From assembly GCA_015709575.1 (NCBI GenBank), contig CP054190.1:3594616-3658615 (forward strand): 64,000 bases of DNA. Reading direction: 5' to 3'. The notes under the pieces were generated by a model. The model had not been told where the DNA came from, did no database searches, and was given only the letters and a program-made list of their open reading frames with translations. A program made the translations under genes and the position numbers. Below are positions 1 through 64,000 of this stretch, in pieces (position 1 is the first letter of the stretch; the number at the start of each line of letters is the position of its first letter). The stretch comes from Planctomycetia bacterium (lineage in GTDB: Bacteria; Planctomycetota; Phycisphaerae; UBA1845; Fen-1342).

Positions 1-511
1 CCGTCGAGGACGGTGTGTCAGTGGGCGAAGTGTCCGCCGAAGCGGCGCCGGGGTCGGCGGTGAAGCCGCCTGCGGACGAGCAGAGGTCGCCGTAATGTTC
101 GAGGATGCGAGGGTTGGTCTCCAACTCGTGACGGATGTCGCGGAGGAACTGCGTGGCGAGGCTGCGCTCGTGGGTGATGAGGACGATGTTTTTCGCGCGG
201 CGCTCGCAGATGCACCAGAGCGGGAAGGCGAGCGCGGCGCAGGTGCTCTTGGCGTGGCCACGGGGGGCGACGCGGGCGAGGAGGCGCTTCGAGGAGGCGA
301 GGTCGGCCATCAGCTCGGCATGGAAGTCGGCGGGCGCGTCGGTGAAGTAATGGGGGAGAAAGGTCTGCGCCCAACGGAGCAGGTCGGGGGAAGGCGTGAT
401 CGGTGCGGGCGGGCGGATCGGCGCGATGGGGCGGATCGGCGCGATGGGGAGGATCGGCGCGATGGGCGTGATGGGCGTCGGCGGGGGGATGGAGGGCGTG
501 CGGTTCGACAT
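1..511 (-). CDS. Terminase large subunit-like ATPase, 3' end outside window
   Basis: Reading on the minus strand from an ATG at 511, the frame stays open to the window edge, giving 170 residues of an incomplete protein. Residues 5-41 are a Pro/Ile low-complexity stretch encoded by short tandem DNA repeats. From residue 43 it resembles the ATPase domain of phage terminase large subunits: a WAQTF..HY and FHAEL segment, a Walker A-like VAPRGHAKST at 81-90, and a second strand NIVLITHERSLAT at 109-120. In phages such proteins drive DNA packaging. The missing C terminus would hold the Walker B and nuclease motifs, so completeness cannot be judged. After residue 145 the sequence turns Ala/Thr/Ser rich, which could be an insertion or the start of decay. 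Nothing phage-like lies to its right, so it may be the edge of a prophage or gene-transfer-agent remnant. Confidence 0.65.
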   Translation of the reverse strand, partial: MSNRTPSIPPPTPITPIAPILPIAPIRPIAPIRPPAPITPSPDLLRWAQTFLPHYFTDAPADFHAELMADLASSKRLLARVAPRGHAKSTCAALAFPLWCICERRAKNIVLITHERSLATQFLRDIRHELETNPRILEHYGDLCSSAGGFTADPGAASADTSPTDTPSST

Positions 512-674
512 TCGCGTTCCTCGCTCGGCGGGCGCGGCGCGCGCCTGCATGGATCATGAGTGCGCTTTGCGAGAGTGAGGGGACGAAGTTGGCGTGTGGC
601 GCGAGATGACGCGGGGCGGCGCGAGAACGCGCGAAATGGTGCGTTTGGGCGCGGAATGTTGCGAGTGATGAGAA

Positions 675-747
675 AGCGGGCGACGGGATTCGAACCCGCG
701 ACATTCAGCTTGGAAGGCTGATGCTCTACCAATTGAGCTACACCCGC
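675..747 (-). tRNA. tRNA-Gly (anticodon TCC)
   Basis: The minus strand folds as a complete cloverleaf. The acceptor stem is GCGGGTG with CGCCCGC, the D arm is GCTC/GAGC, the anticodon stem is TCAGC/GCTGA around loop CTTCCAA, and the T loop is TTCGAAT. The loop gives anticodon TCC, glycine. The discriminator base is T and CCA is not encoded. It lies 163 bp upstream of the terminase-like gene, a position where mobile elements often integrate, but no duplicated tRNA 3' end is visible inside the window. Confidence 0.95.
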
Positions 748-828
748 GGCGGCCCGCGATTGTGAACGGGCGTCGGGATTGAGGATATCAGGGGCGGCGG
801 GGGTGGGCAAATCTGGGGGCGAGGTGCG

Positions 829-895
829 GGAAGGGATTCCCGAAGACGGGGTGCGGCTTGCATGCCTACGCGGAGTACCGCGAAGGCATGCCACC
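829..895. repeat. Family A hairpin followed by family B hairpin
   Basis: GGGAA-GGGA-TTCCC (family A) starts near 831. A full family B hairpin occupies 860-895: left arm GCATGCCTACGCGG, loop AGTA, right arm CCGCGAAGGCATGC, flank CCACC. The same A-then-B order recurs near 2696-2812 and 5289-5354. Confidence 0.85.
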
Positions 896-1040
896 CTCCG
901 CGAAGGCATGCCACCCTCCGCGAAGGCATGCCACCCTCCGCGAAGGCATGCCACCCTCCGCGAAGGCATGCCACCCTCCGGGAAGGCATGCCACCCTCCG
1001 GGAAGGCATGCCACCCTCCGGGAAGGCATGCCACCCGCCG
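881..1040. repeat. 20-bp tandem array derived from the family B right arm
   Basis: Eight head-to-tail copies of a 20-bp unit, CGAAGGCATGCCACCCTCCG and its GG-starting variant. The first copy is the right arm plus flank of the hairpin at 860-895, so half of a hairpin has been amplified. Each unit keeps a GGCATGCC palindrome. Confidence 0.9.
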
Positions 1041-1184
1041 CGTTACTTGCAAGTCGACGCCGCGTTACTTGCAAGCCGACGTCGTGCTATAGGCAAGCCG
1101 AAGCCGCGTTACTTGCAAGTCGACGCCGCGTTACTTGCAAGCCGACGTCGTGCTATAGGCAAGCCGAAGCCGCGTTACTGGCAG
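1041..1184. repeat. 66-bp tandem repeat, two copies plus a partial third
   Basis: Units start at 1041, 1107 and 1173 with CGTTACTTGCAAG (third copy CGTTACTGGCAG). Each unit contains a near-duplicate internal half. The third, partial copy runs into the 3' end of the lipoprotein gene, whose last codons and stop lie at 1175-1184. The array may therefore be an amplification of that gene end with sequence drift. Confidence 0.85.
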
Positions 1185-2080
1185 GCGGCGGTGGCGTCGG
1201 AGATGCTCGCGGCGTTGCCGCTGATGAAGAGCGTCGTGTTGCTGGCGGTCAGGGGCAGGCGGCGCAGGCCGACGTCGGCGGGGTCGCTGGCGCTCTGCAC
1301 ATTGAGGACGAGGTCGGTGCCCTGCGGGGTGACGTCGATCGACCACTCGCCGGCCAGCCGGCTCTCGGATGAGAAGGTGCTGAACTGCGTGGACGTAATT
1401 CGCGTGACGAGCAGGCCGAAGCGTCGCCCGTTGCAGAGGACGAGGTCACTGTTGTCGGTAATGCTGCCGCCGGAGAAGAAGGAGGAGGAGCCGAACTCGA
1501 AGCGATTGTTTGCGAACTGCGACTCGAGCGCGGCCTCATCAGCGGCTTCGGAGGAAGCGGGCGGCGGAGCGCTGCCGGTGGCGGGTGAGCCGGCGCCAGG
1601 CGCGTTGGCAGCGCCACCCGGGGCGCTGTCGGCCGGGGCGCTGGTGGGGTTGTCGGGCGGCGCGCCGCTGGAGGCGCCTGGGGTGTTGCCAGGCAGGCCG
1701 CCGTTGTTGCCGTCGTTTGCGCGGCCGGGGACGGCGATGATGGGACGGACGGAGCCGTCGGTGGGGATGACGTTTGACTCGTTGACGGCGGTGGTGTTGG
1801 ACGTGCCGTCCTGGAGGTTGTTGCGCGGCGGGCGCTGGTTGCCGGTCTGCGCGGCGCGGTTTTCATCCTGAGCGGAGGCGACGTCGGTGGCGATGCCGCC
1901 GATGTCGAACTGGCCGGTGAGGGTCGCGTCTTCGACGACGCAGCCGCTGAGGAGGAAGAGCGCGGCGGCGCCGCAGGATGCGGGGAGAGCCGCGGCGCCG
2001 GGCAGGGTCGCGAGCATGGCGGCGCTGAGCAGGCGGATGCCACGGGTGATGCGCGCAGAGAGAGAGTGAGTGAGTTTCAT
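1175..2080 (-). CDS. Secreted lipoprotein of unknown function
   Basis: A 301-residue protein. The ATG at 2080 is chosen because AAGAAAGGG lies just upstream and a signal peptide follows. Residues 1-46 form a basic, then hydrophobic leader ending in a lipobox LLSGC, so Cys47 is the probable lipidation site and the protein should sit on a membrane facing the periplasm. Residues 65-190 are a linker rich in Asn, Pro, Ala, Gly and Ser. The last 110 residues alternate polar and hydrophobic positions as in a beta-rich domain, with one Cys near its start and one at the penultimate residue that could pair. I do not recognise the family. No operon partner is visible; both flanks are repeat-rich gaps. 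Confidence 0.75.
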   Translation of the reverse strand: MKLTHSLSARITRGIRLLSAAMLATLPGAAALPASCGAAALFLLSGCVVEDATLTGQFDIGGIATDVASAQDENRAAQTGNQRPPRNNLQDGTSNTTAVNESNVIPTDGSVRPIIAVPGRANDGNNGGLPGNTPGASSGAPPDNPTSAPADSAPGGAANAPGAGSPATGSAPPPASSEAADEAALESQFANNRFEFGSSSFFSGGSITDNSDLVLCNGRRFGLLVTRITSTQFSTFSSESRLAGEWSIDVTPQGTDLVLNVQSASDPADVGLRRLPLTASNTTLFISGNAASISDATAACQ

Positions 2081-2404
2081 GACGGTCGCCCTTTCTTGCA
2101 GGTTGTCGGATTTTTTTGAGCACTTCGCCGCGGTGGTACGCGGCTGAGAGTGGATGTACGACGGGGGCGCGGGGATTGCAGGGAGGCGGTTTTTGAGAGC
2201 GGCGGGCTGGGACAGGGAATCTGTTGAGGCTGGGAGCGGGGCCTGAAGGCTCTGGCGGGCGGGATGGCCCGGCAGCGATAAGGCGGTAGGCGAAGCGCAC
2301 TGCTCGAGAGTGGTGGGACGAGGCGGGATGGGATTCTCGCACCAGCGGGAAAGGAATCTCGTACCAGCGGTTATCGCACCAGCGGAGGCCACGGAGTGCG
2401 GCTT

Positions 2405-2680
2405 GCATGCCTACGCGGAGTACCGCGAAGGCATGCCACCCGCCTGATTCACGGATCATGCTTCCGACGCCCCTTCGGGGCGTCCCCTTCGGGGCGTGTT
2501 TCTTTGATGATTCTCATCCACGGGTTTCGTCGTCGCTGCGCGACGACTCCACCCGTGGCTACAACCCGCGGCCCCGTCGGGGCCGAAGAGGCCGAGCGCT
2601 CGATCGGGGCCGAAGAGGCCGAGCGCTCGATCGGGGCTGGAGAGGGCGAGCACGGGGCGGCACAAACACTGCGCAATAGC
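2405..2680. repeat. Repeat cluster: B hairpin, C nested hairpin, 27-bp units
   Basis: Family B hairpin at 2405-2440. Then a CGCCCCTTCGGGGCG hairpin near 2468-2482 and a second half-copy just after. Family C nested hairpin at 2518-2558: outer stem CCACGGGT/ACCCGTGG, inner stem GTCGTCGC/GCGACGAC. A GGCCCCGTCGGGGCC hairpin follows. Two 27-bp units GGGGCCGAAGAGGCCGAGCG... start at 2579 and 2606. The block from about 2448 recurs almost unchanged at about 3952. Confidence 0.85.
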
Positions 2681-2689
2681 AACGGCATC

Positions 2690-3026
2690 AGGCGGGAAGG
2701 GATTCCCAAAGACGGGGTGCGAGAAAGGATTCTCGCACCAGCAGCTCGCACCAGCGGGGGCCACGGAGTGCGGCTTGCATGCCTACGCGGAGTACCGCGA
2801 AGGCATGCCACCCTCGGCGAAGGCGGGACACTCGGCGCGAAGGCGGGACACTCGGCGCGAAGGCATGCCACCCTCGGCGAGCGCGGGGCACTCGGTGCGA
2901 AGGCATGCCACCCTCGGCGAAGGCGGGAGACTCGACTCACGGGAATTCTGCGGAGGGCGTGTAACTCCTGAGCAAATCGCATGGGACGCGAGGACCGGCT
3001 CACGGGAATTCTGCGGAGGGCGTGTA
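2690..3026. repeat. Repeat cluster: A hairpins, B hairpin, 21-bp tandem, 28-bp direct repeat
   Basis: Family A hairpins near 2697 and 2718 (GTGCGAGAA-AGGA-TTCTCGCAC). Family B hairpin at 2777-2812. From 2797 to about 2935 the B right arm is amplified as degenerate units of about 21 bp (CGAAGGCATGCCACCCTCGG and CGAAGGCGGGACACTCGGCG types). A 28-bp direct repeat beginning CTCACGGGAATTCTGCGG occurs at 2936-2963 and 2999-3026, 63 bp apart. No coding potential is convincing in 2081-3070. Confidence 0.8.
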
Positions 3027-3070
3027 GGGCGGTTGGATGGCAACGCCGAGGCTTTGAAAGGAGACCGACG

Positions 3071-3787
3071 ATGTCCGCAGATCCGATGTACGACGTGGTG
3101 ATGAACGCGATGAGGGAGATGATCCGCAGCGGGGCGATTCCTTCCTCCACGGGGCTGCTCAACGCGATGAACCAGGCGGGACAGCGGCTGGCGACCTCAT
3201 GGGGGCAGATGGCGGCGGCGACCGCGCCGATGTGGCGGTTCATCCCGTACGTGAATCCGGTGCGGGGGATGGCGTTGCCGATGGGCGGGGCGGGCGGGAC
3301 GTCGGCGGTTGCGACGATGCAGGGACTGGCGGCGCTGGGGATCGCGGGCGTCGCGATCGCGGTGGCGGCGGGGGTGTGGGCGGCGCTGGGAGCGCCTTAT
3401 TACCAGGCGATTGAGCGGGCGCGGGAGCGCGGATTCCTGTCGGGCTTTTCACAGGGGTTCACGACCGGCGTGCTGAACTGGCAGTGGCCGCAGGCGGCGT
3501 CGCGGTTCGGGATGCGCCGGGTGATTCCACGGAATCACTTTGTGCCGCAGGCGGACCGGGTCGAGGCGGTGGCGCACAACGAGGGACTGTTCATCGGGTA
3601 TGCGCTGGGCATGGGCGGGACGGCGGAGGGGAAAAAGGCGTTTCGGATCGCGCTGCGGAAGCTGGCGGCGCGGACGGACAATGCAGCATGGTCGCAGAAT
3701 GCGGACGAGGCGCGGTTGCAGCAGATTGATTACGTGATATCGCTGGCGAGCGCGGGCGTGAAGCACGGGCTGATCGTGGCGACGTGA
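3071..3787 (+). CDS. Hypothetical protein with one probable membrane segment
   Basis: A 238-residue protein of unrecognised family. The ATG at 3071 is preceded by AAAGGAG at a normal distance. The first 80 residues are amphipathic, with a Gly/Met-rich stretch at 66-82. Residues 84-106 form a strongly hydrophobic Ala/Gly/Val segment that could cross a membrane, or bury itself as a hairpin. The following 130 residues are soluble, with RARERGF, many Arg/Lys and no cysteine or obvious catalytic motif. It sits alone between a repeat cluster and the tRNA-Val gene. Confidence 0.65.
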   Translation: MSADPMYDVVMNAMREMIRSGAIPSSTGLLNAMNQAGQRLATSWGQMAAATAPMWRFIPYVNPVRGMALPMGGAGGTSAVATMQGLAALGIAGVAIAVAAGVWAALGAPYYQAIERARERGFLSGFSQGFTTGVLNWQWPQAASRFGMRRVIPRNHFVPQADRVEAVAHNEGLFIGYALGMGGTAEGKKAFRIALRKLAARTDNAAWSQNADEARLQQIDYVISLASAGVKHGLIVAT

Positions 3788-3811
3788 TACGGGAGTGGGT
3801 GGAACGCAGGA

Positions 3812-3885
3812 TGGGCGGTGGGGGACTCGAACCCACGACCCCCTCGGTGTAAACGAGGTGCTCTAACCAACTGAGCTAACCGCCC
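3812..3885 (-). tRNA. tRNA-Val (anticodon TAC)
   Basis: Cloverleaf on the minus strand: acceptor GGGCGGT/ACCGCCC, D arm GCTC/GAGC, anticodon stem CCTCG/CGAGG around loop TTTACAC, T loop TTCGAGT, discriminator A. The anticodon TAC reads valine codons. CCA is not encoded. Confidence 0.95.
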
Positions 3886-3949
3886 GGAGACGTAGGCATT
3901 GTAACGACGGGGAGGGATGTTCGCGCGGTGTGACGCGCTGCCACGAGAC

Positions 3950-4240
3950 CTGATTCACGGATCATGCTTCCGACGCCCCTTCGGGGCGTGTTTCTTTGAT
4001 GATTCTCATCCACGGGTTTCGTCGTCGCTGCGCGACGACTCCACCCGTGGCTACAACCCGCGGCCCCGTCGGGGCCGAAGAGGCCGAGCGCTCGATCGGG
4101 GCCGAAGAGGCCGAGCGCTCGATCGGGGCCGAAGAGGCCGAGCGCTCGATCGGGGCCGAAGCGGCCGAGCGCTCGATCGGGGCCGAAGAGGCCGAGCGCT
4201 CGATCGGGGCCGAAGAGGCCGAGGGTGCTGCCGGACCGAA
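3950..4240. repeat. Repeat cluster: C nested hairpin and 27-bp tandem array
   Basis: CGCCCCTTCGGGGCG hairpin near 3974, family C nested hairpin at 4010-4050 with inner stem GTCGTCGC/GCGACGAC, then a GGCCCCGTCGGGGCC hairpin. A 27-bp tandem follows with units starting at 4071, 4098, 4125, 4152, 4179 and 4206; each holds GGCCGAAGAGGCC and the palindrome GAGCGCTC. The same block has only two units at 2579, so copy number differs between loci. Confidence 0.9.
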
Positions 4241-4414
4241 GAAGTCGAGGTGTCTGCGGGGCCAAAGGGGCGGAAGCGCGATCGAGGAGGAGCAAGCCGC
4301 GGACCAGTCGGTACTGGTATCCGAAGCGGAGTGGCGTAGCGGCGGGGCGGCGGAGCGGCGGGAACACAATCACCAGAAGCAGACCAGAGAAACACGAATC
4401 TTCAACGGCGCGGA

Positions 4415-4512
4415 GCTTGTCAGGGTCGGAGGGATGACATTCTGATTGACGGGCGGGCGCGGGGCTTGTCAGGGTCGGAGGGATGACATTCTGATTGACG
4501 GGCGGGCGCGGC
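4415..4512. repeat. 49-bp perfect tandem duplication upstream of the sigma factor
   Basis: Two adjacent copies (4415-4463 and 4464-4512) starting GCTTGTCAGGGTCGGAGG and ending in a GC-rich tail. The second copy supplies the -35 region of the promoter proposed for the sigma factor. The duplication places a similar upstream element twice. Confidence 0.9.
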
Positions 4513-4524
4513 GCGGGCTATGCT
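4495..4524 (+). promoter_or_regulatory. Probable sigma-70-type promoter for the ECF sigma gene
   Basis: TTGACG at 4495-4500 and TATGCT at 4519-4524 are separated by 18 bp. Transcription would begin near 4531, leaving a short leader before the GTG start at 4545. This arrangement also argues against the longer reading frame that starts upstream of the promoter. Confidence 0.5.
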
Positions 4525-4544
4525 CGCGCTGCGAGGGTGCCCGC

Positions 4545-5132
4545 GTGGAAGCTCCGAAGCCCCATAATGTTACACAGATTCTGGGGGCGGTCGCGGGGGG
4601 CGACGGCAGCGCCGCGGGACAACTCTTCGAAATTGTCTACGAACAACTTCGCAGCATCGCCAACGCCTATTTCCGACATCAGCGCAGTGATCACACGCTT
4701 CAGCCGACCGCGCTGGTTCACGAGGCGTACGTCAAGCTGATCGGCGGCGAGGAGGTGCAGCCGCGCGATCGCGGACACTTCTTCGCGCTGGCGGCACGGG
4801 TGATGCGGCAGATTCTTGTCGATCACGCGCGGACGCGGGGACGTGAGAAGCGCGGCGGGGACGGTTCGTGGCGGCGGCTGACGCTGGATGGCATCGCACT
4901 CGACGATCCGCAGCGGCCGCTCGATCTGCTGGCACTTGAGGAGGCGCTGCAGCGGCTGGCGGCGCTGAACGACACGCACGCGCGGCTGGTGGAGCTGCGC
5001 TTCTTCGGGGGATTGGAGGAGGATGAGGCGGCGGAAGTGCTCGGAGTGTCGCGGGCGACAGCGTCGCGGGCGTGGCGATTCGTGCGGGCGTGGTTAATAC
5101 GGGAGCTGTGGCCGGAAGGTGAGGCGGATTGA
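4545..5132 (+). CDS. ECF-type RNA polymerase sigma factor
   Basis: A 195-residue sigma-70-family factor. The GTG at 4545 is chosen because GAGGG lies upstream, a promoter ends at 4524, and the extra upstream residues are unlike the family. Region 2 is recognisable by the segments TLQPTALVHEAYVKLI and HFFALAARVMRQILVDHAR, which mark the ECF subgroup common in Planctomycetes and Acidobacteria. Region 4 is ARLVELRFFGGLEEDEAAEV followed by the recognition helix LGVSRATASRAWRFVR. It would direct RNA polymerase to a small regulon. A WD40 Ser/Thr kinase starts 421 bp downstream on the same strand, a frequent pairing in this phylum, so the kinase may control it. No anti-sigma gene is adjacent. Confidence 0.92.
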   Translation: MEAPKPHNVTQILGAVAGGDGSAAGQLFEIVYEQLRSIANAYFRHQRSDHTLQPTALVHEAYVKLIGGEEVQPRDRGHFFALAARVMRQILVDHARTRGREKRGGDGSWRRLTLDGIALDDPQRPLDLLALEEALQRLAALNDTHARLVELRFFGGLEEDEAAEVLGVSRATASRAWRFVRAWLIRELWPEGEAD

Positions 5133-5140
5133 TCGCGTTA

Positions 5141-5490
5141 CCAGGGCCTGAAGGCCCTGGCTACGACCGACCGCCCTGGCGGGCGAAGAGCAGCGGTCAC
5201 GCGCGCCCGGTGGGCGTCAGGACAACGCGGACGGCCGTTGGTTGGGCACGCCGGCGCTGCACGGCTCAGGAAAACTGGGATATGGCGGGAAGGGATGCCC
5301 GAAGACGGAGTGCGGCTTGCATGCCTACGCGGAGTACCGCGAAGGCATGCCACCCTCCGGGCGATTGCAGGGAGGCGTTTTTTTGAACGAAAGGCTTCTC
5401 GCACATGGGGGGTGGGAAGGGATGCCCGAAGACGGGGTGCGAGAGAGGATTCTCGCACCAGCGGCTCGCACCAGCGGAGGCCACGGAGTG
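5141..5490. repeat. Repeat cluster: D hairpin pair, A hairpins, B hairpin
   Basis: Family D at 5141-5185: CCAGGGCCTGAAGGCCCTGG hairpin with TGAA loop, linker CTACGACCGAC, then a CGCCCTGGCGGGCG hairpin. Family B hairpin at 5319-5354. Family A hairpins near 5291-5310 and 5404-5460, including GTGCGAGA-GAGGA-TTCTCGCAC. Family D begins 8 bp after the sigma-factor stop codon, where it could act as a terminator or an mRNA end. Confidence 0.85.
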
Positions 5491-5553
5491 CAGCGGAGAT
5501 CAGAGAGCGCGGCGGAGGAGCAAACGGGGTGACATGAGGATGGTGGAGCAGCG

Positions 5554-8500
5554 GTGATGCTGACGCCCTCGCGAATGAGCCTGCTGGAGCAACTGTTCGA
5601 GGAAGCCGTGGGGCTGCCCGATGGGGAGCGGCGCGCGTGGATCGAGTCGCACTGCGCGCAAGATACGGAGCTGCGGGCGGAGTTGCTGGGGCTGCTGCGG
5701 GCGGATGGCGTGCCGAGTGCGCCGGTGGATCGGCCGGCGCTGAGGGCCGGACTGCCACAACAGGCGCTGGAACGCGCGGCGGCGGCGGCGGGAATGGAGC
5801 GCGGGGGCGCGCTGCCGGGGATGGATCGCGGGGATGCGCTGCCGACGCGGATCGATCGCTACCGGATCGTGCGGCTGCTGGGCGAGGGTGGGATGGGGCT
5901 GGTCTACGAGGCCGAGCAGCAAAACCCGCAACGGCGGGTGGCGCTGAAGCTGCTGCGGCCGGGGATGGGGTCTCCGGAGGCGCTGCGGCGGTTCGAGCAG
6001 GAGGCGCAACTGCTGGGGCGGCTCGCTCATCCGGGAATTGCGCAGATCTACGAGGCCGGGTCGGCGGAGGTGCTGGTCGAGGGCACGGCGGTGCGGCAGC
6101 CGTTCCTGGCGATGGAGTACGTGGACGGGGAGCCGCTGACTCAATATGCGGACCGGGCGCGGCTGGACCTGCGGACGCGGGTGGCGCTGCTGGCGGAAGT
6201 GTGCGACGGCGTTCACCACGCGCATCAGCGCGGCATCATTCATCGCGACCTGAAGCCGGCGAACATCCTGGTGTGCCGGGAGGATGCCTCGGCTGCGCCG
6301 ACGGTTTCATCGGGGTCGCGGGTGATGCGGGGCGGGCCGCAGCCGAAGATTCTTGATTTCGGGGTGGCGCGGGTGGTGGCGGAGGACGTCGGCGCGATGA
6401 GCATGCTGACGGCGGCGGGGCAGATCGTCGGCACGCTGCCGTACATGAGCCCGGAGCAGGTGAGCGGGGACGCGGGCGAAATTGACGTTCGGAGCGACGT
6501 GTATTCGCTCGGCGTGGTGCTGTATGAGCTGCTGTGCGGACGATTGCCGCACCGTGCGACCAGCGCGGCGGAGCTGGTGAGCCGGATTTCGCGCGAGTCG
6601 CCGCCGCGGCCGTCGAGCGTGAACCGGCAGGTGCGGGGGGACATCGAGACGATCCTGCTCAAGGCGCTGGAGAAGGACCGCAACCGGCGGTACGCATCGG
6701 TGGCGCAGTTCGGGCAGGACCTGCGGCGGTTCCTGGCGGATGAGCCGATCGAGGCGCGGCGGGCGAGCGCCCTGTACGTGCTGCGGAAGACGGTGGCGCG
6801 GCACCGGGTGGTGGCGTCGCTGGCGATGGCGTTCGTGGTGATGATGATGGCGTCGTCGGTGGGGCTGGCGATTTTGTACGGGCGGGCGGAGAGCGCGCGC
6901 GGGTCGGCGCAGCAGCGGGCCGAGGCGCTGCGGCGGAGCGCGTACTTCAACACGATCGCACTGGCGCAGAGCGCGTTTGAATCCGAGAACGGGGGGCTGC
7001 TGGCGCAGCGGCTGGAGGAGTGCGCGGCGGACATGCGCGGATGGGAGTGGCGTTACCTGCGCAGCCGGAGCGACGTGAGCCGGCGGGTGATCGCGGCGCA
7101 CGAGGGCAGCTCGAAGGTGCGGTGCGCGCCCGACGGGCGGCTGCTGGTGACGGTTTCGACGGATCGGCGGGCGCGGCTGTGGGACGCGGAGAGCGGCGCG
7201 GCGCTGGGGCAGATGCGCAGCGAGACGATGCTGGACACGGCGGCGTTCATTCCCGGCTCGACGCGCTTCGCCGCCGGCGGGCGGGACGGCGCGGTGCAGG
7301 TGTGGGACGCCGAGACGTGTGAGCGGGCGGCGCGGCGGGTGATGCGTCCGGGCGGCCGGATCACGGCGGTGGATGCGTCGCCGGATGGGCGACGGCTGGC
7401 GGTGGGCGGGACGGGGCGCGGGGTGGAGATCCTGGACGCGGAGACGCTGCTGGAGGTGCTGGAGCTGCCGAGCGAGCAGACGGTCGCTTCGATCGCCTAT
7501 TCCGCGGATGGGGCGCGACTGGCGGTTGCGTCGGGGACGGACCACGTGGCGGTATTCGACGCCGAAAGCGGGATGCGGCTGGCGGAGGCGCGCGCGGCGG
7601 GGTTGAACGTGTCGCACGTGCGGTTCACGTCGGATGGATCGCGCGTGCTGGCGGGGGATGGGGCGGGCGGCATCTCGGAGCTGGACGCGGCGAGCGGAGC
7701 GCTGCTGCGGCTTCATCAGCGCGGGACGGACGGCGTGGCGGCGCTGGCGGTTTCGCCGGACGGGGCGCTGCTGCTGTCGGGGACGTATGCGCTGGGGGCG
7801 TGGGAACTGAGGACGGGCCGAAAGCTGCCGGCGCTGCTGGGGCATGAGACGCGGGTCACGGCGATCGACGTATCTCCCGACGGGCGGACGGCCTACAGCA
7901 TTGATGACGCGGGCATGCTGCGGTTCTGGTCGATCGGGGCGGACGCGGAGTCGCACACGCTGGCGGGGCACCGGGACCTGGTTCGGGGGGTGGCGGTATC
8001 GCCGGACGGCATGATGATCGCCAGCACGGGGCGCGACGGGGACATCCGGCTGTGGAGCGCGGGCGGGAAGCTGCTGCGGCGGTGGGCGGCGCATCGCGGG
8101 TGGGGCAAGGCGGTGGAATTCTCGATCGACGGGCAACTGCTGTTCTCGTGCGGCTTCGACGGGACGGTGCGCTCGTGGCGGATACCGGATGGAACGCCGG
8201 CGGGGACGATCCACGCTTCCCCACAATCGCTGCGTGACCTGGCGGTGTTTCCGGACGGGCGGCGGATCGCGGCGGGCTGCGGCGACGGGACGGTGCGGAT
8301 CTGGGGCATCGCGGACGGGGTGGAGCTGGCGGTCCTGCGCGCGCCGACACGGAACATCATCAACGGGCTGGCGATCAGCCCGGATGGTCAACGGATCGTG
8401 GCGGGACAGCGGACGGGGGTTTGCGTGTGGCACGTGGAGAGCGGATTGTCGGAGCGGGTGCTGGAGGGCGGCGAGGAGAGCGGCAACTCGGTGACCTTTT

Positions 8501-8889
8501 CGCCGGACGGGTCGCTGATCGCGACCGGGGGATCGGACGCGGCCGTGCGGCTGTGGGATGCGGGCAGCGGGCGGCTGGTGCGGACGCTGCGTGGTCATCG
8601 GGGGCTGGTGCAGAGCGTGGCGTTTTCGCCGGACGGGTCGCGGCTGGTGAGCGGCTGCTTCGGGCGGCTGGTGCTGGTGTGGGATCCGCGGGAGGGCAAG
8701 CCGGCGCTGGTGATCCGCGAGCATCACGGGGGGATTCCGGCGCTGGCGTTCTCGCCGAGCGGGCGGTTCTTTGTCTCGGGCAGCAATGACTCGATGGTCC
8801 GCATCTGGGACGGCGGGTCGAGCGAACGGGGCGGTATCGAGAGGCGGCCGGTCGCGAATTCCGACGGAGTGGCGCCGATTGATCCGTAA
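5554..8889 (+). CDS. Membrane Ser/Thr protein kinase with WD40 propeller
   Basis: An 1111-residue Hanks-type kinase. GTG 5554 and ATG 5557 are both possible starts behind GGAG at about 5545. Residues 1-50 form a helical region typical of planctomycete kinases. The kinase domain spans about 103-395: glycine loop [14 protein letters not shown] (108-121), Lys132 in VALK, catalytic HRDLKPAN at 230-237, DFG at 268-270, and activation-loop end [10 protein letters not shown]. All key residues are present, so it should be active. A hydrophobic segment at 418-442 anchors it. About 600 residues beyond contain repeated SPDG...LWD/VWD blades, enough for two seven-bladed propellers, which would be outside the cytoplasm if there is one crossing. 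It probably senses a ligand and signals to the sigma factor upstream. Confidence 0.95.
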
Positions 8890-8990
8890 TGCTGCGCGTC
8901 GGCGCGGGATTGCGTAGAATCCGCGACCCTGGGGATGGACGCCCCGACGGAATTGGCAGGGATGCACACGCGCTGCGGAAGGGATTGACG

Positions 8991-11012
8991 ATGCCGGTGA
9001 GCACGCCGAAGAAGCCGCGGACCCGCGGGAATGAGCCGACGCTGTTTTCGAAGGATGCAAATGAGGCGGCGGAAGGGCCGCCTTTGCAGGGCGCTGCGCC
9101 GACGGGGGCGGCGGCCGGAGCGCCTGCGGCAACGGCTTCGCGGAAGGCGGCGGCCGGGCCGGATGGGGAGGAGCGCCCGGCTGGGAAGGCGGCGGTGCCG
9201 CGGGCGGCGCGGGAGCGGGTGAGCGCGGAGTCGATGGCGGGTCGGCAGCGGGAGATTTCGGTCTCGGAGTTCTTTGCGAAGAACCGGCACCTGCTGGGCT
9301 TTGACAACAAGCGCAAGGCGCTGCTGACGACGGTGAAGGAGGCGGTGGACAACTCGCTGGACGCCTGCGAGGAAGCGGGAATCCTGCCGGACATTCTCGT
9401 GGAGATCACGCAACTCGGGGAGGATCGCTTCCGGGTGACGGTGCGTGACAACGGGCCGGGGATCGTCAAGGCGCAGATTCCGAACGTCTTCGGCAAGCTG
9501 CTGTACGGTTCGAAGTTTCACCGGTTGAAGATGTCGCGCGGGCAGCAGGGCATCGGCATCTCGGCGGCGGGGATGTACGGGCTGCTGACGACCGGCAAGC
9601 CGGTGAAGATCAACTCGCGGACGGGGGCGGGTCGCGAGGCGCATCACTTCGAGCTGCAGATCGACACGGCCCGCAACCGGCCGGAGATCATCAAGGATGA
9701 GCCGATCGAGGTGGAATGGGCGCACGGGACGGAAGTGAGCATCGAGCTGGCGGCGACGTATGCGCGCGGGCGGCAGAGCGTGGATGAGTACCTGGAGCAG
9801 ACGGCGATCGCCAACCCGCACGCGGAGTTTCGGTATCGACTGGCGCTGGGGGGCGGGCCTGAGGGAGTGACGGAGCAGCTCTATCCGCGCGGGAGCGACG
9901 AACTGCCGCGCGAGACGCGCGAGATTCAGCCGCACCCGCACGGGATCGAGCTGGGCGTGCTGATGAAGATGGCGAAGGAGAGCGGGCCGGCGCGGCGCGG
10001 AGAGGTGAAGCCGACCGGGTCGTTGACGGGATTTCTTCAGCACTCGTTCTCGCGCGTGACGGGGACGGTGGCGGCGAACATCTGCGAGGCGGCGAAGCTG
10101 TCGCCGCGGGCGAAGGCGGCCGATCTTTCGTCGGGGGAGCTGGAGCGGCTGTACCGGGCGATGCAGTCGGTGAAGATCATGGCGCCGCCGACGGACTGCC
10201 TGTCGCCGATCGGGGTGCGGGCGCTGCTGGCGGGCCTGCTGAAGGAAGTGAAGGCGGAATTTTATACGGCGACGACCCGCGACCCGGCGGTGTATCGGGG
10301 GAACCCGTTCCTGATCGAGGTGGGAATCGCCTATGGCGGGGCGCTGCCGGGGGATGAGGCGGCGCGGGTGATCCGCTTCGCGAACCGCGTGCCGCTGCTG
10401 TACCAGCAGTCGGCGTGCGCGTCGTTCAAGAGCGTTCTGGACGTGGACTGGCGGAACTACGGGCTGTCGCAGCCGGGCAGCTCGGCGCCGGTGGGGCCGC
10501 TGATCGTGATGATCCATATGGCGAGCGTGTGGGTGCCGTTCACGAGCGAGAGCAAGGAGGCGATCGCGGACTATGACGAAATCCGCAAGGAAATGAAGCT
10601 GGCGATCCAGGAGTGCGGGCGGAAGCTGGCGGCGTATGTGCGGCGGCGGCGGCGGCAGCAGCTCGAGGGGGAGCGGCGGAGCATTTTTGAGCGGTACATC
10701 CAGGACGTGGCGCAGGCGCTGGCGGCGCTGGCGGGGGCGGACGCGAGGCGGCTGATGGGGGAATTGCAGGAGATCGCGCGGGAGCGGACGGCCGAGGCGG
10801 ACGTGGAACTGGATGAGGACGGCAAGCCGATCGCGGCGGCGGAGGCGCCGGAGCCGGTAACGGATGAGACGGTGGTGATCGTGGAGGCGAATCAGCCGGC
10901 GGCGCCGGTGGTGGTGGCGCCGGCGCTGTTCGGGGGCTCGGATGGTGAGGAGGCGGCGGACGGCGCGCGGAAGCGCGGCGGAGGGCGGAAGCGCGGGCGC
11001 GCGGAGAAGTAA
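8991..11012 (+). CDS. top6B: DNA topoisomerase VI subunit B
   Basis: A 673-residue GHKL ATPase subunit of type IIB topoisomerase. The ATG at 8991 follows GAAGGGA. Residues 1-80 are an Ala/Pro-rich extension. The Bergerat fold is intact: [14 protein letters not shown] (117-130) with the catalytic Glu and Asn, DNGPG at 153-157, and [11 protein letters not shown] at 184-194. The helix-two-turn-helix and transducer regions follow, including a [11 protein letters not shown] segment with the conserved switch Lys. In archaea and plants it pairs with the DNA-cleaving A subunit to relax or decatenate DNA. The A subunit is usually next to B, but here the next gene is PolX on the other strand. The last 80 residues are acidic, then strongly basic. 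It starts 102 bp after the kinase stop; co-transcription is possible. Confidence 0.93.
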
Positions 11013-11029
11013 GGGGAGGGTGGGCGGCA

Positions 11030-11074
11030 CCAGGGCCTGAAGGCCCTGGCAACGATCGTCCGCCCTGACGGGCG
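11030..11074. repeat. Family D hairpin pair between convergent genes
   Basis: CCAGGGCCTGAAGGCCCTGG with TGAA loop, linker CAACGATCGTC, and CGCCCTGACGGGCG. It lies between the stop codons of top6B (+) and the PolX gene (-), a position that fits a bidirectional terminator, although no T tract is present. Confidence 0.8.
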
Positions 11075-11117
11075 GGGAGGCGGGGAATCTCACGCGGGCG
11101 GCGCTTCCAGGGGGCCG

Positions 11118-12845
11118 TTAGGCGCGGGGACGGCGGGCGGTGACGAAGGCGCGGATGGCCTCGATCGGGCGGGTGTTGAGGACATCGTCGCGGCGGAGCC
11201 AGGCGCGGCGGGCGGTGAGCACGCCGAAGCGCATCTGGTCGAGCTGCTCGACCGCGTGCGCGTCGGTGTCGATGCAGATCGTGGCGCCGTTGTCGCGGGC
11301 GAGGCGGGCGTGCACGTCGCGCAGGTCCAGGCGATAGGCGGAGGCATTGATCTCCAGCGCGGTCCCGGTGCGTGCGGCGGCGCGGCTGACGGCGTCGATG
11401 TCGAGCGGCATGGCCTCGCGCTTGTTGATCAGGCGGCCGGTGGGGTGGGCCAGCACGTTCACATAGGGGCTTTGGATCGCCAACAGCGCGCGGCGGGTGT
11501 TGGCCTCGATGTCGTGTCCCATGCCGAAGTGGATCGACGCGACCACCCAGTCCAACTGCGCGAGCAGCTCGTCGGGGTAATCCAGCCGGTCCGAGAGGAT
11601 GTCCACCTCCGCTCCGGCCAGCAGCGTGAGTTTCGGGAAGTCGCGCGCGACGCGCCGGACGTCGGCGATGTGCTGGAGCAGGCGGTCGGGCTTCAGTCCG
11701 CCGGCGACAGCGCTGCTCTGCGAGTGATCGGTGATGGCGATGTACTGGTAGCCGCGTTGCAAGGCGGCCTGCGCCATCTCGGCGATGGATGCGCGGCCAT
11801 CGCTGGCGGTGGTGTGCATGTGCAGGTCGCCGCGGATCATGTCGAGCGAAAGCAGGTCGGGGGGAACTTCGGTCAAATCCAGCTCGCCGCGGTCCTCGCG
11901 CAGCTCCGGCGGGATCCAGGGCAGGCCGAGCGCCGCGTAGATTTCCTGCTCGCTGCGCGAGGCCAGCACGCGCTCGCCCTCGGTCAACCCGTACTCGTTG
12001 AGCGTCCAGCCGCGCTTCACGGCCCGCTCGCGCAGCCGGACGTTGTGCTGCTTGCTGCCGGTGAAATATTGCCAGGCGGCGCCGAAGCTGTCGGCGGGAA
12101 CGACGCGCAGATCGACCTGGATGGACTTGCCGGCCTCGGGCGTCAGGCGGATCGAGCCTTTCGTCGGCCCGTGGGCCAGGACGGCCTCGACCCCGGTGAT
12201 TTTCGTGAAGGCATCGACGACAGCGGCGCCGTCGTCGGCGATGCAGAGCAGGTCGAGATCGCCGACGGTTTCACAGCCGCGGCGCAGCGAGCCGGCCTGC
12301 TCGACGCGGGCGACGCCGGGGATGCGCCGCAGCTCGTCGGCGACGCGCTCGGCGACGGACCAGGCCCAGCCGAGCCGGGCGCGGCCGGCGCTGCTCTCGA
12401 TGAAACTGATGCCCTGGCGGATCTGGTCGATGCTTTTTTTGCCGAAGCCGCGCAGGTCAGCGAGTCGGCCGGACTCGATGCAGGATTTCAGCTCGGCCAG
12501 CGAGGTGACGCCGCGCTCGCGCCACAGCAGGGCGGCCTTCTTCGGGCCGAGGCCGGGGACGCGGAGCAGCTCCAGCACGGTGGCGGGCACTTCGCGGGTC
12601 AGCTCGTCGCGGAGGGCGATGCGGCCGGTGCGGAGCAGCTCGTCGAGCTTTTCGGCGGAGGCCTTGCCGACGCCGGGCAGGGAGGCCAGCTCGCCACGGG
12701 CGGCGACGTCGGTCAGCTCGACGGCCAGGTCTTCGAGGGTGCGGGCGACGCGGCGATAGGAGTTGACGCGGAAAGGCTCCTCGCCCTTGATCTCCATCAG
12801 GTCCGCGATTTCCTCGAACGCGCGGGCCGCCTCGGCGTTGGTCAC
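11118..12845 (-). CDS. polX: DNA polymerase X / 3'-5' exonuclease with PHP domain
   Basis: A 575-residue family X polymerase of the bacterial PolX type used in gap-filling and base-excision repair. The GTG at 12845 is preceded by AGGAG. Helix-hairpin-helix motifs LPGVGKASAEKL (56-67) and VPGLGPKKAALL (96-107) open the protein. The nucleotidyltransferase site is GSLRRGCETVGDLDLL (185-200) with its DxD pair, and a third Asp lies in QVDLRVV. The C-terminal PHP domain starts at DLHMHTTASDG (340-350) and supplies the metal-dependent exonuclease. All expected catalytic residues are visible. Its start codon overlaps the stop of the upstream glycosyltransferase by 4 bp, so translation is probably coupled although the functions look unrelated. 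Confidence 0.95.
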   Translation of the reverse strand: MTNAEAARAFEEIADLMEIKGEEPFRVNSYRRVARTLEDLAVELTDVAARGELASLPGVGKASAEKLDELLRTGRIALRDELTREVPATVLELLRVPGLGPKKAALLWRERGVTSLAELKSCIESGRLADLRGFGKKSIDQIRQGISFIESSAGRARLGWAWSVAERVADELRRIPGVARVEQAGSLRRGCETVGDLDLLCIADDGAAVVDAFTKITGVEAVLAHGPTKGSIRLTPEAGKSIQVDLRVVPADSFGAAWQYFTGSKQHNVRLRERAVKRGWTLNEYGLTEGERVLASRSEQEIYAALGLPWIPPELREDRGELDLTEVPPDLLSLDMIRGDLHMHTTASDGRASIAEMAQAALQRGYQYIAITDHSQSSAVAGGLKPDRLLQHIADVRRVARDFPKLTLLAGAEVDILSDRLDYPDELLAQLDWVVASIHFGMGHDIEANTRRALLAIQSPYVNVLAHPTGRLINKREAMPLDIDAVSRAAARTGTALEINASAYRLDLRDVHARLARDNGATICIDTDAHAVEQLDQMRFGVLTARRAWLRRDDVLNTRPIEAIRAFVTARRPRA

Positions 12846-15800
12846 TTCACGAACTCCTGACGCGCCGCCGCCGGTCCGCGCGGCGTGACGTGAATCTCCA
12901 GGATCAGCAGCGCGATGGGGCGATCCGGGCGGGTGGCGTCCCATTGCCAATGATGCAGCTCGATCTCGTTCTGGCCGGGGCGGGCCGTGATGCCGGTGCA
13001 CAGGCTCAGCGTGCGGGCGTTGCCGGTGACGGGCACTTCGTGCTCGCCGGCGCAGGCGCCGTTGACGACCACGCGCAGCCGCTGGCCGGCCCAGTAATTG
13101 CGGCAGGCGATCAGCAGCAGGCGCTCGCCGCCGGCCGCGTCGTCGAAGCGCAGACGGCTGACCGGACCGAGCGCCCAGCGGCAGCGCGGCAGGTCGTCCT
13201 GCGGATAGGGGCCTTCCCAATGGTCGAAGCCGTCCAGGACCGACCAGCCGGGATGCTCCGGCGAGACGAACTCGACCCGCGGCGCATCGGGCACGCGCGG
13301 GGCGAGCCAGATTTTCCGGCGCAGGTCCAGCGACTCGGCGACGCCGCCGGTGCGCAGCGCGCCGAACCACGATCGATAGGAGGCCTCTGGCGAGAACTCA
13401 CTCTCGACGAGAATCCTGGACCAGGCGCCGAGGTCGCTGCGCAAGGCGTCGTCGGCGTACAGCTCCTCGATCGCCTCGGCCAGCGCGGTGGGCGAGACCT
13501 CGCGGGCCAGACGGCCGGTGAGGCCGTCGATCAGCGCCTCGGGCACGCCGCCGACGGGATAGCCGACGCTGGGAATGCCGCAGGCGGCGGCCTCGATGAA
13601 GACCTGCCCGAAGGCCTCGGCCAGGCTCGGGCCGACGAAGAGGTCGCAGGCGCTGTAGAGCATGGCCACGTCACGGGGGTCGCGCAGGTAGCCCATCGCG
13701 CGGAAGTTCGGCATCGGCGGCGGGCGCGAGGCGTCGGCGTGGCCGATGCTGACCACCAGCACATCGGGCAGGTTCAGCCGGCGCAGCGCCTCGGCCAGGT
13801 GGCTCAACCCCTTGCGCGGATCGTCGGCGGAGGTACCGGAGGTCATGATGATGAACTGATCGGGGGGCAGGTCGAAGCGCTCGCGGCAGGCGGCGCGGTC
13901 GCGCGGGTGGAAGAGATCGGTCGGCACGCTGAGGCGCAGCGCGTGCAGCAGGCGCGGGTCGGCGGCGGGGCCGAGCGCGTCGGCGGCGAAGCGGCGCATC
14001 CACTCGCTGTTGGCGAGCAGGCGCGGGGCGGCGCTGCCCTGGGTGTAGAGCAGGCGCTTGTAGCGGTGGGCGGCGGCGATGCGGTCGGCGGCGAGGGCCG
14101 GGTAGTCGTCGGGGGTGGGGCAGGTGTGGTCGCAGCCGGAGCGGTACTGCTCGCAGCCGCCGGTGTAGGCGCAGCGGCCGGTGAGCGCCCATTGATCGTG
14201 CAGGACCATGGTGGTCGGCCAGCGGGAGGAGATTGCGCCGAGCAGCTCGGGGCCGAGGGCGGCGGAGTGCAGGTTTCCGACGACGACGGCATCGGGCCGC
14301 TGTGCGGAGATGCGGTCGCATACGTTCTGAATCGACACAGGTGGATCGCGGTCGAACGTGCTGCCGTCGGAGACGGCGAGGACGCCGACCTCGTGCCCTG
14401 CGGCGGCGCAGGCGCGGGCCAGGCGCTGATGGGCGACACCCGCGCCGGCCATGTAGCCGATGTCGTTGAAAAACGTGATGCGCAGGCGGTCGCGGCCGAC
14501 GTCGCCGTCGGCGACGGGGGTGACGAGCGGGGCGTCGGGGTGATCGGCGCGGAAGCGGGCGACGACGCGGTCCAGCTCGGCGCGGAACTCGGCGGCGGCG
14601 GTGGTCTTTTGCTGCGGATGGACGCGGAATTGCGCGATCGGGCGCCCGATGACGCACAAGCGCGCGCCGGCGGCGGCGAATCGCAGCCACAGCTCATAGT
14701 CCATGCTGTAATGCCACGATTCATCGACCGAGGCGCCGGCGCGCTGCCAGAGGTCGCGGGTGAAGATCACCTCGGGCTGGTAGAAGAACTGGCCGCCCAT
14801 CCAGGCGCGCGGGATGTCGAGCAGGTCCGCCAACGGCAGCGGGCCGTCGGGGCAGCAGGTGAGGTGACGCTCGACCAGGGCCTCGTCGCGGTAGATCTCG
14901 CAAATGCCGGCGACCATGTCGGCGCCGCTGCGGTGCATGGCCAGGGCGGCGGCGGCGAGCGCTCCCGGGGCGAGACGGTCGTCGGAGTTGAGCCACATCA
15001 TCAGCTCGCCGGTGGCACGGGCGAAGCCCTTGTTGATGGCGTGGCTCTGGCCGCGGTCGCGCTCGCGGACGCAGTGGGCGAGGCGCGGCGACCAGCGCTC
15101 GAGCACGTCGATGGTGGAATCGGTGGAGCCGCCGTCGATGACGACGTGCTCGACGGCGGGATAGCCTTGATTGGCGACGGAGAGCAGCGTCTCCTCGATG
15201 TAGGCGCCCTGGTTGAAGGAAGGGGTGACGATGGAGATTTTCGGCCAGGGACTGCCGTCGGGCAGGGTGGCGGGCAGCGGCGCGGGGAGGGCGTGCGCCG
15301 GGGCGCGCCAGGGCCAGGCGCGGCGGCTGTCGGCGGCGGAGCCGAGACTGCGGCGGTGCGCTTGCAGGCGCGCCCGCACGTCGGCGATGAGGGCGGGATC
15401 GGGCGGCTCCGCGCGGCCGACGTCGCGGGCGAGGTCGAACAGCTCGGACGGGACGCGGCCGACGGCCGGCGCGCCGGGGGTCTCGAACCAGCGCAGCGAG
15501 GGGATCGGCGCGGGGTGCTCGCTGGCTCCGCACTGCTGCATCCAGCCGCGGATTGTGCCGGTGTGTGCGGAGGCGGCGTTCGCGGGGATCAGGATGCGGC
15601 GCTGCAGGCCGTCGCGCGACCAGGTTCGCAGGGCGCGGGCCGCGTCGCGCGGGTCGGCGGGCGGCGCGAGCAACACGACGGCGGCGGGGATGGCGGTGCT
15701 GCGCAGGAGGCCGGGGGCGTCGGTGTCGAGCGCGGCGAGTCGATCGTCGCAGCCGACGACCCGCGCGGCGCTGCAGGCGGCGCGGTTGAACTCGCGCGCG

Positions 15801-16066
15801 CCGCCGATGAGCCAGAGTTGCGGTTCGGCATCGCGGGCGGATGGATCGCGGGGGGCGGGAAACAGGACTCGAAGGAGGTCGCGCAGCAGGGCTGGATCGA
15901 CATCTCCGACGACGGCGCAGCCGCCGCGGCGCGCGGCGGATTGGAGAGCGGCGGAGGCGGCGCGCTCGCTGCGCGGGGGAACCGGGTTGGGCGATGGGAG
16001 GTCCGCGGCGCGCAGGGCGTCGGTCGCGTGGCCGGTGAATCCGCCGTTTCCTGCGTCTGCGTTCAT
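12842..16066 (-). CDS. Bifunctional GT2-GT4 glycosyltransferase
   Basis: A 1074-residue protein starting at ATG 16066 behind GGAG. Residues 1-270 resemble no domain I know. A GT2 (GT-A fold) domain spans about 275-500: KISIVTPSFNQGAYIEETL, DGGSTDST at 311-318, and the nucleotide/metal motif NSDD at 360-363. A GT4 (GT-B fold) domain covers about 560-910, with the late signature GPSLAEAFGQVFIEAAACG where the Glu contacts the sugar nucleotide. The last 130 residues look like a beta-sandwich, possibly glycan-binding. Two transferases in one chain suggest that consecutive sugars are added to the same surface glycan. It is followed, with 4 bp overlap, by the PolX gene. Donor and acceptor cannot be inferred. 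Confidence 0.88.
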   Translation of the reverse strand: MNADAGNGGFTGHATDALRAADLPSPNPVPPRSERAASAALQSAARRGGCAVVGDVDPALLRDLLRVLFPAPRDPSARDAEPQLWLIGGAREFNRAACSAARVVGCDDRLAALDTDAPGLLRSTAIPAAVVLLAPPADPRDAARALRTWSRDGLQRRILIPANAASAHTGTIRGWMQQCGASEHPAPIPSLRWFETPGAPAVGRVPSELFDLARDVGRAEPPDPALIADVRARLQAHRRSLGSAADSRRAWPWRAPAHALPAPLPATLPDGSPWPKISIVTPSFNQGAYIEETLLSVANQGYPAVEHVVIDGGSTDSTIDVLERWSPRLAHCVRERDRGQSHAINKGFARATGELMMWLNSDDRLAPGALAAAALAMHRSGADMVAGICEIYRDEALVERHLTCCPDGPLPLADLLDIPRAWMGGQFFYQPEVIFTRDLWQRAGASVDESWHYSMDYELWLRFAAAGARLCVIGRPIAQFRVHPQQKTTAAAEFRAELDRVVARFRADHPDAPLVTPVADGDVGRDRLRITFFNDIGYMAGAGVAHQRLARACAAAGHEVGVLAVSDGSTFDRDPPVSIQNVCDRISAQRPDAVVVGNLHSAALGPELLGAISSRWPTTMVLHDQWALTGRCAYTGGCEQYRSGCDHTCPTPDDYPALAADRIAAAHRYKRLLYTQGSAAPRLLANSEWMRRFAADALGPAADPRLLHALRLSVPTDLFHPRDRAACRERFDLPPDQFIIMTSGTSADDPRKGLSHLAEALRRLNLPDVLVVSIGHADASRPPPMPNFRAMGYLRDPRDVAMLYSACDLFVGPSLAEAFGQVFIEAAACGIPSVGYPVGGVPEALIDGLTGRLAREVSPTALAEAIEELYADDALRSDLGAWSRILVESEFSPEASYRSWFGALRTGGVAESLDLRRKIWLAPRVPDAPRVEFVSPEHPGWSVLDGFDHWEGPYPQDDLPRCRWALGPVSRLRFDDAAGGERLLLIACRNYWAGQRLRVVVNGACAGEHEVPVTGNARTLSLCTGITARPGQNEIELHHWQWDATRPDRPIALLILEIHVTPRGPAAARQEFVK

Positions 16067-16164
16067 CTCTGCTCCGGCGATCGGTGGCTCAGTGTCCCTC
16101 AGCGGTTGGCGCGCGTCTCCTGGACGTGCGCGGCTGTTCCGTCGCTGAAGGATGACGGAGTGTA

Positions 16165-16310
16165 GCTCCCTGCGCCCCTTCGGGGCTTGGGTGATTGATG
16201 TTTCGCATCCACGGGTTTCGTCGCCGCTGCGCGGCGACTGCACCCGTGGCTACAACCCGCGGCCCCGGCGGGGCCGAATACGCCCCGGACTGTTCGAGGG
16301 TGGGCGGCCT
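16165..16310. repeat. Family C nested hairpin cluster
   Basis: CGCCCCTTCGGGGC hairpin near 16168, family C nested hairpin at 16209-16249 (outer CCACGGGT/ACCCGTGG, inner GTCGCCGC/GCGGCGAC, one internal-loop base changed), then GGCCCCGGCGGGGCC. A GTGGGCGCGGCCCAC-type hairpin (family G) follows near 16311. Confidence 0.85.
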
Positions 16311-16402
16311 GGTGGGCGCGGCCCAACCTACATGGCTTTCGACTCGACTCAACGGCCGCGCGGGGGAGCTCGGGCTCGCGCGGTTGCTCATGCCCTTCGC
16401 GG

Positions 16403-16516
16403 CGCGGATCAGCGCATGTCGTCGCGGTTCTCCCACGCGGCGCGGATCAGCGCATGTCGTCGCGGTTCTCCCACGCGGCGCGGATCAGCGCATGTCGTCG
16501 CGGTCCTCCCACGCGG
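16403..16516. repeat. 38-bp tandem repeat carrying duplicated gene end
   Basis: Three copies starting CGCGGATCAGCGCATGTC at 16403, 16441 and 16479. The third copy is the 3' end of the GT9 gene with its stop codon; the other two are additional copies of the same last codons downstream. The downstream copies encode the terminal peptide AAWENRDDMR with Glu-Asn where the gene itself reads Glu-Asp. Confidence 0.9.
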
Positions 16517-18425
16517 CGCGGCGCGCAGCGCCGAGCTTGAGGCCGAGCTTTCGCCAGCGCGAGCGGCGCAGGTCGTCCACGTACTGGCGATAGCGAACGG
16601 CGTCGGCCTGCGCGTGGGCCAACTCGGTGCTGACCTGCTCGAAGCGCGCGCCGGCCTCCAGCGTCACGCGGCCAAGGGCGGCGCGCTCGGTTTCGAGGGC
16701 GCGGGCGCGCAGCTCGGCGTCGTGGCGGGCTTCGGCAGCGCGCAAAATTTCCGATCGCAGCCGCGCGATCTCGGCGCAGAGGGCGGCGTTCTGGGACTCG
16801 GCGGCGGCCAGCGCGGCTTCGGACAGCGTGGCGCGCGATTCGAGCCGGGCGGCGGTGCGCTCGGTCTCGCGCAGGCGCAGCTCGGCATCGGGCAGGCAGG
16901 CGGCGTGCTCCGAGTGCAGGATACGCAGGGAGCGCTCCTGAGCGTGCAGGCGGCGCTGGGCGTCGTGATTCCGTTCGCGCGATTGACGCAGCATCGCGGC
17001 GATTGTCGTCGATGCCGGCTGGTGCACGAGGACGCGCAGCGTGCCGGGTGCCGCTCGCTCGGACGCGGACACGGGCGCGGTGGATTGTCCTTGCGGTGGC
17101 ACAGTCTCGCGCGCGATCAATCCCCCCTGCTCGCTCGCGGCGCGATGCGTCTCCAATCCCCCCTGCCGGCTCGCGCCGCCGTCCGCGGTCGATCCTCCCT
17201 GCCGGTTCGCGCCGCCGTCCGCGGTTGATCCTCCCTGCCGGCTCGCGGACAGGGGCGCGGTGACTGCTGGTTGAGGATGCGCGGCCTGGCAAGGTGCGCC
17301 GGACGCCCCCTGCTCCGACGCGGCCGCGGGCCGGTCGCTGCGTTCGCCGCGCTCCAGTACATCAATCGCTGACGTGACGCTCTCGCGCGGCACGTCGCGG
17401 ATGCAGACCGCGCGGTCGAAGGGACAGACCCAGTCGCAGCCGATGCACGGCACGCCGACGGTGGCGACCAGCCCGGTCGGCGCCGCGGGTACGAAGCGCG
17501 GCCAATGCCCGCCGCCGAAGACGGCGATGACGGGTTTGTCCAGCGCGGCGGCGACGTGCATCGGGCCGGTGTCGCGGCCGATGTATGCGCGGGCGGCGTC
17601 GGCCAGGCCGATCAGCGGCTCCAGCGGCGCGTTCGGCTCGAAGATCAGCACGGCCCGCCGGCCGGCCGCGGCCATCATTTCGCGGATGCGCTCGCTGGCG
17701 GCGCGCTCGGATTCGGAACCGACCAGCGCGACGGCGCGCCCGTGGCGCTCGACCCAGTGCGCCAGCACGGCGGCCCAGTCCTCCAACCCCCAGTTTCGCA
17801 CGGCGTTGTCGGCGTGTTCTCCGACACAGGCCAGCACGAAGTCGTGACGGCGCAGGCCGTGACGGGCGAGCAGCGCGTCGGCGGCGGTGCGCTGCGCGAC
17901 GGTCGCGACGATGCGCGGCCGCGGCAACTGCGGATCGCCGCCGAGGATCAATTTCGCCAGGCGGCGGTTCTTCTCCGTCTCCGGCTCATCCTCATGCACG
18001 GCGGCGACCGCGTCGGGGCGCAGCGTGCTGGGCCAGTCGTGGCCGCCGCGCAGGTCGCCGCGGAACATCCGGCCGGACAGCGCGGTGACGGGAACACCGG
18101 GCAGCGCCTCGGCGAGGCGCTCCTCAAAGGCGGTCCATTGATAGGGGGCGACCAGCAGCAGGTCGGGAGAAAAATCGCGCGCGACGGCGGCCGCGGCGTG
18201 CACGGCCGGATGCGGCGTGAGCATCTGCTCGGAATATGGGTCGCCGTCGATGACAAACACCAGCGCGCCGGGTGCGACCAGCGGGGCGAGCGGCAGGTGA
18301 TGCGGGCGGACCAGCAGCAGCAGGTCGTGTCCGGCGGACACGAGCGCGGCGTAGAGCGGCTGGCGCAGCAGGAAGTCGCCGATGCCGTCGGGATTGCTGG
18401 CGAGAATCCGCACGCAGGCTCTCAC
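16485..18425 (-). CDS. GT9 (heptosyltransferase-like) protein with coiled-coil tail
   Basis: A 646-residue protein. GTG 18425 is the most upstream in-frame start that keeps the canonical GT9 opening RILASNPDGIGDFLLRQPLY; a GTG at 18413 is an alternative, and no strong ribosome site marks either. Residues 1-345 match ADP-heptose:LPS heptosyltransferases, with the late motif YIGRDTGPMHVAAALDKPVI and a Cys cluster CIGCDWVCPFDRAVC. Residues about 365-455 are a linker with repeated RQGGSTADGGA units. Residues about 490-630 are Glu/Arg/Ala rich with heptads, a long coiled coil, and the end is basic. It probably transfers a sugar to a lipid-linked or LPS-core glycan; the tail may scaffold a glycosylation complex. 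The gene lies on the same strand as the GT2-GT4 gene downstream. Confidence 0.85.
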   Translation of the reverse strand: MRACVRILASNPDGIGDFLLRQPLYAALVSAGHDLLLLVRPHHLPLAPLVAPGALVFVIDGDPYSEQMLTPHPAVHAAAAVARDFSPDLLLVAPYQWTAFEERLAEALPGVPVTALSGRMFRGDLRGGHDWPSTLRPDAVAAVHEDEPETEKNRRLAKLILGGDPQLPRPRIVATVAQRTAADALLARHGLRRHDFVLACVGEHADNAVRNWGLEDWAAVLAHWVERHGRAVALVGSESERAASERIREMMAAAGRRAVLIFEPNAPLEPLIGLADAARAYIGRDTGPMHVAAALDKPVIAVFGGGHWPRFVPAAPTGLVATVGVPCIGCDWVCPFDRAVCIRDVPRESVTSAIDVLERGERSDRPAAASEQGASGAPCQAAHPQPAVTAPLSASRQGGSTADGGANRQGGSTADGGASRQGGLETHRAASEQGGLIARETVPPQGQSTAPVSASERAAPGTLRVLVHQPASTTIAAMLRQSRERNHDAQRRLHAQERSLRILHSEHAACLPDAELRLRETERTAARLESRATLSEAALAAAESQNAALCAEIARLRSEILRAAEARHDAELRARALETERAALGRVTLEAGARFEQVSTELAHAQADAVRYRQYVDDLRRSRWRKLGLKLGAARRAAWEDRDDMR

Positions 18426-18760
18426 TATCGGGCGTGTGCCGGGGGGGCCGACCGTCGGCTCGGGCACGCCGGAGAGGGGGAATTCCGAGGAATACAAGGA
18501 GAGTTTACAGCCGTCGTGCGGGGTCGAAAAGCGCTCGGCGCGGGGACGGGCGCGCGTCGTCGCGCCTGGGTGTGCGCGGTCGCGGGTGCACTTCCTTCCT
18601 GGTTGGCGGGCGGACGGGCGGCGGATGTTTGTGCAGGTGCGCTCGCGCGAGGGGCGGGTGCGAAGTATCGGACGCTGGAATCGTGGGCGATTTCGGTGCA
18701 ACGATCGGCCCTGTATTGCACACTCAGGGCGGACACACTCCGGGATGGGGAGGATCGCCG

Positions 18761-18943
18761 ATGAGCACGATGGAGCGGATTCGATCGGCCGGCAGCCGGC
18801 TGCTGCGGAACGAGGACGGCCCGACGGCCACCGAGTACGCGGTGATGCTGGGGCTTATCGTGCTCTTTGCGATCGGGACCATCGCCGGGATCGGCGGCAG
18901 CATGCAGGGCATTTATGACGCGATCAACGCGGAAGTGCCCTGA
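18761..18943 (+). CDS. flp: Flp/Fap-type IVb pilin
   Basis: A 60-residue pilin precursor. The ATG at 18761 is preceded by GGGGAGGA. The short basic leader MERIRSAGSRLLRNEDG ends in a Gly that fits prepilin-peptidase cleavage, followed by PTATEYAVMLGLIVLFAI, the hydrophobic helix with the Glu and Tyr typical of Flp pilins. It would polymerise into tight-adherence (Tad) pili. The tad assembly genes are not in the window. The gene stands alone, with a small membrane ORF 20 bp downstream. Confidence 0.9.
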   Translation: MSTMERIRSAGSRLLRNEDGPTATEYAVMLGLIVLFAIGTIAGIGGSMQGIYDAINAEVP

Positions 18944-18963
18944 TCGGGTGGATCCGGACGCGA

Positions 18964-19134
18964 ATGGAACCTGAACGGCTGGGGTATTGGCTGGTCACCA
19001 TCGCCGGCACAGTGTTGTGCGGGTGGTGGCTCTCCATTCGGCCGGGCGCCTCGTGCCGGAACGTGGCGACGCCGGTGGCATTTCTGCTGATCCTGCTCTC
19101 CTCACTTCTCGCTATTCTCACTGTATCTCGCTGA
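18964..19134 (+). CDS. Possible 56-residue two-helix membrane protein
   Basis: An ATG at 18964 opens 56 codons encoding two hydrophobic stretches, about residues 8-26 and 38-53, separated by a short basic loop RPGASCRN. It lies 20 bp after the pilin stop codon, which fits an operon. The only ribosome-site-like sequence is a weak GGATCCGGA. I recognise no family. The two well-formed hydrophobic segments are unlikely by chance in such GC-rich DNA, but coding remains unproven. Confidence 0.45.
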   Translation: MEPERLGYWLVTIAGTVLCGWWLSIRPGASCRNVATPVAFLLILLSSLLAILTVSR

Positions 19135-19353
19135 ACAAAAGCCGCTTGCGCGAACCTGGCGGAATCGTGGGTGTAACCGTCGGGGGGCGGTCCGCATAAG
19201 ATTCCGGACAGAAGGCGACAATGGCGGTGCGGTCGCGGCGACTCTACCAGGCGTCGGCCGGGCAGCCCGGGTTGGTCGGCGAGTCGATATGTGAGGGCGC
19301 GATGGGAATCCCGCACGAGCGGGATCGCACGAGCGGCAGGAGCAAGTAACGAC

Positions 19354-21717
19354 ATGGCTCGATCTTCTGTTCGATGGTTTGCAGCAATCCTGGCACTCTC
19401 CGCTGCGGTAGGCGCCTATGGGCAGCAGGCGCCGCGATTTGCCGCCAAGGCGCAACTGGACACGACCAGCCTGAAGCCGGGCGGCAAAGCGCGTGTCGCG
19501 GTTGAGCTGGAGATCGAGAAGCACTGGCACGTCTATCACCCGATCACGATGGGTGTGGGACTGTCCACCGAGTTCAAGTTCAGCGGGCCGGCGTGGCTGA
19601 GCGTCGGCCCGGTTCGCTATCCGACGCCGGCGCTGGCGGAGTTCGCGGGGATCGAATTCCTGGGATTCGAGAGCGGCGAACTGTTCGTCGCGGAGCTGAC
19701 CGTTGCGGCGGATGCGCCGCTCGGGCCGGCCGAGCTGAAGATCGACGTGACCGGACTGGCGTGCAAAGAGACGTGCATCCCGGTGCGGACGTCCACAACG
19801 CTGAAGCTGGAGGTGCGCGCGGAAGGCGGCGGCGAGGCGAACGGCGAATTGTTCACGAAGGCGATGAAGCGCATGCCGCCGGCGCTGGCGAGCGCGCCGT
19901 ACCTGGCGGGCAGCAGCGCGACGATCACGCCGAAGATCGAGGTGATGGGGCGCGGCGAACTGGCGGTGAAGCTGAAGATACAGCCAGCGCATCACATACT
20001 CGATCCTGAGCCGGGGGTGGAGGGGCTGATCGGGACGCGGGTGCTGATCGAGGGGGCGGACGGGATTGAGTTCGGCGAGCCGGCCTGGCCGGCGCCGAAG
20101 ATCCGCAAGAGCGAGATCGGCGAGGCGCGCGAACACGCGGGTGACGTGACGGTGCGGCTCCCGGTGGAGGTGATTGATCGCAAGTTCAAGCCGGGTCCGC
20201 AGCGGCTGCACATGCTGGTCTATTACCAGGCGTGCGCGGACAGCGGGCAGTGCTTTCGACCGGCGTATGCGGAGGCGATTCTGGAATTCGAGGTGACGGG
20301 GACGTCCAAGGCGGACGCGGGGACGGAGACGGGCGGCGGGGAATCGAGCGTTGCGGGCGGCGGCGCGGCGGGGTCGGGGGGTTCGACCGAGGGGGCGCCG
20401 GTGCGCTCCGCGGCGGCGAAGCCGACGGGCGGCGGGACGGCGCTGGAGTGGGTGAAGTGGGAGCCGGGGCTGCCGGAGCGGCTGTCGCGCGAGGGGCGGA
20501 TCGTCTACGTCGATTACACGGCGGAATGGTGCCTGACCTGCAAGGCCAACAAGAATTTTGTGATCGAGGTGGATCCGGTGCGCAGCCGGTTGATCGAGCT
20601 GGGCGCGGTGATGGTGAAGGCGGATTTCACGCGCGAGGATCCGGTGATCTTCGAGGCGCTGAAGAAATTCGGGCGCGGCGGGGTACCGCTGAACCTGATC
20701 TATGCCCCGAACCGGCCGGAGGAGCCGACGGTGCTGCCGGAGGTGCTGACGTCGTCGCTGCTGCTGTCGCGGCTGGCGGATGCGTCGGCGGGCAAGACGA
20801 CGGTTCACAAGGAGACGTTCTTCGGGCTGGGGCTGGCGGGCGTTTTCGTTTTCGCGCTGCTGGGCGGGATGCTGCTGAACGTGATGCCGTGCGTGCTGCC
20901 GGTGCTGTCGCTGAAGCTGTTCAGCCTGATGCAGCAGGCGCACGATTCTCCGGGTCGGGTGCGGCAACTGGGGCTGGTGTACGGGCTGGGGGTGCTGGTG
21001 AGCTTTGTGCCGCTGGCGGCGCTGGTGGCGTCGGGGCAGTCGTGGGGACGGCCGATGCAGTCGCCGGTGTTCCTGATCTCGATGTCGGCGGTGACGGTGG
21101 CGTTTGGCCTGGCGCTGCTGGGGGTGTGGGAGCTGCGGCTGCCGGGGATCGTGGAGCGGAGCGCCGGGGCGGTGACGACGCGCGAGGGGTTCGGCGGCTC
21201 GTTTCTGAACGGGCTGATGGCGACGGCGCTGGCGACGCCGTGCGTGGGTCCGTTCCTGGGGTCGGCGGTTGGGTTTCTGGCCAGTCAGCCACCGGCGGTG
21301 GGCGTGCTGGGGGTGATGACGGTGGGTGTGGGGCTGGCGCTGCCGATGGTGGTGCTGGCGTGGGTGCCGGCGTGGAGGCGGTTCATGCCGAAGCCGGGCA
21401 TCTGGATGGTGACATTCAAGCAGGTGATGGGGTTCGTGCTGCTGGCGACGACGCTGTGGCTGCTGAGCACGCTACGGTTTTTTGTGACGGCGACGGAGTT
21501 GCTGGCGGTGTTGACGTTCCTGCTGGCGGTGGGGATTGCCTGCTGGGTGCTGGGGCGGATCACGCTGTCGGACAGCACGGTGCGGCGGGCGGGGTTGTGG
21601 CTGACGGCGATCGTGCTGATGGCGGCGGGCTGGCGGACGGGACAATGGCTGTTTCCGCCGGATGCGCCGGTGGCGGCGCCGGTGAGCGAGGCGGCGACGG
21701 GGGTGGTGCGGGGTTGA
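19354..21717 (+). CDS. DsbD-like thiol:disulfide interchange protein, permuted domains
   Basis: A 787-residue protein from ATG 19354, behind AGGAG. A signal peptide (residues 1-26) ends at AVGAYGQ. The N-terminal immunoglobulin-like domain carries the Cys pair in GLACKETCIPV (C137, C141). Next comes a thioredoxin-like domain with VDYTAEWCLTCK (C393, C396). The membrane domain follows, about residues 490-770 with eight or so helices, and has the paired cysteines in NVMPCVLP (C513) and LATPCVGP (C630). Classical DsbD has alpha, membrane, then thioredoxin order; here the thioredoxin domain precedes the membrane domain. All six redox cysteines are kept. It should pass electrons from cytoplasmic thioredoxin to the periplasm, for disulfide isomerisation or cytochrome maturation. 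No partner gene is adjacent. Confidence 0.92.
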   Translation: MARSSVRWFAAILALSAAVGAYGQQAPRFAAKAQLDTTSLKPGGKARVAVELEIEKHWHVYHPITMGVGLSTEFKFSGPAWLSVGPVRYPTPALAEFAGIEFLGFESGELFVAELTVAADAPLGPAELKIDVTGLACKETCIPVRTSTTLKLEVRAEGGGEANGELFTKAMKRMPPALASAPYLAGSSATITPKIEVMGRGELAVKLKIQPAHHILDPEPGVEGLIGTRVLIEGADGIEFGEPAWPAPKIRKSEIGEAREHAGDVTVRLPVEVIDRKFKPGPQRLHMLVYYQACADSGQCFRPAYAEAILEFEVTGTSKADAGTETGGGESSVAGGGAAGSGGSTEGAPVRSAAAKPTGGGTALEWVKWEPGLPERLSREGRIVYVDYTAEWCLTCKANKNFVIEVDPVRSRLIELGAVMVKADFTREDPVIFEALKKFGRGGVPLNLIYAPNRPEEPTVLPEVLTSSLLLSRLADASAGKTTVHKETFFGLGLAGVFVFALLGGMLLNVMPCVLPVLSLKLFSLMQQAHDSPGRVRQLGLVYGLGVLVSFVPLAALVASGQSWGRPMQSPVFLISMSAVTVAFGLALLGVWELRLPGIVERSAGAVTTREGFGGSFLNGLMATALATPCVGPFLGSAVGFLASQPPAVGVLGVMTVGVGLALPMVVLAWVPAWRRFMPKPGIWMVTFKQVMGFVLLATTLWLLSTLRFFVTATELLAVLTFLLAVGIACWVLGRITLSDSTVRRAGLWLTAIVLMAAGWRTGQWLFPPDAPVAAPVSEAATGVVRG

Positions 21718-22000
21718 GGGGAGTGGTGGGCACGGCCCACCCTACAAATTTGAGCGGTAGGGATGCGACGCGCGGGGGGGGGGAACGCGGGGTTGGTCGG
21801 CGGGCGGAAATGTGATGGCGGGATGGGCATCCCGCGGGAGTGCGTGCGGGATGGGAATCTCGCACGAGCGGCGCCGCTCAGTAGTTGCGCTGGGCCTCGC
21901 GTTGCTCGGCACCAGCCTACGGCTCGGCACCAGCCTACGGCTGCACCTCGGCAGCGGCCTACGCCGCTACGGCTCGGCACCAGTCTACGGCTGATAATCC
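21718..22000. repeat. Repeat cluster: G and F hairpins, CACCAGCCTACGGCT tandem
   Basis: Family G GTGGGC-ACG-GCCCAC near 21725. Family F hairpins near 21819-21880, including CGGGATGGGCATCCCG and GTGCGGGAT-GGGA-ATCTCGCAC. From about 21907 to 21990 a short unit with GGCACCAGCCTACGGCT recurs four times with drift. The remaining 100 bp to the metalloprotease start hold only its AAGGAG site. Confidence 0.75.
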
Positions 22001-22106
22001 GGGGGATTTCCGGCGACTTTGTGAATTTTGCGGTCCGCGCGGACGGGCGGCTCGTGAAGAGGGTGAGGAATGAAACTCCCCCACTCTCTCCACAAGGAGC
22101 CGCAGC

Positions 22107-24725
<2,619 letters not shown>

Positions 24726-24819
24726 TCGGGTTGAAGGCAGGAAGATGGGCGAGTGTCGGGCGGCCGGTGCGGGAGCTGTTTCCCGTGCCGGCCGCTCTAT
24801 TTCGTGGAATCGGAGGCGG

Positions 24820-24945
24820 CTTCCCGCGCCCCTTGGGGGCTTCAGTCGATGTTGTTGATTCGCGTCCACGGGTTTCGTCGCCGCTGCGCGGCGACTCCAC
24901 CCGTGGCTACAGCCCGCGGCCCCTTGGGGGCCCCATCTGCGTGTA
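24820..24945. repeat. Family C nested hairpin cluster
   Basis: CGCCCCTTGGGGGC near 24828, family C nested hairpin at 24866-24906 (inner stem GTCGCCGC/GCGGCGAC), then GGCCCCTTGGGGGCC. It lies downstream of the metalloprotease and upstream of the IS4-like element. Confidence 0.85.
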
Positions 24946-25030
24946 ACAGCGAGCACTGTGAGCAGTGCGGGGTATCGGAAAATGCCACCACTCAGGAGCA
25001 GAGGAACAGGGCAATGCGGGGGTGGCATGC

Positions 25031-26495
25031 AACGCCGTTCACTAAGCCGCTCCTTTTTCTTTTCTGAATGCCTGTGCTTTGCGGATTTCGGCCGTGGTTG
25101 CGGTGCGGATTCTGGGGGTTCCGGGGGGTGGTTCGGTTTTCTTGTGCGGCCAATCGCGGGCGGTCTTTGGTCGTCTGCGGAGGTAGAAGTCGGGCACGGC
25201 GGTGCGGAGTTGGCGCTGGAGCCAGTGTTTTCCCGTTGGGCGGCGGCCGCGCCGCATGGCGGTGCGGATCACACGCAATGCCGCGGCGGGTGAGATCAAT
25301 CGCGGCGGCTGGGCGGCGTTGTGCGTCAGCAGGCTGATGAGCCACAGACCGGCCATCGACCAGTCGAGTTCGCACGCGGCCAGCTCCGGCGTTTGGGCGC
25401 GAAGCTTTTGCTTGCCCAGCGTCTGCTTCAGCGTGCGATGCATCACTTCCAGCGACCAGCGCTGCCGGTAGAGGGCGGCAACATCCGCAGCGCTGAGCCG
25501 CCGCTCGTCCAGCACGTTGGTCAGCAGCGCGCACATGCTGTCGCCCCGCCTGCAACAGCACGAGTCGCAGCGTCAGCGGCGGCGTGCGGCGCTGCGTGTC
25601 GGGCCACAGATACACCACGCCCGCGCGCTCGCGCAGGTGGTAGCCGAGCTTGCGCAGCAGCGTCACATTCCGGCCGACGCGCACGATGAACGCATGGCCG
25701 CAGTTCTGCAGGCGCGTGAGCACGCGGTAGCCCACCAGCCCCGCATCGGTCAGCAGCAGCGTGCGCTCCGGCAACCCGGCAGCATCGACAGCAGCAGGTC
25801 GCGTTCGCTGCCGTCGCCGCGCGTGCGCGCCGCGCGTGCCAGGGGCAGGTTGCTGGCCACGTGATAGAGCGTGACCAGCAGCTGCTGCGGCGCGGTGCGC
25901 TGCTTGCCGGCGCAGCCGAACGCCTGCTCGTTCGCCCGCGTGCGCGGACAATTCACCCGCGAACCGTCCACGCCGAGCACCACCCAGTTCCGCCAGCGCC
26001 AACAGCCCGCGGCCGAGCGTTGCGTATGAGACCGCAGCGTCGCGACGAGTGGCCGCAGCAGCCGCGCCGAACGCGTCCGCCGGCCTTGAGGAAGCCTTCG
26101 AGATGAGCGCGCGCGGCCGCCGCCGCGTCGGATACATCGCGACGATCTGCTCACGCATCGCCGCGAAGGCTTCGCGGAAAGAGGAGACCGGATGCCAGAC
26201 CATCAGCAACAGGCCGATCAGCAACATCCGGTCGCTCCACCGAACGCGCTGATCCGACGAGCACAGCGGCAAACCGCTGACCGGGAGAAACTGTCGAATG
26301 GCGGAACGCAGCTGGGTGCAGTACGCTGAAGAACGGGTGCTCGTCCGTGAGCATTCCATCGCGGCCTCCGTTTGCTTGGTGTGGAAACCAAAGCCTAACG
26401 GAGGCCGTTCAATTTGGCGCGCCATACACCCGCTATAACTACCATGAATCACAAAGACTTATGAGCCGACTATCGGGCGATTGGTGAACGGCGTT
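25031..26495. mobile_element. IS4-family insertion sequence (decayed)
   Basis: The 1465-bp element is bounded by inverted ends AACGCCGTTCACTAA on the left and, read inward, AACGCCGTTCACCAA on the right. Both flanks carry GGGTGGCATGC (25020-25030 and 26496-26506), an 11-bp target duplication in the size range of IS4-type elements. The target is the CCACC flank and left stem of a family B hairpin; the rest of that hairpin continues to the right at 26507-26532. Confidence 0.88.
25042..26359 (-). pseudogene. Frameshifted IS4-type DDE transposase
   Basis: From ATG 26359 the transposase can be followed only by changing frame about three times. N-terminal part: SGLPLCSSDQRVRWSDRM and LLLMVWHPVSSFREAF. 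Then, in other frames, VVLGVDGSRVNCP (first Asp), LLLTDAGLVGY (second Asp), and ALYRQRWSLEVMHRTLKQT (catalytic Glu with the YREK-like region). All three catalytic acids survive but no continuous protein can be made, so the copy is probably inactive unless the assembly has indels. The stop is at 25042, just inside the left terminal repeat. Confidence 0.85.
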
Positions 26496-26496
26496 G

Positions 26497-26724
26497 GGTG
26501 GCATGCCTTCGCGGTACTCCGCGTAAGCATGCATCGGCACTGCGCGAGGAGCAGTGGCACGCGCGCGGAGAAGCGCTGGTGGGCGCGGCCCACCCTACTC
26601 AAGCGCCCATGCGGGTCGATATCCGCGCGCGGGATGAAAATCCCGCAGAAGTGCGTGCGAGATGGGAATCTCGCGCGAGCGGCTGCCGGCGGCGACGCTC
26701 TATGTTCAACAGCGGTGGCACGAG
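26497..26724. repeat. 228-bp composite repeat, copy 1 (B, G and F hairpins)
   Basis: Starts with an inverted family B hairpin (26497-26532), then a GTGGGCGCGGCCCACCCTAC hairpin (family G), then family F hairpins such as GTGCGAGAT-GGGA-ATCTCGC. It is nearly identical, and equal in length, to 33746-33973. The IS4-like element split its left edge and the IS5-like element lies 23 bp to the right. Confidence 0.9.
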
Positions 26725-26743
26725 CGGCGCTTCTGATGCCGCG

Positions 26744-27592
26744 CTAGGTTCTGTTTGACGGATCGAGGATTCGTAGACATCGCTGGATCATGGCGAGCGT
26801 GATCATGGCGAGGAAGTGTCGGGCGAGCTTCTCGAATCGGGTGGCGATGCGGCGGCAGTGTTTGAGCCAGCCGATGCAGCGTTCGACGACGTTTCGCCGG
26901 CGGTACTGGTCTTTGTCGAGCGGCAGCGTGGGCTGGTCGCTGCGGGTTGGGATGACGGCTTGATGCGTCGCCGCCGCAGCCCGCGGATGCGGCCGTAGCT
27001 GTAGCCTTTGTCGCCAGCGACGGCGTTGGGCCGCCGCCGGCGTCGGATTCGGATGGTGTCGAGGAGCGTCTCGAATGACTTCGACTCGTGCGCTTTTGCC
27101 CTGCGGTCGCCAACGCCCCGAGCGGAACGCCGCGGCCGTCGGTCACCAGATGAAGTTTCGTGCCAAAGCCGCCGCGCGATCGTCCCAGGGCGTGGTCGGC
27201 CGGCTCGATTTCGCCCTTTTACCGGCTCCGGCCGCAGCGGCGTGGGCGCGAATGTTCGAGCCGTCGACGTCGAAGACGCTCCAGTCGATGCGTCCGTCTT
27301 CGTCAAGCTGCACATGCAGGTGATGCAGCATGCGCTCGAACAGCCCGTCGCGCGTCCAGCGGCGGAAGCGATGGTAGACGCTCTGCCAGCGCCCGTAGCG
27401 TTCGGGCATGTCACGCCGGGGCGCTCCGCTGTTGAGCACCCAGAAGATGCCGTTGAGCGTGGTGCGGTGATCGTTCCAACGCCCGCCGCGATGTTGCTTC
27501 GGCAGCAGCGGCGCCAGCCGCTCGAAGCCCTCGTCCGACAACTCATAACGCCGGCCACGTGGCGCGCCGCCGCTTGTCGAGCCTCTTGCCAT
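26744..27592 (-). pseudogene. Frameshifted IS5-type (IS427 group) transposase
   Basis: From ATG 27592 the first frame reads YELSDEGFERLAPLLP..., a typical IS5 N terminus, and ends at 27143 after DVDGSNIRAH (first Asp region). Later parts lie in two other frames: KLHLVTDGRGVPL, then VAGDKGYSYGRIRGL (second Asp), then QYRRRNVVERCIGWLKHCRR (catalytic Glu), ending LRILDPSNRT with stop TAG at 26744. IS427-type elements normally need one programmed shift between orfA and orfB; three are needed here, so the copy is probably dead. The stop codon is formed by the CTAG target duplication outside the terminal repeat. Confidence 0.85.
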
Positions 27593-27684
27593 CGTCGACC
27601 TCCTTGTCGTCGACAACAGCATGCAACAGAAAATCACAACGCGCAACCCGTACAAATACCGAAAAGCGATCCGTCAAACAGAAC
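26748..27684. mobile_element. IS5-family insertion sequence with perfect 18-bp ends
   Basis: A 937-bp element with perfect 18-bp terminal inverted repeats, GTTCTGTTTGACGGATCG at 26748-26765 and its complement at 27667-27684. CTAG flanks both sides (26744-26747 and 27685-27688), fitting the YTAR-type target of IS5 elements. The right CTAG holds the TAG stop codon of the phosphatase gene. Confidence 0.92.
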
Positions 27685-28650
27685 CTAGTCGTCGTCTCCG
27701 CTCTTCTTCTGGGCGCGCTCGGTGTGGGCGGCGTTGCGCTCGGCCAGCGCGCGGGGGTATTCCTGCTCGATCCACTCGCGGGTGGGCGTCATCATGCGGA
27801 TCAGCTCGAACATCTCGGGATGCACGTTTCGGAAGTGTCCGAAGCGCATCGACAACTGGCGGCCGGCGGCGACGGCGTCCTCGCCGAGTTGAATGCGCCG
27901 CCAGGCGGCGGCGGCCATGCCGGTGCGATCGGCCCCGGATTTGCAGTGAAAAAGCAGCGGCTCCTCGGCGGTGCGGATCGTGTCAAACAGCAGCAGGAGG
28001 TTTTCGGGTGTCGGCAGCGACGAAGCGCTCATTCGAATGTCGATGCGGCGGACCCCCAGCTCGTCGCAGACGCGGACCTCGCGGTCATACCAGTCCGTGC
28101 CGGGATTCGGGCCGCGGAGATTGACGACGGTGCGGATGCCGTGGGTGCGGACGATCCAGGGCAGCGTGGCCTCGCGGACCTGGGCGCAGCGATAGGCCCG
28201 GCCGGCCTCGATGGGATGGAAGTTGTCGAGCGCCGTCAGCGGGGAAGGCTCGCTCGCCACCTTCGCGGGGGCAGCGCCGGCGTCCGGAGCAGCGTCGCCC
28301 GCCCGCGGCTTCACGGAACGGTCGGCGGCGCCATGCTCCGCGGATGAGGGGGCGGATCCACTCGAAGCGGCGGGTTTACTCGAAGCGGCGGGTTCACTCG
28401 AAGCAGCGGGTTCACTTGCGGCAGCGGCCGGCGCGCTGCTCGCCGATGCGGTGGACTCTTCGCTCGACGCCGTCGTTTCAGAAATGCCGGCTGAGGCTGA
28501 ACCAGAGCGATGCGGCGCGGAAGACGACGATTGGCGCTGATCGGCGCAACTGGCGCACAGCAGCGCGAGCGCGGCCGCCGAGGCGATGATCGTCAGGCGA
28601 CAAAAGCTCGCGAGACCGCTCGTCACGGCGCGAGGGCCTGGGCTTTGCAT
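27685..28650 (-). CDS. Tyrosine/dual-specificity phosphatase-like secreted protein
   Basis: A 321-residue protein from ATG 28650, preceded by AGGAG. Residues 12-35 are a hydrophobic leader ending LLCASC; Cys35 may be lipidated, although the -3 residue is an unusual Cys. Residues 40-130 are a Ser/Ala/Glu/Pro linker with repeated SEPAAS units. The catalytic domain begins near 140. It has the P-loop HCKSGADRTG with nucleophile Cys236 and Arg242, and an upstream THGIRTVVNLRG strand typical of the DSP/PTP-like fold. It could dephosphorylate proteins or small phosphates outside the cytoplasm. The TAG stop codon lies inside the target site of the IS5-like element, so insertion removed its downstream region but not its coding sequence. 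Confidence 0.85.
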   Translation of the reverse strand: MQSPGPRAVTSGLASFCRLTIIASAAALALLCASCADQRQSSSSAPHRSGSASAGISETTASSEESTASASSAPAAAASEPAASSEPAASSKPAASSGSAPSSAEHGAADRSVKPRAGDAAPDAGAAPAKVASEPSPLTALDNFHPIEAGRAYRCAQVREATLPWIVRTHGIRTVVNLRGPNPGTDWYDREVRVCDELGVRRIDIRMSASSLPTPENLLLLFDTIRTAEEPLLFHCKSGADRTGMAAAAWRRIQLGEDAVAAGRQLSMRFGHFRNVHPEMFELIRMMTPTREWIEQEYPRALAERNAAHTERAQKKSGDDD

Positions 28651-29366
28651 CAGAAACGCTCCTGCTTCGGTCTCTGCGTGAGCGCGGCGGGTCGCCGGTG
28701 CGTGTGCCGGACCAGACGCGGACACCGGCGGTTCGCGCCCTTGGCCATTGACACGGGTGACCAACGGACATTGTCGTCGAACTCAGTTCGGACGAAAAGC
28801 GTCGCCGGGCGTCCCAATCGCACGCGGAGGCAAGACCGCCGCGCTCCGGCCAATGACGCGGTGCGCGGTCGCGACAGGGGCGGCGCTTCGCGGGTGCTGC
28901 AGCTCATCGCGGACAGGACGTGATTGCTTCCGGTCGCGCTGATTATTGGGCCGCGCTGCGGCGCGCTGATGTCTACCCTGGGTCGCGCAGGCGGGAGCGG
29001 GCTGATCCTGATGGCGGGGGCCGGGTATTTGTCGGCGGTTCCTGGCATTTTCCCGTTGGAGCATCGACGTGAGGGCGTATAGTGGAACGGGCGGCGACAC
29101 GCGCCAGACGAGCGGCGGATTGCTCGGCTTCCCCCGGCCGAGCGGTCATGCTCGATGCCCATCACGCCGCTCCAGCGCCGCCCGTGCGGTTGGCTCGTTG
29201 ATCGCACGAACCGGTTTCTTCGCGGCTGTTTCCTTTCAGCCGCGGCTCCGCTCCCAACGCGGGTGCTCTGCTCGGCTGAACTGGATCGACAGGTCGTGCT
29301 GCGCTGCGCATGCGCACCATCGAGCGCGCCGCGGCGCGACACGTCGATCAATCAAGGAGGTCTGAC
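28651..29366. other. 716-bp gap between divergent genes
   Basis: No convincing gene and, unusually for this window, no copies of the hairpin families. It should hold promoters for the phosphatase (-) and the secreted protein (+). A plausible plus-strand promoter is listed at 29056-29083. Confidence 0.5.
29056..29083 (+). promoter_or_regulatory. Possible promoter for the secreted repeat protein
   Basis: TTGGAG (29056-29061) and TATAGT (29078-29083) are 16 bp apart. This would give a leader of about 280 nt before the ATG at 29367. It was picked by eye from GC-rich DNA. Confidence 0.35.
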
Positions 29367-31373
29367 ATGACAGTTCCTGTGAACAATCGAGCGGGTTGTG
29401 CGGCGATCGGCGCCCTGCTGGTCGCGATGGCAGTGACCGTACACGGACAGACGCCGCTGGGAACATCCTTCACGTACCAGGGGCAGCTGCGGGACGGCGT
29501 CCGGGCGGTGGACGGGCTGCACGATTTTCGCTTCAGGCTTTTCGACGCAGCCGCGGCCGGGATGCAGATTGGCGACACGCAATGCGCCGACAACGTGAGC
29601 ATCGCCGGCGGCGTGTTCACCGTGATGCTGGACTTCGGCGCTCAGTTCAGCGGCCTCGAGCGACACCTGGAGATCGAGGTGCGAACGGACGCGGGGCTGG
29701 GCTGTGGCGACCCGACGGGGTTTGTGGTGCTGTCGCCGCGCCAGGCGCTGACGGCAGCGCCCTATGCGCTGTACGCCACCGGCGGCCCGGGCGGCGGAGA
29801 TGGTTTCTGGTCGGCCAGCGGCAACCACATATTCAACACGAACGCGGGGCGGGTAGGCGTGGGGACATCGGCGCCGGAGGGGCCGCTGCACGTTTTCGGC
29901 GGTTCGGCCGGAACCGTGACGGCGCACCCGAACTCGTCGGCCGTGTTTGAGCGCGGGGGAGCGAACTACGTGAGCATCCTGTCGCCGAACGCGAGTGAGC
30001 GCGGGCTGCTGTTCGGCGACCCGACGAGCTTCGTCAATGGCGGGATCATCTACAACAGCGGCGGCGTTCCGAACGGCTTCCAGTTTCGCACCGCGGTCAA
30101 CACGACGCGCATGGTGATTACAGAACCTGGAACGGTAGGGATTGGAACCACCGCGCCGGCCTCGAACGCCAAGCTGCACGTGTTGTCTTCGAACACCGGC
30201 GTCGTCGAGGGCATCCGCGGGGAGACCGCCAGCACGTCCGGCACCGCCGTCGCGGGCACTGCGACCGCGGCGACGGGCCTGGCGGTGGGCGTCTCGGGAT
30301 CGACGAGCAGCACGGGGGGCGCAGGCGTATTAGGCTCGACGAATGCCGCGACGGGCGAGTGCTTCGGAGTCTGGGGGCTCAACCTCAGCGACTCAGGGCG
30401 GGGCGTGTTTGGACAGTCCTTTCAGACCGTCGGGTCGAACTATGGTGTTTACGGCAGCATTGCAGGCGGTGGCGGCGCGGGGGTGCATGGCGAGAACACC
30501 GGTGGTGGCCCGGCCCCCGGCGTCAGCGGCAGCAACCTCGGCGTGAACGGCGTCGGCGTTCGCGGCACGGGGGCGCGGCACGGCGTTGCCGGTAACGCGG
30601 GAAGTGCGAACGGGATCGGTGTCAGTGGTTCCTCGACGTTTCCCGATGGCATCGCCATTTTTGGCGTCAATGAGCCACCGCAGGGCAACGGCGAGGGCAT
30701 CGGCGTCTACGGCCGGACCAATGCGGTTTTCGGCGTCGGTGTCTACGGGCTTGGAACACATCCGGTCGGACAGCCGATCGGCGTCTTCGGCACGACGGAC
30801 GGCGGGTTCGGCTTCGCTGTATTCGCCGGTGGCAATTTCGGCGCGAGCGGAACAAAGTCGTTCGTGATTGACCATCCGCACGATCCTGAGAACCGGTATC
30901 TCAAGCATTACTGTGCGGAGGGACCGGAACCGCTCAACGTTTACGGCGGCAGGGTGCAACTGGATGGCGCCGGGCGGGCGGTCGTCGAACTGCCGGACTA
31001 TTTTGGCGAGATCAACCGGGATCCTCGGATCCAACTGACCGCCGCGGGCGCGTCCATGCCCAACCTGTACGCGTCGGAAAGCGTCGTTGACAACCGTTTT
31101 GAGATCGCCGGCGGCGTTTCAGGCGGGAGCGTGTACTGGGAAATCAAGGCGGTGCGGAACGACCTCTGGCTGCGCACCCACGGCGCGCCGGTCGATGTTC
31201 CCAAGCCCGAGCACGAACGCGGCAAGTACCAGCGGCCGGAGCTTTACGGAAAGCCGGTCGAGATGGGGATTGGTCACTCCTGGCGCGTGCGCGGGGCGAG
31301 TGCGGTGTCCGCCGAGATGCCGCCCGCAGCGGCGCCGGCTGCGATCCCGGAACCCGGGCGGCTGGGAGAGTGA
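29367..31373 (+). CDS. Secreted Gly-rich repeat protein
   Basis: A 668-residue protein from ATG 29367 with a perfect AAGGAGG site. The signal peptide (1-27) ends VTVHGQ. Residues 30-135 form a beta domain beginning TSFTYQGQLRDGVRAVDG, a start shared by many secreted proteins of Planctomycetes and Deltaproteobacteria. The middle, about 150-500, holds degenerate G-V-x-G repeats (GVHGENTG, GVGVYGLG), likely a beta-solenoid, with VGVGTSAP and VGIGTTAP segments as in phage tail-fibre shafts. The last 150 residues form a separate domain, from KSFVIDHPHDPENRYLKH, also resembling tail-fibre or adhesin ends. An adhesive surface fibre is my best guess. No operon partner is visible. Confidence 0.75.
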   Translation: MTVPVNNRAGCAAIGALLVAMAVTVHGQTPLGTSFTYQGQLRDGVRAVDGLHDFRFRLFDAAAAGMQIGDTQCADNVSIAGGVFTVMLDFGAQFSGLERHLEIEVRTDAGLGCGDPTGFVVLSPRQALTAAPYALYATGGPGGGDGFWSASGNHIFNTNAGRVGVGTSAPEGPLHVFGGSAGTVTAHPNSSAVFERGGANYVSILSPNASERGLLFGDPTSFVNGGIIYNSGGVPNGFQFRTAVNTTRMVITEPGTVGIGTTAPASNAKLHVLSSNTGVVEGIRGETASTSGTAVAGTATAATGLAVGVSGSTSSTGGAGVLGSTNAATGECFGVWGLNLSDSGRGVFGQSFQTVGSNYGVYGSIAGGGGAGVHGENTGGGPAPGVSGSNLGVNGVGVRGTGARHGVAGNAGSANGIGVSGSSTFPDGIAIFGVNEPPQGNGEGIGVYGRTNAVFGVGVYGLGTHPVGQPIGVFGTTDGGFGFAVFAGGNFGASGTKSFVIDHPHDPENRYLKHYCAEGPEPLNVYGGRVQLDGAGRAVVELPDYFGEINRDPRIQLTAAGASMPNLYASESVVDNRFEIAGGVSGGSVYWEIKAVRNDLWLRTHGAPVDVPKPEHERGKYQRPELYGKPVEMGIGHSWRVRGASAVSAEMPPAAAPAAIPEPGRLGE

Positions 31374-31654
31374 GACCGTACGACTGCCGGGGTCGGCCGA
31401 TCGGATCGAGGGCTATCCGCGCACCACATCGCTCGTGGTCAACCGGCGACAGGCCGATCGGCTGCGTTCATGCGCTTTTCGCCCGGACCTGCAAGGCCAG
31501 GTGCGGCGCGCGATGCATGGCCGGCCGGGGTGAGACCGGTACGGTCACGCCTTTCGACGATCCACCGCGCAAATCGGCGCGATTCGCAACACGACGCGCG
31601 AGAACCGCACCGCCGGGCCGGAGGTGTGCGCCGCAGGGTCGCCACCTTGCGGGG

Positions 31655-32272
31655 TCAGGCCTCGCCGGCGTGCTGCACCTTGTAGACCACGGTTGCGGCG
31701 ATGGCGCCGACGGCCGGGCCGATCACGTAGATCCACATGCTGCCGAGCTGGTTGGCCAGCAGGTTGGGGGCGATGCCGACGGCGGGGTTCAACGCCGCGC
31801 CGGAGATTTTCTGACCCGCCAGCATGGCGCCGGCGACCGAGAGGCCGATGGCGATGCCAAAGTATGAGTTGCCGGAGGCGGCGCGCGAGGTGGCGACGTT
31901 CAGGATGACGAGCACCATTGCGAAGGTGAACAGGATCTCGACGAGGATTGCGGACAGCGCGCCGACACCGGGGCCGGGCATGGGGCCGAAATTGCGGTCG
32001 GCCACCACGCGGGCGACGGCGGCGGCGGCGATGGCGGCTGAGAACTGGCTGATCCAATAAGGGATCAGGTCGCGCACGGCGAGCCGGCCGCGCAGCAGCA
32101 TGGCCAGCGAGACGGCGGGGTTGTAGTGCGCCCCGGAAACCGGACCGCCCATGTAGATCATGGCCGTGAGCACAGCGCCGACGGCGAGTGCGCCGAGCGG
32201 CTCCGCGGCTGCGAGGCCGATGGTGAGGACCAGGAAGAAGGTGCCGGTGAACTCGGTGATGTAGCTACGCAA
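31655..32272 (-). CDS. Aquaporin / MIP-family channel
   Basis: A 205-residue membrane channel with six hydrophobic helices. Both half-helix signatures are present: SGAHYNPAVSLA (about residues 46-57) and ALNPAVGIA in the second half. The TTG start at 32272 follows GAGG at a proper distance; no ATG or GTG lies nearby in frame. The protein is at the short end for the family. It would pass water or small neutral solutes across the inner membrane. The FecR-domain gene upstream ends at 32336, 63 bp away on the same strand, so the two may be co-transcribed. The 281 bp to its right hold no recognisable feature. Confidence 0.92.
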   Translation of the reverse strand: MRSYITEFTGTFFLVLTIGLAAAEPLGALAVGAVLTAMIYMGGPVSGAHYNPAVSLAMLLRGRLAVRDLIPYWISQFSAAIAAAAVARVVADRNFGPMPGPGVGALSAILVEILFTFAMVLVILNVATSRAASGNSYFGIAIGLSVAGAMLAGQKISGAALNPAVGIAPNLLANQLGSMWIYVIGPAVGAIAATVVYKVQHAGEA

Positions 32273-32335
32273 TCGTCACCTCGGGAGCCGGGCAGCGCGT
32301 CCGGCGGTGCGGCGCGGGGGGCGGCGCAGGGGTCA

Positions 32336-33451
32336 TCAGCGCGGCCCGCCGCCGCGGAGATAATCGTGCATGGCGGATCGACGGATCCAGTATCGGCCGC
32401 TGCGGGCGGCGCCGGACTTGACCAGGGCGCTCGAAGGATCGAGCAGCAGCGGGATGAGCTGCTCGCCGCGGCCGGTGCCGAAGAAACCTTCCGGGCGGAG
32501 GATCGGGGAATCGTCGGGGGGCGGCGCGGCGCCGTCGAAATCGCGCAGGGCGGTTCGCAACTGCTGCTGGAACTGCCCGCGGGCGGCGTCGTTGCCGAGG
32601 TTGACGAACAGGGTGCGGCCGGAGCCGGGGCCCAGCACGCCGAGGCCGTCGTTATCAATCCGATTGAATGCGACGATCATGTCTTCCTGGCCGAACAGGT
32701 CGGCGATCGGGACGTTCTGGCGCAGCTCGACCTCGTCCAGCCAGCGGCGCATGGCCTGCGTGACGGCCTGCCCCGGCTGGAGCGTTCGACGCTCGCTGGT
32801 GGCGCTGCGGAGCGCTTCGACGAGGCCGTGCTCGGCGAGGAAGACCTCGAAGCGCTCGGTGCCGCGGTCGAAGCTGAGGCCGAAATTCCAGGTGCCGCGC
32901 TTGGAGAGCGTGGCGACGGGACTGTCGACGGTGAAGTCGCTCTGCAACCCCCCTTCCGCGACGCCGGCGCGAATCTTGCCATAGCCGACGCCAATGCGGA
33001 CGCGCTTGGACTCGGGCGTGCGGGCCAGTTCGGCCAGCGCGACGAGGCCGACGGACTCGATCAGCACGGCGGTGTACGGCTCATCGCTGCCGAGCTGCAG
33101 CTTGATGGCGGAGCGGACGCCGGTGCGGATCTTGGTCTGCTCGGGATATTCTTCGTCCGCCTTGCAGGGCTTCCACTCGGAGCTGCCGATGGGGGCGTGC
33201 TGGACGTCGCCCTTGACCTCGAGCACGCGCGCCCGCAGGGACTGCACGGCCGGCGCGGTGGACGGGGAGTCGGCGACGGCGGACGGTGGTGATGGCGTGG
33301 TGGTGTCGGCGGTCGGCGCGGCGGCCGGCTGGGGGGTGGCCGGCGCGGCGGCGGTCTGGGCGGTCAGGCGCGCAGGAAGCGCGACCGCTGCGAAGAGGCA
33401 GAGCGCGAGCAGGGAAACCCGGACCCGGACGGACGGGATCGACGATGACAC
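32336..33451 (-). CDS. Secreted FecR-domain protein
   Basis: A 371-residue protein. GTG 33451 is chosen because AGGAG lies 7 nt upstream and a signal peptide follows directly (SLLALCLFAAVALPARLTAQ). Residues 35-75 are a Pro/Ala/Thr linker. Residues about 78-215 fit the FecR fold: ARVLEVKGDVQHAP, the WKPCKADEEYPEQTKIRTG turn, SAIKLQLG, and VRIGVGYGKIRAGVAEGG, ending in a VDSPVATLSKRGTWNF strand. The remaining part, including RRTLQPGQAV, is unfamiliar. Unlike iron-transport FecR there is no sigma or receptor gene nearby, and the domain faces outward as in many planctomycete envelope proteins. Ligand unknown. Confidence 0.85.
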   Translation of the reverse strand: MSSSIPSVRVRVSLLALCLFAAVALPARLTAQTAAAPATPQPAAAPTADTTTPSPPSAVADSPSTAPAVQSLRARVLEVKGDVQHAPIGSSEWKPCKADEEYPEQTKIRTGVRSAIKLQLGSDEPYTAVLIESVGLVALAELARTPESKRVRIGVGYGKIRAGVAEGGLQSDFTVDSPVATLSKRGTWNFGLSFDRGTERFEVFLAEHGLVEALRSATSERRTLQPGQAVTQAMRRWLDEVELRQNVPIADLFGQEDMIVAFNRIDNDGLGVLGPGSGRTLFVNLGNDAARGQFQQQLRTALRDFDGAAPPPDDSPILRPEGFFGTGRGEQLIPLLLDPSSALVKSGAARSGRYWIRRSAMHDYLRGGGPR

Positions 33452-33577
33452 GGAAGCACTCCTGACGGGGCCGCGAGATTCGCCGAGGAATCCTATCGCC
33501 GATTCGCGTGGCAGTCGCGGGCGGTGAGGGAGGGGCGCGGGGGATGGGCGGCGGCGGTTTATGAAGAAAGCCGCTGA

Positions 33578-33730
33578 CCAGGGCCTGAAGGCCCTGGCAA
33601 CGATCGTCCGCCCTGGTGGGCGGAAGAGCCGGGATGGGAATCCCGCGGAAGTGCGTGCGAGATGGGAATCTCGCGCGAGCGGATCTGGCACGAGCGGGCG
33701 GTGGGAATCTCGCACGAGCGGAGCGACGGT
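33578..33730. repeat. D hairpin pair and F hairpins
   Basis: Family D at 33578-33622 (CCAGGGCCTGAAGGCCCTGG, linker CAACGATCGTC, then CGCCCTGGTGGGCG). Family F hairpins near 33633-33720, such as GGGATGGGAATCCC and GCGAGATGGGAATCTCGC. Confidence 0.85.
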
Positions 33731-33745
33731 GGCGCGCAAACGGCG

Positions 33746-33973
33746 GGTGGCATGCTTTCGCGGTACTCCGCGTAAGCATGCATCGGCACTGCGCGAGGAG
33801 CAGTGGCACGCGCTCGGAGAAGAGCTGGTGGGCGCGGCCCACCCTACTCAAGGGCCCATGCGGGTCGATATCCGCGCGCGGGGTGGGAATCCCGCAGAAG
33901 TGCGTGCGAGATGGTATTCGCGCGCGAGCGGCCGCCGGCGGCGACGCTCTATGTTCAACAGCGGTGGCACGAG
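33746..33973. repeat. 228-bp composite repeat, copy 2 (B, G and F hairpins)
   Basis: Same order, length and orientation as 26497-26724, with about a dozen substitutions. Starts with an inverted B hairpin at 33746-33781. It is not interrupted by an insertion sequence. Confidence 0.9.
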
Positions 33974-34017
33974 ACGGAGGCGAGGTGATTCTGAAAGCGA
34001 TCTACACATCCGCCGTA

Positions 34018-34635
34018 TCATCCGGCCGCGGCCGAATTATCGGCGGACGCGCCAACGACTTTCATCGGTACGCCGAGGAAATCGGCCACCCGTGCCGCCA
34101 ACGCTTCGAGCCGCCGGGGGTTGCCGTTGCGCACTTCGTCGAGAACGCAGGCGCGGCGCGGCTTGTCGATCAGCAGCCGCGCACGGACCACCTCGACGGG
34201 GAGGCTCCCACGCCTGCCGCCGGGGGCGGCCTCCAGCGTGTGCTCGATCGAGACGCGCGCGACGGACGCGAGCGGGAATTGACAGGCCTGCACGCGGCCG
34301 CGGATCGCGGAGTGTTTCAGGTAGCTGCCTTCACCGGTGACGCGGTCGAGCGTCAGCCGTTCGCGCAGGAAGATGTGATCGACGCCGATGCAGAACGCCG
34401 TCACTCCGATCAACACGCCGAAAGCCGTCATCACCGCGCCGAGCCAGTTGCCGGTTGACACGTTGTAGTAACAGAAGACCGACGCCCCACCGCCGACGCC
34501 GACGCCGACCACCAGCGGCAGCCACACGGATGACACGCCGCCGGGTATGCCGCCCAACGTCAGCTCCAATGGCGTGTCGTGCAGGACGCGAATCGCGGGA
34601 CTCCGGGGTCGGCCACGCGCTCGCCTGCCCGGCAT
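34018..34635 (-). CDS. Hypothetical protein with two membrane segments
   Basis: About 205 residues if ATG 34635 is used; the frame is open further upstream and no clear ribosome site settles the start. Two hydrophobic segments, VWLPLVVGVGVGGGASVF and AVMTAFGVLIGVTAFCIGV, occur at about residues 38-55 and 68-86. A soluble C-terminal part of about 120 residues has alternating beta-like strands (LTLDRVTGEGSYLKH, VEVVRARLLIDK), reminiscent of membrane-tethered PH-like proteins, but I cannot name the family. It is separated by 135 bp from the HD-domain gene upstream on the same strand. Confidence 0.6.
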   Translation of the reverse strand: MPGRRARGRPRSPAIRVLHDTPLELTLGGIPGGVSSVWLPLVVGVGVGGGASVFCYYNVSTGNWLGAVMTAFGVLIGVTAFCIGVDHIFLRERLTLDRVTGEGSYLKHSAIRGRVQACQFPLASVARVSIEHTLEAAPGGRRGSLPVEVVRARLLIDKPRRACVLDEVRNGNPRRLEALAARVADFLGVPMKVVGASADNSAAAG

Positions 34636-34770
34636 CGGCCCATCCGATGCCAGGCATGTCGCGCGCTGCCGATTCGATTGTAGAAAGGGCGACAAGACCC
34701 CCTGCCGCGCTCCCCGCGGAGCCGGGTGGCGGCGGGCGGTGCAGACGAGCCGGTGAATCATGCGGGCGAA

Positions 34771-35472
34771 TCAGCCCGGCGGCGGCGCTTCTTCCGCGGC
34801 ACGGGTCAGTTGCGAGGCGTCGAGGCTGGCGGCGAGTCCGCGGATGAAGCCGTCCACGTCGGCCAGGCGCAGGCGGGCGAGGCGGCGCGAAGCGTCGAAG
34901 CGCAGGCAGTCGTTGATGCGCGCATCCCAGTATTGATATTCGCGCTGGCGCTGCCAACTGCTGATCAACTGCTCGAGCGGCCGACCCTCGGCCTGGAACT
35001 GCCGGAACTGGCGCAGGACGTAGAGCAGGCCGATCTCGTCGAGATTTTCGGCCTCGTTGAGCAGCCGCGCCTCGGGTGACGCGCCGTTGCGGCTGTTGCA
35101 CTGGCGCACGGCGTCGGCCGCGCGGTGCAGCTCCTCGGCGGGGACGACGTGGGCGAGCTGCTCGGCCATCCAACCGGCGGCCAGCTCGCGCTGGATGTCG
35201 CTGGTGGGACGGCTGAGCACCTGCCAGCGATCGAAGCGGCCCTGCTGGACCTGGATGGCCCAGCCGAGGTCGTGGCAGAGGGCGGCCAGCTCGAGCGCGT
35301 CGCCGTCGAGATGCCAGCCGGCGACCTCGGGCAGCCCGGCCAGCACGCGCGCGAGCTGCCGGACGCGCTCGCTGTGCTCGAGCAGCCAGAGGTCATTTCT
35401 TCCCAACTCATCGCGCAGCGTGAGCAACTGGCGGGCCAGCGGGCCGACGCGCTCCATTTGCGCCATGAGCAT
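34771..35472 (-). CDS. HD-domain phosphohydrolase
   Basis: A 233-residue soluble protein. The start is taken at ATG 35472 (MLMAQMERVG); an ATG six bases further on is also possible. The HD signature is spread over LLEHSERVRQLARVL (first His) and ALELAALCHDLGWAI (His-Asp pair), with further acidic and His residues in the helices that follow, such as AEELHRAADAVRQC and ENLDEIG. These bind metals in nucleotide or cyclic-dinucleotide hydrolases. The substrate is unknown. It is divergent from the ATP-grasp gene, 124 bp apart, so the two may share a promoter region. Confidence 0.85.
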   Translation of the reverse strand: MLMAQMERVGPLARQLLTLRDELGRNDLWLLEHSERVRQLARVLAGLPEVAGWHLDGDALELAALCHDLGWAIQVQQGRFDRWQVLSRPTSDIQRELAAGWMAEQLAHVVPAEELHRAADAVRQCNSRNGASPEARLLNEAENLDEIGLLYVLRQFRQFQAEGRPLEQLISSWQRQREYQYWDARINDCLRFDASRRLARLRLADVDGFIRGLAASLDASQLTRAAEEAPPPG

Positions 35473-35596
35473 CCCCGGTTGCGGGAATTGCGCGGTGGAG
35501 CGGCGGCGACCGCCACCGACGCCCGCAGCGCGACCGATACTAGCTTTGCCGGCGCGACCCCACAAGCCGCCGCGCGCCCGGAGACCGAGCGGCCCC

Positions 35597-36748
35597 ATGC
35601 ACGACCTGCGCATCCTGATCACCTGCGGCGGCGGTCCGGGCGTCTGGGGGTTGCTGCATGCGCTGCGACGACTGCCGGGGCGGCGAGCGCACCTGATCGC
35701 GGCGGACGCCGACCCCGACGCGACGCTGGGCACCGCGCTGGCGGATGAAGGGCTGCGCCTGCCGCGCGCGGACCAGGCCGAGTACGCCACTGCCTTGCGG
35801 ACGGCCTGCCGACGGCTGCGGGTGGACGTGCTGATCCCGGTGATTGACGCCGAACTCGAAACGGTTGCGGGCCTTGCAGCGGAACTGGGTGCAGCCGGGA
35901 CGCGCGTGCTGCTGCCGCCGGCGGCGGTGGTGCGGCGCTGCGCGGACAAGTGGCTGACACACGAGGCGCTGGCGGAGAGCGGACTGCTGCCGCGACATCG
36001 GCTGGTGCGCACGGTGGAGGAGACGGCGGCGGCGATCCGGGCGCTGGGCTATCCGCGGGTGCGGCTGTGCGCGCGGCCGACGCGCGGCGCGGGGGGTCGC
36101 GGCTTTCACCTGATCGACGCGCGCGGCGAAGACTTCGAGGGGCGGATGCACGCGAAGCCGGGTCCGCCGCGGATGACGGCCGAGGACTTTGTGGCGCTGC
36201 GGGCCGATGGGCCGCGCGAATATCCGCTGATCCTCAGCGAGTTCGTGGAGGGACCGGAACTGGGACACGACGTGCTGGCCGAGCGCGGGCGGGTGATTGC
36301 ACGCGTGACGCGGCGGAAGGGGGGATCGCAACTGGGGGGCAACTGGACGCGGATCGACTTTGACGACGATCCGCGGCATGAGCCGTGGGTGGCGCGGGTG
36401 GCGGAGGGGCTGGAGCTGGACGGGCTGGTCAGCATTGATGCGATCGAACCGGCGGGTGATCCGCGCGCGGCGCCGCGGCTGCTGGAGGTGAACGCGCGGC
36501 CCGGGGCCTACATCGGGATGAGCTGCACGCGGCTGCACCTGCTGGCGTGGGGGATTGACCGGTTGATGGGCGACGAGCCGATCGACGATGAGCGCTACGT
36601 CGCGCCGCGTGCGGGGCGTTGCGGCAGCGCGCTGCGGGTGCTGGCGGACGTGGGATTGAACGACGAGGGCGGTTTCGTGCTGGACCCGGCCCCGGCGGGA
36701 AGCGAGGTGGAACATGCGGATCCTGTGTCTTGCCGCGCACCCGGATGA
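35597..36748 (+). CDS. ATP-grasp carboxylate ligase-like protein
   Basis: A 383-residue protein from ATG 35597. The N-terminal half (ILITCGGGPGVWGLLHAL, DVLIPVIDAELETVAGLAAE) resembles the pre-ATP-grasp fold of carbamoyl-phosphate-synthase-like enzymes. The ATP-grasp core has KWLTHEALAESGLLP, CARPTRGAGGRGFH (glycine-rich loop, about residues 157-170), LSEFVEGPELGHD, and the metal-binding end LLEVNARPGAYIGMS. It would couple ATP cleavage to joining a carboxylate with an amine or another nucleophile. The last 35 bp overlap the start of a PIG-L deacetylase gene, so the pair is probably translated together and may modify an amino sugar or cofactor. Confidence 0.85.
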   Translation: MHDLRILITCGGGPGVWGLLHALRRLPGRRAHLIAADADPDATLGTALADEGLRLPRADQAEYATALRTACRRLRVDVLIPVIDAELETVAGLAAELGAAGTRVLLPPAAVVRRCADKWLTHEALAESGLLPRHRLVRTVEETAAAIRALGYPRVRLCARPTRGAGGRGFHLIDARGEDFEGRMHAKPGPPRMTAEDFVALRADGPREYPLILSEFVEGPELGHDVLAERGRVIARVTRRKGGSQLGGNWTRIDFDDDPRHEPWVARVAEGLELDGLVSIDAIEPAGDPRAAPRLLEVNARPGAYIGMSCTRLHLLAWGIDRLMGDEPIDDERYVAPRAGRCGSALRVLADVGLNDEGGFVLDPAPAGSEVEHADPVSCRAPG

Positions 36749-37367
36749 TGAGACGCTGGGCGTCGGCGGCACGCTGGCGCGGCACGCGGCCGACGGGGAT
36801 GCGTTGACGCTGGTGGTCGCGACGCGCGCGACGGCGCCGCGCTGGAGCGAGGCGGTGATCGCGGAGAAGCGGCGCGAGTGCCTGGCGGCGGCGACGCGGC
36901 TGGGGATCGACGACGTGCGCTTCCTCGACTTCCCGACGATGCACCTCAACGCGCTGCCGGCGATCGACGTGAACGACGCGGTGGCGCGGGAGATCGAACG
37001 GGCGCGGCCGCAGGTTGTGTATGCGCCGCCCTGTGACGACCTGAATCGCGACCACGCGGTGATTTTCGACGCGGCGCTGGTGGCGACGCGGCCGCTGGGC
37101 GGGCGTGAGGCGCCGACGCTCTACAGCTACGAGATTCCGACGACGACGCGCTTCAACCTCGCCTCGCGCTGGACGGCGAACACGTACGTGGACATATCGG
37201 ACTTCGTGGAGACGAAGCTGGCGGCGATGCGCGAGTATGCCAGCGAGCTGCGGCCGTCGCCGCACCCGCGCAGCGAGGAGAGCATTCGCGTGTTTGGGCG
37301 GGAGCGGGGCGCGGCGGTGGGGCTGGGGTGCGCGGAGGCGCTGATGCTGGTGCGGGCGCTGCGCTAG
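36714..37367 (+). CDS. PIG-L/LmbE-family deacetylase
   Basis: A 217-residue zinc hydrolase from ATG 36714. The metal motif AHPDDETLGVGG is at residues 8-19, and the downstream DLNRDHAVIFDAAL supplies the second His. Members remove acetyl groups from N-acetylglucosamine-type substrates in glycan, mycothiol or bacillithiol pathways. GAGGTGG precedes the start, inside the ATP-grasp gene. Overlap with that gene and its surface-glycan style suggest one short pathway; the actual substrate cannot be read from sequence. Confidence 0.92.
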   Translation: MRILCLAAHPDDETLGVGGTLARHAADGDALTLVVATRATAPRWSEAVIAEKRRECLAAATRLGIDDVRFLDFPTMHLNALPAIDVNDAVAREIERARPQVVYAPPCDDLNRDHAVIFDAALVATRPLGGREAPTLYSYEIPTTTRFNLASRWTANTYVDISDFVETKLAAMREYASELRPSPHPRSEESIRVFGRERGAAVGLGCAEALMLVRALR

Positions 37368-37485
37368 GCGCGGCGGGATTATCGGCAGGGCCTTCGTTGC
37401 GAATGTCCGCGGGCAGGCGAGCCGATTGAATCGCATAGTTTCGAGGGATCGGCCCGGGGTACCTTCAGACACGGGGACAGGACGC

Positions 37486-38385
37486 ATGTCGGCAATTGCG
37501 ACCGAGATCGGAACGGGCGGACCGGCGCTGCCGGCCCACTTGCAGAAGGCGCTGGGGCGGGTGACGGAGATCAGCTCGCTGCCGGAAATCACGACGCGCA
37601 TCGTGCAGGTGGTCGAGGATCCGAAATCGACCGCGCACGACATGCACGAGCTGGTGAAGAACGATCCGGCGCTGGCGACGAAGATCCTGAAGGTGGTGAA
37701 CTCGGCCTTCTACGGACTGCCGTCGCAGATCGCCAGCCTCGATCGGGCGATCGTGATGCTGGGCATGAGCGCGGTGAAGAACATCGCGCTGGCGGCGTCG
37801 CTGTCGCGGTTCTTCAAGCCCGACCTGGGCACGGAGAAGTTCAAGGCGCGCGACCTGTGGCAGCACGCGGTCGCCGTCGGCGTGACGGCCAAGGCGCTGG
37901 CCGGACCGGCGGGGATGCAGAGCCAGGCGGACGAAGCGTTCGTGGCGGGGCTGGTGCACGACATGGGACTGCTGATCGAGCTGCAGCTCTTCCCGGAGGA
38001 GCTCAAACGGGTGGTGGAGCGCTGCAGCGCGGAAGCGACGAACTTCTGCGCGGTCGAGCAGGAGCTGCTCGGGGCGGATCACCAGGCCTTCGGCAACGCG
38101 CTGGCGCAGAAGTGGAAATTCCCGGCCGGGCTGCGGAACGCCATTGCCTATCACCATGCGCCGCTGCAACTGCGGCCGGAATATCGCAAGTTCGCGGCGC
38201 TGGTGTACATCGCCGACACGATCTGTGCGCACAACAACTTCGGGTTTTCGTTGACCGCGGGTGCGCAGGAGATCGATGAGCAGACGATGGCGGCGGCGAA
38301 CCTGACCGAGGATCGCATCAGCCCGGTGCTCGAGGAGTTGCCGGCGCGGGTGGCGGAGGCGGCGGCGATTTTCGCAGAGCACTGA
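37486..38385 (+). CDS. HDOD-domain signalling protein
   Basis: A 299-residue protein from ATG 37486 with GGGGACAGGA upstream. HDOD landmarks are clear: ISSLPEITTRIVQVV, LVKNDPALATKILKVVNSAFYG, SLDRAIVMLGMSAVKNIAL, and an HD-like HDMGLLIELQLFPEE. The residues that would coordinate metal in true HD enzymes are only partly kept, as is usual for HDOD. Such proteins act in motility, stress and cyclic-di-GMP related signalling. It stands alone, 118 bp after the PIG-L gene on the same strand. Confidence 0.9.
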   Translation: MSAIATEIGTGGPALPAHLQKALGRVTEISSLPEITTRIVQVVEDPKSTAHDMHELVKNDPALATKILKVVNSAFYGLPSQIASLDRAIVMLGMSAVKNIALAASLSRFFKPDLGTEKFKARDLWQHAVAVGVTAKALAGPAGMQSQADEAFVAGLVHDMGLLIELQLFPEELKRVVERCSAEATNFCAVEQELLGADHQAFGNALAQKWKFPAGLRNAIAYHHAPLQLRPEYRKFAALVYIADTICAHNNFGFSLTAGAQEIDEQTMAAANLTEDRISPVLEELPARVAEAAAIFAEH

Positions 38386-38419
38386 TCGATCGGGCGGGGA
38401 AGGGCGCGGTGTGCTTCAC

Positions 38420-38860
38420 GCGCCCCTGCCGGGGCTGGAATCCTCGTCGACTCTTCGTTGAATTCTCGTTGTTGATTCGCTTCCACGGGTTTCGTCGCCG
38501 CTGCGCGGCGACTCCACCCGTGGCTACACTCCGCGGCCCCGATGGGGCCGAAAAAAGCCTCAAGACCTGCCGGCGCGGGTGGCGGCGCTTTCGCGACGGG
38601 TGGCATGCGTTCGCGACGGGCGGCGGCGCTTTCGCAACGGGTGGCATGCTTTCGCGGTACTCCGCGTAAGCATGCCGAAGATCGGCACTGCTCAAGTCAG
38701 TCGCACATGCCCGATGCTCGGAGGCGGGAATCTCGCGCCCGGAGGTCAACGGATGACGGCGGGACAGGAATCCCGCACACGGGCGTGCGAGATGGGAATC
38801 TCGCACGAGCGGCTCGCACCAGCCGCCAATGGTGGGAACGGCCCACCCTACGACTCGGCC
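38420..38860. repeat. Repeat cluster: C nested hairpin, B hairpin with upstream 20-bp units, F and G
   Basis: Family C nested hairpin at 38483-38523 (inner stem GTCGCCGC/GCGGCGAC) followed by GGCCCCGATGGGGCC. From about 38577 a degenerate 20-bp unit (GGTGGCATGCGTTCGCGACG type, the inverted B arm) recurs four times and ends in a complete inverted B hairpin at 38640-38675. F hairpins near 38785 (GTGCGAGAT-GGGA-ATCTCGCAC) and GTGGGAACGGCCCACCCTAC near 38832 follow. No gene is apparent in 38386-38959. Confidence 0.85.
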
Positions 38861-38959
38861 CACGCGACTACGTGGCGTACGCGACGAATTGGCACACCTC
38901 GCTACCCAGCCCGCCCCACTGCTGCAAGATCTGAAAGTCCTCGATCCGTCAGACAGCGC

Positions 38960-39952
38960 CTATTCCGCGCCTGCCGTGGGCAGGCGCAGGTCCAAGGCCC
39001 CCATCACCTGCTTGAGGTCGTCCCATGTCTTGGCCTTCTCCTGCGGCGCGCGGAGCAGGTAGGCGGGGTGGAAGGTCGGCATCAGGCGGCACCCCGGCAA
39101 TCCCAGTGACGCCAGCGGCGGCGGCGGGAAGTCGTAAAACTGCCCGCGCAGCCGGCCGATCGGCGTGGTCGTCGCCAGCAGCGTGTGCGCCGCCGGCGCG
39201 CCGAGCGTCACGATCACCTTCGGACGCAGAATCGCCAACTGGCGAAACAGGAACGGCGCGCAGCTCGTCATCTCCGGCTCGGTGGGCGTGCGATTGCCCG
39301 GCGGACGGCACTTGACCACGTTCGCGATGTAGACCCGCTCGCGCGTCAGCGTCATGGCCGCGATCATCTTTGTCAGCAATTGCCCGGCCCGCCCCACGAA
39401 CGGCTCGCCGGTGCGGTCCTCATCCGCGCCCGGCCCCTCCCCCACGAATACCAGCTCCGCCCGCGAATCGCCGACGCCGAAGACCGTCTGCGTGCGGCCG
39501 GCGTGCAGCTCGCAGCGCGTGCAGCCGCGCACGTGTCCTTCATTGAGCAGCGCCAATGCCGCGACGGCGCGCTCGCGCGGCAGTTCCTCGGCGACCAGCG
39601 GCGGCAACTCCGCGGCGGCATCGTCGGGCAGATCCGACAGCAACGAGCCGCCATGCACGGCACGCACCGACGGCGGCGGGCGCAGCGAAACAGCGGCAGA
39701 AGCGCTGCGGGCCGGAATCGGCGGACGCGGCGCAGCGGGACGTTCATCACCAAGAGCGGGCGGCCGGGCAACCGTATCAGAAGAAGCGAGCGGGCGGTCG
39801 CCCTGGCCGGCGGCAGCGCTCGCCGCGCGGGGCGGCGCAACCGCTGCGCGGTGGTTTGGGGGGAGCGGCCAGACGGGCACGCCCAGCCGCTTTTCATTAC
39901 GGAGCCACTCGCGAAGGACCAGAGCGGCTTCATCAGGAGGGGTGGGGTTCAC
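38960..39952 (-). CDS. Type 4 uracil-DNA glycosylase
   Basis: A 330-residue protein with GTG start at 39952 and no strong ribosome site. Residues 1-130 are a Pro/Ala/Ser-rich extension beyond the usual family length of about 200. The catalytic part holds [37 protein letters not shown] (the family 4 motif A), [18 protein letters not shown] and HPAYLLR near the C terminus. The four cysteines of CxxC, KCRPP and TSC fit the iron-sulfur cluster. It removes uracil from DNA and starts base-excision repair. The metallophosphoesterase gene is divergent, 66 bp away. Confidence 0.93.
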
Positions 39953-40018
39953 GATGAGCTAGGGTACGCAGCCCGCGAAACCGCGGCAAGCCGACCGTGA
40001 TCTCAGAGGAATCAACTC

Positions 40019-41917
40019 ATGCCGCTGAACGGCCGCCCCGCCCTGCTTGTGGTCCTTTGTACCGCGCTGATCGTGCCCGGCGGCGCGCCGCGGGTGCTGG
40101 CGGGTGATTCGCCGGAGGCGGCGGGGGCGGAATCGCTGCGCATTGTCTGGCCGACGCAGGGGCGCCCGCTGTTCGCGGCGCGCGGGGCGGAAATCGCGAT
40201 CGTGGCCGAAGTGCCGTCGGGCGCCGCAGTGACCGTAACGCTGGAACGCGGTGGGCCGGCCGTGCAGCGGGATGAGCCGGCAATGCCGGTGGCCGGAGCG
40301 GCGGTGCAGCGGGATGGACGGGCCATGCCGGTCGTAGGCGCGACGGTGCAGCGCGTCGCGCTGGCGGCGGTGCCGCCTGCGGCTGGTGCGGAAGCGGGCG
40401 GGCTGCGTTTCACGATCCCGACGGACACGCCGCAGCAGACGTGGGACCTGGTGTTGTCGGCTGGCGGAAAAAGCGTGCGGGCGCGCTCGGCTGTCGCCAT
40501 TCGCGACGATCTGACGCGGATTCGCGTCGTTCACCTTTCGGACATCAACCTCGGAGCGATCGGGTCGCCCGCGCTGGATCCGCGCCTGATTGACGAGATC
40601 AACCTGCTCGGGCCGACGCTGGTGCTGCTGACGGGCGACCTGGTGGACATCACGCACGAAGAGCCGGCGGCGGGCTGGGACGAAGTGACGCGCCTGCTGG
40701 CGCGGCTGGACGCCCCGATCGTGGCCGCCTGCGGCGATCACGACGACCTGGCGCAGTATGGGCGCTGCCTGGCGCCGGGGCCGGTCGGCAGCGTGGATGT
40801 CGGCCCGCATCGCGTATTGGTGCTGTATGACGTGCCGCAGCGCCCGATTGCGCTGGATGTCGAGCAATGCGAATGGGCGGCGGGCGCCTTGGCGCGGGGG
40901 CGCGGGCGCGGGCTGACGATGGTGCTGTCGCACGCGCGCAGCGCGGGGCTGCTGCAATCGCTGGTGGACTCGGATCGACAGCGTGACCTGCTGGCCGGCG
41001 GACGGGTGGGCCTGTGGTTTCTCGGCGGAGAGGATCCCGGCGAGCATCCGCTGGCGCGGGCGGTAGCACCGACGTGCATCGTGCAGACGCCGCCGGCGAC
41101 GGGGCTGGGACGCGGCGGGGCCGGGTCCGAGCCGCGCTTTCGGGTGCTGGACATCAGCGGCACGCGGGTGAGCGGCATCCGCGAGGCGGACGGCCGGGTG
41201 ATTGCAGGGGACGCCTGGACGTGCGGGCGGCTGACGGTGCGGAGCGAATCGCCGCCGGACGGCAGCGCCGCGACGGTGCATCTGTTGGCGACGAACAACC
41301 ACCCGTTTCGGGTGGAGGGGCTGCGGCGGCGCGTGCTGGTGAGGGCTGACGGCGAGGCGCCGCCGTGGGTTCGCGGGGCGACGATTGTTCAGGCGATCCG
41401 CAATGGAGACGCATGGCACGTAGACCTGGGCTGGGACCTGCCGGACAAGGGGGCGGCCCGGATCGTGGTCGGCACGGGGGCTGCGCCGCCGGAATCGGGC
41501 GTGACGGTGCGATTTGACGTGCCGGCGCGGATCGGGCTGGAGCCGCTGGGCGACGGCGGGTACGCGGTTCCGGCGACGACGCCGGGCATCGTATGGCTGC
41601 GGAACACGCAGGAGCGCGAGCAGCGGGTGACGCCGCTGCTGACGCTGGACGCGGCGACGGTGGCGTACTCGGTGGTGGGAGCGGATGGCGGAGCGGCGAC
41701 GGCGTATCAACTGACGCTGGCGCCCGGGCAGCAGGTTGCGTTGAAACTGGCCTGGGCAACGGGTAGAGTCCGACCCGGCGGACGTGAGTTGCAGGTGTAT
41801 CTGCGCGGTGCGGAATGGTGGTCGCCGGTCTGCACGCCGCTGGCGATCGATTCCCCGATTCAGGGTGCCGCGCCGCCCGCGACAGCCCGCGCGGAATCGC
41901 GCGGCGGAGAGCAGTGA
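40019..41917 (+). CDS. Secreted calcineurin-like phosphoesterase
   Basis: A 632-residue protein from ATG 40019, with AGAGGA upstream. A signal peptide (1-28) ends RVLAGD. Residues 40-165 carry beta strands and three short Ala/Val/Gln/Arg-rich repeats (VQRDEPAMPVAGAA and variants). The phosphoesterase core (about 165-370) is VVHLSDINLG, LVLLTGDLVD, and CGDHDD in place of the usual GNHD, with later His residues in LSHARS and GEHPL. The GNHD Asn is replaced by Asp, so activity may be altered. The C-terminal 250 residues are beta-rich and unfamiliar. A GT2 gene starts 3 bp after its stop. Confidence 0.8.
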   Translation: MPLNGRPALLVVLCTALIVPGGAPRVLAGDSPEAAGAESLRIVWPTQGRPLFAARGAEIAIVAEVPSGAAVTVTLERGGPAVQRDEPAMPVAGAAVQRDGRAMPVVGATVQRVALAAVPPAAGAEAGGLRFTIPTDTPQQTWDLVLSAGGKSVRARSAVAIRDDLTRIRVVHLSDINLGAIGSPALDPRLIDEINLLGPTLVLLTGDLVDITHEEPAAGWDEVTRLLARLDAPIVAACGDHDDLAQYGRCLAPGPVGSVDVGPHRVLVLYDVPQRPIALDVEQCEWAAGALARGRGRGLTMVLSHARSAGLLQSLVDSDRQRDLLAGGRVGLWFLGGEDPGEHPLARAVAPTCIVQTPPATGLGRGGAGSEPRFRVLDISGTRVSGIREADGRVIAGDAWTCGRLTVRSESPPDGSAATVHLLATNNHPFRVEGLRRRVLVRADGEAPPWVRGATIVQAIRNGDAWHVDLGWDLPDKGAARIVVGTGAAPPESGVTVRFDVPARIGLEPLGDGGYAVPATTPGIVWLRNTQEREQRVTPLLTLDAATVAYSVVGADGGAATAYQLTLAPGQQVALKLAWATGRVRPGGRELQVYLRGAEWWSPVCTPLAIDSPIQGAAPPATARAESRGGEQ

Positions 41918-41920
41918 GCC

Positions 41921-42667
41921 TTGATCCCCCCCCGCCCGCCGCGCCAGCCGCTTTCGCTGTCGATCACCTTCCCCTGCTACAACGAGGAGGCGAACGTCGA
42001 GCGGATGACGCGCGCTTCGCTGGAGGTGGCGGCGCGGGTGGCGGCGGACTACGAGGTCGTGATCGTCAACGACGGCAGTCGCGACCGGACGGGCGAGATC
42101 GCCGATCGGCTGGCTGCGGAACACCCGGGGGTGGTTCGGGTGGTGCACAACCGGCCGAACAAGGGCTATGGCGGGGCACTCAAGGCGGGGTTTCTGGCGT
42201 GTCGCAAGGAATGGGTGTTCTATACCGACGGCGACGCGCAATTCGATCTGAACGAGTTGCCGCTGCTGCTGCCGCTGCTGGAGCAGCATGACATCGTGAC
42301 CTGCTTTCGAAAAAATCGCCGCGACCCGTTTCATCGGAAGCTCAACGCGGCGATGTGGGGCGGGCTGGTGAACCTGCTCTTCGGACTGCGGATCCGCGAC
42401 GTGGACTGCGCGTTCAAGATCTATCCGCGGCACCTGTTCGAAACGATCACGATGGAGAGCGACAGCGCGCTGATCGACACCGAGGTGCTGGCCAAGGCCC
42501 GCAACCTGGGCTACTCGATGACGCAACTCGGGGTGACGCACTATCCGCGGACGGCGGGCACGCAGACCGGGGCGAAGCTCAGCTCGATCATCAAGGCATT
42601 TCGCGAGCTGTTTCGGCTGTACGGGCGGATCCGGCGTGCGGGGCGCGAGGCCGGCGGGCGGCGCTGA
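41921..42667 (+). CDS. GT2 polyprenyl-phosphate glycosyltransferase-like protein
   Basis: A 248-residue glycosyltransferase with TTG start at 41921, directly after the phosphoesterase. The GT-A fold is shown by LSITFPCYNEEANVERM, VVIVNDGSRDRTGEIA (DGS motif), NKGYGGALKAGFLAC and YTDGDAQFDLNEL (DxD-type acid cluster). The later FKIYPRHLFETI is typical of dolichyl-phosphate-mannose-like synthases. No membrane helices follow, so it is the short soluble type. It probably charges a lipid carrier or adds sugar to an envelope glycan. The phosphoesterase and this gene form a likely operon. Confidence 0.88.
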   Translation: MIPPRPPRQPLSLSITFPCYNEEANVERMTRASLEVAARVAADYEVVIVNDGSRDRTGEIADRLAAEHPGVVRVVHNRPNKGYGGALKAGFLACRKEWVFYTDGDAQFDLNELPLLLPLLEQHDIVTCFRKNRRDPFHRKLNAAMWGGLVNLLFGLRIRDVDCAFKIYPRHLFETITMESDSALIDTEVLAKARNLGYSMTQLGVTHYPRTAGTQTGAKLSSIIKAFRELFRLYGRIRRAGREAGGRR

Positions 42668-42736
42668 GGCTTCCGCCGGGGCGGACGGCGCTGCGCGCGG
42701 CTGCTCCGCTCCATGCGGCTCGCGTAAGATTCGGGC

Positions 42737-43210
42737 ATGCACACCGAAGAGCGATACATGCGGGTCGCGATTGAGGCGGCGCGGCGCGGGCGGGCGCTGG
42801 GGCAATCGCCCTTTGGCGCGGCGGTTTTTCGGGGGGATGACCTGGTCCATGCCGGGCACAATCAGGTGTGGCTGCGCGGTGATCCGACGGCGCACGCGGA
42901 GGTCGTCGCGATCGGCGGGGCGACGCGGGCGCTGGGGCGGATCGACCTGAACGGCTGCCGGCTGTATTCGACGTGCGAGCCGTGCCCGATGTGCGCGGCG
43001 GCGATTCACTGGGCGCGGCTGGACGCGGTTTTCTATGGCGCGACGATCGCGGATGCGGCGGCGGCGGGCTTCAACGAGCTGCACGTGTCGATTGGGGAGC
43101 TGTATCAGCGGGGCGGCAGCACGGTGAGCGTGACGGCCGGCGTGGCGCGCGAGGCGTGTGCGGCGCTGTTCGCGGAATGGCTGGCGGATGAGAAGCGGCG
43201 GACGTATTGA
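42737..43210 (+). CDS. Nucleoside/guanine deaminase-family protein
   Basis: A 157-residue zinc deaminase from ATG 42737. The motifs are HAEVVAIGGA (His ligand and catalytic Glu) and TCEPCPMCAAAIHWAR (two Cys ligands), as in guanine deaminases and tRNA adenosine deaminases. The opening MRVAIEAARRGRALGQSPFGAAVF and the late ELYQRGG region are more like guanine deaminase (GuaD) than TadA. It would convert a purine base or nucleoside to its oxo form. The family B repeat array starts right after its stop codon. Confidence 0.88.
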   Translation: MHTEERYMRVAIEAARRGRALGQSPFGAAVFRGDDLVHAGHNQVWLRGDPTAHAEVVAIGGATRALGRIDLNGCRLYSTCEPCPMCAAAIHWARLDAVFYGATIADAAAAGFNELHVSIGELYQRGGSTVSVTAGVAREACAALFAEWLADEKRRTY

Positions 43211-43470
43211 GCGGCGGCGCTCGGTCGTCTCTCGATTGGCGCTCAATTCAGCATTCCACATGCTTACGCGGAGTACCGCGAAAGCATGCCACCCAACATC
43301 AACCACCCACCCCCCACCCACCCCCCACCAGCCACCACTCACTACGAAATCGGAGCTCGGTCGAAGCTCAAGCGGAGATCGATCGATGCTCAAGCGGCGC
43401 TCGGTCGTCGCTCGATTAGAGCTCAATTCAGCGTTCCACATGCTTACGCGGAGTACCGCGTAAGCATGCG
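43205..43470. repeat. Left repeat array of the RAYT locus (family B hairpins)
   Basis: Two long units, about 180 bp apart, each ending in a family B hairpin: 43259-43293 and 43439-43470. Between them lies CCACCCAACATCAACCACCC with an expanded CCACCC run, then CACTACGAAATCGGAGCTCG, GATCGATCGATGC and GCTCGGTCGTCGCTCG segments. The second hairpin is a perfect palindrome apart from the loop. The same unit is tandem on the right side of the transposase at 44144-44608. Confidence 0.9.
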
Positions 43471-43515
43471 TTCGAAGCGCAGCTTTTGCTCCGATCACGC
43501 GTCTATGATGGCTGC

Positions 43516-44121
43516 ATGCAGCTTCCGGACGGCAGAATTCGCAAGTTGCGCCGCAGTGCAGATGATGCGACCGCCGCGCACGCCCTCACGTTTTCCTGCT
43601 TTCATCGCCGCCCGTTCCTGAGCCGCGAGCGCACCTGCCTCTGGCTGGTCGAGGCGCTCGAACAAGCGCGCCGCAATCACTCGTTCGACCTGTGGGCGTA
43701 CGTCTTCATGCCTGAGCACGTGCACCTGATACTCTGGCCGACCGACCCGTCGTTCCGACTTGGCACGGTCCTGGCAGCAATCAAAGTGCCTGTCAGCCGA
43801 CGCGCGCTGTCGTTCGTGACGAAACACGCGCCGGAATTCCTGGACCCCATGCGCGACGCCCAGCCAAACGGTCGGCTATCGCATCGCTTCTGGCAGCGCG
43901 GCGGCGGCTATGACCGTGATCTGCACGACCCCGGTACGATCCACGCGACGATCGACTACGTTCACGCGAACCCGGTGCGCGCGAGGCTGGTCGAACGCCC
44001 GGAGCTGTGGCGCTGGTCCAGTGCGGCATACTTCGCCGGGGAAGGAGCAGCGCCACTGGAACCGGACGTGGACTCGATCCCTGCGCCGCCGGCGCACTGG
44101 CGGTTTCGGAGCGGCTCGTAG
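43516..44121 (+). CDS. Y1/HUH transposase of the REP-associated (RAYT) type
   Basis: A 201-residue single-strand DNA transposase-like protein. ATG 43516 is used; the ribosome site is poor. The HUH motif is EHVHLILWP with H68 and H70. The helix IDYVHANPVRARLVERPELWRWSSA carries the probable nucleophile Tyr148. This tail, with NPVRA...W.WSS, is diagnostic of REP-associated tyrosine transposases rather than IS200/IS605. These are single-copy host genes that recognise REP hairpins and can cut and rejoin them as single strands. Here the gene lies between two arrays of family B hairpins, so B is the likely substrate. The sequence is intact and all expected residues are visible. Confidence 0.92.
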   Translation: MQLPDGRIRKLRRSADDATAAHALTFSCFHRRPFLSRERTCLWLVEALEQARRNHSFDLWAYVFMPEHVHLILWPTDPSFRLGTVLAAIKVPVSRRALSFVTKHAPEFLDPMRDAQPNGRLSHRFWQRGGGYDRDLHDPGTIHATIDYVHANPVRARLVERPELWRWSSAAYFAGEGAAPLEPDVDSIPAPPAHWRFRSGS

Positions 44122-44143
44122 CGCGAGCTGCGCCGGACGCAGA

Positions 44144-44608
44144 GCATGCTTACGCGGAGTACCGCGAAAGCATGCCACCCAACATCAACCAGCCACCACT
44201 CACTACGAAATCGGAGCTCGGTCGAAGCTCAAGCGGAGATCGATCGATGCTCAAGCGGCGCTCGGTCGTCGCTCGATTAGAGCTCAATTCAGCGTTCCAC
44301 ATGCTTACGCGGAGTACCGCGAAAGCATGCCACCCAACATCAACCAGCCACCACTCACTACGAAATCGGAGCTCGGTCGAAGCTCAAGCGGAGATCGATC
44401 GATGCTCAAGCGGCGCTCGGTCGTCGCTCGATTAGAGCTCAATTCAGCGTTCCACATGCTTACGCGGAGTACCGCGAAAGCATGCCACCCAACATCAACC
44501 AGCCACCCCCACCCACCCCCACCACCAGCCACCACTCACTACGAAATCGGGGCTCGGTCGAAGCTCAAGCGGCGCTCGAGGGAAGCTCAAGCGGCGCTCG
44601 ATTGGCGC
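44144..44608. repeat. Right repeat array of the RAYT locus (155-bp units)
   Basis: Family B hairpins at about 44144-44180, 44299-44334 and 44454-44489 are 155 bp apart. Each is followed by CCACCCAACATCAACCAGCC, CACTCACTACGAAATCGG and GCTCAAGCGGCGCTCG segments. A truncated fourth unit runs to the stop codon of the glycosyltransferase gene at 44609. The units are nearly identical, so amplification is recent. Confidence 0.92.
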
Positions 44609-45310
44609 TCAGTCGACGAAGGCGAAGTACACGATGCAGAACATCGCCTTGACGCCGTCCTTCCAGGTGATCTTCTTGCCCTCGTCGTAGCTGCGGCCGT
44701 AGTAGCTGATGCCCACCTCGTAGACCCGCCAGCGGCCGCGGGCGATCTTGGCCGTCACCTCCGGCTCGACGCCGAAGCGGTTGCTGCGGATGCGGATGGG
44801 CTTGATGACCTCGCGGCGGAAGACCTTGTAGCAGGTCTCCATGTCGGTGAGGTTCAGGTTGGTGAACATGTTCGACAGCGTCGTGAGGAAGCGGTTGCCG
44901 AGGTAGTGCCAGTAGTAATGCACGCGATGCTCGTCGCCGCCGGCGAAGCGCGAGCCGTAGACCACGTCGGCCCGGCCGTCGAGGATCGGCTTGAGCAGCT
45001 TGGGGTATTCGTTCGGGTCGTACTCGAGGTCGGCGTCCTGCACGATGATGATGTCGCCGTTGGCCTGCTCGAAGCCGGTGCGCAGCGCAGCGCCCTTGCC
45101 CTGGTTGACGGCGTGCTTCACGACGCGGATGTTCGCGCCGGGAAACTCCTCCGGGATGCGCGGGTACAGCTCCAGCGTGCCGTCGCGCGAACAATCATCC
45201 ACCAGCACGATCTCGCGCTCCACGCTGATCGGCGAGGCCAGCACGCGCCGGACGATCTCGAAGAGCGTGCCCTTCTCGTTGTACACCGGTATGACGATGC
45301 TCAGCAGCAT
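44609..45310 (-). CDS. GT2 dolichyl-phosphate-mannose-synthase-like transferase
   Basis: A 233-residue GT-A glycosyltransferase from ATG 45310. Motifs are [69 protein letters not shown] (DxD cluster) and [15 protein letters not shown], as in DPM1-type enzymes. It ends with one hydrophobic segment, [12 protein letters not shown]. It would transfer a sugar from a nucleotide donor to a polyprenyl phosphate at the inner membrane. The repeat array abuts its stop codon, and the gene upstream (45350-45844) is probably in the same operon, 39 bp away. Confidence 0.92.
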
Positions 45311-45349
45311 GGGCGGGATCGGCTCCTGTCAGACGGGCGCGGGCGCGCG

Positions 45350-45844
45350 TCAGGTCGTTGCGGACAGCATCGGGAACATGGCCACATCGCCGGAGAGCAC
45401 GGCCTGGCGGATCTGCGCCCGCAGCGTTCGCAGCGGCAGGCGCCACAGGCGGCGGGCCATCGGCGGCAACCCCTCCGAGGGCGGCGGCTCGGCCAGCGCA
45501 TCGAGCAGCCGGCGCTCGCGCGCGAAGCGATCGAACTGCGGCCGCCGGAACTCTTCCCACGTATCGAGCAGCACCGGCAGCAGCGCCGCGCCGCGGCGGG
45601 CGGTCAGATTCAGACCGGCGAAGACGAGCAAGGCGGCCGATTGCAGGGCGGCGTCGGCGTGATGGGCGACCATGAAGTGACGCACGCCGGTGGCGACTCG
45701 CCCGCGATCAAAACACGCGCAACCGCGCAAATAGCGAGCAGCCGGGCAGCGCGGGTGCGTGGCCAGGCGCTCATCCAGGCGCGCCTCCAGGCGATCGCTC
45801 CCGGCGCGATGCAGGGCAGCCAGCTCTTCGTATAAATCCTGCAA
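45350..45844 (-). CDS. Small helical protein, possibly TPR-like
   Basis: About 164 residues. TTG 45844 is taken as start because AAGG lies 8 nt upstream; the frame is open much further but that part reads as the shadow of the RTX gene. The protein is helix-rich: LQDLYEELAALHRAG, CPAARYLRGCACFDRGRVATGVRHF with the spacing of a TPR-like pair, and ARRLWRLPLRTLRAQIRQAV. I recognise no family. It precedes the GT2 gene on the same strand and may assist it. Confidence 0.6.
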   Translation of the reverse strand: MQDLYEELAALHRAGSDRLEARLDERLATHPRCPAARYLRGCACFDRGRVATGVRHFMVAHHADAALQSAALLVFAGLNLTARRGAALLPVLLDTWEEFRRPQFDRFARERRLLDALAEPPPSEGLPPMARRLWRLPLRTLRAQIRQAVLSGDVAMFPMLSATT

Positions 45845-46133
45845 GGGCAATGCCTTGTGTGCGGATCGGCGGCAGGCGGCCCGCCGGACAGACCGGAGGC
45901 TATCCCGGCCGGTCCGCGGCGTCAACGTCCGGAAAGCGGCGCAGCCATCACCAGAGCAACTCGTGAGCCGTCCGTTTCCGGACGGAGGGGCTGAATCTTG
46001 AAACTTGACGCACGCGGCGGCGCTCAATTGGACACTTCGCGTAGGACTCGATTGTGCGCCGACCGGCGCAGCGTGCCGCGACGTGGGCCAATCTGTCGGC
46101 CGGTCGCCTGGCATCGCCACAGGGGGAACCGAC

Positions 46134-49100
46134 ATGAGCCGTCCGAATGAGCCGCTGAATCCGCAGAATCCGCAGGGTGCTGAATCCGCCAACGATGCGA
46201 AGGGGCGCTCGCCGCGGAAGGGCCGCCGCGAGGCGGGTTTTCGCGTGGAGACGCTGGAGCAGCGGATCCTGATGTCGGCGACGTGGGCCGACGCGGAGAC
46301 GGGCGAGGCGCAGTCTGGCGCGAGCGACGACGCGGACGTATACAACGGCTCGAACAATGACGACGTGGCCGACGGCGGCGCGGGTAATGACATCATGAAG
46401 GGCGGGAACGGCAACGACACGCTCTTCGGGGGGGAAGGTCACGACCTGCTGGAAGGCGGCAATGGCAACGACATCCTGCACGGCGGGGACGGGCACGACC
46501 TGCTGGAAGGCGGGAACGGCAACGACATCCTGCACGGCGGGGACGGGGACGACACGCTCAAGGGCGGCAACGGCAATGACCAGCTCTTCGGCGGCGCCGG
46601 GAATGACCGACTCGAAGGCGGCAAGGGTAATGACCTGCTCGAGGGCGGGGACGGCAACGACGTGCTGAAGGGCGGCAGCGGAAACGATGAGCTGCATGGC
46701 GGCGCGGGGAACGACACGCTCGAGGGCGGCAGCGGGAATGACATTCTGCACGGCGGGTCGGGGGATGACCTGCTGAAGGGCGGCAGCGGCAACGACGAGA
46801 TGTTCGGCGGCACGGGCAACGACACGCTCTACGGCGGCAAGGGCAATGACCTGCTTGACGCCGGCGGCGGGCATGACGTGATGTACGGGGAGCAGGGGAA
46901 CGACACGTTCCGCTTCTCCAACGCCCAGGACGGCGACATTTATCGCGTTTCGGGCGGCAGCGGCACGGACACGATCGACCTGAAGGGCTACCAGAGCAGC
47001 CAGGCGGTACTGTCGCAGGGGCGAATCGACGTCACGGGGGCGGACGGAACGAGCTTCACGATCCACCACAGTGGGATCGAGAAGGTCGAGTTCGCCAATG
47101 CGTCAGTCACGCCCAGCACGCACGGCACGGATGCCGCGATGATCAATGCGGCGGCGGCACACGCGGAATCGGTGGATACGGAGCCAGGCTCCACGTCGAC
47201 CGGCTCCGGGGTGACTGACGCGAACGAGGACGCCTCCGACAACGAGTCGGCCAACGTAGCGCCGGTTGCGGACGCGGGATCGGACCAGACGGCCGACGCC
47301 GGACAAACGGTGACGCTCAGCGCATCCAACTCCTTCGACTGGGACAAGAGCGACTCGCTGACGTTTGAGTGGGTGCAGACCGGCGGGCCGGCGGTGGAAC
47401 TCTCCGACGCGCATGCGCATAGCCCGACGTTCACGGCCCCGTCGGGCGTCTCGAACACCGACGTGACGTTTGAGCTGCGCGTCAGTGATGGACAGGCAGT
47501 CAGCACGGACGTGGTCGTTGTGCACGTGAACGCGGCCGACCAGGCGCCCTCGGCCGACGCCGGGCCGGATATGCAGGTCAACGAGGGCGAGGTGGTGCAG
47601 CTCAAGGGCAGTGCCACCGATCCCGAAGGCCAGGCGCTGACGTATGAGTGGGTGCAGACCGGCGGACCTGCGGTGACGCTCTCCGACCCGCACGCGGCCA
47701 GCCCGACGTTTGAAGCGCCGAACCTTGCCGGCGATGCGCGGGTGACGTTCGAGCTGCGCGTCAGTGACGGCACGCACACCAGCATCGACACCGTCGCGGT
47801 GGATATCAGTGCCGAGTCCGAGATGCCGGTGGCCAGCGCCGGTTCCGACCTGCGCGTGTACGAAGGGCAGAGCGTCGGACTGAGCGGACTGGGCAGCAGC
47901 GACGCCGACACGGACGACACGCTCTCCTATGGCTGGAAGCAGGTCGGCGGACCGGCGGTGAACCTTGACAATCCGTCTTCGCCAACGCCGAGCTTCACCG
48001 CGCCGGATACGACCGGCCTGACGAAGCTGACCTTCGAAGTGACCGTGACCGACGCGGCCGGGAACACGCACACCGACACGGTCGAAGTGACGGTGGCCGA
48101 TCCGCAGGTCGAGGCGCAGGTGCAGGCGATGAACTACACGCAGTTCCGCCACCTCAACGGTGACCAGGCCGACTACCTGACCCCGGCGCAGATCGCGACG
48201 ATTCCCAGCAGCGACTGGTTCGCGACGATGAGCGCTGAGGCGCGCGGCTCGCTCGATGAAGCGCAGGTGCAGGCGCTCAACACCGCCAAGATCAACATCG
48301 GGCACCTGACGCCCGAGCAGCGCGAGTGGCTCACCGACCAGCAGATTCAGCAACTGCCGTATACGAACTTCCGCTACGTCCCGGCGGATCGTATTCCCGA
48401 TCTTTCCACCACGCAGATCGCCACGATTCCCAGCGGCGACTGGTTCAACACGCTCTCTGCGCAGCAGCGCGACTCGCTGACGCATGAGCAGATCCGGTCC
48501 CTGAAGCCCGGCCTGTCGGGGGTGGTCTTCAGCGGCGGAGACAATGCCGACACGCTGAACGGAAACAGCAACGTCAACCGCATCATCGGCGGCGCGGGTG
48601 ACGACGTGCTCAAGGGCGGCGCGGGCAACGACGTGCTGGAGGGCGGCGCGGGCAACGACCGGCTCGAGGGCGGAGACGGCCGCGACTGGCTGATCGGCGG
48701 CGGCGGAAACGACACGATGCTGGGCGGCGCGGGCAACGACCGCTTCTCCTTCGAGAACGCCGCGGCCGGCGATGTCTACACGGTCGATGGCGGGGCGGAT
48801 CACGACACGCTCGACCTGGCCGCGTTCAGCAGCGAGAACGTCAAGGTCGCCAACGGGCAGGTCATCGTAAAACTGCCTGACGGCGGCGAGTTCACGATCA
48901 ACCACGAAAACATCGAGACGATCCGGCTGGCCGATACGTCGCTGCTGGTCAGCTACAACGACGCGCCGCAGATCAGCGCCGGCGGCGACCAGAGCGTGAA
49001 CGAGGGCGAGGTGGTCACGCTGTCCGCCTCGGCGCAGGACGCCGATGGCGACGCGCTGACCTATGAATGGGTGCAGACCGGCGGGCCGGCCGTCAGCCTG

Positions 49101-50672
49101 TCCGACCCGCACGCCGCCAACCCCACCTTCACCGCGCCGCAGGGCACGCACGACGCCGTCATCACGTTCGAGCTGCGCGTCAGCGACGGCAAGGCCGTGT
49201 CGGTGGACAGCGTCTCGATCGCGGTCAGTGCCGAGAATGACGCGCCGACGGTCGAAATCGCCACGCCGGACGCCGTCCTGAGCGGCGGGGTTGTGAACCT
49301 CGCATCGAGCGCCTTTGACGCGGACTCGCCGGAGCTGAGCTACCAGTGGACGCAGGTCGGCGGGCCGAGCGTCGAGATGGAGAACGGCGGGCAGGCTTCG
49401 CCGAGCTTTGTGGCGCCGACGGTGAGCGAGCCGACCACGCTGCGATTTGAAGTCGCCGTCAGTGACGGGCACAACACGACCACCGAGACCATCGAGGTGC
49501 TGGTGCAGCCGCAGCCGGCGCAGCCGCCGGTCGCCGACGGTGGATCGGATGAGCCGGTTGTTGATGTGGTGAGCGATGAGCCGGTCGCCGACGGCGGATC
49601 GGATGAGCCGGTTGTTGATGTGGTGAGCGATGAGCCGGCGACGATGCCGCAGCCGCCGACCGATTCGAGCGACCCCGGTGACGGTTCGAACCCGCAGGCT
49701 GGCGATGTCGGTCCGACGACGAGCACTTCCAGCTCAGGGCATCACGCCGCGAATCCGACCACCGGTGCCGCGAATCCGACGCCCTCGAGTGCGGGTCCGG
49801 CCCCTGCCGGCGGCGGATCGCCGTCCACGACGGGAGCCGTATTCCCCACTGCGACCGCGGACGTCGGGCCGGCGAGCGCTGCGCCCACCACCAGCGGGGC
49901 AGCCCCGGCGCCGTCCACCACGAGCTTCACGCCGGCCAGCAACGGCGGATCAGCGCCGACTCCGTCCGGCGGGCTGCCGGCGACGAGCGCCACAGCACCT
50001 GATTCTGCACCGGGCGGCGCGCGGCCGTCTTCGGCCGAGTCGAACGAGGGCGGGTGGACCGGCGACGAAGACCTGCGCGTGCTGAATGCCGCGCCGACGG
50101 TCGCCGGCGTGGAAGTCCGGGATTCGGCCGCGGCGCGGGCCGAGCTGCTGCACCTCGGCGAGGAGCGGCTGGCGGCGCAGTTCCGCGAGCTGGCGGAATC
50201 GGCCGACCGCCTGGCCGACGAGGTGATGGACGTGCTTTCGCCGGTGTCGTCGGAGCCGCCGGATCGGATGGAGCTGCCGAACCTGCCGCCAGATGCGCGG
50301 CTTTCGGATGTGTTCACCGAGTCGCGTATTGGCGACGTCGAGCGCGGATTTGCGCCGGATGGGCGGGTATTGCCGCGTTCGAGCGCCGATCTGCCGCTCT
50401 CCGATGCGCGCGGGTCGGATCGCGACGATGACGGTGCGGAGCGGGAAACCCGCTCGGCGTATGCGGGACTCGGCGATCGTGCGTCGCGCGGGTCGGAGGC
50501 GGAGGGGCGCGGCCGGGGTGAAGAGGCGGATGAGCTGGCGACGGCCGGCGCGACGAGCGGGTTCTGGGCGACGCTGTGGGGGCTGGTGCGCGGCTGGACG
50601 GGCACGAGCACTTCGGCCGAGGAGTCGGCCCGGGATGCGGCCCGGCGCGAGGAGAACAATCGCCGGCGGTAG
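46134..50672 (+). CDS. Giant LEPR-XLL-type protein with RTX and PKD-like repeats
   Basis: A 1512-residue secreted protein from ATG 46134, just after AGGGGGAACC. The motif [13 protein letters not shown] at about residues 37-49 matches the LEPR-XLL N-terminal signature of exported Planctomycetes proteins. Residues about 80-245 are RTX calcium repeats of GGxGND type (nearly 20 copies). Repeats of about 95 residues with [16 protein letters not shown]... or similar (PKD/cadherin-like) occur at about 375-665 and 945-1130. Between them is a helical repeat region with [15 protein letters not shown] segments, and a second small RTX block at about 818-873. Residues about 1125-1310 are Pro/Thr/Ser/Ala-rich. 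It is probably a calcium-stabilised surface or matrix protein. The DNA of the RTX block is itself repetitive, so copy number may vary. Confidence 0.9.
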
Positions 50673-50699
50673 GCGGGCTCATCAGGCCCTCGGCTGACG

Positions 50700-51125
50700 G
50701 CGGGTTCGGTCGGGGATTGGCACGCCCTTTCAGGGCTTGGACGCGCAGCGCGGCGACACCCCAGGGCGTTGCGGTTACCCAGGGCGTTGCCCTGGGCTGA
50801 GGCTGGGATGCACCTTCGGTGCGACGGACGCGGGGATTGACGGTAGGTGCGGTGGTCGCGGGCATGCACCTTCGGTGCGACGGACGCGGGGATTGGCGGT
50901 AGGTGCGGTGGTGGCGGGGATGCACCTTCGGTGCGGTCAGAGAATCGGCGGCAACTGCGCGAGGCGAAGCCCGACACGACGGCGCTAGGCGAAGCCCAAC
51001 ACGACGGCGCGAGGCGAAGCCCGACACGACGGCGCGAGGCGAAGCCCAACACGACGGCGCGAGGCACGGAGCGCCCCAACGGGGCGATCCAGCCATAGCC
51101 CAGGGCAACGCCCTGGGTGACGGCC
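50700..51125. repeat. Repeat cluster: GCCCT hairpin, E hairpins, 25-bp tandem, inverted E
   Basis: CGCCCTTTCAGGGCTTG hairpin near 50717. Family E at about 50777-50830: CCCAGGGC-GTT-GCCCTGGG followed by GCACCTTCGGTGC; the GCACCTTCGGTGC hairpin recurs near 50866 and 50923. Four 25-bp units (GAGGCGAAGCCCGACACGAC type) start at 50961, 50986, 51011 and 51036. An inverted E copy, GCCCAGGGC-AAC-GCCCTGGG, lies near 51097, preceded by CGCCCCAACGGGGCG. Confidence 0.8.
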
Positions 51126-51179
51126 ACACTATGGGGGTTCTGTACGGAATATTCGCACGCCCTGAAGGTGGCGCGCCGT

Positions 51180-51860
51180 GCATGCTCACGCTGAGTACAG
51201 CGAGAGCATGCCACCCAACCGAAACAGCAACTGCACTACTCACGAGCAGTGGCACGTGCGACAGCTATGGCACATGCAGCAGCAACGGCACGTGCGAAAG
51301 CGGAGTACAAGCGACGCGAGTGCAGCGGGAAAGGATGGGCGGGTCGAGCTTTGGGCGTAGGGGGGGGGAACTCGACCCGCCCGGCATCAGGGACGCGAGA
51401 CTCGTTCACACTGGGCCCGTAACGGCCCGGAATCGCGGCGCGGACCGACGATTCCAGGCATGTCATCCATGAGCACGTTACGAGCCCAGCATCAAATTCA
51501 TGGCGTCGCGCGCGCCGGCCGTCTGGGCCGTGGCGCCGGTTTCAGCCGCCCGACGCGCGCTGACGCCGATTGTCCGAACTACACAACCGTCCAAACTACA
51601 CAACAGGCAACCAGTGGCTGAAGCCACTGGCTACGATCGATCGCCCTGCGGGCGAAGCGCCGATGAACAGCCGATCGTCGCGGGCGTGCGTTGCATGCTC
51701 ACGCTGAGTACAGCGAGAGCATGCCACCCGGACGCTCGTCGCGGCATTCCACGCAGGGCCGTGGGCGCCGTCTGCATGCTCACGCTGAGTACAGCGAGAG
51801 CATGCCACCCTGTTATCCGGTCACCCGGTTCTCCGGTTATCCGGTCACCTGGAAATCCGG
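51180..51860. repeat. Repeat cluster: three variant B hairpins, D hairpin pair, 17-bp tandem
   Basis: Variant B hairpins (GCATGCTCACGCTG/CAGCGAGAGCATGC) at 51180-51215, 51693-51728 and 51774-51809. Family D at 51611-51654 in the covarying form CCAGTGGCTGAAGCCACTGG. Near 51250 short GTGGCACGTGC-type units repeat. From about 51812 to 51866 a degenerate TCCGGTCACC/TCCGGTTAT unit repeats five times up to the ATP-cone gene end. Confidence 0.85.
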
Positions 51861-52460
51861 TCACTCTTCTCTGGCCGGCCAGCGCGAACCGACCGGCTTG
51901 CTCCACAGGACCGCTTCGACGTCGTCGCCGCTGGCGCCGCGCAGTCCCCACGACATCAATTCGTTCTCGATGACCTCGATTACCAGCGGCAGGCGCACCA
52001 CCCGAAAACCGAGGCCGAACACCCGCGATTCGACTTCGCCCGCCAACCCGCGGGCCACCGCGTGACGCACGCCGAAGCGGTTTTCCAGCAGGCCTACAAT
52101 CGCGGACTTCCGCCACGGGACCGCGCCGCGCTTCACCCTCGCGGGGTCAAACACCCGCAGGCGGTTGCGCGAGTCCGAGCGGCGACGACGGTGCGCCTCC
52201 AGCGCATCGGCCGCACCTTCGAGATTCGTACGACGCAGCACGGCGGTGACGCACTCAAACAGGTATCCGGTCGAGAGCGTGCAGGGGTCGAGCTGCTCGG
52301 CCAGGTGCATGCCGACCGCCCGCGCTAATGGACCGGCCAACTCCACCTCGCAGCCGCCCTCGGACAATCCGATGCGCAGGCAGCGCCGCAGCTTGGCTTC
52401 GCTGAAGCGCTCCGCCGCTCCGCCGTCCTTGGCGATCACTACCCGCGCCGCGTCGCTCAC
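51861..52460 (-). CDS. ATP-cone-like protein coupled to NrdR
   Basis: A 199-residue protein with GTG start at 52460, overlapping the NrdR stop by 4 bp (GTGA). Residues 5-95 fit an ATP-cone: VVIAKDGGAAERFSEAKLRRCLR, LARAVGMHLAEQLDP, LFECVTAVLRRTNLEGAADALEAHRRRR. The Lys that contacts nucleotide is kept but the canonical KRDG is KDGG. The C-terminal half (RKSAIVGLLENRFGVRHAVARGLAGEVESRVFGL) has the helical look of a second, divergent cone-like repeat, and no zinc ribbon is present. It probably senses adenine nucleotides together with NrdR. Confidence 0.75.
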   Translation of the reverse strand: MSDAARVVIAKDGGAAERFSEAKLRRCLRIGLSEGGCEVELAGPLARAVGMHLAEQLDPCTLSTGYLFECVTAVLRRTNLEGAADALEAHRRRRSDSRNRLRVFDPARVKRGAVPWRKSAIVGLLENRFGVRHAVARGLAGEVESRVFGLGFRVVRLPLVIEVIENELMSWGLRGASGDDVEAVLWSKPVGSRWPAREE

Positions 52461-52978
52461 GCCTTTGCCTCGCCGGATGACTCAGATTCGAAGAGACTCT
52501 GCTGTCCCGGGATGTCGTCGGCCGACCGCTCGATCACGTCCTGCGCCTCGTCGATGAAGTCGCCGACGTCCTCAAACTGCCGATAGACGCTGGCGAATCG
52601 CACATAGGCCACCTGGTCCACTCGCCGCAGCACCTGCGCGATTCGCTCACCGATGGACTGGCTCGATACCTCCCGCTCGAAATTCGAGACCAGGTACTCC
52701 TCGACTTCGTCCGCGATCTGCTCGATCCGCTCGGACGAGACCGGGCGCTTGTAGGCGGCGTGCCGGATGCCCTCGATCATCTTCGACCGGTCGTAGGGCA
52801 TGCGCGAGCCGTCGCGCTTGATCACCGCCAGCCGGATCGTCTCCTCGAGGCGCTCATAGGTCGTGTAGCGCCGCTGACACCTGAGGCACTCACGCCGACG
52901 CCGGATGCTCACCCCGCCGTCGCTGGCGCGGGAGTCGATCACCTTGTCGTCGTTCGCCTTGCAGTAGGGACATCGCAT
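52457..52978 (-). CDS. nrdR: Transcriptional repressor NrdR
   Basis: A 173-residue regulator from ATG 52978. The zinc ribbon is CPYC (C3, C6) and CLRC (C31, C34), with RRRRECLRCQRRYTTYER in between, the family signature. The ATP-cone follows from LAVIKRDGSRMPYDRSKMIEGIRHAAYKRPVS to AQVLRRVDQVAYVRFASVYRQF. About 20 residues more than usual are added at the C terminus. It represses ribonucleotide reductase genes when dATP is bound; none is in the window. The next gene is translationally coupled. Confidence 0.97.
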   Translation of the reverse strand: MRCPYCKANDDKVIDSRASDGGVSIRRRRECLRCQRRYTTYERLEETIRLAVIKRDGSRMPYDRSKMIEGIRHAAYKRPVSSERIEQIADEVEEYLVSNFEREVSSQSIGERIAQVLRRVDQVAYVRFASVYRQFEDVGDFIDEAQDVIERSADDIPGQQSLFESESSGEAKA

Positions 52979-53063
52979 GCCGTGATGTGCTCGGGTCGGT
53001 TGACCGCGTGGACCGGGCTAGTGGCCCGTTTGCCGATTTCTTTCCGCATCCGCCGCCCGCGCT

Positions 53064-53082
53064 GTTTACACTATACCTTGAT
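53064..53082. promoter_or_regulatory. Possible partial NrdR-box-like site
   Basis: GTTTACACTATACC contains ACACTATA, one half of the NrdR-box consensus (ACACWATAT-type); the second half is not matched. It lies between nrdR (-) and the MBL gene (+), where an autoregulatory box would be expected. TATAGT on the minus strand could double as a -10 for nrdR. Confidence 0.25.
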
Positions 53083-53198
53083 CCACGAAGAGGCTAATCC
53101 CCAACATCCGGTATGTCAACCGCTCACGGCGCACTTTTGCAAACTTTTCCAGCGCTGCGCCGACACGCGTCAGTGCTTTCGCTATAAGTGGCCCGCTC

Positions 53199-54095
53199 AT
53201 GGCAACGCCCATCGCCGAATTCGAACACGAAGGCATCCGCCTGGTCGGCTCCTCGCTGGCCGGTGAGGAGACGTTCGTCGTCGCGCCGGAATTGAACATC
53301 GCGTTTGACGTCGGTCGCGCGCAGCAGGAGCTGCTGGCGGTGGACAACGTATTTCTCTCGCACGGCCACATGGATCACGCCGCCGGCGTGGCCTACTACT
53401 TCTCGCAACGGATGTTCATCGACAATCAGCCGGGGGTGGTCTTCGCGCCGGAGCCGCTGGTCGATCCGTTGCAGCGGCTGATGCGCCTGTGGGCCGAGAT
53501 CGACGGCCACGAGCCGGCGGCAAACATTGTCGCGGCGGTTCCCGATCGCGACATTCCGCTGCGGCGCGACCTGGTGGTGCGGCCGTTTGCGGTCAATCAC
53601 CCGTGTCGGCGTCAGGGGCGGCCGACGGTGCAGGCGCTGGGCTTCGTCGCCATCGAGGTGCGCCAGAAGCTCAAGCCGGAGTTCGTCGGACTCGAAGGGC
53701 CGCAGCTCATCGAATTGAAGAACCGTGGTGAGGAGATCACGCGCACGCTGGAGCTGCCGCTGATCGCGTATTGCGGGGACACGGCCATCGGCCCGTGGCT
53801 GGATCGCGAGGACGTGCGGAAGGCGAGGGTGCTGCTGCTGGAGTGCACGTTTGTCGAGCCGGATCACATCGATCGGGCCCGCGCCGGATATCACCTGCAC
53901 GTGCGCGACTTGCGCGAAATCGTGCCGAAACTCGCCAATGAGCGCATCCTGCTGACGCATCTCTCGCGGCGGACGGCGTTGCGCGACGCGCGCGCGATTC
54001 TGTGTGAGCAACTGGGCGAGGAAATGGCGGCGCGGCTGAGCTTCTTCATGGAGTTCCGCCGGCGCGGCGGGCGCAGCCAGCCGGCGACGATCTGA
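53199..54095 (+). CDS. MBL-fold hydrolase, RNase Z-like
   Basis: A 298-residue metallo-beta-lactamase-fold protein from ATG 53199. The metal motif is FLSHGHMDHAAGVAYY (about residues 51-66, HxHxDH). CGDTAIGPWLD contributes another Asp, ECTFVEPDHIDRARAGYHLHV a further His, and LLTHLSRR the last His. The order fits tRNase Z / RNase BN-like enzymes that process tRNA 3' ends. The usual flexible arm is not obvious, so a different phosphodiesterase role is possible. It stands alone between nrdR and the beta-helix gene. Confidence 0.85.
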   Translation: MATPIAEFEHEGIRLVGSSLAGEETFVVAPELNIAFDVGRAQQELLAVDNVFLSHGHMDHAAGVAYYFSQRMFIDNQPGVVFAPEPLVDPLQRLMRLWAEIDGHEPAANIVAAVPDRDIPLRRDLVVRPFAVNHPCRRQGRPTVQALGFVAIEVRQKLKPEFVGLEGPQLIELKNRGEEITRTLELPLIAYCGDTAIGPWLDREDVRKARVLLLECTFVEPDHIDRARAGYHLHVRDLREIVPKLANERILLTHLSRRTALRDARAILCEQLGEEMAARLSFFMEFRRRGGRSQPATI

Positions 54096-54237
54096 GATCG
54101 GCGCGTGGGGCGCGGTGGAGACGGGTTGTTGCGCGAAATCGCGACGGTTTGCGGTAAAATGCCGCGAAAAGGCGCTGTTTCACGCAAGGCGACGCAACCG
54201 CGTTCGCCGCGGCGCCCGACCGGACGAGGGAGCAGGC

Positions 54238-55923
54238 ATGCCCCGTTTGATCGCTACTCAGTGGCTCGCGCCGCGCGTCGGGTGCGCCGCGGCCGTGCTG
54301 CTTGTCATCGCCCCCCTTCCGGGCATTGCCGCGGTCCTGCACGTACCCGCGGACTATCCAACCATCGCGGCGGCAGTGGCGGCGGCGACAAGCACGGATG
54401 AGGTGCACGTGGGTCCGGGGGTCTACACGGAACGGCTCGATCTCTCATCGCGCCGGTTGACGCTGCGCGCGACGGCCGGTCCGGCATTCACCACGATCGA
54501 CGGCGAAGGGCTGGGCACCGTCATCACGTGGACCAACGCCGTATCGGGCAGCGTGCTGGAGGGCTTTCAGATCATCAACGGGCGCGGCGCGCCCGGCGCC
54601 GCGGGGCAGCCGACGTCGGGGTTTCAGAACGGAGCGGCGGGACGCGCCGGCGGGTTACGGGCGTCCGGCGTGCTGGTCGTGCGGAACTGCGTTTTCATGA
54701 ACAACGTCGGCGGCGCGGGCGGCGACGGGGCGGATTCAATCGTTGGGCAGTTCGACGCCGGGCATGGCGGAACCGGCGGCGCAGGGGCGGTCAGCGCGGA
54801 CGGTCCGGATTTCTTCGGGCGCATCTATTACTGCACGTTCTACAACAACAGCGGCGGTCGCGGCGGTGCGGCCGGTCGCGGTCACGTGCTGGAATCGCAA
54901 CCGGGGCTGGCCGGGCTGGCCGGCCCGGGCGCACTGGCGATGTCCGGCCCGACGCCGACACCGACGCTTTGCAGCTTTCTAGCGAATTTCGGCGGCACCG
55001 GCGGGCGCGGCGCGGATGCGTCGCAGTATTTTAACCTCGCATCCCAGGCGGGTATGGGCGGATCAGGCGGCGCCGGCGCGGTGGCGATGTATGGCGGTCA
55101 GCCGACACTGGCCAATTGCCTGTTTGCCCGGAATCAGGGCGGTTCCGGCGGAGAGGGCGGCGCTGGCGCAACGCCCGATGGCGGCTCAGCGGTACCGGGT
55201 GCGATCGGCGGAAGCGGCGGCGCTGGCGTGATCTCCACGAGCACCGCCCTCACGACGCGAAGCTGCACGTTGGTTGAGAATGCCGGTGGAACGGGCGGCA
55301 CAGGCGGGGCGATGGGTGGTGGGGCGGGCAGTAACGGTCCATCAACCGCGCTGGCGCTCAGCTCGCACTCGATCCGCAACACGGTTTTCCACCTGAACGC
55401 GGGGCCGCAATTCGCCGGCTCGATGCCCATCGGCTCAAACTGCGCATCCGATTTCGTCCTGGTCGGCGGAGCGAACGTCGCGTTCGCGGGTGAGTTTGTC
55501 CACGGCTATCGACCAGGGCCCGGTTCGCCGTTGATTGATCGCGGCCATGTGTTCGATCTACCCATGGACACGTTGGACGTCGATGGCGACTTCCTCACGG
55601 GCGAGAGTTTGCCGGTGGACCTGGCGGGAATTTCGCGGCGGATCGACGATCCGGCAGTCGCGGACACGGGCGTCGGGCCGCCGCCGATGCCGGATATCGG
55701 GGCGTACGAGCGGCTGCCGACGTTCACGGTGACGGCGGGCGACATGAACTGCGACGGGCGCTTTGACAATTACGACATTGACGTTTTTGTGCTGGCGCTG
55801 GTGCAGCCGGTGGTGTATGGACACGTGCATCGCAATTGCTCGCTGCTGGCGGGGGATTTTGACGCGGATGGCGCGCTGACGAACTTTGATATTGATGCGT
55901 TCGTGGCGGCGCTCTTGGAGTAG
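54238..55923 (+). CDS. Secreted Gly-rich beta-helix protein with dockerin-like end
   Basis: A 561-residue protein from ATG 54238 with GAGGGAG upstream. The signal peptide (1-32) ends PGIAAVL. From about 36 the pattern of pectin-lyase-like right-handed helices begins: VPADYPTIAAAVAAATSTDEVHVGPGVYTERL. The middle (about 110-390) is dominated by GGxGGxG loops. The C terminus holds two EF-hand-like loops, DMNCDGRFDNYDIDVFVLAL and DFDADGALTNFDIDAFVAAL, which fit the dockerin-like module common in Planctomycetes secreted proteins. It is probably a surface or extracellular polysaccharide-binding protein; no catalytic acids of a lyase stand out. Confidence 0.85.
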   Translation: MPRLIATQWLAPRVGCAAAVLLVIAPLPGIAAVLHVPADYPTIAAAVAAATSTDEVHVGPGVYTERLDLSSRRLTLRATAGPAFTTIDGEGLGTVITWTNAVSGSVLEGFQIINGRGAPGAAGQPTSGFQNGAAGRAGGLRASGVLVVRNCVFMNNVGGAGGDGADSIVGQFDAGHGGTGGAGAVSADGPDFFGRIYYCTFYNNSGGRGGAAGRGHVLESQPGLAGLAGPGALAMSGPTPTPTLCSFLANFGGTGGRGADASQYFNLASQAGMGGSGGAGAVAMYGGQPTLANCLFARNQGGSGGEGGAGATPDGGSAVPGAIGGSGGAGVISTSTALTTRSCTLVENAGGTGGTGGAMGGGAGSNGPSTALALSSHSIRNTVFHLNAGPQFAGSMPIGSNCASDFVLVGGANVAFAGEFVHGYRPGPGSPLIDRGHVFDLPMDTLDVDGDFLTGESLPVDLAGISRRIDDPAVADTGVGPPPMPDIGAYERLPTFTVTAGDMNCDGRFDNYDIDVFVLALVQPVVYGHVHRNCSLLAGDFDADGALTNFDIDAFVAALLE

Positions 55924-55934
55924 CGCGAGCGAGC

Positions 55935-56600
55935 GTTGGGGCGCCCTTTCAGGGCTTGCTTGGGCGGCGGAACTGATCCCCGCTGCGTTGCGCTGACCCA
56001 GGGCGTTGCCCTGGGCTGAAGCTGGGATGCACCTTCGGTGCGACAGACGTCCGGATACGCCATCGTTGCGGTCGCTGGTGCGAGAACCCTTTCTCGCACC
56101 AGCAGGTAGACCAGCAGCGGCAGAATCCCGCATCGGCGGACCCGGGAAAGGATTCCCGAAGACGGGGTGCGAGAAAGGGTTCTCGCACCAGCAGACTGAT
56201 AGCAGCCCGTTGAAGAAGTCCATTCGGGGCATTCTCGACCCCGCTGGCGCTGTCGATAACGCGGTTTTTCAGAGCCGCGGCGACTTAATCAACGGACTGA
56301 TAGGGGCGAACTATCCGAAGCCGAGGGCAACGCCCTGGGAAGGCAGCAACGCCCTGGGAAGGCAGCAACGCCCTGGGAAAACAGCAACGCCTTGGGAAGG
56401 CAGCAACGCCCTGGGAAAACAGCAACGCCCTGGGAAGGCAGCAACGCCCTGGGCGACGGCTCGCATGCTCACGCTGAATACCGCGAAGGCATGCCACCCG
56501 CCACCGCCGTCATTCCACTGTCATACGCGCCGCGACATGCCTACGCGGAGTACCGCGAAGGCATGCCACCCGCCGCGAAGGCATGCGACCCGCCGCTGTT
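55935..56600. repeat. Repeat cluster: E hairpins, A hairpins, 19-bp tandem, two B hairpins
   Basis: GCGCCCTTTCAGGGCTTG near 55944. Family E at about 56000-56045 (CCCAGGGC-GTT-GCCCTGGG, then GCACCTTCGGTGC). Family A hairpins near 56078-56102 and 56145-56195. A 19-bp tandem (AACGCCCTGGGAAGGCAGC and an AAAACAGC variant) runs from about 56325 to 56455 in seven copies and is derived from half an E hairpin. Family B hairpins at 56463-56498 (a mixed-arm copy) and 56535-56570, with an extra B arm after it. No gene is apparent in 55924-56716. Confidence 0.85.
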
Positions 56601-56716
56601 GAGACGTCACCCACCTCGCTGCAGGCGCGTCGCGCCGCACCCGACAAAATGCCCCGGAACGGCGCCCCCTTGAGCCGGTTTGCGTCCTGACGCGGCCTTG
56701 AGTAGCGTGTACCCCC

Positions 56717-58258
56717 ATGACTCCGATCCCGATGATGGGGCTTTATTTCAATCTCACCGGCCGGTGGAAAACCAACGCCGGGGCCGTTCTCGGGCTGCTG
56801 GCAATCGTGCTGTTCGGCTCGTTCCTCCAGTACCGCGCGAGCGGCACTGCGGCGGTGCGCGACGTAGCGGGCACGTGGACGGGGATCCTGCTGGTGCTGC
56901 AGTGCATCGCGCTGCTGCTGTTCGGGCCGTCCTCCGTTCGGAAGGCGGTGGCCCGCGATTTTCAAACAGGAATGATGGAGTCGATCCGGCTGACTCCGAT
57001 CCCGAGCCTGGGCATCGCGGTCGGCTACCTGCTGGGCCCGATGATGACTGCGCTGTTCGTCGCGGGCGGGGCGGCGCTGGCCGGGGCGGCGATGAGCGGA
57101 TTGCTGGCCTACGACATGAACGCGCCATGGATGGTGACGACCTGGTATCTCGGGCAGATCGGCCTGCTGATCATGTCGCTGCTGTACGGCTCGTTCGTGC
57201 TGATGATCTCGCTGGCCGTGGGCGGCAAGGGCAACCCGCTGGGGCTGATGTTCCTGGTCGGCTTCGCGGGCGCGGCGGTGATTCAGCACGTACCCGGGCT
57301 GATGCTGCTGTCGGGGCTGTACAGCGTGACGTCGGTGATGAGCGCCGTAACGCCGCGGGCGACGCTGGCGCCGCTTTCGACGGCGGAGCAGCTCGGCATG
57401 CTGGCGTCGCCGATGCTGCAAGTCATCTTCGCCGGGCTGTTCATCGTGGCCGGTGCGCGGAAGATCCGCAGCCCGGACCGCCCACTGTTTGACGTGCGGC
57501 TGGGGCTGGTGCTGATGATGCTCTCGGCGGCGGCACTGCTGCTGGGAGTGCTGGTGAAGCCGTCGGCAAGCGTGTTCGGTGGCTGGACATCCAACGCACC
57601 GACGGTCGTGGTGTCCACCAGCGTGTTCACCCTTGTGGCGCAGGTGCCGCTGCTGGCGGCCGCGGCGGCGTCGCTGCGGCTGCGAGTCTCCGCGCAATAC
57701 GGCGACCTGCCGGTCACCGCCGCCCGTTCGCGCGGGGCGCTGCTGGACGCGATGCCGGTGTTTATCGGGCTGGGTGTCCTGGCGCTGCTGATGCTGCTTG
57801 CCGACGTCGGCTCGACCGCTTTCAGCCTGTTTTCGTGGAGCGCCCATGCTGCGCAGCGCGCGACGGCGGTGTTTGCATGCGTATTGCTGTCGATCTTCGC
57901 GGATTACCAGTTTTTTCGCCTGATTCTGGCCGCCGGGCGAAAAGTGCTGGGGATGTTCGTGCTGTGGTGCGTGGCGGCGAAACTGTCGCCGCTGATTTTC
58001 GAGGCGATTGTGCTGACCGCGTCGGATTTCGACGGGCAGTTTGGCGCGGCGGGGGTTTCCGGCGCCTCGCCGTTCGGGGCGCTGGGTCTGCTGTTTTCAC
58101 CGGCGGGCAGCCCGTGGGTCGGCGTGGTGGTGCAACTGGTGCTGGCGCTGGTGATGTTCAGTTGGGCGAACCGGGCGACGTGGCGGGCGTTGGAAACTGC
58201 GGCCCGCAACGCGGCCGACGTGGTACCGGCGCGGCCGCTGGAAGCGCCGACGGCGTGA
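56717..58258 (+). CDS. Polytopic membrane protein, ABC-2-permease-like
   Basis: A 513-residue protein from ATG 56717 with about twelve hydrophobic segments. The first half resembles ABC-2-type permeases: VRKAVARDFQTGMMESIRLTPIPS precedes long hydrophobic helices, a layout seen in transporters that move lipids or polysaccharides. No ATPase gene is adjacent, which leaves the pump incomplete here or the match only superficial. No signal peptide is needed. It is 112 bp upstream of mqnE on the same strand. Confidence 0.7.
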   Translation: MTPIPMMGLYFNLTGRWKTNAGAVLGLLAIVLFGSFLQYRASGTAAVRDVAGTWTGILLVLQCIALLLFGPSSVRKAVARDFQTGMMESIRLTPIPSLGIAVGYLLGPMMTALFVAGGAALAGAAMSGLLAYDMNAPWMVTTWYLGQIGLLIMSLLYGSFVLMISLAVGGKGNPLGLMFLVGFAGAAVIQHVPGLMLLSGLYSVTSVMSAVTPRATLAPLSTAEQLGMLASPMLQVIFAGLFIVAGARKIRSPDRPLFDVRLGLVLMMLSAAALLLGVLVKPSASVFGGWTSNAPTVVVSTSVFTLVAQVPLLAAAAASLRLRVSAQYGDLPVTAARSRGALLDAMPVFIGLGVLALLMLLADVGSTAFSLFSWSAHAAQRATAVFACVLLSIFADYQFFRLILAAGRKVLGMFVLWCVAAKLSPLIFEAIVLTASDFDGQFGAAGVSGASPFGALGLLFSPAGSPWVGVVVQLVLALVMFSWANRATWRALETAARNAADVVPARPLEAPTA

Positions 58259-58370
58259 CACGCCCCGTCGCCTCGGCGAGAATCCGGTTCGGCCGGGCGG
58301 CACGTGCGGGCGCCTCAGACGGCACACCGATCGGCGGCGTGCGGATTCGGGGAACGGGAGCGATCGAACG

Positions 58371-59552
58371 ATGAGTGCGACGATCGAGCAGGAGATTGCG
58401 CCGGGAGCGACGGATCCGGCGCTGACGCCGATCCGGGGAAAGGTGCTGGCCGGCGAGCGACTGACGCACGCCGACGGCGTGGCGCTCTTCTCCACCCGCG
58501 ACATCTTCACGCTCGGCGAGCTGGCGAACCTGGCGCGCGAGCGGCGTCACGGGCGGACCGCGTACTACAACATCAACCGCCACGTGAACTACACCAACTT
58601 CTGCGTGCTGAGGTGCAAGTTCTGCTCGTTCTACCGCAGCCTCGACGGGCGCAGCGGGCTGACGCCGGTGTCGAACACGACGGGGTATGAGTATTCGCTG
58701 GACGAGATCCTGGGCATCGCCGAGCAGGCCGTCGCGGCCGGGGCGACCGAACTGCACGTGGTCGGCGGGCTGCACCCGCGCCTGCCGTTCGATTTTTACA
58801 CGACGTTATGCCGCGAACTGAAACGCCGCTGTCCGCAACTTCACATCAAGGCTTTCACGGCGATCGAGATCATCCACTTTACGCGCATCGCCAAGCCGCG
58901 GATGAGCATCCGCGAGGTGCTGACGGCGCTGCGCGAGGCGGGGCTGGACAGCCTGCCGGGCGGCGGCGCGGAAATCTTCGACGACCGCGTGCACGCGGAG
59001 GTCTTCAAGAGCAAGGTCGGCGAGTCGGGCTGGTTCGACGTGCATCGCGAGGCGCACGAACTGGGCATCCCCAGCAACGCGACCATGCTCTACGGCCACG
59101 TCGAAACCGTCGCGGAGCGCGTGACGCACCTGATCAAGCTGCGTGCGCACCAGGATGAATCGCTGGCGCGGCGGAAGTCCGCGTTTCAGACGCTGATTCC
59201 GCTTTCCTTCATCCCGGATGACAGCGCCCTGGCGGACCTGCCCGGCCCGACCGGGCTGGATGACCTGCGCACGCTGGCGGCGTCGCGGCTGATGCTGGAC
59301 AACTTCGCGCACGTCAAGGCGTTCTGGATCATGCAGACGCCGAAGCTGTCGCAGGTGGCGCTAAGCTGGGGGGTGGATGACTTTGACGGAACGGTGGTCT
59401 GGTACGACATCACCAAGCGCGAGGGGCAGGGCACCACGCGCCAGGAAATGACGGTCGATCAGATCCGGCGGCTGATGCGCGAGGCGGGCTGCGCCCCGGT
59501 GGAGCGCGACACGCTCTATCAACCCGTGATTCGAAACGAAAGGCCGCTTTGA
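58371..59552 (+). CDS. mqnE: Aminofutalosine synthase MqnE
   Basis: A 393-residue radical SAM enzyme from ATG 58371, GGGAG upstream. The cluster motif is CVLRCKFC (C78, C82, C85), followed by ELHVVGGLHPRLPFDFYT and the long TIM-barrel. MqnE converts 3-[(1-carboxyvinyl)oxy]benzoate with SAM to aminofutalosine, a step of the futalosine route to menaquinone. Length and motif order fit MqnE better than the related MqnC. No other mqn gene is in the window. The stop codon almost touches that of the small convergent gene at 59554. Confidence 0.93.
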   Translation: MSATIEQEIAPGATDPALTPIRGKVLAGERLTHADGVALFSTRDIFTLGELANLARERRHGRTAYYNINRHVNYTNFCVLRCKFCSFYRSLDGRSGLTPVSNTTGYEYSLDEILGIAEQAVAAGATELHVVGGLHPRLPFDFYTTLCRELKRRCPQLHIKAFTAIEIIHFTRIAKPRMSIREVLTALREAGLDSLPGGGAEIFDDRVHAEVFKSKVGESGWFDVHREAHELGIPSNATMLYGHVETVAERVTHLIKLRAHQDESLARRKSAFQTLIPLSFIPDDSALADLPGPTGLDDLRTLAASRLMLDNFAHVKAFWIMQTPKLSQVALSWGVDDFDGTVVWYDITKREGQGTTRQEMTVDQIRRLMREAGCAPVERDTLYQPVIRNERPL

Positions 59553-59553
59553 A

Positions 59554-59859
59554 TCAGCTCGGCCGCAGGCCGATCGATTCCGCCGTCACCACGATGCGGC
59601 AGCCGGCCGGGTCGCGCAGCGACACCTTCACCCGCCCCTTGCGCTTGAGCGCGTCGCGCTCCGACTCGCTGGCGATGTAGAGCACTTCGGCCTGCACCTT
59701 GCGGTCGCCCTTGAAGAACATTTCCTGCAAGCGCTTCTTGACCGAGGTGCTGGTGCGCTGATTGTCGTCATCCCATTCGGACCAGGCCGGCACCGGACCG
59801 GGCTTGAGCACCGAAACCTTCGTACCGGCCGTCAGAGACTGCGCAGACGCCTTCAGCAT
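59554..59859 (-). CDS. Conserved-looking small protein of unknown function
   Basis: A 101-residue basic protein. ATG 59859 is chosen because GGAGGG lies 7 nt upstream. It has alternating beta-like segments: TKVSVLKPGPVPAWSEWDDD, VQAEVLYIASESERDALKR, RVKVSLRDPAGCRIVVTAE. I recognise no family. It converges with mqnE and is followed by a 350-bp gap before corA that I cannot assign. Confidence 0.65.
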   Translation of the reverse strand: MLKASAQSLTAGTKVSVLKPGPVPAWSEWDDDNQRTSTSVKKRLQEMFFKGDRKVQAEVLYIASESERDALKRKGRVKVSLRDPAGCRIVVTAESIGLRPS

Positions 59860-60211
59860 GTACAAACCCTCCGCGCGCGGGATCAACCGCAGCGACGCAG
59901 AACTTCAACTCGCGATACGGGGGGAGACGACGGGCTGTTACAGGCTGCCCGCCGCCGAAGTGGGTTGCCCCGCTCCAACGCTGGCGACAGCATACGACCC
60001 CGGCCCACGAGATTCAACAACTTTTTCTCAAGTTTGGCGGTTCATGCCGCCCGCCGCCGGTCCCGACGCGGCGATCAGGCCGCCTCCTGCGGCTGCGCCG
60101 GTTGGCGGAAATTCCTGCGCCGGGCGGATACCCTGCACACCCGGCGCTGTGCTCGGTGTCCTGTACAAGCGGACCGCATCGCACCGCCGGCTTCCCGCGC
60201 AGGAGTACACG

Positions 60212-61387
60212 ATGCGCCGGCCGCGACCCAATCGACCCGCCCGCAAGCGTCACCGCCACGCCGAGCCGGGGGCCGCGCCCGGCACCCTGATTTCGGCGCC
60301 GGGCGCAGCGCCGCCGGCACTGCATCTGATGGCGTACGGCGGATCGGAGTTTCACGAGGCTCGGCTGGAGTCTGCGGCGCAGTTGGCGGATTTTCGCGGG
60401 CGCTACCGCGTGCTGTGGCTGGATGTCGAGGGCGTCGGTCACGTTGCGACGCTGGAACAGATCGGGGCGGCCTTCGGCCTTCACCACCTGGCGCTGGAAG
60501 ACGTCACGCACACGGCGCAGCGGGCCAAGTTCGAGGCGTATGACGACCACGACTTCATCGTGGCGCGGATGGTCTACGCGCACGAGGGGGCGGCGGAGAC
60601 CGAACAGCTTGCGCTTTTCCTCGGACCGGATTTCGTGCTGACGTTCCAGGATGGCAAGCCGCACGACTGCTTCGACCCGCTGCGCGAGCGGCTTCGGAAG
60701 CGGCATGGGCGGATCCGCGACCTGGGGGCGGATTACCTGGCCTATTCGATCCTCGACGCAGTGGTGGACAGTCACTTTCCGGCGCTGGAGCGGATCTCGG
60801 ACCGGCTGGATGAGATCGAGGACCAGGTGCTCGTAACGCCGACCCGCGACGCGGCCATGCGCATCCACTCGCTGAAGCGCGAGCTGCTGACGCTGCGCCG
60901 CGCGACGTGGCCGCTGCGCGAGGTGTTCAACGTGATGACCCGCGACGAATCGCCGCGGATCTGCGGCGAGACGCGGCTGTTCCTGCGGGACTGTTATGAC
61001 CACGTCGTGCGGCAGATGGACCTGATCGAGACCTACCGCGAGATGTGCGCCGACATGATGGACCTGTACCTGTCGGGCGTGAGCCAGCGGATGAACGAAG
61101 TGATGAAGGTGCTGACGCTGATCGCGACGATCTTCCTGCCGCTGACGTTCATCGCCGGCGTCTACGGCATGAACTTCGACCCGGATGCGTCGCCGTGGAA
61201 CATGCCGGAGCTGCGCTGGTACCTGGGGTATCCGTTGTCACTGGCGCTGATGGCGGCGACGACGATCGGAATGCTCGTGTACTTCCGTCGAAAGGGGTGG
61301 ATCGGGGCGGGGCGCAAGCCCGGGCACGGCGGGACGCCCCCCGATGGGGGAGTGGCCGGCACGCCTGCCGATAGAAACCACAGGTAG
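60212..61387 (+). CDS. corA: CorA-family divalent-metal transporter
   Basis: A 391-residue transporter from ATG 60212 with AGGAG upstream. The cytoplasmic domain, about 40-310, begins LHLMAYGGSEFHEARL and contains VLWLDVEGVGHVATLEQIGAAFGLHHLALEDV. The signature YGMNF is at 318-322, at the end of the first membrane helix, and the second helix LSLALMAATTIGMLVYFRRKGW closes the protein. It imports Mg2+ (or Co2+/Ni2+) as a pentamer. The first 35 residues are basic and extra. It stands alone, downstream of a 350-bp gap with no clear riboswitch. Confidence 0.95.
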   Translation: MRRPRPNRPARKRHRHAEPGAAPGTLISAPGAAPPALHLMAYGGSEFHEARLESAAQLADFRGRYRVLWLDVEGVGHVATLEQIGAAFGLHHLALEDVTHTAQRAKFEAYDDHDFIVARMVYAHEGAAETEQLALFLGPDFVLTFQDGKPHDCFDPLRERLRKRHGRIRDLGADYLAYSILDAVVDSHFPALERISDRLDEIEDQVLVTPTRDAAMRIHSLKRELLTLRRATWPLREVFNVMTRDESPRICGETRLFLRDCYDHVVRQMDLIETYREMCADMMDLYLSGVSQRMNEVMKVLTLIATIFLPLTFIAGVYGMNFDPDASPWNMPELRWYLGYPLSLALMAATTIGMLVYFRRKGWIGAGRKPGHGGTPPDGGVAGTPADRNHR

Positions 61388-61520
61388 CGCCGCACAGAGA
61401 CATAACCGCGCCGGCTGCGACCCGGCTAAGCGTGCAGCCCGGGCGACGTTTCCGTCACCCGGGCTGCGAGGTACCGATGGGTTCAATCGCCTGCCGGCGG
61501 CGCCAGCGGCGAATCAGACC

Positions 61521-63149
61521 TTAGTGCATGTGGCCGTGGTGCCCGCCGCCCTTCTTCTCTTCCTTCTCTTCCTTGATCTCGCTGATCGCCGCGTCGGTCG
61601 TCAACAACAGGCCCGCCACGCTCGCCGCGTTCTGCAGCGCCACGCGCTCGACCTTCAACGGCACGATCACGCCCATCTTGATCAGGTCGCCGTACTCTTC
61701 CGTCAGCGCGTTGTAGCCGAAGTTGCCCTTGCCCTCGGCCACCTTCTGGCACACGATCGAGCCGTCCAGCCCCGCGTTCTCCGCGATCTGGCGGATCGGC
61801 GCCTTGAGCGCCCGGCGGACGATGTCCACGCCGGTCTTCTGGTCGCCCCTGGCCTTCTTGACGGCCGCGTCCAGCACCGCCTCGCAGCGCAGCACGCTCA
61901 CGCCGCCGCCGGGCAGGATGCCCTCCTCGACCGCGGCGCGGCAGGCGTGCAGGGCGTCCTCGACGCGGGCCTTCTTCTCTTTCATCTCCACCTCGGTCGC
62001 CGCGCCGACATTGATCTGCGCCACGCCGCCGCTGAGCTTCGCCAGGCGCTCCTCGAGCTTCTCCCGGTCGTAGTCGCTGGTGGTGTTGTCGATCTGGGTC
62101 TTGAGGGCGTCGATGCGGGCCTTGATCTGCTTGGTGTCGCCCGCGCCCTGGATGATCGTGGTCGTTTCCTTCTCGATCACGACGCGCTTGGCGCGACCGA
62201 GGTCGCCCAGCGTGATCTTCTCCAGCGAGAGGCCGAGATCCTCGAAGATCGGCTTGCCGCCGGTGAGGATCGCGATGTCCTCGAGCATCTCCTTGCGACG
62301 ATCGCCAAAGCCGGGGGCCTTGACGGCCGCGCACTGCAAGATGCCGCGCAGCTTGTTGAGCACCATCGTCGCCAGGGCCTCGCCTTCCACGTCCTCCGCG
62401 ATCACCAGCAGCGGCTTGCCGGACTTGGCGATCTGCTCCAGCAGCGGCAGCAGATCCTTCACGCTGCCGATCTTCTTCTCAAAGGACAGCACGAACGGAT
62501 TGTCGAGCTGCACTTCCATCGATTCCGGCTTGTTGATGAAGTGCGGCGAGATGTAGCCCTTGTCGAACTGCATGCCTTCGACGATCTCGACGGTCGTGTC
62601 GAGCGACTTGCCCTCTTCGACCGTGATGACGCCATCCTTACCGACCTTCTCCATCGCTTCTGCGATCTTGTCGCCGATCTCGCGATCCTGGTTCGCCGCG
62701 CACGTCCCCACCTGCGCGATCTGTTCCTTGCCCTTCACCGGCGTCGCCATTTCGCGGAGCGCATCCACAACCGCGTCCACCGCCAGGTCCACCCCGCGCT
62801 TCAGGTCCATCGCGTTCGCGCCGGCCGCCAGGTTCTTCAGCCCCTCCTCATAGATCGCCTCGGCGTACACCGTGGCCGTGGTGGTGCCGTCGCCGGCGAC
62901 CGTGCTGGTCTTGCTGGCGACCTCCTTCACCATCTGAGCGCCCATGTTCTCATACGCGCCATCGAGCTCGATCTCCTTCGCCACCGTCACGCCGTCCTTC
63001 GTAACGGTCGGAGCGCCGAATGACTTTTCGATCACGACGTTCCGCCCGCGCGGCCCGAGCGTTACCTTGACGGCCTTGGCGAGCGTCGAAATCCCGCGAC
63101 GAATCGCCTCGCGGGCTTCCATGTCGAATGCGATCTGCTTGGCAGCCAT
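61521..63149 (-). CDS. groEL: Chaperonin GroEL
   Basis: A 542-residue chaperonin from ATG 63149 ([19 protein letters not shown]), GGGAG upstream. Hallmarks: [28 protein letters not shown] (nucleotide-binding Asp), [20 protein letters not shown], and LPGGGVSVL. The C-terminal tail is GGGHHGHMH instead of the usual GGM repeat. groES is not adjacent, and no CIRCE element is visible in the 350 bp upstream. Planctomycetes often carry several groEL copies; this may be a non-operonic one. Confidence 0.97.
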
Positions 63150-63498
63150 GACTTGCATCTCCCTGAATGAGGCCGACGTCTGCCGCCGGCCGATTGGCAC
63201 CCGTCATTGCCCGTTTTCAACGCCGCCCAGTCCGCCGCACTCGCGGCCGATCCGAGCTGCGTCAACCGGCGGAAGGCCGTGCTTCGCGGCCCGAGGTCTG
63301 CGACCAGTGCGCAGACCGCCCTCACCCCGTGAAATATCACGCCGCGTGCCACCCTCGAGCGACCGCCGCACAATTGGTAAGCGCCTGTCTATAAGAGAGT
63401 TGAGTGGAAGCGCCCCGGAGACTGCGATTCCTGATCGCGCGCTTCCGCTGTCAATCTGGCAGCCCGGATTGGCACCCCCGCCCGGATGGGTGACGCCG
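63150..63498. other. Gap upstream of groEL
   Basis: No gene, repeat copy or clear promoter. A TATAGA hexamer on the minus strand near 63395 has no good -35 partner. Confidence 0.4.
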
Positions 63499-64000
63499 TC
63501 AGGTCACCCGGATCGGCGGCATCACGCCGCTCGGCGCGGGATGGGCGCGACAATTCAGCGTGTGCGCGAGCAGTTCCAGCGCCTCGACCAGCCGCGGTCC
63601 GGGCCGACTGAAATGGGCATTACCGTCAAACACAAACACCCGCCCCTCACGAACGCATCGCAGCCCGGCCACTGCCGGCTGCCCGAGGAACTCCGGCACG
63701 TCCTGCAACGTGCGTAGCGCATCAAACCCACAGCACGCGATGACAAGCTCGTCCGGATCCGCCGCGACAATCTCGCGCAACTCAATCCGCCTCGACCGAT
63801 CACCAGGCCGCGCCAGCGGTTCACTCCCGCCGGCCAGTTCGACCAGCTCCGGCGTCCAATGCCCGGATGAGTACAGCGGATCCAGCCACTCCAACACGAC
63901 CACCCGCCTCGGCGGCGACGTCGGCCGCGGAGAGCCGCACGGATAGCGGCCCCCACCGCTGCTGCGTGCTCGCACCCGCTCGATCCGCATTTCGAGCGCC
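63499..64000 (-). CDS. Cobalamin-binding-type periplasmic protein, 5' end outside window
   Basis: At least 167 residues of the C-terminal part of a helical-backbone substrate-binding protein; the frame is open to the window edge, so the start is missing. The segment [61 protein letters not shown] is the lobe linker and second lobe of BtuF-like proteins, with the LEWLDP...[11 protein letters not shown] signature. It would deliver vitamin B12 or a related corrinoid to an ABC importer, if the missing half has a signal peptide. Its own family tends to lack permease neighbours, and none is visible here. Confidence 0.8.

Follow-up and report, generated by a model that had tools for sequence, protein, structure and literature searches.

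RAYT1 and the hairpins beside it

The window, i.e., the whole stretch of 64,000 nucleotides that was analysed, carries an uninterrupted open reading frame of 201 amino acids at 43516-44121 on the forward strand, designated here RAYT1. Copies of a hairpin family, B, lie on both sides of the gene and elsewhere in the window. The features are listed below in window coordinates.

43516..44121, +, predicted RAYT1 (TnpA-REP) gene, assigned from NCBIfam, profile, Foldseek and residue conservation
43717-43725, +, codons of the RAYT1 HUH motif, H68-V-H70, from the alignment of relatives
43957-43959, +, candidate catalytic tyrosine of RAYT1, Y148, from the alignment of relatives
within 43516..44121, +, F125-W126-Q127 of RAYT1, FWQ being kept in relatives
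43213..43504, +, left array, units 180 bp apart, spacer as in the right array plus a C/A-rich insertion
43259..43294, -, B REP, TT/AA subtype, left copy 1 (stem-loop 43259-43288, tag CCACCC 43289-43294)
43439..43468, no strand assigned, hybrid B hairpin beside the RAYT1 start, perfect stem, untagged
44145..44454, +, two tandem 155-bp units (hairpin, tag and spacer), 100% identity
44145..44180, -, B REP, right copy 1 (tag 44175-44180)
44300..44335, -, B REP, right copy 2 (tag 44330-44335)
44455..44490, -, B REP, right copy 3 (tag 44485-44490)
33745..33780, +, dispersed B REP, TT/AA (30-mer match and tag)
38639..38674, +, dispersed B REP, TT/AA (30-mer match and tag)
26496..26531, +, dispersed B REP, mixed TT/GG (30-mer match and tag)
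861..896, -, dispersed B REP, CT/AG (30-mer match and tag)
2406..2441, -, dispersed B REP, CT/AG (30-mer match and tag)
2778..2813, -, dispersed B REP, CT/AG (30-mer match and tag)
5320..5355, -, dispersed B REP, CT/AG (30-mer match and tag)
56536..56571, -, dispersed B REP, CT/AG (30-mer match and tag)
51181..51216, -, B REP of the third subtype (GCTCACGCTGAGTACAGCGAGAGC; third-subtype pattern)
51694..51729, -, B REP of the third subtype (third-subtype pattern)
51775..51810, -, B REP of the third subtype (third-subtype pattern)
56464..56499, -, B REP, variant of the third subtype (sequence comparison)

The RAYT1 product matched NCBIfam NF047646 (REP-associated tyrosine transposase) with 86.2 bits against a cut-off of 80. 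A search with a profile built from 64 relatives returned the E. coli RAYT (PDB 4er8) as the top match (E 6.6e-19), with IS200/IS605 transposases far behind. When the AlphaFold model of RAYT1 (pLDDT 87.9) was compared with known structures by Foldseek, 4er8 again ranked first (E 1.4e-08), followed by ISDra2 (2.6e-06); the identity to the E. coli protein in the fold alignment was about 18%. H68, H70, and W126 are invariant in the 64 relatives and Y148 is kept in at least 90% of them. RAYT1 alone scored 17.4 against the Pfam family Y1_Tnp (cut-off 23) and had no Pfam match at 1e-3; Y1_Tnp matched 17 out of 18 aligned sequences at 0.01. Since NF047646 was hit above its cut-off, 4er8 came first by both profile and fold, and HUH, Y148, and FWQ are conserved, the predicted protein is, on sequence and model grounds, a RAYT. 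This agrees with the preliminary description, which had seen an intact Y1/HUH protein of RAYT type at these coordinates. RAYT1 is a non-IS gene and is present once in the genome.

The B hairpins of the locus occupy 43259-43288 and 43439-43468 to the left of the gene and 44145-44174, 44300-44329, and 44455-44484 to the right. The preliminary description had placed them at 43259 and 43439 and at about 44144, 44299, and 44454, and its near-identical units of about 155-180 bp on both sides of the gene were likewise recovered. On the right, the 155-bp copies starting at 44145 and 44300 are 100% identical, and on the left, the two hairpins lie 180 bp apart, separated by the same spacer as in the right array plus a C/A-rich insertion. 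Within the window, the 125-bp inter-hairpin segment was found only at this locus. The claim that tandem units are unique to the locus may hold for the window, but the genome contains other tandem REP units, e.g., with a period of 153 bp at 468100/468253/468406, of 298 bp at 3498498/3498796/3499094, and of 147 bp at 3229766/3229913/3230060.

The four tagged copies around RAYT1 are all in one orientation (direct), and no inverted flanks are found here. The hairpin at 43439, the nearest one to the left of the RAYT1 start, is untagged and has a T in place of the A at the mismatch position, which makes its stem perfect. It combines the 5' arm and loop of a plus-oriented unit with the 3' arm, CCGCGTAAGCATG, and flank of an inverted REP. 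Because of this mixture of arms, and since an inverted left REP is seen in relatives, the hairpin is probably the product of a palindrome exchange between a tandem unit and an ancestral inverted left REP. We also considered a mere point mutant, a less economical explanation that leaves the joint loss of the tag and change of flank unexplained.

Structure and distribution of family B

A B element consists of 5'-GGGTGG and a stem of 12 bp that contains a single T.T mismatch and is closed by the loop TACT, the REP-strand sequence being GGGTGGCAT-GCYTTCGCGGTACTCCGCGTARGC-ATG. Copies were gathered by pattern search and regional sequence retrieval. In the genome (one contig, 3.89 Mb; G000) 86 copies were found at no more than 3 mismatches and none with the reversed-pattern control. 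The pattern of the third subtype gave 40 matches, a few of them shared with the 86, which brings the total to about 120. Within the window, there were 13 matches to the B 30-mer at no more than 3 mismatches (shuffles 0), and all of the 17 window copies are intergenic according to a crude gene call limited to the window.

In 111 of the 120 copies, including four of the five at the locus, the hexamer GGGTGG/CCACCC is exact and adjoins the stem, and in none of the 120 does it occur on the opposite side, in line with the GGTGG flank reported earlier 5' of the stem on one strand. The GT[AG]G foot, 0-2 nt 5' of the stem-loop (PMC6006769), is thus found in B as a GGGTGG that abuts the stem. Outside the tag and stem, the flanks are weakly conserved. 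Three subtypes could be distinguished, namely TT/AA, CT/AG, and a third one with TC/GA plus T-A for G-C, and the double changes between them preserve stem pairing: five of the 12 stem pairs are altered on both sides, a covariation matched by 0 of 500 shuffles and far lower in slid registers. The T.T mismatch is retained in nearly all copies. As single-stranded DNA, both strands of B are predicted to fold (-13.7 to -14.7 kcal/mol), the z values lying at about -6.3 to -7.0. In 26 of the 120 copies, e.g., those at window positions 861 and 56536, an extra tandem CGCGAARGCATGCCACCC half-stem and tag follow behind the tag.

As B is a tagged, imperfect palindrome that is dispersed and, in the window, extragenic, its reading as a REP family, with RAYT1 as the putative partner, is well supported by sequence. 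The suggestion of a planctomycete REP family in the preliminary description is thereby supported.

The subtypes differ in their arrangement. We found 29 inverted pairs with the tags outward among CT/AG and third-subtype copies, 20 of them spaced 64-65 bp, although the pairs include local duplicates and are not all independent. These two subtypes thus form inverted pairs at a fixed spacing, as REPINs do, whereas TT/AA, the subtype present at RAYT1, occurs mostly as single or direct copies. Of 13 TT/AA clusters, 6 lie no more than 120 kb from RAYT1, against 0.8 expected (p 6.5e-5, one of three distances tried), an enrichment that the other subtypes did not show at that distance. B clusters are rarer between 1.15 and 3.0 Mb: this region, picked post hoc, makes up 48% of the genome but has only 9 of the 48 clusters (p 3e-5).

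RAYT genes and their hairpins within and beyond the genome

Tagged B hairpins were detected in 12 out of 114 genomes of the order. The closest relatives of RAYT1 are two genes in G073 (68-70% identity), one in G070 (67% across an insertion), and a remnant in G023 (pieces of 73-82%), all of them flanked by inverted B hairpins with the tags outward. Since the copies at RAYT1 are direct and its left neighbor is perfect and untagged, while the flanks are inverted at these four loci, we read the RAYT1 locus as a rearranged REPtron; the protein assignment rests on other criteria. The order hairpin-gene-inverted hairpin in the relatives resembles the ends of an insertion sequence, and hairpins also flank RAYT1, as would be expected if the locus were a complete IS200-like transposon that moves whole and leaves the dispersed B copies as solo ends. 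Such a transposon is very improbable, given that RAYT1 is present in a single copy, that there are about 120 solo hairpins for this one gene, which also pair with one another in inverted orientation, and that both profile and fold favor a RAYT over IS200/IS605 transposases.

A second RAYT, RAYT2, lies at 350084-350578 of the genome (G000:C1; L002, L077) and is 44% identical to RAYT1. It is flanked by inverted hairpins, GCCACTGCTC..GAGCAGTGGC, unlike B. The hairpin of the RAYT2 clade, CACTGCTC..GAGCAGTG, has only four exact core copies in the genome; these were found with a variable-gap pattern, whereas the fixed pattern CACTGCTCNNNNGAGCAGTG gave no matches because the loop varies from 2 to 6 nt. 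Hairpins of this type are also present at other RAYTs that are about as distant from RAYT1 (L093-L097, L162). In addition, a RAYT2-type hairpin (GAGCAGTGCCGATCTTC), either complete or halved, is often found ahead of TT/AA copies of B, e.g., at 468070-468430, 487560-487620, and 3529600-3529660 of the genome and at window positions 33751 and 38645, and it is possible that these are chimeric pairs derived from two RAYT families. The presence of RAYT2, 350 kb into the genome, and the half hairpins before TT/AA copies could suggest that RAYT2, or a RAYT since lost, spreads B and that RAYT1 is a relic. We consider this very unlikely, as the RAYT2 clade has a different and, in this genome, rare hairpin, the TT/AA subtype clusters near RAYT1, and the reading frame and catalytic residues of RAYT1 are intact.

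A third hairpin family, GTGCGAGA..TCTCGCAC, was observed at window positions 2717, 5437, 38785, 56078, and 56167. In other genomes, distant RAYTs (L106, L120) are bordered by hairpins of a similar kind. As only two RAYTs were found in this genome, both of another type, it is possibly an orphan REP family.

Matching left and right hairpins were present at 46 of 70 planctomycete RAYT loci, whereas none of 73 control positions taken from these sequences had them; at the remaining 24 loci no left/right pair was found, even with the tag not required. The distant RAYTs have matching hairpins of their own, and among 44 loci the similarity of the hairpins follows the identity of the RAYTs (Mantel rho 0.34, reached in 0 of 5000 permutations). 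Within 300 bp of RAYTs, hairpins tagged with GGTGG reach about 20 times the density seen outside this distance (40 in 28.6 kb versus 11 in 157.9 kb). Under a strict requirement for this tag, hairpins were found at only 15 of 49 loci, since other RAYT clades use GGGTGC or GTGTGC.

The expectation that B occurs only where a RAYT of this type exists held only in part: the three other genomes with a RAYT of at least 67% identity, a remnant in the case of G023, have B, but so do three genomes (G072, G037, and G071) in which none was found. Many B hairpins without the RAYT had been named as a finding that would speak against the partnership, and G072 has 86 tagged copies and only RAYTs at most 48% identical to RAYT1, two of which (L160, L162) are flanked by other hairpins. 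In G037 (10 copies) and G071 (five), a search with the G073 query at 0.001 returned no RAYT. B is thus not confined to genomes in which this RAYT was found. REPs may have outlived their RAYT there, in which case B without RAYT is to be expected, or there may be a gap in the assembly. G072 offers a natural test of REP persistence in a genome where no close RAYT was found. G073, with two RAYTs, has only five B copies.

The three genomes in which B lacks an identified cognate RAYT, and the arrays at RAYT1 with their tandem direct copies only, would also suit an orphan or foreign repeat (a terminator-like or MITE-like hairpin) among whose copies RAYT1 merely landed, but this is hardly credible in view of the outward-tagged B hairpins at close RAYTs in three other genomes, the hairpin pairs at RAYT loci and their absence from the controls, the density of tagged hairpins near RAYTs, and, for a terminator, the one-sided GGGTGG tag, which would not be expected to persist. 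RAYT1 as the likely cognate of B is supported by the RAYTs of 67-82% identity in three genomes, all flanked by B, and by the different hairpin of RAYT2.

A probable REPtron and its place among known systems

Judged from sequence, the locus is very probably a REPtron, in which RAYT1, as a Y1/HUH single-strand endonuclease, is combined with its cognate REP family B. RAYT1 would bind the hairpin that the REP strand forms when single-stranded, e.g., on a lagging-strand template, with GTGG at the foot of the stem as a guide, would cut beside this foot through Tyr148, and would transfer or copy the element to another place. The direct arrays around the gene would have arisen later by tandem duplication, and the untagged perfect hairpin at 43439 would be a scar of the exchange described above.

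Traces of movement were seen in other genomes. The RAYT gene of G070 has an in-frame insertion of about 75 bp that holds a B REP, between HUH and Tyr. RAYT codons 43-78 (approximately) together with the REP recur at four further sites in G070, every copy ending at the tag, though two pairs of these copies share longer flanks, so that the four do not all represent independent events. The left boundary of the dispersed units exists in two versions (223-bp and 347-bp alignments). Remnants of RAYTs adjoin B REPs in G016, G023, and G070. G016, a genome with 25 RAYT matches, also has four near-identical RAYTs within 5 kb (C1:2614651-2619419). The tag end shared by the four copies, together with the hybrid hairpin at 43439, hints at a single tagged REP as the spreading unit in these planctomycetes, with a fixed tag end and a variable stem-side end that may carry host DNA, the hairpin serving also as a point of strand exchange; we put this forward only tentatively and regard it as rather doubtful. 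If true, such one-ended spread would depart from the REPIN-only model. The REP within a RAYT, the dispersed RAYT pieces, and the hybrid hairpin all bear on the nature of the mobile unit.

REP/RAYT pairs are best known from gammaproteobacteria. The pairing itself, GT[AG]G tags, co-divergence, REPINs, tandem clusters, and REPs in RAYT genes have been described before (PMC2817692, PMC3116915, PMC3733652, PMC6006769, PMC8266576). Planctomycete GTAG and CGTC repeats are mentioned in PMC3733652, and RAYTs fulfilling the criteria of PMC2817692 were found there only in gammaproteobacteria. In our literature search, no paper describing the B family was found, and the surveys it covered touch on planctomycetes only in passing. 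RAYT1 and B are a well-supported new example of a known pairing, of which few descriptions exist for this phylum. The phylum-wide RAYTs, each with its own tagged hairpin, make up tens of natural enzyme-substrate pairs (44 in the Mantel test), a set useful for reading the recognition code, as the foot (GGGTGG, GGGTGC, or GTGTGC) is nearly constant and the stem variable.

With the E. coli TnpA-REP/RAYT (REPtron Ec; PDB 4ER8; PMC8266576) RAYT1 shares HUH, a single Tyr, and the conserved Trp-Gln, and B shares with the E. coli REPs the 5' GT[AG]G foot, an irregular stem, several subtypes, and inverted pairs. The tag of B is GGGTGG and not GTAG, stem and loop are unrelated, and the irregularity is one T.T mismatch in B and a bulge in E. 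coli. The REP-flanked gene, the co-divergence of RAYT and REP, and the accumulation of REPs near the gene are common to the gammaproteobacterial pairs (Nunvar 2010, PMC2817692), and GTGG tags are known in Pseudomonas (PMC2817692). Unlike those pairs, RAYT1 belongs to another host phylum, its neighboring copies are direct, and its left neighbor is a hybrid. As in REPINs (Bertels and Rainey 2011, PMC3116915), two inverted REPs occur at a fixed spacing and tandem clusters include flanks, but here only CT/AG and the third subtype pair, while TT/AA, the subtype that borders the gene, is mainly found as lone or direct copies. Finally, TnpA-Y1 subclass 2.4 (PMC6006769) likewise has an in-frame REP inside a RAYT gene between HUH and Tyr, here seen in G070, and canonical GT[AG]G REPs; the base of those stems has three G-C pairs, whereas that of B is CATGC.

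Follow-up and report, generated by a model that had tools for sequence, protein, structure and literature searches.

A tandem ATP-cone protein encoded behind nrdR in a planctomycete and its relationship to class III ribonucleotide reductase

In the window analysed here (the whole stretch of 64,000 nucleotides of a planctomycete genome) the gene of the ribonucleotide reductase repressor NrdR is followed by a second, overlapping gene on the same strand (Table 1), which raises the question of what kind of protein is made together with NrdR and on which target it might act. A preliminary description of the locus had stated that this gene starts inside the nrdR stop codon (GTGA) and that its product, hereafter the partner, has an ATP-cone-like N terminus and no zinc ribbon; it had suggested that mixed oligomers of the two could tune the response of NrdR to dATP/ATP. 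Among reductase repressors NrdR is very widespread, and the partner is a concrete candidate for a protein acting with it, of a kind that we did not find in the papers searched.

Table 1. Features of the nrdR locus, with positions in the window.
Feature	Position	Strand	Basis
nrdR, 173 aa, zinc ribbon and ATP-cone	52457-52978	-	TIGR00244 (E 8.7e-54); Zn_ribbon_NrdR and ATP-cone matches
NrdR C-terminal QQSLF (residues 159-163), Q-x-x-L-F motif	52490-52504	-	conserved through the class
GTGA, 4 bp, shared by the nrdR stop and the partner start	52457-52460	-	ORF coordinates, family comparison
Partner, 199 aa, GTG start, predicted tandem ATP-cone protein coupled to NrdR	51861-52460	-	ORF, homologues, model
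Predicted first ATP-cone of the partner (residues 4-100), site positions K11, E17, F19, K23	52161-52451	-	profiles, model, S. coelicolor NrdR alignment
Predicted second, degenerate cone of the partner (approximately residues 108-174), without KRDG hairpin	51939-52139	-	profile comparison, model

The gene pair and the ATP-cones of the partner

The last two bases of the GTG start codon of the partner are the first two of the TGA stop codon of nrdR, as had been described, and this 4-bp overlap is kept in 23 of the 25 copies of the family. Homologues of the partner were identified in 34 of the 61 relatives searched, namely in 25/27 genomes of the same family, in 9/9 of family f7 of the same order and in 0/25 of the other families of the order. 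In all 34 cases (33 located via tblastn and the last one separately) the partner homologue immediately follows nrdR and shares its strand, an adjacency that is far beyond chance. Among the genomes looked at from 13 families of the window's class nrdR is present and the partner absent, and NrdR therefore does not need the partner.

Direct searches of Pfam, NCBIfam and the PDB using the window's partner protein alone gave nothing useful, including no ATP-cone match in Pfam or NCBIfam; a GAF_PdtaS match (E 0.044) was far under the cut-off of that model and was dropped. Using the family alignment, 32 of the 33 members matched the ATP-cone model PF03477 (E up to 0.1, best 2e-15), and the family profile was matched to the solved ATP-cones of NrdB (6.5e-7), NrdD (2.7e-4), NrdA (5.9e-4) and NrdR (0.015). 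A comparison of the family alignment with the cone of NrdR by hhalign had a probability of 92.6. In the AlphaFold2 model of the partner (mean pLDDT 86.9, pTM 0.75) a hairpin and four helices at approximately residues 5-100 form the fold of an ATP-cone, for which the best structural match was 5olk (Z 13.9, rmsd 1.9, 95 residues), followed by 5im3 (Z 13.3) and the solved NrdD and NrdR cones (Z about 10-12).

The inner nucleotide of S. coelicolor NrdR is contacted by K50, R51 and E56, and the outer one by K62 (PMC9110341). K11, E17, F19 and K23 of the partner align with K50, E56, F58 and K62 of that protein, and position R12 with R51. K11, G14, E17 and F19 are present in 33/33 partner sequences, K23 in 32/33 and R12 in 23/33, and the family thus has the K, E, F and K of the nucleotide contacts with a variable R12. 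The window's partner carries D12 and G13 where most copies have R and D, which counts against a role as co-regulator of NrdR. As judged from the profiles and the model, the N-terminal half of the partner is an ATP-cone.

The C-terminal half was compared with the N-terminal half by profile, giving a probability of 92, an E-value of 6e-7 and a score of 34.3; the highest score among 60 column shuffles was 14.7, and the reversed control scored 10.1. This comparison identifies the C-terminal half as a second cone in degenerate form. The protein thus carries a complete and a degenerate cone in tandem, both of which contain invariant residues in the family alignment. The structural matches of the second domain (Z 5.7-6.0) were to unrelated helical domains, with no clear known fold listed; they were left unused, and its kinship with the first cone was taken from the sequence profiles.

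The zinc ribbon that belongs to NrdR (TIGR00244) was absent from the partner in the Pfam and NCBIfam search. The preliminary description thus held for the gene overlap, the missing zinc ribbon, the linkage to nrdR and the ATP-cone, although the profile match to the ATP-cone was obtained with the homologues and not with the window's protein alone, and the second cone and the origin described below had escaped it. Neither of the two outcomes that it had named as speaking against its reading, a lack of any ATP-cone match and a lack of conservation next to nrdR, was found.

Several known proteins resemble the partner in part. NrdR shares with it the ATP-cone with matching nucleotide-site residues, and their genes overlap, but NrdR has a zinc ribbon where the partner has a second cone. 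The ATP-cone-bearing NrdB of Leeuwenhoekiella (5olk) is likewise a case of a cone acting away from the catalytic subunit, but that cone forms one chain with the radical subunit, whereas the partner is without any enzyme domain. Pseudomonas aeruginosa NrdA (5im3) has more than one cone, as do other multiple-cone reductases, but these cones are attached to the enzyme. The inner copies in such reductases have drifted from the active form (PMC9669993). Among the open-access full texts searched we found no stand-alone cone protein beside nrdR, no NrdR with a clamp motif and no NrdD remnants of the kind described below.

Relationship to class III reductase NrdD

A search of the phylum using the partner family alignment gave matches in 277 of 392 genomes, weak cone matches included; matches with E-values of roughly 1e-4 to 1e-8 were left out of the partner count, as other cones could give them. 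Among the matches listed, profile positions 8-176, which span both halves of the partner, aligned to the N-terminus of planctomycete frames of mostly 550-1050 aa. Three of these frames (L060, L111 and L109) are whole class III reductases, NrdD, with an ATP-cone and the NRDD domain (PF13597, E 1e-127 to 3e-127). At 29 of the 80 NrdR loci of named genomes, nrdR is followed by a sequence homologous to the partner or to its first cone. In 60 further regions, 55 of the homologues have their start between -40 and +226 nt relative to the nrdR stop and one has it at +556, and the remaining four had no same-strand nrdR in the stretch viewed.

The 60 regions were sorted by motif alignment. Ten frames were intact, retaining the residues of the glycyl radical, the finger loop and the zinc site, seven had lost the glycine context only, two the glycine and the finger-loop cysteines, 31 had a shortened or diverged core, five consisted of the sensor unit alone and five ran off the contig (such frames, 22 of 154 loci, are omitted from the stage counts). 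A class I/II reductase (PF02867) was present in 30/31 genomes with a diverged core, in 2/2 lacking glycine and cysteines and in 5/5 with the sensor only, as well as in 7/10 with an intact NrdD and 3/7 lacking the glycine. The model of the NrdD activase was matched above its cut-off in 9/10 intact, 5/7 glycine-less, 3/31 diverged, 0/2 glycine- and cysteine-less and 0/5 sensor-only genomes, and all three activase-positive genomes of the diverged group hold a second NrdD elsewhere. The NRDD domain was found in 0 of the 61 relatives searched for the partner.

Across the phylum nrdR is thus followed by a whole NrdD, by one whose core has decayed or, in the window's clade, by the sensor unit alone. 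The partner is homologous to the N-terminal region of NrdD over both cones and occupies the same slot directly behind nrdR as NrdD does in other planctomycetes, but it ends after the second cone, and the catalytic core, the finger-loop cysteines, the zinc site and the glycyl radical are all absent. By these sequence comparisons the partner is the N-terminal region of NrdD kept in the place of NrdD behind nrdR. In a quick, unrooted tree of the two-cone unit (111 rows) the stand-alone forms were separated from all others by a single branch (SH-aLRT 93), and one change sufficed to explain them. Because NrdD is widespread and five genomes of the same class (families f109 and f116) have an intact NrdD behind nrdR, we infer the direction from NrdD to stand-alone sensor, and a single loss of the NrdD core followed by vertical descent would be the simplest reading. 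The locus would then be a case of an allosteric domain that outlives its enzyme, as a stand-alone gene under selection at the place where the lost enzyme was encoded, and the graded series of whole NrdD, glycine-less NrdD, eroded core and sensor only makes a non-catalytic role of the N-terminal cones testable.

A truncated enzyme gene could also be a remnant of nrdD without function, retained by chance, in keeping with the 13 families of the class that do without it in the genomes looked at. The partner gene is, however, under purifying selection (dN/dS 0.08-0.39 in 8/8 pairs, with 0.08-0.15 for NrdR), and this test largely refutes such an origin by inertia, which is also opposed by the invariant residues in both cones, the conserved overlap and the retention in nearly all genomes of the family, and which we consider highly improbable.

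Other variants were observed among the planctomycete loci. In some nrdR-linked NrdDs the loss is confined to the glycine of the glycyl radical or to its context, and these are often accompanied by an activase. Small frames of 112-172 aa ending in TRIVGYYS or TRVVGYYS plus following residues occur in 3/7 genomes with glycine-less NrdD (G174, G268 and G438) and in others; the loci of both kinds are L316-L321, L063, L064, L065, L075, L179, L183, L185, L204, L205, L209 and L234. These sequences possibly represent a class III reductase that carries its glycyl radical on a separate subunit. Frames with a single ATP-cone are located behind nrdR in two planctomycete records (L059, 4434-4850, 139 aa; L066, 1729-2172, 148 aa).

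Candidate targets of the partner

The only PF02867 gene in the window's genome encodes a class II reductase, NrdJ (class read from sequence), which had no PF03477 match; the PF03477 matches in this genome were NrdR and one weak match in an unrelated gene. The upstream regions of 25 nrdJ genes were scanned using a consensus that we take to be that of the NrdR box. Sixteen contained an NrdR-box-like pair reached by at most 1 in 100 shuffles (spacing 31 or 32 nt in 13 of them), the other nine being weak, and nrdJ is probably regulated by NrdR. Two mismatch-free copies of the palindrome CACAANATNTTGNG are present in the window's genome, one upstream of nrdJ and one inside a transporter gene. Sites with one mismatch were dropped, being no more numerous than those of a backward control pattern, and for this reason weight is given to the perfect nrdJ-upstream match alone. 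No clear second box was found at 31 or 32 nt from this nrdJ box, which counts against a role of the partner as co-regulator, and the window's own nrdR promoter had no convincing NrdR box.

NrdR acts via nucleotide-driven changes of its cone-cone oligomers (PMC9110341). Since the two are cone proteins whose genes overlap in the lineages with the partner, the partner most likely acts together with NrdR. We propose that the free-standing allosteric region of a class III reductase, whose catalytic core would have been lost in an ancestor of part of the class, stayed behind nrdR and is made together with NrdR. We infer that it most likely binds ATP/dATP and would associate with NrdR through contacts between their cones. 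As a co-regulator it would change the nucleotide level needed for NrdR to repress nrdJ, the gene of the cone-less class II reductase; a second cone protein could either raise or lower the dATP threshold. That the orphaned NrdD region now co-senses ATP/dATP with NrdR and thereby tunes nrdJ repression seems to us about evenly balanced between right and wrong.

The main rival is that the partner is a detached allosteric subunit of NrdJ, which would dock in trans and shut the enzyme off in response to dATP while NrdR handles transcription. The NrdJ of the window's genome is without an ATP-cone of its own, the module derives from a reductase in which it acts on the catalytic core, and ATP-cones can sit on another subunit such as NrdB (PMC5794259). 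Distance-matrix correlations do not favour NrdR over NrdJ as the mate of the partner and do not tell the two apart (partial r for NrdR versus NrdJ 0.46 vs 0.51 in 21 genomes, and 0.51 vs 0.41 in 14). We nevertheless regard a trans-acting NrdJ subunit as unlikely: every copy in the family and order lies beside nrdR, whereas in the neighbourhoods fetched nrdJ is on another contig or far off on the same one; families f4 and f8 share the same kind of NrdJ start and have no partner; and the module comes from NrdD, not from NrdJ.

The C-terminal tail of NrdR and other features

The C-terminus of NrdR is variable across the class except for the Q-x-x-L-F motif, which was present in 85 of 93 distinct NrdRs of the class vs 0 of 57 from other classes of the phylum, and in 9/10 named Phycisphaerae, 6/37 other named planctomycetes and 1/29 sequences of other phyla (identical sequences counted once, under the earlier-listed locus). 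The last of these (L042), from a record titled Actinomycetes, falls inside a Phycisphaerae-type clade and is probably a mislabelled bin. The eight class NrdRs without the motif belong to families f109 (2), f116 (3), f13 (2) and f15 (1). All six leucine and both phenylalanine codons are used in 89 class tails (named copies not set apart), and selection therefore acts on the protein. The NrdR model shows the tail as coil, at a pLDDT of about 65. In a quick NrdR tree built from few columns the motif changes three times and the neighbour type five times, and the class NrdRs with a sensor-only neighbour or without partner lie on one side of one marked branch.

The sliding-clamp consensus is Q-L-x-L-F and is often C-terminal (PMC4549789). 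The class tails have its Q, L and F in 85/93 cases, position 2 not being L, and DnaE of the window's genome carries QLDMF. The NrdR tail thus resembles a sliding-clamp-binding peptide, and as a hypothesis it may bind the clamp, which would suggest that dNTP control is physically coupled to the replication clamp. That it is a docking peptide for the partner was rejected, the 13 class families without partner in the genomes looked at having the tail.

The nrdR operon of this class might be read as a two-protein nucleotide sensor tied to the replication machinery, in which a clamp-binding NrdR tail was gained on about the same branch as the NrdD core was lost, the orphaned cones serve as co-sensor and the replication fork is where repression of the reductase that remains would be read out; we hold this extended reading to be rather doubtful. 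The partner might also sense nucleotides for some other target, for example replication proteins, its place in the nrdR operon serving co-expression only. Besides the tail of the class NrdRs this would be in line with the presence of Q-x-x-L-F within the last 25 residues of 5/39 mid-length NrdD-derived proteins (expected 0.0034 each), the motif being found there in 0/25 full NrdDs. It was also found in 0/59 stand-alone partners, which argues against a target of this kind, and we judge it distinctly unlikely. The eroded NrdD-derived proteins with their own C-terminal motif are L080, L139, L217, L057 and L203, and the NrdRs beside L080, L139, L217 and L057 are without it.

Two further features were observed in the window. 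Downstream of the partner a palindromic REP-like element is present in three identical 36-base copies (51181-51216, 51694-51729 and 51775-51810), and a frame of 1555 aa on the forward strand (46005-50672) is rich in GGxGxD-type repeats and appears RTX-like by eye.
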